DNA of 39,132 nucleotides from a bacterium (lineage in GTDB: Bacteria > Patescibacteriota > Minisyncoccia > Phycocordibacterales > Phycocordibacteraceae): assembly GCA_021849125.1 (NCBI GenBank), contig JAJZTG010000006.1, forward strand, positions 1 through 39,132, given 5' to 3'. Under the pieces are notes generated by a model. It had not been told where the DNA came from, made no database searches, and saw only the letters and a list, made by a program, of their open reading frames with translations. Position numbers and translations under genes: made by a program. Each line of letters begins with the position of its first letter. Positions within the stretch are counted from its first letter, which is position 1. Positions 1-39,132 of the stretch are shown here, one piece after another.

Positions 1-29
1 TCTGCAAGGAGCTCCTGGGGAGACTATAG

Positions 30-56
30 CACGCCCGCTGCGGAGCGGCGGGCGTG
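30..56 (+). terminator. GC-rich hairpin, possible terminator
   Basis: CACGCCCGC...GCGGGCGTG, 9-bp perfect stem followed by a T-rich stretch (tgcttcttta). Confidence 0.5.
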
Positions 57-99
57 TGCTTCTTTATTCGTGTATTTCGTGCTAAAATGAAAGCACTAT

Positions 100-741
100 A
101 TGGTCATCACCCACCACGGCGGACAGTGCTTCAAGGTGACGTTCGGCGATCTCACGCTCGTCTTTGATCCTGTAAGCAAGAGCGGGACGCTCCCGGCAGT
201 ACGTTTCGGTGCCGACATCGCGCTCGTCTCGCGCAATCATCCTGACATGAATGGCGTCGAAGAGGTTGCGTATGGTGACAAAGAGCCGTTTGCCATCACC
301 GGCCCCGGTGAGTACGAGCGCCAGGGCGTGACGGTCCAGGGCTTCCTCTCGAAGAGCAAATATGGTCTCGGGAAAGGGCAGGAGTCGGCGGTAAACACCG
401 TCTACGCGGTCGAGCTCGAGGATATGACGCTCGTCCACTTGGGCGCGCTTGCCGACAAGGAGCTTTCCAAGGAAGCGCGCGAGGCTCTCGACGAGATCGA
501 TGTCCTTTTCGTGCCGGTCGGCGGCGACGGCGTCCTTTCTCCGGGCGATGCGCAAGCGCTTGCGGTATCGCTTGAGCCGAAGATCATCATCCCGATGCAT
601 TGGAGCGGCATGGGCGAGCCGAAATCGCTCGAAGCCTTCCTCAAGGAGGCGGGTGTTCCTGGCGAGAAGACCGAAAAGCTCACCCTCAAGAAGAAGGATC
701 TTGCCACCCATGACGGGAGTATACTTATCGTGACCCCTTAA
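100..741 (+). CDS. MBL-fold metal-dependent hydrolase (beta-lactamase superfamily)
   Basis: 213 aa; MVITHHGGQCFKVTFGDLTLVFDP start, ALVSRNHPDMN, FAITGPGEYE and IIPMHWSGMGEP are typical of small MBL-fold proteins. Extended -10 TGCTAAAAT just upstream. Confidence 0.8.
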   Translation: MVITHHGGQCFKVTFGDLTLVFDPVSKSGTLPAVRFGADIALVSRNHPDMNGVEEVAYGDKEPFAITGPGEYERQGVTVQGFLSKSKYGLGKGQESAVNTVYAVELEDMTLVHLGALADKELSKEAREALDEIDVLFVPVGGDGVLSPGDAQALAVSLEPKIIIPMHWSGMGEPKSLEAFLKEAGVPGEKTEKLTLKKKDLATHDGSILIVTP

Positions 742-747
742 TCTCGT

Positions 748-1113
748 ATGCTTATGAAGAACCTCTTGAACAAGATCCTCGGTCATATCGAATACCTGAA
801 AACCCAGCCGCACGAGACGCGCCGCAAAGTAGCGTTCGGCGCTGCAGCGGCAGGAAGCGGTTTCATCGCGCTTGTGTGGCTTGCAGGAAGTCTCGCTACG
901 GGCGCTTTCGCGCTTAAGGGAAATCCGGACGTGGCAAACGCCGGACAAGAGGCCGTCATCACGGTTACGCCAGACGGCACGCCGGTGGCAGGCCTTGCAG
1001 GCGCTGCTGCAGCGCTCCAGGAGCCGGATGCGCCTGCGCATATCGAGATCGTCGATACGACGCCGAAAAAAGAGGAGGTGAAGCAGCCGGAAAAGACGAT
1101 ACTGCCGTTTTAA
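748..1113 (+). CDS. hypothetical single-pass membrane protein
   Basis: 121-aa ORF with one hydrophobic segment (FGAAAAGSGFIALVWLAGSLATGAFAL), located between the MBL gene and gyrA on the same strand. Confidence 0.6.
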   Translation: MLMKNLLNKILGHIEYLKTQPHETRRKVAFGAAAAGSGFIALVWLAGSLATGAFALKGNPDVANAGQEAVITVTPDGTPVAGLAGAAAALQEPDAPAHIEIVDTTPKKEEVKQPEKTILPF

Positions 1114-1135
1114 TACGAAAAGAAGATAGACAAAC

Positions 1136-3616
1136 ATGGCACGCGGCAAGAAAGAAGAAAGCGAAAACGCACCGGAAGAAGCGATGGTGAATGTCATCGA
1201 GCAGCCGATCGTGGCTGAGATGCGCGAGTCCTACATCAGCTATGCGATGTCGGTCATCACCGCTCGTGCGCTCCCGGACGTACGTGACGGCTTGAAGCCG
1301 GTGCATCGCCGCATCCTCTTTGCCATGAAGGATCTGGGCCTCACGCCAAGCGCCAAGTTCCGCAAATCGGCCGCCGTGGTCGGCGACGTGCTCGGTAAGT
1401 ATCACCCGCACGGCGATATCGCCGTCTATGATGCGATGGCGAAACTCGCGCAGGAATTCACGACCCGCTATCCGCTCGTCTTGGGTCAGGGTAACTTCGG
1501 CTCGATCGACGGCGACTCGCCGGCTGCCATGCGTTACACCGAAGCGAAGATGTCGCGCGTGGGCGAAGCGATGCTTACCGATATCGACAAGGAAACCGTC
1601 GCCTGGAGCCCGAACTACGATGCGACGCGCGATGAACCGAAGGTCCTTCCTGCGGCGCTCCCGAACCTGCTTCTGAACGGTACGCTCGGTATCGCGGTCG
1701 GTATGGCGACCAACATCCCGCCGCATAACCTGCGCGAAGTCGTCGCGGCGACGGTGCACCTGATCGACAACCCGGACGCGACGACCGAGGATCTTCTTGA
1801 ATTCGTGAAAGGTCCGGATTTCCCATTGGGCGCGATCGCCTTCAACCAGGCGGATATCCGCCACGCGTACTCGACCGGCAAGGGCCCGGTGGTGGTGCGC
1901 GGCGAGGCGGAGATCATCGATGACGGCAAGAAGGATACGAAGATCGTCATCACCTCGATTCCGTACCGCGTGAACAAGAGCGAACTCATCGCACGCATCG
2001 CCGAGCTCGTGCAGGACAAGAAGATCGAAGGTATCCGCGATCTGCGCGATGAGTCGACCTCGGACATCCGCGTCGTCGTCGAGCTTAAGGGCACCGCACA
2101 CCCGCAGGCGGTCCTAAACGCCCTCTATAAGCACACCGAGCTTGAGAGCACCTTCCACTACAACATGCTTGCGCTCGTCGACGGCGTGCCGGAGATGCTT
2201 TCCTTGCAGGCCATGCTCGAGCACTTCGTTGGCCACCGACAGGAAGTCGTGAAGCGCCGCACCGAATACGATCTGCGTCAGGCCGAGGCGCGCGAGCACA
2301 TCCTGCTCGGGCTCTGTAAGGCGCTCGATCATATCGACGAGGTCATCGCGATCATCAAGAAGGCGGCCGATATTCCGTCGGCGAGCGCAGCTCTCCAGAA
2401 GAAATTCGGCTTTTCCGCACTCCAAGCGGCCGCTATTCTCGAGATGCGCCTCTCCAAGCTTGCCGGTCTCGAGCGCAAGAAGCTCGAAGACGAGCTTTCC
2501 GAGGTACAGGCCCTCATCAAGAAGTTGAAGGACATCCTCTCTTCGCCCAAGAAGATCCTCGCAGTCGTGAAGAAGGAACTCGAGGAGCTCGCCGAAAAAT
2601 ATGGCGACGATCGCCGCACCAAGGTCATGAAGGGCGGCGTGAAGAATATTTCCGTAGAAGACCTCGTGCCGGATGAGGATTCGGTGCTCGTCCTCACGCA
2701 GGGCGGGTACGTGAAGCGCACGAACCCGAGCGAATACAAGGCGCAGAAGCGTGGCGGCGTCGGCGTCGTCGATATCGCGACCAAAGAAGAAGACGTGGTC
2801 ACGCATTTCCTTGTGGCCTCAGCGCATAGCGATCTCCTCTTTTTCACCGATTTCGGTAAGGCGTATCAGCTCAAGATGTACGAGCTCCCAGAGGGTCGTC
2901 GCGCGACCAAAGGCAAGAGCATCATGAACTTCCTCCAGCTTTCGGCTGAGGAGAAGGTGACTTCCATCTTGCCGGTACCGAAGGGTTCGGCACTCGATGC
3001 ATCCTCCGTCACATTCGTTACGGGAGAGGGTGTCGTGAAGCGTGTCGCGGCAAAGGCGTTTGCTGACGTCCGTCGCTCAGGCATCATCGCGATCAATCTC
3101 AAGGGTTCCGACAAGCTCGTGTCAGCGAACCTTTCCGCGGAGGGTGACACAGTCTCCATCGTGACCTCGAAAGGTCAGTCGATCCGTTTCGACGTCGAAG
3201 ACGTGCGCGAGATGGGCCGTACGGCAGGCGGCGTGAAGGGCATGACGGTCAAGAAGGGCGATAGGGTTGTCTCCGCGGAAGTCGTGAAGGCCGAAGAAGC
3301 AGATCACTCGTCGCTCCTCGTCATCATGAGTAAGGGTTACGGCAAACGCACGGCGCTCTCCGAGTACAAGGTGCAGGGCCGTGGCGGTTCGGGCATCAAG
3401 ACCGCGGAAGTTACCGCAAAGACCGGCGAGATCATCGGCGCGAAGGTTGTGGACGATAAGGTTGAGGATGGCGATGAGATCGTCGTCGTCTCGAAGAAAG
3501 GGCAGGTGATCCGCACGAGCGTGGCAGAGATTTCCAAGCTCTCGCGCGCGACCCAGGGTGTCCGCGTCATGAAGATGCGGGAGGGGGATTCCATCGCAAG
3601 CATGGCCGCCCTGTAG
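1136..3616 (+). CDS. gyrA: DNA gyrase subunit A
   Basis: 826 aa; [37 protein letters not shown] (active-site Tyr), GyrA-box-like QKRGGVG and beta-pinwheel repeats. Confidence 0.95.
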
Positions 3617-3617
3617 G

Positions 3618-3739
3618 CGAGCGCACCAAAAGTCCCGCCTGCGTCGTTGCTCACTCCGGCGCTCACTCACCGTACCTTTAGTATGGCTCGCTTCGCTCCT
3701 CATTCGCGCCTCGCATCCGGGAGCTTTTTGAGGCGCTCG
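3618..3739. repeat. large imperfect palindrome between gyrA and a tRNA
   Basis: Ends cgagcgcaccaaaagtccc and gggagctttttgaggcgctcg are near-complementary; interior arms are partly complementary around cgtac-ctttagt-atggc. Confidence 0.55.
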
Positions 3740-3808
3740 TGAATATCCCCAGAGAGCATTCGTTTTGGCGTACGTTATGCTACCGTGGTGAAAGGGAATG
3801 ACGGTTCC

Positions 3809-3956
3809 TTTGCACGGGACAAGATTTGGTTTTGTGGAAAATGCGGGATTCGAACCCGCGGGGGTACTGAGTTGTAAGAGCCGTTCCCCCGTTCGGTTGG
3901 AAACCGAATGCATTAAACCACTCTGCCAATTTTCCTCACGTCTTGTCCCGTGCAAA
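3809..3956. repeat. 16-bp perfect inverted repeat flanking the tRNA
   Basis: tttgcacgggacaaga (3809-3824) and tcttgtcccgtgcaaa (3941-3956). Confidence 0.9.
3835..3935 (-). tRNA. class II (long variable arm) tRNA, apparent anticodon UCC; Ser-like body; possibly aberrant or a pseudogene
   Basis: Minus strand: acceptor GGAAAAT/ATTTTCC, D-arm GCAGAGTGGTTTAATGC, anticodon arm TTCGG-TTTCCAA-CCGAA, ~32-nt variable region CGGGGG...CCCCC, T-arm GCGGG-TTCGAAT-CCCGC, discriminator A; no encoded CCA. Confidence 0.75.
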
Positions 3957-4111
3957 AGACCTGTCTCCTCTAGACATTGTAAATACGATAGGGTCAAATT
4001 TCATGTGGATAGCGGCATTCTGAAACGGTTGGGAAATTTTTCAATACAAGTGATGTGCCGTTTTAGCATCGTCTTAAGGACATGCAAATTAAGAGGTGCT
4101 ATTATGGAAAG

Positions 4112-4224
4112 TAAGCCGCGATGAGTCGGGGAACAAAGCCGGTTCCGGGTGACGCCGGAACACGCTGACCATACTGAAATGGTCCAATCCCGACAAAGCC
4201 GTATCCTCGCGGCTTTTCTTTTTG
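4112..4224 (+). ncRNA. candidate structured RNA with switch-like terminator
   Basis: Extended -10 TGCTATTAT at 4097-4105; helices 4113-4121/4207-4215, 4125-4130/4189-4194, 4142-4148/4155-4161, 4167-4172/4179-4184; alternative terminator hairpin AAAGCCG (4195-4201)/CGGCTTT (4210-4216) followed by ttctttttg. Confidence 0.65.
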
Positions 4225-4268
4225 TGCTATTGTAATCGGGGAATCAAAACTTTTTGGAGGGAAGTGCC

Positions 4269-4487
4269 ATGAGGATCGTTAAAGAGTGTAGCGGTGGGAA
4301 AGTCGTGGTCGAATTCGAGAATCTGGTCCGACATGACTCGCGTGTTGTCGGACATATGAACTCCGTGCGGGCGTTCATCCCGGAAGAAATGCTCGGCAGG
4401 GTCCAGGATGCTGCTAAGGCCGGTGCTGCGATGGCCGAAAGATTCAGGGAGATTAATTTCCTGAACGATTCACGTCTACAGTGTTGA
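4269..4487 (+). CDS. small hypothetical protein
   Basis: MRIVKECSGGKVVVEFEN...; Shine-Dalgarno ggaggg at ~4255; extended -10 TGCTATTGT at 4225-4233. Confidence 0.65.
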   Translation: MRIVKECSGGKVVVEFENLVRHDSRVVGHMNSVRAFIPEEMLGRVQDAAKAGAAMAERFREINFLNDSRLQC

Positions 4488-4490
4488 TTG

Positions 4491-4552
4491 CGCCCCCACA
4501 CTAACTACTGTGCATACATGATGCCGTAGTTGGTGTGGGGGCGTGCTATTTT
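4491..4552 (+). terminator. strong intrinsic terminator
   Basis: cgcccccacactaactac...gtagttggtgtgggggcg, ~18-bp stem, followed by tgctattttt (which also overlaps the next promoter). Confidence 0.8.
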
Positions 4553-4559
4553 TATACAT

Positions 4560-5105
4560 ATGGTAAGCGCCTCATTCAGCGTGCCGCAGGAGAACGTCCT
4601 CCAGCTCGGACTTCGTGAAGGCATGAAGGTCGGCGAGTTCGGAGTCGGGAGCGGGCACTACGCGCGCGCGGCGGCTGGCGTCGTGGGGCCGAGCGGGAAA
4701 GTCTACGCGGTGGATGTGCAGGAAGACATCCTTAAGCACGTAAAGCTCAATACGCACGAGCGTCATGAGCGCGTCATCGAGACCGTCTGGGGGGATATCG
4801 AGAAGCCAGGTGGCTCGCACCTGCGTGACGCTTCGCTCGATGCGCTCATTCTCGCCAATACGCTCTTCCAGGTAGAGAACCGTTTCGGGCTCCTTTCCGA
4901 GATGAAGCGTGTCTTAAAGCCAGGCGCCAAACTCCTGGTCGTCGACTGGGCCGGAAGCTACGCGGGCATGGGACCGACTCCCGATAAGGTCGTTCCCGAG
5001 CATGAGGCCGAGGCATTCTTTATCAACGGCGGGTTCCATAAGGCAAAAGCCTTTCGTGCAGGACCGCATCATTACGGGATCGTATTCACCATGCCTAGCC
5101 TATGA
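4560..5105 (+). CDS. class I SAM-dependent methyltransferase
   Basis: GMKVGEFGVGSGHYARAAAGVVGPSGKVYAVDVQ (motif I) and LKPGAKLLVVDW; start at 4560 chosen because TGCTATTTT (4544-4552) ends 7 nt upstream. Confidence 0.85.
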   Translation: MVSASFSVPQENVLQLGLREGMKVGEFGVGSGHYARAAAGVVGPSGKVYAVDVQEDILKHVKLNTHERHERVIETVWGDIEKPGGSHLRDASLDALILANTLFQVENRFGLLSEMKRVLKPGAKLLVVDWAGSYAGMGPTPDKVVPEHEAEAFFINGGFHKAKAFRAGPHHYGIVFTMPSL

Positions 5106-6409
5106 AAGTCTCGCTTTTCCAAGGGATCCTTTTCGCAATATTCGGTTTCGCCGCGCTTGTCGGACTCTTCGTTTTCTCGACGCACACGAGTACGACCGGA
5201 GGCGGCGCGTCAGAAGTGGGGTTGGTCACTATCTGGGGAACGCTCTCCAAACAAGACATCCAGAACGCGCTTACCGCGATAGGGCAAACGGACCAGTCCT
5301 TCAAGGAAGTCTCGTATGTACAGAAAGATGAAGCGACCCTCGCGAGCGACCTCGCTTCCGCGATCGCGACAGGCGATGCGCCTGACCTCGTGCTTGCTTC
5401 GCAGGAAAACCTTCAGTCGCTTGCAAGGCTCATTACTCCCATCCCGACCTCGACACTCTCGGCCGCAAGCTTCACCAGTGCTTTCATTGCCGAAGCGCAG
5501 CTTCTTACCACTCCGGACGGCTCGGGGTACTACGGCGTACCGTTTCTGGTCGACCCGCTCGTGCTTTTTTCGAATCGCGCGCTCCTGGCCTCGAAAGGCA
5601 TCGCGAAACCGCCTGCGACCTGGGAAGCGCTTACCGGTCTCGTCTCGACGGTGGCAGAGCTCACGCCGAATCGCCAGATCACGCGGGGGCTTATCGGGCT
5701 TGGCACCTATGACAACGTGCATAACGCGCGCGGCATCCTTTCTTCGCTTTTCTTGCAGACAGGGATACCCGTCTCGTTCTATAGGAATGGTGTCCTTGCA
5801 GCGAATCTGAGCAGCGGTACGTCAGGGACGAGCGTCCCGGGGCAAGCCGTTATCGGTTTCTATTCGCAGTTTGCGGATCCTTCGAAGCTTTCCTACACCT
5901 GGAATGCCTCGCTTCCTGACTCGCAGAAAGCATTCCTTTCAGGTGATCTCGCACTCTATCTCGGCTATGTTTCCGAGGCGCGATTCTTGCGCAATGCCAA
6001 TCCGAATCTCGATTTCGTCGTCGCGCCGTTGCCGCAACCGGGTACGGCGACCCTCAAATCGGCGTATGGCATCTTGTACTCCTTCATGATCCCGCGCGGC
6101 GCAAAGAACCCCTCGGGGGCATATCAGGCAGCAGCACTTCTCACCAGTAGCGCCGAGCAGGCGATTGCGGCGCAGGTGACCGGTCTTGCCCCGGTTTCTC
6201 TCACCGAGCTCTCGACGGCTCCCGCAGACCCGGTCGCTTCCGTCGCGTATGCTGAAGCGCTTTACGCGAACGGCTGGCTGTCCCCAACGCCCGCAAGCAC
6301 GGACCAGGTCTTTTCTAGTATGATTACAGGCGTGATAACCGGCCGTTTTACACCTGCCACCGCGCTCTCTTCAGGAGAAAATTCGTTAAATCTGCTTCTA
6401 CAAAAATGA
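5102..6409 (+). CDS. N-terminally membrane-anchored extracellular solute-binding-like protein
   Basis: 435 aa; VTIWGTLSKQDIQNAL, GDAPDLVLAS, YYGVPFLVDPLVLFSNRALLASKGIAKPPATWEAL are SBP-family-like. N-terminal TM segment without a lipobox Cys. ATGA overlap with the upstream gene. Confidence 0.8.
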   Translation: MKVSLFQGILFAIFGFAALVGLFVFSTHTSTTGGGASEVGLVTIWGTLSKQDIQNALTAIGQTDQSFKEVSYVQKDEATLASDLASAIATGDAPDLVLASQENLQSLARLITPIPTSTLSAASFTSAFIAEAQLLTTPDGSGYYGVPFLVDPLVLFSNRALLASKGIAKPPATWEALTGLVSTVAELTPNRQITRGLIGLGTYDNVHNARGILSSLFLQTGIPVSFYRNGVLAANLSSGTSGTSVPGQAVIGFYSQFADPSKLSYTWNASLPDSQKAFLSGDLALYLGYVSEARFLRNANPNLDFVVAPLPQPGTATLKSAYGILYSFMIPRGAKNPSGAYQAAALLTSSAEQAIAAQVTGLAPVSLTELSTAPADPVASVAYAEALYANGWLSPTPASTDQVFSSMITGVITGRFTPATALSSGENSLNLLLQK

Positions 6410-6825
6410 CTATGCCTACCATTCGTTCATTCGTTATCGCGGCACTCCTTGTCGTGTCGTTTGTACCGTTCGCGCATGCGGCAACCACCACCACTCCGCC
6501 GCCAAGTACCGTGACCACCACCACTCCGCCGCCAAGTACCGGTACCCAGGGTTCGGTGACTCTCATAAATCCTCTCGGCACCGGCACCACGCTCGAAGTA
6601 TTCCTGCAGAGGATCCTTGCTGTCGTAATCCGTGTCGGTTCGATCGTCGTTATCCTCATGCTGGTGTATACCGGATATAGTTTCGTAGCTGCACGAGGGG
6701 CACCGGCAGAGATAGAAAATGCGAAGAAGATGCTCCTCTGGACGGTCATCGGAGCACTCATACTGCTTGGTGCTCAAGCGATAGCTTCTGGCATCCTCGC
6801 GACCATACAGGCGCTCGGCGGGTAA
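6406..6825 (+). CDS. pilin-like (TrbC/VirB2-type) small membrane protein with Thr/Pro linker
   Basis: Signal peptide, duplicated TTTTPPPST linker, two TM segments around EIENAKKMLLWTVIGALILL. Confidence 0.75.
   Translation: MTMPTIRSFVIAALLVVSFVPFAHAATTTTPPPSTVTTTTPPPSTGTQGSVTLINPLGTGTTLEVFLQRILAVVIRVGSIVVILMLVYTGYSFVAARGAPAEIENAKKMLLWTVIGALILLGAQAIASGILATIQALGG
6484..6543 (+). repeat. two tandem copies of a 30-bp coding repeat
   Basis: accaccaccactccgccgccaagtacc repeated at 6484 and 6514. Confidence 0.9.
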
Positions 6826-6830
6826 TCCTT

Positions 6831-7094
6831 ATGACGTTTGCGCAATTTGTCGGTAGCGGGAGTACGGGCATCATAGGAGTCATAAATACGGTCATTGTCC
6901 CGATCATCTTCGCTCTCGCCTTTGCTGCTTTCGTCTGGGGCGTCGTAAGCTATTTTTTCATTCACGGCGGAGAAGAAGGGAAACGTGCTGAAGGCAGGAA
7001 CTTCATCCTTTGGGGCGTGATCGGCATGGCGGTACTTTTCTCCGTTTGGGGGTTTGTAGGTCTTCTGTTATCCACGCTTGGCATCGCACGCTAA
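6831..7094 (+). CDS. pilin-like (TrbC/VirB2-type) small membrane protein
   Basis: VIVPIIFALAFAAFVWGVVSYFF...EGRNFILWGVIGMAVLFSVWGFVGLL; same architecture as its neighbours. Confidence 0.75.
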   Translation: MTFAQFVGSGSTGIIGVINTVIVPIIFALAFAAFVWGVVSYFFIHGGEEGKRAEGRNFILWGVIGMAVLFSVWGFVGLLLSTLGIAR

Positions 7095-7119
7095 GCATAA
7101 TGTGCCATACTACATGCAT

Positions 7120-7554
7120 ATGAAATCGCTTATCCGCACCTCATTACTCGCGCTTATCTTGGTATTTCCGACCGCCGCTTCTGCCGTATATGATCAGACC
7201 ATCACTACGACATATAATTTCGGCCTAGGCTCGTTCCCGGGCGGTTTTACCACGGGAACGGCTTGCTATGGTGGCGGGATAGGCTGCATCGCCGCGATCA
7301 TCCTCTACCTCATCAACAGCGTCTTGGTGCCGCTTCTTTTTGCCGTCTCCTTCATTGTCTTCCTCTACGGAGTCGCTAAGGCGTACATCTTCTCTCATGG
7401 CGATTCAGCTGAGATCGGGAAAGGGCACCAGCTCATCCTTTGGGGACTTATCGGCTTCGTCGTCATGGTGTCGCTCTGGGGCCTCGTAAACGTTGCCGCT
7501 AACACCTTCGGTCTCTGGGGTTCAAGAGCACCGATACTCCCGACTTCCTACTGA
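7120..7554 (+). CDS. pilin-like (TrbC/VirB2-type) small membrane protein
   Basis: Signal peptide MKSLIRTSLLALILVFPTAASA; SVLVPLLFAVSFIVFLYGV...GHQLILWGLIGFVVMVSLWGLVNV. Confidence 0.75.
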   Translation: MKSLIRTSLLALILVFPTAASAVYDQTITTTYNFGLGSFPGGFTTGTACYGGGIGCIAAIILYLINSVLVPLLFAVSFIVFLYGVAKAYIFSHGDSAEIGKGHQLILWGLIGFVVMVSLWGLVNVAANTFGLWGSRAPILPTSY

Positions 7555-7556
7555 TC

Positions 7557-8000
7557 ATGAAAAATATCTTCATCGCTTTTCTTTTCGGTATAGCAGGACT
7601 GCTCGTCCCAGCGTCGGCATATGCCGCTCCGTTTGTCGGTCCTTGTCCGGCGGGGCAGCGCCCCACTGCAACGGGTTGTGAGGTTATCCCTGCTGCGGGA
7701 GGTGGCGGCATCAATATAGGTCTCGTTACCCAGTATTCCTCAGGCATCCTTGCCCTCATCAACCAGGTTTTTGTCCCCGTCCTCTTCGCGATCGCCTTTC
7801 TCACCTTCCTGTATGGCGTCTATAAGTACTTCATCCTAGGAGCGGCAAACGAAGCTGAGCGTGCCAAAGGACGCGACTTCGTGCTCTGGGGCATCATCGG
7901 TTTTGTCGTCATCCTCTCTGTCTGGGGTCTCGTCGCTATCGTCGGTCGCACATTCGGCCTTCAGGCCGGCGGTACCGCTCCGGCCGCTCCCACCCTCTGA
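7557..8000 (+). CDS. pilin-like (TrbC/VirB2-type) small membrane protein
   Basis: Signal peptide; QVFVPVLFAIAFLTFLYGVYKYF...GRDFVLWGIIGFVVILSVWGLVAI. Confidence 0.75.
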   Translation: MKNIFIAFLFGIAGLLVPASAYAAPFVGPCPAGQRPTATGCEVIPAAGGGGINIGLVTQYSSGILALINQVFVPVLFAIAFLTFLYGVYKYFILGAANEAERAKGRDFVLWGIIGFVVILSVWGLVAIVGRTFGLQAGGTAPAAPTL

Positions 8001-8081
8001 CTATCCACACGTGAGGGAGTCGAGCATTGACCGCATATTCTAAAAAGCTACAATTAACTACATTAATCGATTACCTGTCTT

Positions 8082-8465
8082 ATGAAAAAAGCCCTCGTTC
8101 TTACTTCCGGAACCTTTGCAGCGCTCGCGCTGCCGCTCGTCTCTTCAGCCGCGACGACGATCGCTAACATCTCTGATGTCGGCTCGTTCATGATTAACAC
8201 GATTAATAACATCATCGTCCCGGTTCTTTTCGCGATCGCCTTCATCGTCTTCGTGTACGGTGCATTCGAGACTTTCATTATCGGCGCGAACAGTGACTCG
8301 GTGAAAGAGAAGGGCAAGAACCTCATGCTCTGGGGCCTCATCGGTTTCTTCGTGATGGTCTCCGTCTGGGGCTTGGTGAACATCCTTACCGGTACCGTGA
8401 GCTTCACGAGCACGTCAGGTGTCACGGGCGGTACGCCTAAGGCAGGTGTCCAGATCGGACAGTAA
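8082..8465 (+). CDS. pilin-like (TrbC/VirB2-type) small membrane protein
   Basis: Signal peptide; NIIVPVLFAIAFIVFVYGAFETF...GKNLMLWGLIGFFVMVSVWGLVNI. Confidence 0.75.
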   Translation: MKKALVLTSGTFAALALPLVSSAATTIANISDVGSFMINTINNIIVPVLFAIAFIVFVYGAFETFIIGANSDSVKEKGKNLMLWGLIGFFVMVSVWGLVNILTGTVSFTSTSGVTGGTPKAGVQIGQ

Positions 8466-8749
8466 TGGAAACGCAGATTCCCGGACCGATTTCTGATTTC
8501 CTAGCAAGGGTGGTGACGGAGATAATCAATCCGATCATCCTGCTCCTTGCAGCCGGTGCGTTCGTGCTCTTCCTCTGGGGCGGGTTCACCTTCATACGCG
8601 AGGCAGGCGATACCGCTAAGCGTGCCGAGGGTAGGAGAGCCATCCTTTGGGGTATCGTCGGACTCGTCATCATATTCGGAGCCTACGGTATCATCAATGT
8701 GGCACTCGGGACCTTCAATCTCTCGCCGGTCCAAAGGATTACGCAATAA
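8465..8749 (+). CDS. pilin-like (TrbC/VirB2-type) small membrane protein
   Basis: IINPIILLLAAGAFVLFLWGG...EGRRAILWGIVGLVIIFGAYGIINV; TAATG overlap with the upstream gene. Confidence 0.75.
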   Translation: METQIPGPISDFLARVVTEIINPIILLLAAGAFVLFLWGGFTFIREAGDTAKRAEGRRAILWGIVGLVIIFGAYGIINVALGTFNLSPVQRITQ

Positions 8750-8754
8750 AAAAG

Positions 8755-8785
8755 AAGCCGGATGGAAAACCATCCGGCTTTTTCG
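8755..8785 (+). terminator. intrinsic terminator of the pilin-like operon
   Basis: AAGCCGGATGG-aaaa-CCATCCGGCTTTTT. Confidence 0.9.
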
Positions 8786-8800
8786 TCATAGACGCATTGT

Positions 8801-9229
8801 TCATTTGGTTGGAGAGACCAGGACGTAAGTCACCAAGGTGTTCTTGTCCTTCGACGTATTCCGAACATACTGTTCAAGAATCGGTTCGGGTACAAGAGGA
8901 TTCTCGGGGCATATCTTGTCCGTCCCGTCTGTAAAGACGCAACGAATCTCGATTTCCGTGCCGTGGGTGAAGCTATACGTCTCACCTTTCCCAACTGCGA
9001 GATGGAGGCTGTCTTCGCCAGGCTCAAGTTCAAAGCGTCCCTTGAGGGGTCCTTTAGGCTGAGTCTGGCTAGCGGCTGCCTCCTTTCCTTGAGTTGACGA
9101 GCTTGAGTTGCTCAGGTGGATCATCGTCGCGAAGATCGCGAAGATGATTACCCCCCAGGCAATCTTACTTACCGGCAGCTTGGGCGCCGGAGCGGTTCGA
9201 ACGACGTTTTCTGCGGGCATGGGTACCAC
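8801..9229 (-). CDS. hypothetical single-pass membrane protein, partner of the SPFH gene
   Basis: 142 aa, TM segment KIAWGVIIFAIFATMIHL then a soluble domain; start overlaps the 3' end of the SPFH ORF. Confidence 0.6.
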   Translation of the reverse strand: MVPMPAENVVRTAPAPKLPVSKIAWGVIIFAIFATMIHLSNSSSSTQGKEAAASQTQPKGPLKGRFELEPGEDSLHLAVGKGETYSFTHGTEIEIRCVFTDGTDKICPENPLVPEPILEQYVRNTSKDKNTLVTYVLVSPTK

Positions 9230-10325
9230 CTCCTTCGTTAGGTTGGGTGCTTTGATTGGGTAGGAGCATCCGAGTCATCGCTGCCGCGATAGGAGCTAAG
9301 GTTTTGACGGTCTCAGGGTCAACTCCGCTCAAGTCAATAACGAAGTTGCTTTGGTTTGACGTGACGCCAGGGATTCCGTGCACTGCCGCAGCTAGGTGTG
9401 CAGCAGTGTTTGCGTTTACCGCGGCTTCCTTCATGCCCTTTTGCATAGCGAGAATCGAAGCCTGTTTCGCTTGAGCTGCTCGCGCTTCTGCCTCAGATGC
9501 TTCAACTTTGGCGTTAGCGGCGACGATACTCGGATCCTCGCGAACGCTCGGGGTCTGGAGTTGTACCTGAACCCCGAGACGAGCCAGGATGGATACGAAA
9601 TTCCCGGCTTCCGCAAGGATAGCTTGTCTGCCATCCGGGGAGAACATAGGTTTCGTTACACCGTCGCTGTCAGGAAAGTCTGCGGCCTCGAGCTTACGCG
9701 CAAAAGCAGCATGATCCGCGCCTTTCTCAAGTGCTAAGAATTCGATGAAAAGGTTTCTCTCATTACGAATCCCTGCGGCTTGAGAAAATTGGCCAAAGAA
9801 AAGACGAGCGCCTTGTAAGTATGCATCGGCGATCTGACCAAGCGGGTCACTTACCTCAAGAAAGCGATAAGGATGAACGATACGATACTTCAACGTATTT
9901 TCTCCCCCGCCATCTTCAACGACTCCGAACCAGATCGGTATACCATCCTGAGCGTCAATCTTTTCGCCTGGGATCGTAAGGATCTGAGGATTCGTCGATG
10001 AGGGAAGCTCCAACACCTTGCAGAACAAGGGGAGAACCCAATGATTGCCGCTTGCAAGACGTAGTTGGGGAGACCCCAGTATCAACACGATACCGTCGTA
10101 GCCTACCTGGACGGTTCGGAGACCGAGCCAGAAGATGCTCGCAGCGCTACCAAGCGATGCCAGGAGACTGCACAAGAAGCGCAGCGGTTCCCAGAGTGGA
10201 GACAAGTAACCCTCGTAGAGGATCTGCCATACCACCGAAGCGATAAAGAGACTCACGATGATGCCGAGAGACAGAGTGATTGCGGGCGTGAGAGGCCGCG
10301 CACGTGCAGTTTGAGACGTATGCAT
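9165..10325 (-). CDS. SPFH/Band 7 domain membrane protein
   Basis: True start taken as MHTSQTARARPL (10325) with GGAGAAAG upstream; TVQVGYDGIVLILGSPQLRLASGNHWVLPL and an Ala/Glu-rich C-terminal coil. The 541-aa ORF track model runs through tRNA genes and is over-extended. Confidence 0.75.
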   Translation of the reverse strand: MHTSQTARARPLTPAITLSLGIIVSLFIASVVWQILYEGYLSPLWEPLRFLCSLLASLGSAASIFWLGLRTVQVGYDGIVLILGSPQLRLASGNHWVLPLFCKVLELPSSTNPQILTIPGEKIDAQDGIPIWFGVVEDGGGENTLKYRIVHPYRFLEVSDPLGQIADAYLQGARLFFGQFSQAAGIRNERNLFIEFLALEKGADHAAFARKLEAADFPDSDGVTKPMFSPDGRQAILAEAGNFVSILARLGVQVQLQTPSVREDPSIVAANAKVEASEAEARAAQAKQASILAMQKGMKEAAVNANTAAHLAAAVHGIPGVTSNQSNFVIDLSGVDPETVKTLAPIAAAMTRMLLPNQSTQPNEGGGTHARRKRRSNRSGAQAAGK

Positions 10326-10426
10326 GTCTTTCTCCTCAAAGGACAAGCCTGACCGAAATGGGAAGGCAGCTGCGTATATAGTACATAAACTCTTTATAAA
10401 GTCAAGTACTGTATCGGATATTCCGG

Positions 10427-10508
10427 TGCTGAGGGGGAGACTTGAACTCCCATGGGTTGCCCCGTCTGCTCCTAAGGCAGGTGCGTCTACCAATTTCGCC
10501 ACCTCAGC
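10427..10508 (-). tRNA. tRNA-Leu (UAG)
   Basis: GCTGAGG acceptor, anticodon loop CTTAGGA, long variable arm, T-arm GTTCAAGTC, A73. Confidence 0.95.
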
Positions 10509-10550
10509 GTCTTCCAAAACCAAAAAGGTTCTGATACGATACAGTGTACC

Positions 10551-10623
10551 GCGCCTATAGCTCAGTTGGTAGAGCAGCTCCCTCTTAAGGAGACGGTCCA
10601 AGGTTCGAGCCCTTGTAGGCGCA
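10551..10623 (+). tRNA. tRNA-Lys (CUU)
   Basis: GCGCCTATAGCTCAGTTGGTAGAGC...CTCTTAA...AAGGTTCGAGCCCTTGTAGGCGCA. Confidence 0.95.
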
Positions 10624-10988
10624 CAAAGCGAGTCCTCGAGTCTTGTACGCCTAAGCACGCTTGGGAAGCGTGCGTCTAGGGCGAGAAGACCTTGCGAGCA
10701 TTTTCTGGAGCAAGGCGAACAGAAAATCCGCAAGGTGTACTGAAGCTGTAAGCTTCGAGAAATGTACTCATGACCCTTGTAGGCGCACAAAGCGAGTCCT
10801 CGAGTCTTGTACGCCTAAGCACGCTTGGGAAGCGTGCGTCTAGGGCGAGAAGACCTTGCGAGCATTTTCTGGAGCAAGGCGAACAGAAAATCCGCAAGGT
10901 GTACTGAAGCTGTAAGCTTCGAGAAATGTACTCATGACCCTTGTAGGCGCACAAAGCGAGTCCTCGAGTCTTGTACGCCTAAGCACGC
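10610..10988 (+). repeat. 164-bp tandem repeat, ~2.3 copies, first copy starts in the tRNA-Lys 3' end
   Basis: cccttgtaggcgcacaaagcgag recurs at 10610, 10774 and 10938 (period 164); first two units identical by eye; third truncated at 10988. Confidence 0.95.
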
Positions 10989-10992
10989 CTGG

Positions 10993-11035
10993 AAAATGAA
11001 GGAACGCCTTGCTTCGCAAGGCGTTCCTTCATTTT
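10993..11035. terminator. bidirectional intrinsic terminator
   Basis: aaaatgaaggaacgccttgc-ttc-gcaaggcgttccttcatttt, ~20-bp perfect stem between convergent tRNA units. Confidence 0.85.
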
Positions 11036-11036
11036 G

Positions 11037-11125
11037 TGCCGAGGGTGGGGCTCGAACCCACACGATGGTTTTTAGGCCATCTCCGAGTTTTAAGCTCGGT
11101 GCGTCTACCATTTCGCCACCTCGGC
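11037..11125 (-). tRNA. tRNA-Leu (UAA)
   Basis: GCCGAGGTGGCGAAATGGTAGACGC, anticodon loop CTTAAAA, long variable arm, T-arm GGTTCGAGCC. Confidence 0.95.
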
Positions 11126-11133
11126 GCGGTGTA

Positions 11134-11934
11134 TCACACAGTATACCTATGAGGCCCGGGAGGGATTCGCACCCTCGCATAACGGTTTTGCAGACCGTCG
11201 CGTTGCTTCTTCGCCACCGGGCCTTTGTCCCTCAAGATGGACGGAATATCTTCGATGCAAAGGTCCCGTTCCTTTAGGTACGATATAAATATATCGTACT
11301 TTCGTTTAAGCCGCAGCTCTTTCTTTTCCTCTTCTTGATACATGAGCCGAAAAAGTTTAAGGCTATCTCGAGTCGAGTATCTCAGTTGATGGGCGTCGGG
11401 CGCACTCCCATGCCGGTATAACCCTCTTCCAGTGATGCTAGCGATCGAGACCAGTCTCTGGTGTAAGGTCGCTAAAAAGTCTCTGCTGCCGCTTGTAAAT
11501 ACGGTAAGTAGACGTTTTGACCGTCCTTGTCTGTCCCGGTCTATATACGCACCTCCGTCTCCATCAAAATATCCACGTATGAAATCACCAAGGAACTCGT
11601 CTGGAACAGCGGGGAAACTCATGGTGAGTGATTTGTGTGGCGTAACTCCGAGTCCAACAAGACTCTCGAAAAGTGCATGACTACCGATTCGTAGTAGGTA
11701 TTTTTTCTTGTGGTTCCCGCGTGCATCTTGCTGCACTATAGTGTGTGTCGAATGGAGAAGGGAACGTATTACAACGATGCGGTCCTTATCTGTACTAGTG
11801 ACGCGGACGTATTTGCCACGCAAGTAGGGTGCGTCCTCAAGGCTCCCATCTGCAAACAAAAAGCCAAGTACGTATGCCATCTCTGATTCCCACCGCAGGA
11901 AGAACCTTTCATTAACTGGATATTTGACCCCCAT
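11134..11934 (-). CDS. LAGLIDADG-family homing endonuclease-like protein; ORF reads through tRNA-Cys
   Basis: Two motifs, LGFLFADGS and FIRGYFDGDGG. The C-terminal GPVAKKQRDGLQNRYARVRIPPGPHRYTV is the translated tRNA-Cys gene. Confidence 0.8.
   Translation of the reverse strand: MGVKYPVNERFFLRWESEMAYVLGFLFADGSLEDAPYLRGKYVRVTSTDKDRIVVIRSLLHSTHTIVQQDARGNHKKKYLLRIGSHALFESLVGLGVTPHKSLTMSFPAVPDEFLGDFIRGYFDGDGGAYIDRDRQGRSKRLLTVFTSGSRDFLATLHQRLVSIASITGRGLYRHGSAPDAHQLRYSTRDSLKLFRLMYQEEEKKELRLKRKYDIFISYLKERDLCIEDIPSILRDKGPVAKKQRDGLQNRYARVRIPPGPHRYTV
11152..11223 (-). tRNA. tRNA-Cys (GCA)
   Basis: GGCCCGG acceptor, anticodon arm ACGGT-CTGCAAA-ACCGT, T-arm GAGGGTGCGAATCCCTC, U73. Confidence 0.93.
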
Positions 11935-11998
11935 ACAATAATGGTAACATCAAATCCTGCACAGATATGTATAATGCAAGGATAATGGGTGACTAGGA

Positions 11999-12316
11999 CT
12001 AGCGCTCCTCGGTGGCGTTTTCAGTCTCCTCGCGATTGTCGAGCATGAAGTCGATGCGCGGCAAGCCGTGGAGACGCGTGTGCGTCTTCAGGTGCTCAGA
12101 GAAATCCTTACGCTTGCGGTCGAGGAACGCGAGCGCTGCAGGAGCTTTCTCTTCTGGAAACACACTTACGAAGACGAGGACGCGTTCGCCTTTCGAGACC
12201 GACTGCGCGCGTACTACGGTAATGAGGGAGCCGCTACCGGCCTCTTCCGCGATGAAGCGTGCAGCTTCGTGAGTGATGATCTCGATCGCGCGCTTGTTAC
12301 GCTCGGAGGCATTCAT
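11999..12316 (-). CDS. rbfA: ribosome-binding factor A
   Basis: 105 aa, RbfA-like KH-fold pattern; start overlaps the infB stop. Confidence 0.75.
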   Translation of the reverse strand: MNASERNKRAIEIITHEAARFIAEEAGSGSLITVVRAQSVSKGERVLVFVSVFPEEKAPAALAFLDRKRKDFSEHLKTHTRLHGLPRIDFMLDNREETENATEER

Positions 12317-13782
12317 ACTTTTTCGATCGTGAACGCGACGACCTCGTCACCGTAGACGACCGGTTCGCGCAGCTCCATCTCCATGCCGAAATCGCCTTCG
12401 ACCTTGATTTCCGAGATGTCGGCGCGGGCTTGCTGCAGGTTCGTAATCTTGCCTTGAGCGATCTCTTCGCCATTGCGGATAAGCTTTACGCGGTCGCCGA
12501 GCGTGAGCGTGCCGGAGACGTGACGGGCGCCGAGCACCTGCTTTTTCGAAGTCGAAGAGAAGGGTTTCAGGACCTTTGCCCGTCCGAGCTCTTTCTCCGT
12601 GTCCATGGCAGGCACACGTTCCTTCAGGAGCTCTTCAACCTTTTCGGCGAGCTCGTAGATGATGGAGAAGGAGAGGATGGATACGTTGTCACGGTCGGCG
12701 AGATCGCGTGCGATCGCGTCGGTGCCGGTATTGAATGCGATTACGACGCCATCTGCGGCGTAAGCGGTCTTCACATCGTTTTCCGAGACGCTCCCGACGC
12801 CTGAGGCGATGATCCGTATGCTTGCGCGCTCGTGCATGATCTTCGAGAGCTCGTGTGCGATCGCATCGATCGAGCCAGCAACATCAGCCTTGACGATGAG
12901 CGGGAGTTCGATCATGCCTTGCGTAGCAGTGCTACGTTCGGGTTTCGCTGCCAGGGTCTTCGCCTGTGTGGTGGCGAGCGCTTCCGCCTCTTTCTTGGTA
13001 GCGACGACGCTGAAGAGAGAACCGGCGGACGGAAGCTTGCTGAAGCCTGAGATGCGTACCGGTGCGGACGGCCCCGCTTCCGTGACGCGCTTGCCGAGGA
13101 AGTCCTCGATGAAGCGTATCGGAGCATACGCATCGCCCGCGACGACGAATCCGTCGCAACGGAGCGTACCGTCCTTGAGGATGAGCGTCGCCGAGGCGCC
13201 GCGTTTCGGGTCTTGAGTAGATTCGAGCACGAAGCCGGTCGCGCTCGCTGCTGGGTCAGCCGTGAGCTCGGCCAGATCAGCCGCAAGGAGAACGAGGTCA
13301 AGAAGTTCCGAGACACCCTCGCCAGTCTTTGAGGAAACGGGCGCGTAAGCGATATCGCCACCCATGCCCTCGATGTAGATCTCGTGCTCGATGAGCGAGA
13401 ATTTTGTCCGATCGATGTCGGCGTTGTTCTTGTCGATCTTCGTGATGGCGACGATGTAGGGGATCCCGGATTCTTTGATGGCTGCGAGCGCATCAAGAGT
13501 CTGTGGCATGACGCCTTCATCGGCTGCAACGACAAGGATCGCGATATCAGCCGCGGCTGCACCGCGCGTGCGCAGACTCTTGAAAGCCTCATGGCCCGGC
13601 GTGTCGAGGAACGTGACCGGGCGGTTGTCGTGTGTCGCGATATATGCCGAGACATGCTGCGTGATGCCGCCCGCCTCATGAGCCACGACGTTAGCTTTCC
13701 GGATGTAATCCAGAAGGGAAGACTTGCCATGGTCGATATGACCCATCACCGCGATGACGGGCGGTCGTGTCTCCTTCGCCAT
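12313..13782 (-). CDS. infB: translation initiation factor IF-2 (short form)
   Basis: [53 protein letters not shown]; no long N-terminal extension. Confidence 0.95.
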
Positions 13783-13830
13783 AATGGCTCTATTTCATCA
13801 CAAAAACGCTGAATTTTCAACCAGATAAAA

Positions 13831-13988
13831 TAAAAAGAGCCGCGTTCGCGACTCCTGGCAGGACGACCTTCAGGGAGGTAAGGTCGTCCTGCCGTGCATC
13901 CATCCGAACCCGTATGGCATAGTCTCGCATCGGAAGCAATGCCCGTCTGCTCCGAAGAGGGAGCGCGACTCACAGGTGGTGGAATCTG
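13831..13988 (-). ncRNA. structured leader RNA / terminator upstream of infB
   Basis: Promoter at 13995-14022; hairpin 13857-13893 (14-bp stem); terminator GAGTCGCG-AA-CGCGGCTC-TTTTTATTTT on the minus strand (13837-13854). Confidence 0.6.
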
Positions 13989-13994
13989 CACGCT

Positions 13995-14022
13995 ACTCTA
14001 GCACGTACCATATATCTGTCAA
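13995..14022 (-). promoter_or_regulatory. strong sigma70-like promoter with extended -10
   Basis: Minus strand TTGACA-N16-TAGAGT with TGC before the -10. Confidence 0.75.
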
Positions 14023-14067
14023 GTATCAAAAGATAAGCGACCAGGAAGGTCGCTTATAGATAAAGGA

Positions 14068-14604
14068 TCAGATACCGGTCATATAGAAGCTGCCGACGCA
14101 TTTCCAATTGCCATCCTGGTCTTCTTTGTAGACGACAAGGAGTGTGGCGATAAATTCGATCGGTTCGACGCGTAACCGCTTGATCCGTGGATACGCTTTG
14201 TCAAAGATGCTCGAAGTGTGCCGGGCAAGCGTAATGTGCAACGTGTTTTCTCCTTCGTATCGGCCTCGGACATAGCCTGGAACCTCACGGATGATCTTGC
14301 AAGCAGAGATCCATTGTTCAGCCAGAGCGAGCGGAACCTTCGGTTGAAGGCTCAGATATTTCTTACCGAAGGGGTGTATCTCGTCGGTCGTGAAAGACAT
14401 CGGAGGCAGGTTCCTTGCAAGATGCTTGGCGATGCGCTGTATATCCTCCTCCTCGGCCTCGACTGGAGGAAAGAGGGTGATGTACGGCGGACGGGTACGA
14501 TACGGAGCCTCAAGGCCGGTAATCTTCGCGACTCGATCCATGAGCGCGCGGATCTTTCCGGATGCAGGCTCAGGGACATTGAGTGCGAAGATATAACGGG
14601 ACAT
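14068..14604 (-). CDS. 2'-5' RNA ligase / 2H phosphoesterase-like protein
   Basis: MSRYIFALNVPEP...; second motif HITLAR present, first motif appears as YITL. Confidence 0.65.
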   Translation of the reverse strand: MSRYIFALNVPEPASGKIRALMDRVAKITGLEAPYRTRPPYITLFPPVEAEEEDIQRIAKHLARNLPPMSFTTDEIHPFGKKYLSLQPKVPLALAEQWISACKIIREVPGYVRGRYEGENTLHITLARHTSSIFDKAYPRIKRLRVEPIEFIATLLVVYKEDQDGNWKCVGSFYMTGI

Positions 14605-14693
14605 GAGAGGCTCCCTCACGAGTTGATCTGTCTGTACTGTACGTCTCCACTGGATGCCGAGTCAATCGGTCCGTATCGTGTAGAATACATAGC

Positions 14694-15842
14694 ATGTGGA
14701 TACGTCGACGGACCTATCTTGATGCGGCAGCAGGTATGGCGGGAAACCCATCATCGCCGCACGAGGAGGGACGGCGTGTGCGGACGATGCTCGAAGACGC
14801 ACGGACGCGCATCGCGCGGCTTCTTGAGGTGCAAGGTGATGACGTGATATTTACAAGCGGCGCGACAGAAGCGAACGCGCTCGCGATACTCGGGTACGTT
14901 CGAGCGACGAGGAAACGTGCCGGAAGCGATACGCCGGGCAGGAACAACCTGCATGTGCTCTACCTTCCGAGCGCGCATGCCTCGATCGTCGAGAATGCCA
15001 AGCGTCTCGCGCTTGAGGGCGTGACCGTCGAGCCTCTTCCTATAAAGGACTCCCGTGTCGATGTGGCGCTCCTTGCGGAGATGATCAGACCCGAAACGGT
15101 CCTGGTCGCGATGGAAGCGGTGTGTGGCGAAACCGGTGTCGTATGGAATACGCGCGAGGTAGGAGAAGTACTACGCAAGGCGCGTACCAGTGACAGGCCA
15201 GCTATCGTGCTGCACGTCGACGCGAGCCAGGCACCGCTTACGGAGAAGATCACACGGGATCATTTCGGCGCAGGGACGCTCGTGCTTGATGCGTCGAAAG
15301 TCTCGGACGTACGCAGCCTGGGCGTGCTTATCGCGCATCGGACCATCCCGCTCGAATCGTTGTATGGCGGTGGCGGTCAGGAAAGGGGTCTGAGGCCCGG
15401 CACGGAGAATCCAGAAGGGGCGGCACGGTTTGCAGCGGCGCTTGAGAGCGTCGTGAGAAGCCGCGCAGCGTTCCGCAAGAAGTCCGGCAAGATCCGGAAA
15501 CTCTTGGCCGAGCGCATCCTGAAAGATATTCCGAACGTGTTCGTGCAGGAAGGGAAGGAACAGGTTCCGAATATCCTGAACGTCGCCCTTGTCGGGAGGG
15601 ATACGGACTACCTCGTGGCCCTCCTTGACGAGGCTGGGTTTGCAGTCTCGACCAAGAGTGCTTGCGAGACTGACTCGGAAGAAGGCTCACGTGCGGTTTT
15701 TGTCCTCACCGGCGACGCGGAACGGGCTCGGGCGACCCTTCGAGTCTCTTGGGGGCCGGGCTTTTCAGCTCGCGCGGCTGCACGGTTCGTAAGAGCGCTT
15801 GTGCGGGAAACCGCGTTTATTGACAAAGGTTCATCAGAATAG
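14694..15842 (+). CDS. cysteine desulfurase (NifS/IscS-like, class V aminotransferase)
   Basis: YLDAAAGMAGNPSSPHEEGR, IFTSGATEANALAI, LHVDASQAPL, DASK, RPGTENPEGAARFAAALE, SACETDSEEGS. Confidence 0.9.
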   Translation: MWIRRRTYLDAAAGMAGNPSSPHEEGRRVRTMLEDARTRIARLLEVQGDDVIFTSGATEANALAILGYVRATRKRAGSDTPGRNNLHVLYLPSAHASIVENAKRLALEGVTVEPLPIKDSRVDVALLAEMIRPETVLVAMEAVCGETGVVWNTREVGEVLRKARTSDRPAIVLHVDASQAPLTEKITRDHFGAGTLVLDASKVSDVRSLGVLIAHRTIPLESLYGGGGQERGLRPGTENPEGAARFAAALESVVRSRAAFRKKSGKIRKLLAERILKDIPNVFVQEGKEQVPNILNVALVGRDTDYLVALLDEAGFAVSTKSACETDSEEGSRAVFVLTGDAERARATLRVSWGPGFSARAAARFVRALVRETAFIDKGSSE

Positions 15843-15856
15843 CATCATACTTTTAT

Positions 15857-16624
15857 ATGAATATCGAGGAACTCTCCAAATCTCAGCTCATACTTCTCAC
15901 GATACTCGTGAACTTCGTGACCTCGGTCGCGACCGGCATCCTCACGGTCTCGCTTCTTGATCATGCTCCTGCCTTCGTAACCCAGACGGTAAACCGTGTC
16001 GTCGAGCACACCATCGAGACGGTCGCTGCCGCAGCTCCTGCCGCTATCATCCAAGCACCAGCTCCCTCGAACCAGGATCTCGTCACTGCTGCGATCGGTG
16101 CTGATGCTGCTCGTATCGTCGCTATCTATGACGCCGCGACAGGCACTTCGACGCCTGTGGTGAGTCCGGGGTCGTACATCGCGAAGTCGCGCATCGTCGT
16201 GACCGCTGCACAAGACGATCTGCCGAAAGAGGCGCTTATCGAATTCACGACAGGGAGCTACGTCGCGGCTTCTCTCTCGAAGGCTGGTAAAGGGATCGCG
16301 ATTTACGGGTTCGCTGATGACGCTGTCTTGCCGAAGATCTCCTCACCTGCTTTGGTCCCAGCAAGCGAGCTTAAGCTCGGCGAGACCGCTCTCTCGGTCA
16401 GCGCTGATGGCACCGCAGCGACCGGTATCGTGGCACGGATAAGCGCTAAGGGGATCAGCACGACGTTGCCGGAAATCGGGGTCGGCACCGCGGTCGTCGA
16501 TCTCTCGGGTAATCTCATCGGCATCGGCATCGGATCACCTTCCGGTCTTCTCGTCGGCACGGACACGATCAACGCCATTCTCGCTCCTGCGCCTTCGACC
16601 GCAACGTCGACCCCGGCAAAATAA
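15857..16624 (+). CDS. membrane-anchored trypsin-like (HtrA-like) fold protein, probably catalytically degenerate
   Basis: N-terminal TM; YIAKSRIVVTAAQDD and GVGTAVVDLSGNLIGIGIGSPSG resemble HtrA strands without the GNSGG motif. Confidence 0.5.
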   Translation: MNIEELSKSQLILLTILVNFVTSVATGILTVSLLDHAPAFVTQTVNRVVEHTIETVAAAAPAAIIQAPAPSNQDLVTAAIGADAARIVAIYDAATGTSTPVVSPGSYIAKSRIVVTAAQDDLPKEALIEFTTGSYVAASLSKAGKGIAIYGFADDAVLPKISSPALVPASELKLGETALSVSADGTAATGIVARISAKGISTTLPEIGVGTAVVDLSGNLIGIGIGSPSGLLVGTDTINAILAPAPSTATSTPAK

Positions 16625-16630
16625 GCGATT

Positions 16631-19309
16631 ATGCCTCCTTTTAACAATTTCACTACCAAAGCCAAGGAAGCCGTGCGTCATGCGCACGAGCTTGCCATAG
16701 AGCGTGGCCAGAACCACGTCTCGCCGCTCCACCTGCTTGCCGCGCTCGTCCTGCAGGAAGAATCCCTGGTATTTTCACTTCTCGACCGGATGGAGGTCGA
16801 CACGATCATGCTTGCCGACAATATCCTCGAGCACCTCGAAGCTCCAGAGACCTCCGCGACCCTTTCGCCGTCGTATCAGATCTACCTCACGCCAGAACTC
16901 GCACAGGCCTTGGAAGCCGCCGGCAAGATCGCTGCACGTCTGAATGATGCTTTCGTCGGGACCGAACACCTTTTCCTCGCGGTACTCGAACACCCTGGGC
17001 CCGCTTCCGACATCCTCGCGCGCTTCTCGATCAAGAAAGACTTGGCGCTTTCGATACTCAAGGAGATCAGGTCATCCAAGGACGCTGACGAAGGCGAGCC
17101 GCGCCGTTTCCGGGCGCTTGCGAAATATGCGCGCAATCTGACGAAGCTTGCTGCAGAAAACAAGCTCGATCCGGTCATCGGTCGCGATAGCGAGATCAAT
17201 CGCGTGATCCAGATCCTCGCGCGGCGCACGAAGAACAATCCGGTCCTGATCGGCGAAGCAGGTGTCGGTAAGACAGCGATCGCTGAAGGTTTGGCTGTGC
17301 GTATGGCCATGGGCGACGTACCCGACTCGCTCCGAGGCAAGGAACTTCTGTCGCTCGATCTCGGTCTTATGATCGCAGGAACGAAATACCGTGGCGAGTT
17401 CGAGGAGCGTATGAAGAACGTGATGAAGGAGGCCGAGCGCGCAGAAGGCAAGATCATCATCTTCATCGATGAGCTCCATACGCTCGTGGGTGCCGGCGGT
17501 GCGGAAGGCGCGATGGATGCATCAAACATGCTGAAACCTGCGCTCGCGCGCGGCGAGATCCGCGTGATCGGGGCAACGACCCTCAAGGAATATCAGAAGC
17601 ACATCGAGAAGGACGCTGCGCTTACGCGTCGTTTCCAGCCAGTGTATGTCCAGGAGCCTTCGGTCGAAGACGGTATCGCGATCTTGCGCGGCCTGCGCGA
17701 CAAATACGAGCTTTTCCATGGCGTACGTATCACTGACGGAGCGATCGTCGCTGCAGTCGAGCTGTCGAGCCGCTACATCAGCGACCGTTTTCTGCCGGAC
17801 AAGGCGATCGACCTTATCGACGAAGCTGCTTCTGGCCTCCGCATCGCGCTTGAGAACAAGCCGCCGCTCCTTGAGGAGACCGATCGCAAGATCCGTCGTC
17901 TTGAGATCGAGAAGCAGGCGCTTCAGAAAGATCTCGATAGCGAGCAGGCGAAGGAGATCAAGGAACGTATCAAGGGTATCGATAAGGAGATTGCCGATCT
18001 GCGCGAGAAGACGCAAGAGCTCGAACTCAAGTGGAAGAACGAGAAAGAGGTCCTGAACAGTATCCGTGCCGCAAAGACGGAGCTCGAGGAGCTTAAGGTC
18101 CAAGCAGACAACGCCGAAGCGGCTGCTGATCTCGGTACGGTCGCGGAGATCCGCTACGGGAAGATCCCGCATATCCAGAAAGACCTCGAGACGAAGCTCA
18201 AGCGCTTGAAGACTCTTCAGAAATCGCGTCGCGTCTTGAACGAAGAAGTGACCGAGCAGGAAATCGCTGCTGTCGTCTCGCGCTGGACCGGCGTGCCCGT
18301 AGCGAAGATGCTTGAAGAAGAGGCGGCCAAGCTCTCGCGCATGGAAGAGGCCCTGAAAGGGAGCATCATCGGCCAGGATGCTGCCGTGAAAAAGGTGACG
18401 GACGCCGTGAAGCGCTCACGCGTGGGTATCAGCGACCCGAATCGTCCGATCGGCTCGTTCCTCTTCCTCGGGCCGACCGGTGTCGGTAAGACCGAGCTTT
18501 CGAAGAAGCTCGCCGAGTTCATGTTCAACGATCCGGACGCATTGGTGCGTGTCGACATGTCAGAGTTCATGGAGAAGCATTCGGTGGCGAAACTCATCGG
18601 CGCGCCTCCGGGCTACGTGGGGTACGAGGAGGCCGGTTCGCTTACCGAAAAGATCCGTCATCGCCCGTACGCCGTAGTGCTCTTCGACGAAGTCGAGAAG
18701 GCTCACCCGGAGGTTTTCAATATCCTCCTGCAGGTCCTTGATTCGGGACACCTGACCGACGGCAAGGGCCGCAAGGTCAATTTCAAGAACACGATCATCG
18801 TGCTCACGTCCAACATCGGCGGCGAGTTCATCGACAAGCTCGCGCACATGGGCTTCGGCACGGTGAACGCGACGGAAGCGACCCGCTTCGAGGAGACGAA
18901 GGAGAAGGTCATGGGCGCTCTGCGTGAGCACTTCCGTCCGGAGTTCTTGAACCGCCTTGATGACATCATCATCTTTGATCCGCTTGCCAAGGAAGCGCTC
19001 GCACAGATCGTAGATGTGCAAGTGGAGGAGGTCGTGAAGCGTCTGGCACAAAAGCGCATCGTCCTCAATATCGCGCCTGAAGTGCACGCCTGGCTCGCCG
19101 AGAAGGGCTACAGTCCGGAGTATGGCGCCCGTCCGCTTCGCCGTGCGATTCAGGATGCGATTCTGACCCCGCTCGCCTCGCTCATGATTGGCCAGGGTCT
19201 CATGGAGGGCGGTACCGCCACCGTCTCGATCAGGGCGGGTGAACCGCATTTCGAGATCAAGAAGGCCCCCGTCCGCACCCGCCGCCCGAAGGCAGCTGCG
19301 GTTGCTTAA
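16631..19309 (+). CDS. Clp ATPase (ClpB/ClpC family)
   Basis: 892 aa; Clp N domain, two Walker modules ([26 protein letters not shown]), ClpB-like coiled-coil middle region ([16 protein letters not shown]). Confidence 0.93.
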
Positions 19310-19339
19310 GAACGGCCGGTCTGCTATAGTTTCCGCACT

Positions 19340-19495
19340 ATGTCACAGATTCGCCTTATCAAGCTCAAGTCGACGAAGTCGCCGCACGTCATCTGGACGC
19401 GCAAGAACAAGAAGACGACTGAGCGCAAGATCGAGCTCACCAAGTTTGATCCGACTATCCGCGCGCGCGTCACCTTCAAGGAGGCGAAGAAATAA
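19340..19495 (+). CDS. rpmG: 50S ribosomal protein L33 (51 aa; absent from the ORF track)
   Basis: MSQIRLIKLKSTKSPHVIWTRKNKKTTERKIELTKFDPTIRARVTFKEAKK; promoter TGCTATAGT at 19322-19330. Confidence 0.88.
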   Translation: MSQIRLIKLKSTKSPHVIWTRKNKKTTERKIELTKFDPTIRARVTFKEAKK

Positions 19496-19500
19496 GCAAA

Positions 19501-19543
19501 ATATAAAACGCGGACCATTTTGGGTCCGCGTTTTATATTTTAT
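19501..19543 (+). terminator. intrinsic terminator after rpmG
   Basis: atataaaacgcggacc-attttg-ggtccgcgttttatat. Confidence 0.88.
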
Positions 19544-19573
19544 CCGCAGGTACACAGGCTGATTTTATCTTCG

Positions 19574-20752
19574 CTACGAGCGCGTCAATCTACGCTCTGA
19601 GAGCGATACAGAAAACATGAGGAGAATGAGGCCGCTGATTACAACAATTCCCGCACAAAGAAACGCGAAAGAAGGGCTGAATGCTTGCCAGAGCCAGCCG
19701 CCGCCGATGCCGGCAAGGAGCGCGCCGAACCCGGTGACCGCCTGAAGCCAGCCGAGTCCTTTCCCGCGGACTTCTGCCGCAGAGAGTTGGGAGGCGTACG
19801 AGCGTTGTACGCCGTCAGTCAGTGCCGGAAAGAGACCGAGCGTGAGGAAGCCGAAAGCAAGCGACCATGCACCACCGGCAAGGGCGATCACTGCGTAGCC
19901 CACGAGCAAGAAGACATACCCGATGATGATGACGATCGGTGCGCCGAAACGATCGCTCGCGCGTCCGGCCGGAAGCGAGAAGACGGCATAGGAGAGGTTG
20001 TAGGCCATATAGAAGAGCGGGATATTGGCGATGAGGAGGCCGAGCGATTCCGTCTGGAGCAGCATGACCGCGATCGGAAGCGAGCCTACCGAAAGGACGA
20101 AAAGCGAGAGGAGGTAGAGCTTGAAACGGCGTGAGAGGGCACCGCTTCCGGTCGTTGCAGTCTTCAATTGCGTCGTCACGACATCACGGATGAAGAAAAG
20201 CGTCGCGATAGAAAGAAGGCCGACGACGAAGGCGGTCAGGAAGACCTTATCGAAATCAAGCGGGAAGGCGCGAAGGATGAGATAGGCGACCAGCGGCCCC
20301 AATATCGCCCCTATCGTATCCATAGCGCGGTGGTAACCGAAGGAACGTCCGAGAGTATCTTCCGACGCGGAGAAGGAGATAAGCGCGTCTCGTGCTGGGT
20401 CGCGCAGCCCCTTGCCCACACGGTCGAGGAAACGCAAACCGAGCGTCCCAGAAACCGTGGAGACGAGGACATAGAACGGACGCGTCGCGACGGAAAGGGC
20501 GTATCCCGTGATGATGAACGGCTTACGGCTCCTGATCTTGTCAGAAAGCCGGCCTGAGTAGACCTTGAATGCGTTTGCGGTCGCTTCGGCAATGCCGTCG
20601 ACGAGACCGAGCGAGGCTGCACCGGCGCCGAGGATGGAAGTGAAGAATGCAGGGAAGGCCGCAAAGACCATCTCGGAAGAGAAGTCATTGAAGAGGCTCG
20701 TGAGGCCGAGGATGAAGACGTTTTTCGGCAGGCCGAAGATACGCTCGAGCAT
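19574..20752 (-). CDS. MFS transporter
   Basis: 392 aa, ~12 hydrophobic segments; DFSSEMVFAAFPAF, GRLSDKIRSRKPFIITGY, LRFLDRVGKGLRDPARDALI. Confidence 0.88.
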   Translation of the reverse strand: MLERIFGLPKNVFILGLTSLFNDFSSEMVFAAFPAFFTSILGAGAASLGLVDGIAEATANAFKVYSGRLSDKIRSRKPFIITGYALSVATRPFYVLVSTVSGTLGLRFLDRVGKGLRDPARDALISFSASEDTLGRSFGYHRAMDTIGAILGPLVAYLILRAFPLDFDKVFLTAFVVGLLSIATLFFIRDVVTTQLKTATTGSGALSRRFKLYLLSLFVLSVGSLPIAVMLLQTESLGLLIANIPLFYMAYNLSYAVFSLPAGRASDRFGAPIVIIIGYVFLLVGYAVIALAGGAWSLAFGFLTLGLFPALTDGVQRSYASQLSAAEVRGKGLGWLQAVTGFGALLAGIGGGWLWQAFSPSFAFLCAGIVVISGLILLMFSVSLSERRLTRS

Positions 20753-20839
20753 GAGTAGATGATAGCAGAGTACTGATCACCAGGATCGCGAGTACGCGTA
20801 TCGATCCTTAGAGGATCAACTCTCAAGGTTTTCGATTCC

Positions 20840-21016
20840 TGGTCGCGAAGTCTCCCAGACTTCGCTTGGGTCCGCCTGTGGTCACAGATAATTCAGTTGC
20901 CGTCGCAACTGAATTTCCGCGATCCCGGCTCGCGGTTTTGTCTGCTGACAAAACATCGCTGCGCCTCCCGCAAATGAGAAAAGACTGGAGCAGTCCAGTC
21001 TTTTCTCATTTGCGGG
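20840..21016. repeat. array of hairpins downstream of tRNA-Trp
   Basis: cgaagtctcccagacttcg; attcagttgccgtcgcaactgaat; gttttgtctgctgacaaaac; cccgcaaatgagaaaagactgga-gcag-tccagtcttttctcatttgcggg (23-bp stem, 20967-21016). Confidence 0.8.
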
Positions 21017-21083
21017 CCCACCAGGAATCGAACCTGGACTAGCGGTTTTGGAGACCGCTGTTCTACCACTAAACTATGGACCC
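21013..21083 (-). tRNA. tRNA-Trp (CCA)
   Basis: GGGTCCATAGTTTAGTGGTAGAAC, anticodon loop CTCCAAA, T-arm CCAGGTTCGATTCCTGG, G73. Confidence 0.93.
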
Positions 21084-21186
21084 GAAGTGAGGCGGAACGA
21101 AGTAATGCCTCGCAGTACTCACGATACCAGAAAGCAGGGTGGGGGAAAAGCACGCACCGAAGCTTTCTGCACGGTATGATACGAGT

Positions 21187-22173
21187 ATGCGTTCCCGCGC
21201 CACTTTTCTCGCACTCTTCATCATCATAGGGTCATTCGCATTACCGCACCTCGCGCATGCGGGCGGCATCCCTTTCTTCGGCCCCATCATCCCCAAGGAT
21301 TACAGTATCTGCCCAGCAGGATGGGGACTGCTCATCACGGTTGTGAACAACATCATCAGTCTGCTCCTTACTCTGATGATCACCTTTGTCGCGCCGCTCA
21401 TGATCGCGTACGCAGGTTTCTTGCTCGTCGTAAATCGAGGGGACTCGGGGGCTATCAGCAAAGCAAGAGGGATATTTACAAACATCGTCGTTGGTCTTGT
21501 CGTGTCTTTTTCGGCATGGATGATCGTCGATTGGATCATGGCAGCGCTCTATAGCCCTTCGGACGTCGGAGGTACCTGGTCGAGTCTCATTTCCGGAGGA
21601 GGCGATGCCTGTCTCCCGCAGAAAGGCGCACTTCCGGGCGAAGGGTTAACCTCGGCAGGGTCCACAGGCGTAGCGACAAGTCCTGGTACAGGCGCATGTG
21701 CAGTAACGCCGCTCACGCCGCTTGCTACCGCTCTCGCCCAGAGAATGGAATCAGGACAGACGATCATTTGGGATAACACCGATTCACGATTGAAGCCTTG
21801 TGTCGACAAGTTCATCGGCCAGGTCGGAGGGACGGTCACTTCTGCATACCGCCCAGCGGAATACCAGTCACATTTGCGGGAAATATACGATAAGTGGTGC
21901 GGACAAGGGTTGAAAACAAATACTCAAGTTGCGTGTACCAGCATAAAAAGCGCGATCTCGACGGAGGTAGGCAAACATTTCGGTTCTAGTTGGAGTTGCG
22001 GTTCCGTCGGCCAGACATCCCAGCACTCTTCAGGTACGGCAGTCGACATAAGCGGTATCAATCACAGTAGCGCGGCAGTGCAGCAAGCCGCTGCCTCGTC
22101 TTGTCTCACCTGGCGGAATTATCCGGGCGATCCCTACCACTACGACCTCAAGTCTTCTTGTTCCTGCCGATAA
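21187..22173 (+). CDS. signal peptide + two-TM pilin-like region + M15/VanY-like peptidase domain
   Basis: VVNNIISLLLTLMITFVAPLMIAYAGFLLV...FTNIVVGLVVSFSAWMIVDWI, then SAYRPAEYQSHL, SQHSSGTAVD (SxHxxGxAxD) and DPYHYDL. Confidence 0.75.
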   Translation: MRSRATFLALFIIIGSFALPHLAHAGGIPFFGPIIPKDYSICPAGWGLLITVVNNIISLLLTLMITFVAPLMIAYAGFLLVVNRGDSGAISKARGIFTNIVVGLVVSFSAWMIVDWIMAALYSPSDVGGTWSSLISGGGDACLPQKGALPGEGLTSAGSTGVATSPGTGACAVTPLTPLATALAQRMESGQTIIWDNTDSRLKPCVDKFIGQVGGTVTSAYRPAEYQSHLREIYDKWCGQGLKTNTQVACTSIKSAISTEVGKHFGSSWSCGSVGQTSQHSSGTAVDISGINHSSAAVQQAAASSCLTWRNYPGDPYHYDLKSSCSCR

Positions 22174-22184
22174 CTTAAAGGAGC

Positions 22185-23000
22185 TTAACGTCCTAGTTTC
22201 CGAAGCCACGCGCGTTGGCGGCGCGCGTACTGCCAGAGTTTTGCTGAAAGCGCGGGGAGAAGCGATGTCTCGGTGCGCTCGCCACGCAGGTACTCTCCGA
22301 CGAGACGATACTCGAGTCCGAGCTCGTTCAGGCGAGCGTCGCCCACGTCTCTACGAACACGGCGCACTTCTTCTACAAGCCGGCGATCGAGCGCTTGCTC
22401 GAGTCGTGTGTCGATGCGTTCGCGGAGCTCTTCGCGCGGGGGATTGATGATGATCCACTCTGCGTCGTAAGCAGGTACGAGTTTTCGTGAAGGCACTTTG
22501 CCGTGTGCCTCGATGATCTCAAGGGCGCGTATGAGGCGACGGCGGTTGTGCGGATCGAGCGCGGCCGCGCGGTCAGGATCAGCTGCATTGATGCGTGCGA
22601 CGAGCTCTTCATTAGAAAGCTTTTCGAGCTCCCCGCGTAGCGTGAGATCCGGGTTTGTCTCTTCCGGAAGGCCATACAGGAGCGCATCGAAATAGAAATG
22701 CGTGCCACCGGCGAGGATGGGGAGTTTGCCACGTGCGCTGATCTCTCTGATGAGTTCGGTCGCGTCTTTGACGAAATCGCCCGCAGAGTATGCATCTCTC
22801 GGGTCTCGGATGTCGATCAGATGATGAGGGACACTGCGCATCTCTTCCCGAGTGATCTTTTCAGTGCCGATATCAAGACCGCGATAGACTTGCCGCGAAT
22901 CGACGGAAATCACTTCGCCGCCGCGCGTGAGCGCTTCCTCGACCGCACGCGCGGATTTTCCTGAAGCAGTGGGCCCTGCGATGCAGAGAATTTGTGCCAT
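22185..23000 (-). CDS. miaA: tRNA dimethylallyltransferase
   Basis: MAQILCIAGPTASGKSARAVEEAL, VISVDSRQVYRGLDIGTEK, HHLIDIRDP, ILAGGTHFYFDALLYGL. Confidence 0.95.
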   Translation of the reverse strand: MAQILCIAGPTASGKSARAVEEALTRGGEVISVDSRQVYRGLDIGTEKITREEMRSVPHHLIDIRDPRDAYSAGDFVKDATELIREISARGKLPILAGGTHFYFDALLYGLPEETNPDLTLRGELEKLSNEELVARINAADPDRAAALDPHNRRRLIRALEIIEAHGKVPSRKLVPAYDAEWIIINPPREELRERIDTRLEQALDRRLVEEVRRVRRDVGDARLNELGLEYRLVGEYLRGERTETSLLPALSAKLWQYARRQRAWLRKLGR

Positions 23001-23047
23001 GACTCGATGCGATGGTATCATACCCGGTACCTAACCAGAATACGCCT

Positions 23048-23707
23048 ATGAAAGAAATGAAAAGCAATTATTGTGAACACTGCGGGGAATTTCACGACTC
23101 TGTCCGCGATTTCGTCACACAGGTGAAGGTCGGTGAGACCGTCCCGGATTTCGAATTCGAGGTCTATCACAATGATGAGATCAAGACCATGAGCTTCTCG
23201 CAGCTCCGCGGCAAGTGGACGATCGTCGTCTTCTATCCGGCTGACTTCACGTTCGTCTGTCCGACCGAGCTTGAAGAGCTTGCAAAGCTCTACCCGAAGT
23301 TCCAGGAGCTCAATGCCGAGATCATCTCAGTCTCTTCGGATACGGTCTTCACGCATAAGGCGTGGCACGACACTTCGGAGGGCATCAAGGCGATCAAGTA
23401 CCCGATGGCCGCTGACCCTTCGGGCAAGATGGCGTACGCATTCGGCGTCCTTATCGAGGGCGGAGAAGCGCAGCTCACTCCGGATGAGGGTCTCGCGATG
23501 CGCGGTACCTTCATCATCGATCCGTCCGGCACGCTCCGCGCGATGGAGGTGAATGACAACTCGATGGGTCGCAAGGCCGCTGAGACGATGCGTAAGCTCC
23601 AGGCAGCGCAGTACGTCGAGACGCACAAGGGCAATGTCTGTCCGGCCTCCTGGGAGCCAGGCGATGACACGCTTGAGCCGGGTCTCGACCTGGTCGGCAA
23701 GCTCTAA
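23048..23707 (+). CDS. peroxiredoxin (AhpC/TSA family, 2-Cys)
   Basis: FYPADFTFVCPTELEEL, HKAWHDTSEGI, FIIDPSG, GNVCPASWEPG; N-terminal NYCEHCGEFH. Confidence 0.93.
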   Translation: MKEMKSNYCEHCGEFHDSVRDFVTQVKVGETVPDFEFEVYHNDEIKTMSFSQLRGKWTIVVFYPADFTFVCPTELEELAKLYPKFQELNAEIISVSSDTVFTHKAWHDTSEGIKAIKYPMAADPSGKMAYAFGVLIEGGEAQLTPDEGLAMRGTFIIDPSGTLRAMEVNDNSMGRKAAETMRKLQAAQYVETHKGNVCPASWEPGDDTLEPGLDLVGKL

Positions 23708-23724
23708 TCCCGCAGGGAAAACAA

Positions 23725-23752
23725 AAGCCCCGCTCTGTAAAGCGGGGCTTTG
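23725..23752 (+). terminator. intrinsic terminator
   Basis: aaagccccgct-ctgtaa-agcggggcttt. Confidence 0.88.
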
Positions 23753-23754
23753 CC

Positions 23755-24222
23755 TTATCTCATGATGAGCGAGCAGCCGAACTTTTCTTGTTCGAGAAGC
23801 AGGCAGGCATGATAAGGGACGTTTGCTTGAAGATCTACCTCTTGTTGAGGCGGGGGAGGGAAAGGTTCGCCGGTAGAACAGCATTCCTCTCGCTCCATGT
23901 TACGCCTCGTGGTGTCGGAATTGTTGTAGAAAGAAAGCACGGGCTGTACGAGCAGTTGAGAGAAAATCCTGTACTCTTCATACGTAAGCGGAACTACGCC
24001 TGAATTTTTCTTGACCGTTATAGCGATGTTTTCCCGTTCCTTTTCCTCGCATCTGAGGTATTGGCCGGGATTTCTCACCACCGTCGGGACATTCGGATTG
24101 AACACTATCTTGTACTCAAAGCTAGTGTCCGCGATGGTAATCTGGCCCTCGTAATCAACATCTTCAACGACTTGCTGGATCGAAAGACGTAATTCCACGA
24201 AAAAACCTTTTAACGTGTTCAT
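23755..24222 (-). CDS. hypothetical protein
   Basis: MNTLKGFFVELRLSIQQVVEDVDYEGQITIAD...; shares the flanking terminator with the peroxiredoxin gene. Confidence 0.6.
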   Translation of the reverse strand: MNTLKGFFVELRLSIQQVVEDVDYEGQITIADTSFEYKIVFNPNVPTVVRNPGQYLRCEEKERENIAITVKKNSGVVPLTYEEYRIFSQLLVQPVLSFYNNSDTTRRNMEREECCSTGEPFPPPPQQEVDLQANVPYHACLLLEQEKFGCSLIMR

Positions 24223-24336
24223 GTCAGACCTCCAATCTGAATAACCTACACGCAAAGAAACGAGCATTTCTGGTATGCACGGTAACCCCATGGTAAACAG
24301 GTGTCAATTGGAGAGTTGCCGAAACTGAAATAGTGA

Positions 24337-24361
24337 AGGCGGAACCATAATGGTTCCGCCT
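24337..24361 (-). terminator. hairpin terminator of a small minus-strand transcript
   Basis: aggcggaacca-taa-tggttccgcct. Confidence 0.6.
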
Positions 24362-24782
24362 AGAGGATCAATCGGGCCCTTTTCCGGCCTCTGCGTCGTA
24401 GACGCCAAGGACTTGATCCAACGGGGTGCCGAAACGTCCCCTATCCTTGTGCCGGGTGGTATGCCCGGCCATTACTTCGTCGACGCGTATGCATCGTTGT
24501 CTCCTCTCTCGTTGTGGAGAATCTAAAAAGAGTATTGCGTATATATAGGTATTTGTCAATACTTCGCAGATTCGTTTTTGTACCAAAGCTTGGTCACGAG
24601 TCGCTAACCGTTTTGCTCCAGGCATTCGCAAAACGCTAAGCGCTCTCGACCCCGGCTCGCTATCCTCGCAGAGCCTCGGACATAGCTGCGCCTTTCAAGT
24701 CCCTCACGCATGACGCGCAGGCGTCATGCTTCCCGGCACAAACGAAAACAGCCCCCTGCGGGCTGCTTCATTTGTGCCAGGA

Positions 24783-24833
24783 GAGGGACTTGAACCCTCA
24801 CGCCTTTCGACAATTGGTTTTGAATCAATCGCG
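24783..24833 (-). pseudogene. truncated duplicate of tRNA-Leu(CAA): anticodon to T-arm
   Basis: 51 bp identical to 24862-24912 in the intact tRNA; no matching D-arm or 5' acceptor strand attached. Confidence 0.85.
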
Positions 24834-24853
24834 CCCCGATACTGAAAACGCTG

Positions 24854-24934
24854 TGCTGGAGGAGGGACTTGAACCCTCACGCCTTTCGACAATTGGTTTT
24901 GAATCAATCGCGTCTACCATTCCGCCACTCCAGC
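24854..24934 (-). tRNA. tRNA-Leu (CAA)
   Basis: GCTGGAGTGGCGGAATGGTAGACGC, anticodon loop TTCAAAA, variable arm, T-arm GAGGGTTCAAGTCCCTC, acceptor CTCCAGC, A73. Confidence 0.92.
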
Positions 24935-25063
24935 GTTTCAGTACGGGGTGCATCTACCATTTTACCCCGTACCAAACCGAGCGTGCGTCCTCTATCCATC
25001 TACCGTGCGATTACGGTTTTGGTATGGGGCCGACATCCCGGCTATGTGTTGAAGGGTAGCATA

Positions 25064-25163
25064 TGCTAAAATCTTTTTCATGAGCCCCGTTAGAAAATTT
25101 CTCACGAACAGTCTATTGCTCTCGAAATCTTTCTGCACGATATGACCGGTTTTTCTAACGGGG
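25064..25163 (+). promoter_or_regulatory. parB leader: extended -10, 21-codon uORF and 13-bp inverted repeat
   Basis: TGCTAAAAT 25064-25072; uORF 25080-25145 (MSPVRKFLTNSLLLSKSFCTI*); ccccgttagaaaa 25085-25097 and ttttctaacgggg 25151-25163. Confidence 0.65.
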
Positions 25164-26155
25164 TGAATGAAGAGGCACGCTATGTTCCGACCAAGTACGA
25201 CTCGGTCTTTTGGATCGATGTCGATCGTATCGTGCCGAACCCCTATCAGCCCCGCCGTGAATTCAGCGAAATGGGCCTCAAGTCGCTCGCCGAGAGCATC
25301 CGCCAGTATGGCGTCCTCCAACCGCTCGTCGTGAGCCGTACTGATGTCGAGAAGCCAGACGGCGGTCTTGAGAGCGTCTACGAGCTTGTCGCCGGCGAGC
25401 GTCGTTTGCGCGCGAGCAAGCTCGCAGGTCTCACGCAGGTGCCGGTAGTGATCCGTCAAGGCGAAAGCAATCTCACGAAGCTCGAGCTCGCGATCATCGA
25501 GAACCTCCAGCGCGAAGACCTGAACGCGATCGACCGCGCGAAAGCGCTCCAGAAGCTCATAGAAGAGTTCGGTCTCTCGCATGGTGAGACCGCCGCGAAG
25601 ATCGGCAGGAGCCGTGAGTATGTCTCAAACAGTCTCCGTCTTCTGGCTCTGCCTGAGCATATCCAGACCGCGATCGTTGCTAGGGAGATCACCGAGGGCC
25701 ATGCGCGTCCGCTCTTGGCGCTTAATGATCGTCCTGAGGAGCGCGAAACGCTTTTCAAGGAAATCATCCTCAAGAAGCTGCCGGTCCGTGCCGCCGAGCG
25801 TATCGCACGCTCGATCGCTCAGGAACGCGTCCGCTCATATCACCGGAAGACTCGCGAGACCGTCGAGCTCGAGAAATCGCTTACCGAGACCTTGGGTACG
25901 CGCGTCATCATCGAGACTAACGCGGAAGGGGGCCGGCTCCTCATCGAATTTTTCTCGCCGGAAGACCTCCAGCACTTGGTCGATGCGCTTGTCGCGGAGC
26001 GCGAGGCAGAAGCGCAGCGTGTAGCAGAAGCGGTAGAGCAGTATCCGGTCTACCCGAACACGACTCAGGTCGAGGACGGCGCTATCGCGCAGGCGGCTCC
26101 GGAAGAACCGTCAGAAGACGAAGATCTCTACTCAGTGAGCGGATTTGCCGTGTAG
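25142..26155 (+). CDS. parB: ParB/RepB/Spo0J family partition protein
   Basis: IVPNPYQPRREFSEMGLKSLAESIRQYGVLQPLVV, ELVAGERRLRASKLAGL, ENLQREDLNAIDRAKAL, REYVSNSLRLLALP. Confidence 0.95.
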   Translation: MTGFSNGVNEEARYVPTKYDSVFWIDVDRIVPNPYQPRREFSEMGLKSLAESIRQYGVLQPLVVSRTDVEKPDGGLESVYELVAGERRLRASKLAGLTQVPVVIRQGESNLTKLELAIIENLQREDLNAIDRAKALQKLIEEFGLSHGETAAKIGRSREYVSNSLRLLALPEHIQTAIVAREITEGHARPLLALNDRPEERETLFKEIILKKLPVRAAERIARSIAQERVRSYHRKTRETVELEKSLTETLGTRVIIETNAEGGRLLIEFFSPEDLQHLVDALVAEREAEAQRVAEAVEQYPVYPNTTQVEDGAIAQAAPEEPSEDEDLYSVSGFAV

Positions 26156-27745
26156 GGTACGCATGCTCGAGCGGCGGTGTCGCGCTCGTCGCCCTGGATG
26201 TTTCGTTGGTTCCGTGAGGCCGAGCGCCGCACGGATATTTTTTCGCGCGAGCGACGTGCGTACGAGTTCGAGCCATTTGGGCGAGGGGTGCGCCGAGTCG
26301 CGTCGGATGATCTCCACGATATCGCCATTGCTGAGTACCGTATCGAAAGAGGCGAGTTTCCCGTTCACCTTCGCTCCTTGCAAGTGATCGCCGAGATCGG
26401 AGTGGATCGCATAGGCGAAATCGATCGGCGTCGAGGCGGCAGGGAGGTCGACCACATCTCCTTTCGGAGTGAAGACGAAGACGCGATGAGAAAAGAAATC
26501 TTCCTTGAGTCCTTCCACGAATTCCTGCGAACCGGTGGCCTCGGCATGCGCCTCGGCGAGTTCAGCGAGCCAGGGCGGGACTTTCGCAGGACTAGAAGCT
26601 TCCTCGCCGCTCTTGCTCATGCGCATAAGCGAAGGGATGAGAGAGCGCCAAGAAGAAGCAAGGGAAGAGAAGCGGCTTCGCTGCGCGTTCGGGTTGAGTT
26701 GGTCGATATCCTTCCCAAGCTGTTTATAGGACATATGGGACGCGATACCGAAGCTTGCGTGACGGTGCATCTCTTCCGTGCGGATCTGGATTTCCACGAC
26801 ACCCGCATCAGGAGTCATTACCGTGGTGTGGAGCGACTGATACCCGTTCGGTTTCGGGAAAGCGATGTAGTCCTTGAATTGCCCAGGAATCGGCTTGTAA
26901 AGGGCGTGGATGAGACCGAGGGCCACATAGCAGTCCTCCATCGTTGGCACGATGACGCGCAGGGCGGCGATGTCGTGGATGAGGTTGATGTCATCATTCT
27001 TGCGCTTCAGCTTCTGGTGGAGGCTCCAAAGTCCTTTCATGCGGATATCGGTATGGAAATCCTTAAGCCCCTTCTTTGCGAGTTCCTGGCCGATCTCCTT
27101 GCGCACCTTTGCGAGCCCGGCTTCCGTTTCTTTCGTTTTCAATTTGCGCATCTCGGCGACATGCTGTGCGGCGTCCGGGTCGATATACGGAAAGGCGAGA
27201 TCTTCGAGCGCAGTCTTCATGCGGCCCATACCGAGACGATCGGCGATCGGCGCATAGATCTCGATGGTCTCAAGCGCGATCCGGCGGCGTTTGTGTTCTG
27301 GCACATGCTCCAAGGTTTGCATGTTGTTATAGCGATCAGCGAGCTTCACGATGAGTACACGGATATCGCTTGCGGTCGCGACAAGGAGACGGCGCAAGCT
27401 CTCCGCATGCCGTTCCGCACCGTGGTATTTGTGAGTGCCGAGCTTGGTCACCCCGTCGATGATGAAGAGGAGGTCTTTCCCGAAATCTTTCTCGATATCC
27501 TCACAGGTTGCTTTTCCGTCCTCGACGACGTCGTGGAGAAGGCCGGCAGCGATGGTGGTCGCATCCATGCCATATTCGGCGAGCACCTTCGCGGTTGCGG
27601 CAGGATGGATGAAGTACGGTTCGCCGGAGTAACGGAGCTGTCCCTCGTGAGCTTTCTTCGCGAGCTCGTAGGCTTTCTCGATATACGCGATGTCCGCTTC
27701 GGACGGATGGGACATCGCCGCGATGATCTCCTTGGCCGTGGTCAT
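26132..27745 (-). CDS. RelA/SpoT homologue ((p)ppGpp synthetase/hydrolase; HD, synthetase, TGS)
   Basis: IHPAATAKVLAEYGMDATTIAAGLLHDVVED, KPNGYQSLHTTV, EIQIRTEEMHRHASFGIASH, VFTPKGDVVDLPAASTPIDFAYAIHSDLG. Confidence 0.93.
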   Translation of the reverse strand: MTTAKEIIAAMSHPSEADIAYIEKAYELAKKAHEGQLRYSGEPYFIHPAATAKVLAEYGMDATTIAAGLLHDVVEDGKATCEDIEKDFGKDLLFIIDGVTKLGTHKYHGAERHAESLRRLLVATASDIRVLIVKLADRYNNMQTLEHVPEHKRRRIALETIEIYAPIADRLGMGRMKTALEDLAFPYIDPDAAQHVAEMRKLKTKETEAGLAKVRKEIGQELAKKGLKDFHTDIRMKGLWSLHQKLKRKNDDINLIHDIAALRVIVPTMEDCYVALGLIHALYKPIPGQFKDYIAFPKPNGYQSLHTTVMTPDAGVVEIQIRTEEMHRHASFGIASHMSYKQLGKDIDQLNPNAQRSRFSSLASSWRSLIPSLMRMSKSGEEASSPAKVPPWLAELAEAHAEATGSQEFVEGLKEDFFSHRVFVFTPKGDVVDLPAASTPIDFAYAIHSDLGDHLQGAKVNGKLASFDTVLSNGDIVEIIRRDSAHPSPKWLELVRTSLARKNIRAALGLTEPTKHPGRRARHRRSSMRTLHGKSAH

Positions 27746-27858
27746 CTCTGCACTATACACCAATATTGATTATTTTCCATAACGTGATATAAACACTAAC
27801 GGAAATATGCTAGATGGCATACGATCCTTTTCAAAGGATATTACGGAGGTGTCGAAAG

Positions 27859-28236
27859 ATGTCGCATATCCTTCTCGTCGAAGACGACCGTTTTATGCAA
27901 GAGGCGTTGTCGCTGACGCTGGAAATCATGGGGTGTAAGGTAAGTCTCGCTGCCGATAGCGATGAAGCATGGCGGATACTTACCGACCATCCGGTTGCCA
28001 CATTCAATGCGATTATTTCTGACATGCAAATGCCAGGGAAGGACGGTTTAGCTTTGCTTGCCGAGGTAAAGCGTGAAGAAAGCCTTCACAGGAATCTACC
28101 GTTTATCCTGCTGAGTGGAAGCATGACGCCGGAGTTGAGGGAAAGAGCTCTTCAAGGAGGCGCCAAGGAAGCTCTCTCAAAGACAGAGCATAAGCTCCAA
28201 GCGATCCTTAAAGGATTACTCAACCTCAAGGAATAA
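27859..28236 (+). CDS. stand-alone response-regulator receiver domain (CheY-like)
   Basis: MSHILLVEDDRFMQEALSLTLEIMG...ISDMQMPGKDGLALL; ACGGAGGTG upstream. Confidence 0.88.
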   Translation: MSHILLVEDDRFMQEALSLTLEIMGCKVSLAADSDEAWRILTDHPVATFNAIISDMQMPGKDGLALLAEVKREESLHRNLPFILLSGSMTPELRERALQGGAKEALSKTEHKLQAILKGLLNLKE

Positions 28237-28242
28237 TTGTTA

Positions 28243-28273
28243 AAACGCGTCTTCAGGCGCGTTTCTCTTTTAT
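28243..28273 (+). terminator. intrinsic terminator
   Basis: aaaacgcg-tcttcagg-cgcgtttctctttt. Confidence 0.7.
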
Positions 28274-28351
28274 TTGGTTGTGGTATAACGAACGCAGAAC
28301 CAGGCACTCCTGAAAGGGAGATTTCGTAGAAGTTTTTTCTAGGAGGTGGAT

Positions 28352-28759
28352 ATGAACCCAGAAGTGGGGAAGAAACCCTGCGTCCTTCTCGTGAGCGCTG
28401 CGCTCGAACTGCATGCAGCCTTCGAGTATGTTCTCAATGAAGGAGGGTTCGATACCGTTACCGTAACAAGTCGTCGTGACGGTATGCGGGAACTCAACGC
28501 ACGTGGCGGTCGCACGTACGCGGTTGTGGTCGTCGATGATGAGCTTCTGAATGGCAACGGTCTCGACCTTTTGGCGGAGCTGAAAGTTCGACCTGATTCG
28601 AAACCCCCCTCTGTCTTCATGGTCCGTAATCTGACCAGGGAAGTAGAGATGCAGGCCTCAAGCATGGGAGCTACGCGAATCATTGGCAGGGAATATTTCG
28701 GCGAACTCGCAGGACTCGTTCGTGACATTATGGACGAGAAGCAAACGATGGTCGTCTAA
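28352..28759 (+). CDS. divergent receiver-domain-like protein
   Basis: MNPEVGKKPCVLLVSAALELHAAFEYVLNEGGFDTV...VVVVDDELLNGNGLDLLAEL; AGGAGGTGG upstream. Confidence 0.7.
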   Translation: MNPEVGKKPCVLLVSAALELHAAFEYVLNEGGFDTVTVTSRRDGMRELNARGGRTYAVVVVDDELLNGNGLDLLAELKVRPDSKPPSVFMVRNLTREVEMQASSMGATRIIGREYFGELAGLVRDIMDEKQTMVV

Positions 28760-28778
28760 TCTGTCGACAAGAAAACAA

Positions 28779-28805
28779 AAAGCGCACCTTCGGGTGCGCT
28801 TTCTT
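28779..28805 (+). terminator. intrinsic terminator
   Basis: aaagcgcacc-ttcg-ggtgcgcttt. Confidence 0.88.
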
Positions 28806-31176
28806 ATTTGAGATACTCGGCTGCTTCCGCGGGCGTGAGCGCATCGGGCGACGTGCCTTCCGGCAGGTAGATGCGGCGGAGGCCTTTCTTCAAGAAGAGC
28901 CCCTGCTTCGACTTGTAGAGCGTGATCGTCTTGCCGGTCTTCGGATGCTTGCCGACTTCTTTCACAATCTCGACACCACGCGGTGGCTTCTTCGGCTCGG
29001 CAAGGATCGCGAGCGCCTGATCGAGGGTTACCGTGTAGGGATCAGCGACAGCGGCCTTCAACGAGCGGAATTCGCCATCACTACCCACATACGGGCCGAA
29101 GCGTCCGGTGGAGGCGAAGACCGGCTTGCCGGTGCCTGGATGGGTCCCGAGCTCGCGCGGGAGGGAGAGGTAGCGGAGCGCATCAGCAAGCGTCACCTGC
29201 GAGAGGTCCGTACCAGGAGGGATGCTCGCGCGCTTTGCTGCTTTCTTCGGACGACCTTTGCCGCGCTTCTTCGGCTTCTCTTCAGCCGCTTCCGGTTCTT
29301 CCTCAAGCGCCATCTCGACGTACGGACCGTAGCGTCCGGTCTTTACGAAAATAGGCGCGCCGGTCTTCGGGTCGTGGCCGATCGGTTCGTCGCCCTTGAG
29401 CTCGACACCTTCTTCCGTGCGTGCACCGAGACAGTCCGGGTATTTCTTGCAGCTCATGAATACGCCGCCACGGCCGAGCTTGAACTCCATCGGGCTGCCA
29501 CAAAGCGGGCACGGGAACTCAGAGGGTGCATCGCCGAGTGCGGTCGCTTTAGGAAGCTTGTCTTTGGCGTGTACGGCTTTCTCGAATGGTCCATAGAATG
29601 CAGAGAGCGTAGCGACGTATCCGCGCTCGCCGCGCGCGATCTCGTCGAGCTCATCTTCCATCTCGGCCGTGAAGGTGTCGCTTACGTACTCGGGGAAGTG
29701 TTCCTCGAGCCAGCCGGAGACCACCATGCCGGTCGCGGTCGGCCGGAGCGTACGCCCAGTCTTCTCGACATAGCCGCGGTCCTGGATGGTCTTCATGATC
29801 GACGCATAAGTAGACGGACGTCCGATCCCGCGCTTCTCGAGTTCCTTGATGAGACCCGCTTCGGTGTAGCGGTTCGGCGGTTCGGTCTGCTTCTCGTCGC
29901 TGCCGAGCGAGATGAGCGTGAGCGCGTCGCCTTCCTTGAGGCTCGGGAGCTCGACGTCTTCGCCGCGTGCGCGGGTATCGAGTGCGAGCCAGCCCGGGAA
30001 GAGTACGCGCGAGCCGGTCGTCGAGAAGAGCGGGATGTCTGCGTCCGCTTTCGCGGCGATCGTCGTGCGCATGACCTTTGCGCTCGCCATCTGCGACGCG
30101 AGCGTACGGGTGCGGATGAGCGTGTAGAGCTGCTCTTCGTCAGGCGTGGCGCCTGCGCGCTCACGCGACGGCTCGGTGGGGCGCACGGCTTCGTGCGCTT
30201 CCTGCGCGTTCTTGCTCGTCGACTTGTAGGTGCGTACCTGTACGTACTCCCGGCCGAACTCCTGTTCGACGACGCCAGCCATCTTCGCGACCGCTTCCTT
30301 CGCGAGGGTTACCGAGTCGGTACGCATGTAGGTGATATGGCCCGCTTCGTAGAGTTTCTGCGCAGCACGCATCGTGCGCGATGGCGCGAAGCCGAGACGG
30401 GTCGAAGCAGCTTGCTGCAGGGTAGAAGTCGTGAAGGGGGGACGCGGATTGCGATCCTCTTCTTTCTCAGTGACCGACGCGACGCTCCAAGTAGCGCTCC
30501 GGCCGAGGGTCACGATCCGTTCTGCTTCTTCCGGGGTCGCCGGTTCTTCGACGCAGACAGCAGGGATCTTCTCGCTCTTTTTGGTGCGGAAGAGCGCGTT
30601 TAGGACGAAGTACGTGACGGGCACGAACGCCTTGATCTCGCGCTCACGTTCAGCGAGGATGCGGAGCGCGGGTGACTGCACGCGTCCGGCCGAGAGGCCG
30701 TACCGCACCTTCTTCCAGATGAGTCCCGAGAGATCGTAGCCGACGATACGGTCGAGGACGCGGCGTGCCTCTTGCGCTTCGCGCAGGTGTTCGTCGATCG
30801 CACGGGGATGAGCGAGGGCTTCCTCGATCGCGCTTTTGGTGATCTCGTGGAAAACGACGCGCTGCGGTTTCTTGAGTCCTGCCACCTCCTTGATGTGCCA
30901 GGCGATCGCTTCGCCTTCGCGGTCGGGGTCGGTCGCGAGGAAGATCTCATCGGCCTTTTCGGCAGCGCGTTCGATCTTCGCGATCGTCTCACGCTTCTCG
31001 GCAGGGATCACGTAGCGCGGCACGAAACCGCCCTCGATATCGACGGCGTCCTTGTTGCTCTTTGGGAGGTCGCGGATATGGCCGACCGAAGCGAGGACGG
31101 TGTAATCCTTGCCCAAATAGTTACCGATGGTCTTCGCCTTGGTGGGCGACTCGACGATAAGTAAACGTTTGCTCAT
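28804..31176 (-). CDS. topA: DNA topoisomerase I
   Basis: MSKRLLIVESPTKAKTIGNYLGKDY, DPDREGEAIAWHI, GYDLSGLIWKKVRYGLSAGRVQSPAL, ITYMRTDSV, one CxxC zinc module and C-terminal repeats. Confidence 0.96.
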   Translation of the reverse strand: MSKRLLIVESPTKAKTIGNYLGKDYTVLASVGHIRDLPKSNKDAVDIEGGFVPRYVIPAEKRETIAKIERAAEKADEIFLATDPDREGEAIAWHIKEVAGLKKPQRVVFHEITKSAIEEALAHPRAIDEHLREAQEARRVLDRIVGYDLSGLIWKKVRYGLSAGRVQSPALRILAEREREIKAFVPVTYFVLNALFRTKKSEKIPAVCVEEPATPEEAERIVTLGRSATWSVASVTEKEEDRNPRPPFTTSTLQQAASTRLGFAPSRTMRAAQKLYEAGHITYMRTDSVTLAKEAVAKMAGVVEQEFGREYVQVRTYKSTSKNAQEAHEAVRPTEPSRERAGATPDEEQLYTLIRTRTLASQMASAKVMRTTIAAKADADIPLFSTTGSRVLFPGWLALDTRARGEDVELPSLKEGDALTLISLGSDEKQTEPPNRYTEAGLIKELEKRGIGRPSTYASIMKTIQDRGYVEKTGRTLRPTATGMVVSGWLEEHFPEYVSDTFTAEMEDELDEIARGERGYVATLSAFYGPFEKAVHAKDKLPKATALGDAPSEFPCPLCGSPMEFKLGRGGVFMSCKKYPDCLGARTEEGVELKGDEPIGHDPKTGAPIFVKTGRYGPYVEMALEEEPEAAEEKPKKRGKGRPKKAAKRASIPPGTDLSQVTLADALRYLSLPRELGTHPGTGKPVFASTGRFGPYVGSDGEFRSLKAAVADPYTVTLDQALAILAEPKKPPRGVEIVKEVGKHPKTGKTITLYKSKQGLFLKKGLRRIYLPEGTSPDALTPAEAAEYLK

Positions 31177-31216
31177 TCATCCACTCTTAACCCGTATACC
31201 TATATATGGTCAAGGG

Positions 31217-32008
31217 CTACTGTACGACTTCGGCGACGATCGGGTGGTGGTCGGAACCATAACGATCGCTCAATACGGAGGCATCCTGTACGCGGAATAC
31301 GGACGAGACGAGGATGTGATCGAGCTGCGAGCGGGAGAGGACATGCGTCGCTTTGCCGCGCATCACGTTCGTGAGCGAGTGCTCGACGAAGCGTCGTTCG
31401 ATGTGGGAACGCTCGCGCGTATAGAAGAGCGTATCGGTGGCTTTGCCGCCTAAGAGCCAGTTGAGTGGCGTGATGTGCGGGCGCTCGAGCGTATTGAAAT
31501 CGCCGCAGACGATCGTAGGGAATTCCGGGTCGCGCTCGAGCATCGCACGCTCGAATTCCTTGAGACGCATCGCGGGCTGGAGAAGGACGAGGTGGAGATT
31601 GAAGACGCGTACGCGCGTATCGTTTTTCATGAGATCTGCGAACAGCCCGTGTCGGTTGCGTGTCTCGGAGAAATGCCATGGGCGCATGAAGCGCACGAAA
31701 AGACGCGTACGCATCGGCAAGGTCGCCCAATAATCCTCAAAAGGAATGATGCCTTGGCTCACGATGGGGTAGTGCGAAAGGATGACGTTGTACATCGGCT
31801 CGACCTTGCCAGAGGGCAGATGCTTTTCCGTATCGATCTCGAAAGCGATATGACAGGGCAACGTTTTCAGTCTTTCGAGGAAGACCGGAGGGACTTCCTG
31901 GAGACAGAAAAGATCGAAGTCGGTTTGGGACACGAAGTCGAACGCGCGCTCGAGCTCCGCGTTCCGGTACAGCATGTTCCAAGAGTAGATGATCATATGC
32001 GATGCCAC
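31217..32008 (-). CDS. endonuclease/exonuclease/phosphatase family protein
   Basis: YSWNMLYRN, DLFCLQEVP, IVCGDFNTLE, LDHILVSS, SDHHPIVAEV. Confidence 0.88.
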   Translation of the reverse strand: MASHMIIYSWNMLYRNAELERAFDFVSQTDFDLFCLQEVPPVFLERLKTLPCHIAFEIDTEKHLPSGKVEPMYNVILSHYPIVSQGIIPFEDYWATLPMRTRLFVRFMRPWHFSETRNRHGLFADLMKNDTRVRVFNLHLVLLQPAMRLKEFERAMLERDPEFPTIVCGDFNTLERPHITPLNWLLGGKATDTLFYTRERSHIERRFVEHSLTNVMRGKATHVLSRSQLDHILVSSVFRVQDASVLSDRYGSDHHPIVAEVVQ

Positions 32009-32850
32009 GCGCCGAATTCTTCTTTCACGAGGCCGCGGAGCTCAAGCGCGACGAGCGCAGTGAGCGCGTCCGAAGCGCCGAGCGAGCTTTCGCGAAGGAT
32101 CAGGTCGCGCGGCATGGGTTCCTGAAGCATACCCCAGATAACTCCTTCCGCGTCGGTGAGGTCGCTCGGCGCTTCGTTTTGCCTCGATCCCTCTCGTGGC
32201 GGAATACGAAGCGCCTCGAGGATGTGGAGCGGCTCGCTCACCAGGGTCGCGCCGAGTCGGAGGAAGAGATGCGAGCCGAACGAGTGCGGATCCTTGATGC
32301 GATGCGGGATGCACAGGAGCTCGCGATTATATTCGCCTGCAAGGCGCGCGGTGATGAGCGTGCCAGATTTTTCACCCGCTTCGATCACGAGTACTGCATC
32401 AGCGAGTCCGACCATGAGGCGGTTGCGTTCGGGGAAGTAGTAGGGTCGCGAGAGCTCATCTGGCGCGTACTCGGAAAGGAGGCCTCCGCCTGAAGCGACG
32501 ATGTCTTCAACAAGCGCACGATTGGCGCGCGGGTAGATGACGTCTTTCCCGAGACCAGAGCCTGGGACCGCAAGCGTATGAAGCCCGGCGGCAAGCGCGG
32601 CTTTATGCGCACAGGTATCGACACCGAGCGCGAGTCCGGAGACGATCGAGACCGGATAGTCCGCAAGCCCTGCGATGAGCATCTCGCACGCTTCTTGTCC
32701 GTAGCGGGTCATCGCGCGACTGCCTACCACCGTGAGGAGCTTATGACCTTCAGGTGGTAGTGCGCCACGCATCCAGAGCTTTGCGGGAGGTTGCGGTATT
32801 TCGAAAAGCTGCCGAGGCAACTCATCTCGTATGAGCTCGCGTATCTCCAT
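31993..32850 (-). CDS. dprA: DNA-processing protein DprA
   Basis: VVGSRAMTRYGQEACEMLIAGL, VSGLALGVDTCAHKAALAAG, TLAVPGSGL, YPRANRALVEDI, PYYFPERNRLMVGLADAVLVIEA; TATACT 6 nt before ATG 32850. Confidence 0.93.
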   Translation of the reverse strand: MEIRELIRDELPRQLFEIPQPPAKLWMRGALPPEGHKLLTVVGSRAMTRYGQEACEMLIAGLADYPVSIVSGLALGVDTCAHKAALAAGLHTLAVPGSGLGKDVIYPRANRALVEDIVASGGGLLSEYAPDELSRPYYFPERNRLMVGLADAVLVIEAGEKSGTLITARLAGEYNRELLCIPHRIKDPHSFGSHLFLRLGATLVSEPLHILEALRIPPREGSRQNEAPSDLTDAEGVIWGMLQEPMPRDLILRESSLGASDALTALVALELRGLVKEEFGAWHRI

Positions 32851-32944
32851 ATTTTCAGTATACCTTTGCAGCATCGCGATATTCTTGTATAGTCGGACAG
32901 GATTTCACCCGTGTACAACTGTCATCATAGAGGAGTTCAGAAGC

Positions 32945-33352
32945 ATGCCCGCTACTCAGCAAGCAGGACAAAAGAAGATCATCATCGCCGAAAACCGCGG
33001 TAACGACCAATGGCTACGACACTGGGTCAAGGACACCGTCAAATGTGCCCACCCTCATCAATACAGTGTCGCCGAAGAAGCGTATCTGGTCGCACGCAGC
33101 CTTCGCGAGGCAGGGGAGGACGTTACGGTCATCATCGGCCAGCCGGAAAAGTGGTTCATCCACGAGCTTGATCCCGAGGAAGAGGTTGCGCGCGAATCGT
33201 TCCGCGACAGTTTCCGAGCTCTCGGCCTGGATGAAGAAGACATCATCGACCTCGGTGACTATCCAGGCAACAGCGCAGCAAGGATCAAAGCGATGCAAGG
33301 CAAATTGCAACAGGTATGCGGTTTCTGTTTTACAGAGCCCGCTACCGTCTGA
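32945..33352 (+). CDS. hypothetical protein
   Basis: MPATQQAGQKKIIIAENRGNDQWLRHW...; SD gaggag; TTGCAG-N16-TATAGT upstream; terminator downstream. Confidence 0.7.
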   Translation: MPATQQAGQKKIIIAENRGNDQWLRHWVKDTVKCAHPHQYSVAEEAYLVARSLREAGEDVTVIIGQPEKWFIHELDPEEEVARESFRDSFRALGLDEEDIIDLGDYPGNSAARIKAMQGKLQQVCGFCFTEPATV

Positions 33353-33370
33353 CTTTTCACCACCCACAAT

Positions 33371-33396
33371 ACCGCCTCAGGCGGTATTTCCTTTTA
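33371..33396 (+). terminator. intrinsic terminator
   Basis: aataccgcctcaggcggtatttcctttt. Confidence 0.85.
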
Positions 33397-33472
33397 TCTT
33401 GCCTTTATTCGAAACTCGTTTTATAGTAAAAGACAGGTTATCTGTACACGAAACTGATGCGAGGAGACCATC

Positions 33473-33868
33473 ATGAATCTGAGTCAAAACGGATTGGTCG
33501 TAGTCATAAGCGATTCGATCTCTGCAGAAACGCGTTGGGGGATCCAGAACATAGCCGATGACCAGTGCTTTGATTTTTTCGCACCGGTTCTCGTCAAGGC
33601 TGCCCTCAGGGAAATAGGGATGTGTATGAATCCCGAAGGTTGTATCGTCGTCTTCAATGTGAGCGCTCTTCACGGACAATCCGATGATGACAATCAAGAG
33701 GTGTTCGCTCGGGACAAAAAGATGTTCATGGAAAATCTGACGAAATTAGGCGTCCCGCTAGAACAAGTGTTGGATGTCGACAGCCTTGGTGAAGGCAAGG
33801 TCCTCGAACAAACTTTCGATCTCGCGCACCGGATAGTCCGGATGCGTCCTTGCGATTCCTTTCAGTGA
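33473..33868 (+). CDS. hypothetical protein
   Basis: MNLSQNGLVVVISDSISAETRWGIQNIADD...; SD gaggag; own terminator downstream. Confidence 0.7.
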   Translation: MNLSQNGLVVVISDSISAETRWGIQNIADDQCFDFFAPVLVKAALREIGMCMNPEGCIVVFNVSALHGQSDDDNQEVFARDKKMFMENLTKLGVPLEQVLDVDSLGEGKVLEQTFDLAHRIVRMRPCDSFQ

Positions 33869-33886
33869 GGTACGCAAAAACATTTC

Positions 33887-33912
33887 AATGCCGCCCCCGG
33901 GCGGCATTTTCC
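33887..33912 (+). terminator. intrinsic terminator
   Basis: aatgccgcccccgggcggcattttccttt. Confidence 0.85.
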
Positions 33913-33935
33913 TTTGTGGTATACTCGCTCGTAAC

Positions 33936-35207
33936 ATGCTCGATATTCATTTCATCCGCGAAAACGCTGACATCGTGAAGGCCGGTGCTGCGAAAAAGCA
34001 CATCGATGTCGATATCGACAAGCTCGTTGCCGTCGACGAGGAGCGCAAGCGCCTGCGCTTCGACCTCGATACCAAGCGTGCAGAGCAGAATCGCCGGAGC
34101 GCAGAGATCCAGCGCGCACAAGGGGAGGAGCGCGAGAAACTCCTCGAAGCGATGCGTCAGCTGAAGAGCGGCATGACGGAAGAAGAAGAGCAGCTGAAGC
34201 AGGTGATGGTCGAGTGGCAGAAGCTCATGCTCGCGGTGCCGAACATCCCTGACATGTCGGTGCCCGATGGCGATAGCGACGCGGATAATCTCGAAGTGCG
34301 CGTGTGGGGCGAGAAGCCGACCTTCGATTTCAAGCCGAAGCCGCACTTCGAGCTCATGCAGTCCCTCGGCATGGCCGATTTCGAGCGCGGCGCGAAGGTC
34401 GCTGGCTTCCGCGGCTGGTTCCTCGTGGGTGATGGCGCGCGCCTTCTCTGGGGTCTACGCCGTTTCGTCGAGGACCGCTTCATGAATCGCGAGGGCTTCA
34501 CGCCACTCGTCGCTCCTTCGCTCGTCCGTCGTGAGCCGTTCGTCGGTACCGGCTATCTTCCGCAGAGCGAGGAAGACCTCTACAAGACTCAGGATGGCGA
34601 ATACCTCTCGGGTACGGCCGAAGTGGGCACGATGGGATACTACATGGACGAAGTCGTCGACAAGAACGCGCTTCCGATCAAGTTCTTCGCATACTCGCCG
34701 GCGTTCCGCCGCGAAGCGGGCAGTCACGGCAAAGACGAGAAAGGCGTGTTCCGCGTGCATGAGTTTGAGAAGTACGAGCAGGTCGTCCTCTGTGAGGCGG
34801 ATCATGCCGAGAGCGTGCGTCAGCACGAGGCGCTCACGGAAAACTCGGAGAAGCTCCTCCAGGAGCTCGGCCTCCATTACCACGTCGTGGTCAACTGCGG
34901 CGGCGACCTCGGTCTCGGTCAGGTGAAGAAATACGACCTCGAGGCATGGATGCCCTCCGAGGAGCGCTTCCGCGAGACCCACTCCGCCTCCTATTTTCAT
35001 GATTTCCAGACGCGCCGTCTGAACATCCGCTACCGTGATGAAGACGGCACCTTGAAGTTCGTGCATTCGCTTAACAACACCGCCCTCGCGATGCCGCGCA
35101 TCCTCACGCATATCGTCGAGAATTATCAGCAGGCAGATGGGACGATAAAAGTGCCCGAGGTCCTCGTACCGTATGTCGGGAAGAGCGTCATCGGCAGAAC
35201 CGCGTAG
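33936..35207 (+). CDS. serS: seryl-tRNA synthetase
   Basis: MLDIHFIRENADIVKAGAAKK, LSGTAEVGTMGYYMDEV, FRREAGSHGKDEKGVFRVHEFEKYEQVV, NIRYRDEDGTLKFVHSLNNTALAMPRIL. Confidence 0.95.
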   Translation: MLDIHFIRENADIVKAGAAKKHIDVDIDKLVAVDEERKRLRFDLDTKRAEQNRRSAEIQRAQGEEREKLLEAMRQLKSGMTEEEEQLKQVMVEWQKLMLAVPNIPDMSVPDGDSDADNLEVRVWGEKPTFDFKPKPHFELMQSLGMADFERGAKVAGFRGWFLVGDGARLLWGLRRFVEDRFMNREGFTPLVAPSLVRREPFVGTGYLPQSEEDLYKTQDGEYLSGTAEVGTMGYYMDEVVDKNALPIKFFAYSPAFRREAGSHGKDEKGVFRVHEFEKYEQVVLCEADHAESVRQHEALTENSEKLLQELGLHYHVVVNCGGDLGLGQVKKYDLEAWMPSEERFRETHSASYFHDFQTRRLNIRYRDEDGTLKFVHSLNNTALAMPRILTHIVENYQQADGTIKVPEVLVPYVGKSVIGRTA

Positions 35208-36012
35208 CGGCCGGCTTGCGGACAGACGACGACGCAGTCGTCGTCGTGCGCTCGTAGCACTCGCGACACTTCTTGTTTTTACGCTTGTTGGTGTAGTCTA
35301 CGGTCTCCATCAGCCAGCAGTCCGCATCGCGCAAGTGACCATCTATGGTGCCGATCAGTCGCTTGCCGATGTGGCCCGCACAGCGATGCAAGGGTCGTAC
35401 CTCGGCATCATTCCGCGCGACTCGTTCTTTTTCGTGCCGAAAGGAGAGATCCGTTCGAAGATTCTCTCAGCCCATCAGGATATGGCGGCCGTTTCAATCT
35501 TCCGAAACGGTTTCACCGGCCTTTCCATAAAATTGGATTATCGCGTTCCGGTGGCACGCTGGTGCGGTGCGGCGCCCAAGCTCGCGGCCAGCTCGACGTC
35601 TTCCGATGCTTCAAACGGCTGCTACCTTTTCGATGCCAACGGCTACGTCTACGGGCTAAGCGATCCCGATGCTGCACCGCTCAACGCAGCGCTCCTCTAC
35701 GAACCAATTTCATCAGAGAGTATCATCGGCTCGACTTTGCCGAGCGCTGACGTGCTTCCGCCCATCTTCGATTTTGCGCGGCAGTTCGCTTCCTTCGGCT
35801 CACCGGCGGCATCGATCGCCATCCGTAGCGACGAGGTCGACGTGTACGTAAAAAGCGGTACGCGTATCACCTACGTGCTCGGGGAGGAACAGGAGGCGTT
35901 TGCCGCGCTCGTTTCAGCTCGCGCAAACCTAAATCTCGCGGACGGGTCGATCGAGTACGTTGATTTGCGTTTCCCGGGCAAGGTGTATTTGAAAAAAAGA
36001 AACGCGCCGTAG
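35173..36012 (+). CDS. FtsQ-like cell division protein (POTRA-type)
   Basis: Arg-rich N-terminus, one TM, AVRIAQVTIYGADQSLADVARTAMQGSYLGIIPRDSFFFV; overlaps the serS 3' end. Confidence 0.65.
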   Translation: MSGRASSAEPRSGRLADRRRRSRRRALVALATLLVFTLVGVVYGLHQPAVRIAQVTIYGADQSLADVARTAMQGSYLGIIPRDSFFFVPKGEIRSKILSAHQDMAAVSIFRNGFTGLSIKLDYRVPVARWCGAAPKLAASSTSSDASNGCYLFDANGYVYGLSDPDAAPLNAALLYEPISSESIIGSTLPSADVLPPIFDFARQFASFGSPAASIAIRSDEVDVYVKSGTRITYVLGEEQEAFAALVSARANLNLADGSIEYVDLRFPGKVYLKKRNAP

Positions 36013-36027
36013 AAAGCGCGCGTTTTG
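36001..36027. terminator. hairpin between convergent genes
   Basis: aacgcgc-cgtagaaa-gcgcgcgtttt. Confidence 0.6.
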
Positions 36028-36034
36028 CAGCAGG

Positions 36035-36358
36035 TCAGCCGATGCATACGTGGTAGGCCAACGAGAGGGTTATGTAGAACTGTGAAGTGCCTTGGATCTT
36101 CCAGGCTTTTGAGCGGCGCATATTGATACGGACCTCCAGCTTCCCGAGGAATTCCCACGGACGACTGCCGTTTTGCAGCCGTTTCTCAACTCGATGCATC
36201 GAGAGGACGAACAGGTCATCAGCTACGCTCACGTCTTCGACGAAGCCTCTGTAGAGGAGGTCTTGCCATGTTCCGCTAAAGGGTTTGCCGATGAACTTGC
36301 TCGGGTCCGTCAGGATCTTTTGCCAATCTACTTCTGGATCCATGCGTTCGCCTCGCAT
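36035..36358 (-). CDS. hypothetical protein
   Basis: 107 aa; SD gaaaggag; minus-strand promoter-like TGCTATAGT at 36393-36401. Confidence 0.7.
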   Translation of the reverse strand: MRGERMDPEVDWQKILTDPSKFIGKPFSGTWQDLLYRGFVEDVSVADDLFVLSMHRVEKRLQNGSRPWEFLGKLEVRINMRRSKAWKIQGTSQFYITLSLAYHVCIG

Positions 36359-36443
36359 GATGGACTCCTTTCTTGCTGTTTTTCCGAAGGAGACTATAGC
36401 ACGCAGATTGTGCCCGAGCCATGCAAGATGCTAGGGTACGACT

Positions 36444-37409
36444 ATGTCGTTCTGGAAGGAGCTCAAGAAGCCTTTTTTCGTCATGGCGCCGATGGCCGAT
36501 GTCACCGACGCGGCGTTCCGCGCGCTTGTCGCGAAGCGAGGCGCGCCGAATGTTTTCTGGACCGAGTTCGTCTCGGCTGATGGTCTTTACCACACGCGTG
36601 AGATCGCGAAGATGCCGGACAGTGAGAACCCGCTCATGCGCGATTTAGAGAAGAGTGACGCAGAGCGGCCGATCGTCGCCCAGCTTTTCTCAAGCAATCC
36701 GGAGATGATGGCCTACGCGGCCAAGCTCGTCGCCGAACTCGGCTTCGACGGGATCGATATCAACATGGGGTGCCCCGATCGCTCGATCGAGAAGCAGGGA
36801 AGCGGCGCCGCGATGATGAAGACCCCCGAGGTGGCGCGCGCCGTGATCCTTGCGGCAAAGACCGCGGGTATTCCCGTTTCCGTGAAGACGCGCATCGGGT
36901 ACAACAAGGAGTCGATGGAAGAGTGGCTTCCGGTCGTGCTTGAGATCGCCCCTGAAGCGCTCACGGTGCACTTGCGCACGCGCAAGGAAATGTCCTTGGT
37001 GCCGGCGCATTGGGAGCTCATGCAGAAAGCGGTCGAGATCCGTGACCGTGTGAATCCGAACGTGCGTCTGATCGGCAATGGCGACGTGACGAGTGTCGAA
37101 GAGGGTACGCACCTCGTCGCCGAGACCGGATGCGATGGAGTGATGATCGGGCGCGGCATGTTCGGCAACCCGTGGGTCTTCGCGGGGCGGAAGAGCGAGG
37201 ATACGCCGCTTGAAGAGAAGCTGGAGGCGCTTATCGAGCTCGCGCACGGCTTTGAAGCGCTCACACCCAAAAAGAATTTTTCGATACTGAAAAAGCACAT
37301 CAAGGCGTTCGTCACCGGCTTTGCGGGCGCGGCGGAACTTCGCGCGAAGCTCATGGAGACGGAGTCCGCAGCCGAGCTTGAAGCGGTGATCGCAAGCGCT
37401 GCCCGATAA
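36444..37409 (+). CDS. dus: tRNA-dihydrouridine synthase
   Basis: FVMAPMADVTDAAFRALV, GIDINMGCPDRSIEKQGSGAAMMK, VSVKTRIGY, LTVHLRTRKEM, LIGNGDVTS, GVMIGRGMFGNPWVF. Confidence 0.95.
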   Translation: MSFWKELKKPFFVMAPMADVTDAAFRALVAKRGAPNVFWTEFVSADGLYHTREIAKMPDSENPLMRDLEKSDAERPIVAQLFSSNPEMMAYAAKLVAELGFDGIDINMGCPDRSIEKQGSGAAMMKTPEVARAVILAAKTAGIPVSVKTRIGYNKESMEEWLPVVLEIAPEALTVHLRTRKEMSLVPAHWELMQKAVEIRDRVNPNVRLIGNGDVTSVEEGTHLVAETGCDGVMIGRGMFGNPWVFAGRKSEDTPLEEKLEALIELAHGFEALTPKKNFSILKKHIKAFVTGFAGAAELRAKLMETESAAELEAVIASAAR

Positions 37410-37419
37410 AAAAGAAAAC

Positions 37420-37449
37420 GCCCGCCAAGACCAGGAGGTCAAGGCGGGC
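37420..37449. terminator. hairpin between convergent genes
   Basis: gcccgcc-aagaccaggaggtcaa-ggcgggc. Confidence 0.7.
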
Positions 37450-37454
37450 TGCTG

Positions 37455-37775
37455 CTAACGAGCGATCTTGCCGATGAACAAACCTCCTTGGAGGCTCACC
37501 TCGGTCCTCGGGTCAAGCAACCAGATGCGGCTGCTGAGGACGAAAGGGGCAAGTTCCTCAGGGTTGATTTCCATGGAGGCGAATGGTTCCGGCATCTCCA
37601 TCAGCTGTCCGGCAGATTCCTGCAGGTACGCTTCATCCTGACTCAAGGTCCTGTTCCTATCAGGGTAAAAGCTGAAGCGTTCCTCACCGGGTTTGCGGTA
37701 GAGGAAATCAAGCTCGATCTGGGCGTCGGGCTGGAGATCTTCCGGGATAACCAAGTAGGCAATCTTCACTTCCAC
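37455..37775 (-). CDS. hypothetical protein (GTG start)
   Basis: MEVKIAYLVIPEDLQPDAQIELDFLYRKPGEE...; SD aaggagag; upstream minus-strand TTGACA-N17-TATATA. Confidence 0.65.
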   Translation of the reverse strand: MEVKIAYLVIPEDLQPDAQIELDFLYRKPGEERFSFYPDRNRTLSQDEAYLQESAGQLMEMPEPFASMEINPEELAPFVLSSRIWLLDPRTEVSLQGGLFIGKIAR

Positions 37776-37881
37776 GATTCTCTCCTTCGCGAGAAAAGTT
37801 CTGCATGTATATAACCGTATGAAATATATTTGTCAATTTCCCGCGGCGGGCTGACACCGACTCTGGTATACTCGAAGCATC

Positions 37882-38910
37882 ATGGCTCATCAGTCGCTCT
37901 ACCGCACCTACCGTCCCGGATCCTTCGCGGACGTCATCGGCCAAGAGCACATCACGAAGCCCTTGGAGGAAGCGATCAAGGGTAAGACGATCGGCCACGC
38001 CTACCTCTTCTCCGGCAGCCGCGGCCTCGGGAAGACTTCCGTCGCGCGCATCCTCGCAAACGCTATTGGCGCGACCGAACGCGACATCGCGGAGATCGAT
38101 GCCGCGAGCAACAACAGCGTCGAGGACATCCGTGCGCTCACGGAAAACGTCTACACACTCCCGTTCGAGTCGCCGTACAAGGTCTACATCCTCGACGAGG
38201 CGCACATGCTCTCGAAGGGTGCTTGGAATGCCTTCTTGAAGACGCTTGAGGAGCCGCCGTCACACGCGGTCTTCGTGCTTGCCACGACCGAGCTCGAGAA
38301 GGTACCCGAGACCGTGCAATCGCGCTGCCAGGTCTTCGAGTTCAAGAAGCCGTCGCGCGCGGCGCTCGCGAAGATGGTGGCGGCCGTCGCGAAGAAAGAG
38401 GGCTACACGCTCGAGAAGGATGCGGCCGAGCTCGTCGCGATGCTTGCGGGCGGCTCGTACCGCGACGCGCTTTCCGTCTTGCAGAAGGTGCTCGCCTCGG
38501 CAGAAGGCACGACACTTGCGCGCGCTTCCGTAGAAGAGGCGACCGGCACCCCGCGCCAAGAGCAAGTACACGCGCTCGTCTCGGCACTCGCTAAGGGCGA
38601 TCGCGCTCTTGCGCTCAAGGCAGTAGGGGAGACAGCAGTAGCCGGAGCGGACATGAAGCTCTTCCTTGAGCTCGTGCTCGGGACGCTCCGCTCGGCGCTC
38701 CTCATCCGCTATGCACCCGAGATGCGCGATACACTTGCCGCAGAGCTCGGCGAAGACGAGTTTGCCGCGCTTGAGCAACTTGGAAGTCCAACTTCCAAGT
38801 TGACGCATGCGACCATGCTCGCTTTCCTCACGGCCGCAGACCGCATCCGCTTCGCGCCTATCCCGGCGATCCCGCTTGAGCTCGCCATCCTCGAACTCTT
38901 TCCCGAATAG
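37882..38910 (+). CDS. dnaX: DNA polymerase III subunit gamma/tau (short)
   Basis: YRTYRPGSFADVIGQEHI, FSGSRGLGKTSVARILANAI, IDAASNNSVEDIR, YILDEAHMLSKGAWNAFLKTLEEPP, QSRCQVFEF. Confidence 0.93.
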   Translation: MAHQSLYRTYRPGSFADVIGQEHITKPLEEAIKGKTIGHAYLFSGSRGLGKTSVARILANAIGATERDIAEIDAASNNSVEDIRALTENVYTLPFESPYKVYILDEAHMLSKGAWNAFLKTLEEPPSHAVFVLATTELEKVPETVQSRCQVFEFKKPSRAALAKMVAAVAKKEGYTLEKDAAELVAMLAGGSYRDALSVLQKVLASAEGTTLARASVEEATGTPRQEQVHALVSALAKGDRALALKAVGETAVAGADMKLFLELVLGTLRSALLIRYAPEMRDTLAAELGEDEFAALEQLGSPTSKLTHATMLAFLTAADRIRFAPIPAIPLELAILELFPE

Positions 38911-38937
38911 GCTCTCAAGTGTTAGTCTGGTCAATAT

Positions 38938-39008
38938 TGGGAGATCGTCTAATGGTAGGACAGCGGGTTTTGGTCCCGTCAATCTAGGTTCGAGTCCTAG
39001 TCTCCCAG
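38938..39008 (+). tRNA. tRNA-Gln (UUG)
   Basis: TGGGAGATCGTCTAATGGTAGGAC, anticodon loop TTTTGGT, T-arm CTAGGTTCGAGTCCTAG, acceptor TCTCCCA, G73. Confidence 0.93.
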
Positions 39009-39132
39009 CAATCGTGGATTTTTTGAGTAGAGTTCGCCCAAATGCTTTGCAGTTGCAAGCTTTTTCTTTGGTTCTAACCCTGCGGATATTTTACGCGTCT
39101 CGGTAGCCATAGTTGTTATCGGGAACAGCAGA

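Follow-up and report, generated by a model that had tools for sequence, protein, structure and literature searches.

The window, by which we mean the whole 39,132-nt stretch analyzed here, comes from a genome (G000) of 578 kb in 7 contigs that is 99.6% complete and in which 39 tRNAs were found; those relatives of its GyrA that bear names place it among Candidatus Kaiserbacteria (Paceibacterota/Patescibacteria). A tRNA gene on the minus strand lies between gyrA, with which it is convergent and which serves as an anchor of synteny, and a methyltransferase-like gene, the first clear gene in the opposite direction (Table 1). Infernal matched the tRNA model RF00005 to positions 3835-3935 over its full length (1-71) with 60.1 bits (gathering threshold of 29) and gave no tRNA on the plus strand of the same positions. 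ARAGORN made no call for this tRNA, probably because of its 32-nt variable arm. Read directly from 5′ to 3′, its parts are GGAAAAT-TG-GCA(GAGTGGTTTAA)TGC-A-TTCGG(TTTCCAA)CCGAA-CGGGGG..CCCCC-GCGGG(TTCGAAT)CCCGC-ATTTTCC-A, with an acceptor stem of 7 bp (GGAAAAT/ATTTTCC), a D-stem of 3 bp (GCA/TGC) and a T-stem of 5 bp (GCGGG(TTCGAAT)CCCGC). Further along the window, four small proteins resembling T4SS pilins (TrbC/VirB2) are encoded in a run at 6406-8465.

Table 1. Features of the locus and positions of the orphan ORF in other genomes (window coordinates unless a locus is named)
Feature	Position	Strand	Basis or remark
gyrA	1136..3616	+	Pfam DNA_topoisoIV, DNA_gyraseA_C
Inverted repeat, 3′ arm, TCTTGTCCCGTGCAAAGGAACCGTC	3800..3824	-	Pairs with 3941-3965
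Class II tRNA gene, Ser-type body, anticodon UCC, A73, no encoded CCA	3835..3935	-	Infernal, 60.1 bits
Variable arm, 32 nt, GGGGG/CCCCC stem	3860..3891	-	Direct reading and class II comparison
Anticodon stem TTCGG/CCGAA	3904-3908 / 3892-3896	-	Direct reading
Anticodon TCC in loop TTTCCAA (3897-3903)	3899..3901	-	Direct reading
Inverted repeat, 5′ arm, GACAGGTCTTTTGCACGGGACAAGA on the minus strand	3941..3965	-	25 nt, 88%
Promoter-like site ATGAAA-17-TACAAT, weak consensus match	3976..4004	-	3 found, 0.7 expected by chance
41-nt box upstream of the tRNA	4004..4044	-	83% identity to G035 (L052:9404-9364)
Methyltransferase-like gene	4530..5105	+	Pfam Methyltransf_11; syntenic in G035
Orphan ORF, G009	L088:7583-8095		Genus search
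Orphan ORF, G015	L351:1943-2451		Genus search
Orphan ORF, G029	L357 about 1880-1340	-	Genus search

With a cloverleaf and a variable arm well above the roughly 10 nt that define the class, this is a class II tRNA, and its GGA.. acceptor, C11-G24 pair and long variable arm give it a Ser-type body; both the match and the part-by-part reading thus bear out the description, in an earlier, sequence-only reading of this DNA, of a minus-strand class II tRNA with a Ser-type body and a UCC anticodon. All 45 Ser tRNAs that we gathered from the order begin their acceptor with GGA, whereas none of the genuine Leu or Tyr tRNAs does. The variable arm is unusually long (32 nt versus 13-21 nt in 109 other class II tRNAs collected). 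Two other serine hallmarks are absent: the discriminator base is A73 rather than the G73 found in 45 of 45 Ser tRNAs, and the anticodon is UCC rather than NGA or GCU/ACU. The gene is not visibly broken, since U8, A14, G15, G18G19, A21, C48, U33 and TTCGA are all in place and no stem is disrupted. Ordinary Ser tRNAs (GGA, UGA, CGA, GCU) and Gly tRNAs (UCC, GCC, CCC) are both present in G000, including the Ser-GGA and standard Gly-UCC genes whose presence the earlier reading had proposed to check, each in ordinary form. The window tRNA is therefore an extra gene. Reassignment of GGA was excluded: in homologues of the genes of the window, GGA columns have a glycine majority in 25 of 28 cases, as do GGC columns in 97 of 105, and the remaining Gly codons behave alike. 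GGA is thus still glycine, and any serine at this codon must be a minority event.

We found an orthologue in the sister genome G035, whose gyrA is 76% identical to that of G000 at the DNA level and in which the order gyrA - repeat - tRNA - repeat - methyltransferase is conserved. The syntenic tRNA is of Ser type, with a GGA acceptor start, G73, an encoded CCA, an 18-nt variable arm and the anticodon UAA; an ordinary Leu-UAA is also present in that genome. A third member of the genus, G058, carries at a different place a Ser-type tRNA with a GGC start, G73, an encoded CCA and the anticodon UAG. Judged by their sequences, the G035 and G058 tRNAs join Leu anticodons to a signature like that of Ser tRNAs. 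All three tRNAs have the same T-arm, and among 110 class II tRNAs the D- and T-arms closest to those of the window tRNA are those of the G058 UAG tRNA (0.95). A pattern search of 106 genomes of the family, 93 of them in the genus, returned Ser-type misfits in these three genomes only, the rest being Tyr and Ser-GCU tRNAs of the usual form; our searches of the genus and of the order covered samples of species representatives, 397 genomes in the case of the order.

Between G000 and G035, 5 of the 20 cloverleaf pairs (four in the acceptor, one in the anticodon stem) have changed on both sides and none is broken. This pattern points to a fold under selection and speaks against decay, an assembly error or contamination. 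A decaying extra tRNA or an assembly artefact without function would fit the rarity of the gene in the genus, its odd variable-arm length, its A73 in place of G73, and the fact that the named relatives are metagenome-assembled genomes, as the source genome probably is. We nevertheless regard this explanation, which includes the pseudogene envisaged by the sequence-only reading, as highly unlikely in view of an independently assembled syntenic copy with compensated pairs and of flanking arms that are 94% conserved.

The same reading had noted that the anticodon hairpin reads TTCGG-TTGGAAA-CCGAA on the plus strand, and had inferred a local inversion of a Ser-GGA hairpin. Reverse-complemented, the loop does match a Ser-GGA loop exactly, and the plus-strand reading is literally correct, though trivial for the stem and of an expected kind for the loop. 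No inversion is needed, because the stem of a fully paired hairpin comes out unchanged when the other DNA strand is read, and any loop of the form T32 T33..A37 A38 then turns into another legal loop. Loops of the TT...AA kind occur in 20 of the 110 class II tRNAs collected, and TTTCCAA is the very loop of the Gly-UCC tRNA of G000. The Ser-GGA tRNA of G000 has a different anticodon stem (CCGCC/GGCGG versus TTCGG/CCGAA). No GGA ancestor is visible, since the anticodon is UAA in the syntenic G035 gene and UAG in the near relative from G058, where an inverted Ser-GGA tRNA would predict relatives with the same body and stem and a GGA anticodon. We consider the inversion scarcely credible.

The earlier reading passed over the inverted repeat that encloses the gene. 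Pairing between leader and trailer is by far the strongest among the 39 tRNAs of G000: none of 1482 cross-combinations of leaders and trailers is as stable, and the perfect match reaches 16 nt versus at most 10 in the cross-combinations. In G000 and G035 the arms agree at 50 of 53 positions (94%), although most of the nearby intergenic DNA, apart from the 41-nt upstream box, cannot be aligned; of the three differences, two form a double change that keeps a pair and the third breaks one. Covariation of the outer helix in alignment A2 is there by construction, the arms having been chosen, and is evidential for the orthologous pair only. The promoter-like site, a weak match, would place the start of transcription close to the outer edge of the 5′ arm. 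Inspection by eye of G000, G035 and G459 (a genome of another family, described below) revealed neither a transposase nor a target-site duplication, no match pointing to a phage origin was obtained in 50,697 phage records, and the GC skew of the window shows no clear switch of the kind expected in a replication origin context. DnaA-box-like TATCCACA/TTATCCACA motifs lie near several odd tRNAs (window 4004-4011, L088 7507-7525, L165 1217-1225).

Class II tRNAs with misfit anticodons flanked by hairpins recur elsewhere. In G009 (L088), a Leu-type tRNA with the anticodon GUU is found just downstream of gyrA; G015 carries one with UGU whose hairpin and body are homologous to those of the G009 copy; and in G029 a GUU class II tRNA with flanking hairpin adjoins an orphan ORF. 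In G459 (L165; G459:C5:83179-83296), a Leu-type tRNA with the Trp anticodon CCA lies in a 15-nt perfect inverted repeat (GAGCAGAGGAAGTAA/TTACTTCCTCTGCTC). By lineage, the anticodons are UCC/UAA in that of the window, GUU/UGU/GUU in a second, always beside the orphan ORF, and CCA in a third. The ORF (about 125 aa, MAFE..GRYTP.IS.GR.GFG) occurs directly upstream of the tRNA in 3 of 93 genomes of the genus (G009, G015, G029). It has no homologues in viral contigs and no useful match in Pfam, PHROGs, NCBIfam, PADLOC or PDB sequences, and its structure model (mean pLDDT of 36.6) was of no use. The G015 and G029 copies have lost both the D-loop GG and T55, a joint loss suggestive of molecules that resemble tRNAs but do not decode.

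A hairpin is not by itself a mark of odd tRNAs, because the hairpin-plus-tRNA model R1 also matched many normal tRNAs between flanking repeats. Leu-CAA, Ser-UGA and Gly-CCC genes of the ordinary kind are often set within inverted repeats in this order, and frequently these interrupt another copy of the same tRNA. Nested tRNAs of this kind (Leu-CAA, Leu-UAA, Ser-UGA, Gly-CCC) were observed in the window and in L300, L315, L320, L332, L333, L299, L329 and L046. In the window, a nested Leu-CAA occupies 24776-24934 on the minus strand, with the outer 3′ part at about 24776-24833 and the inner gene at 24854-24934; the outer copy in L332 has an insertion of about 45 nt in its anticodon loop. A Pro-UGG tRNA flanked by GATGAGACATG/CATGTCTCATC lies downstream of the G029 orphan-ORF tRNA (L357, minus strand, about 1316-1222). 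A scan of viral contigs for class II UCC tRNAs yielded mostly chance matches. The real class II UCC tRNAs of viral contigs are a different thing: those in L172, L255, L260, L261 and L276 carry U73 together with a GC.. acceptor and look like Gly tRNAs whose variable arm is long, and some such genes adjoin class II Thr-UGU and Pro-UGG tRNAs.

These observations bear on the possibility that the gene is a non-decoding element, either an RNA regulator, a decoy, a substrate of a non-ribosomal enzyme or a small mobile or integrating element, whose unused anticodon drifts. Such a role would suit arms conserved within largely unalignable flanks and a pairing unmatched among the 39 tRNAs, the unrelated hairpin-flanked misfits of G009, G015, G029 and G459, the harm to be expected from Leu at Asn or Trp codons, the presence of such a tRNA beside the orphan ORF in all three genomes of the genus that have the ORF, and the joint loss of the D-loop GG and T55 in G015 and G029. 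It also has a precedent in tRNA-Other of Bacillus cereus, an extra tRNA-like gene dispensable for decoding and without a role in translation (PMC3399842). That gene was reported as a pseudo-tRNA flanking a genomic island, a role of which there is no sign for the window tRNA. On the other hand, the tertiary consensus bases are all intact in the window family, two of its members encode CCA as tRNAs used in translation do, and the window element has neither an adjoining orphan ORF nor a visible transposase or target-site duplication. A non-decoding role is accordingly possible, if doubtful. We put forward, somewhat more hesitantly still, the idea of a recurrent accessory element in Candidatus Kaiserbacteria and relatives, to our knowledge undescribed, made of a repeat-enclosed class II tRNA-like gene that freely switches its anticodon and may have a non-decoding role.

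What bacterial SerRS recognizes is the long variable arm together with the acceptor stem and N73. Since the anticodon plays no part in serine identity (PMC9976931), it can drift in a spare Ser-type tRNA. We favor the interpretation, with a probability of roughly 0.42, that the window gene is a structurally intact accessory class II tRNA of serine lineage, a putative serine acceptor with a drifting anticodon. Its A73 makes the window copy the least certain serine-accepting member of the group, and these identity assignments rest on rules from model organisms. A challenge on this point is a switch of identity, in which a glycine isoacceptor on a class II body would be recognized by an α2 GlyRS through C35, C36, A73 and G1-C72, would carry the amino acid that matches its anticodon and would read GGA correctly. 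The GlyRS of G000 is of the α2 type (TIGR00389, 471.6 bits over joined pieces), which often goes with A73 (PMC3990555); A73 ends all Gly tRNAs of G000 and, among the three Ser-type tRNAs, is restricted to the member with the Gly anticodon. The window tRNA contains the consensus Gly elements G1-C72, C35 and C36 as well as the Thermus GlyRS elements G10, U16 and C50-G64 (PMC9976931). However, its 2-71 and 3-70 pairs are G-C and A-U rather than the C2-G71 and G3-C70 of the G000 Gly tRNAs, it has a 32-nt arm in place of a short variable loop, and in nematodes a variable arm fully overrides a Gly anticodon. Nor does the switch extend to the G035 and G058 tRNAs, whose G73 argues against their being leucine acceptors despite their Leu anticodons. 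We therefore find it unlikely.

Under the favored interpretation of an accessory Ser-type tRNA, the gene would be transcribed inside a long hairpin precursor, and the blindness of SerRS to the anticodon would let that of a spare tRNA drift, to UCC here, to UAA in the sister and to UAG in the third species. If matured, the tRNA would be charged mainly with serine, although A73 makes this the most doubtful step. A small fraction of GGA glycine codons could then receive serine, with the normal tRNA-Gly(UCC) as a competitor that keeps the level down. Transcription, charging, use by the ribosome and any benefit are inferred. Decoding does not account for the conserved hairpin, and the restriction of the Ser-type kind to three genomes of the family, by the pattern searched, also weighs against this interpretation. 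Overall the gene looks like a real accessory tRNA, probably engaged in low-level mischarging or in another job, and we count the suggestion of the earlier reading that an unusual identity or GGA misreading is possible as supported.

Known systems offer partial parallels, and by analogy the window gene is perhaps best read as an accessory Ser-type tRNA akin to allo-tRNAs and nev-tRNAs. As presented in the relevant section of PMC7609411, the allo-tRNAs (Mukai et al. 2017) are bacterial Ser-type tRNAs with long variable arms and many non-Ser anticodons, which correspond to 35 codons; for two of these tRNAs, insertion of Ser at Leu codons was demonstrated in E. coli. They have a 12-bp acceptor branch (8/4 or 9/3) unlike the 7/5 of the window tRNA and come from Clostridia, Proteobacteria and Acidobacteria, and that section describes no flanking hairpin. 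Nematode nev-tRNAs likewise join a class II body to a Gly (CCC) or Ile anticodon alongside a normal Gly tRNA; the charging of nev-tRNA-Gly is set by the body and not by the anticodon, and no mistranslation was detected in vivo in worms (PMC4300185). They are eukaryotic and leucine-charged, whereas the window tRNA is bacterial, of serine type and inside an inverted repeat. Anticodon shifts at syntenic loci with the body kept are also on record in eukaryotes (PMC3923123), in contrast to a bacterial case with a variable-arm body that mismatches the anticodon and a hairpin around the tRNA. What is new here is the sister locus with five compensatory changes and another anticodon, the close UAG relative in a third genome, the placement of the tRNA inside a 25-bp inverted repeat, and the recurrence of hairpin-flanked class II tRNAs with misfit anticodons.

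In symbionts with ultra-small genomes, extra genes are normally purged. Should the window tRNA accept serine, such a lineage would possess a natural mistranslating tRNA; if it does not, hairpin-enclosed, anticodon-switching tRNA-like genes would represent a new kind of small RNA element. Orthologues with different anticodons would offer a ready system for asking about selection on the anticodon.
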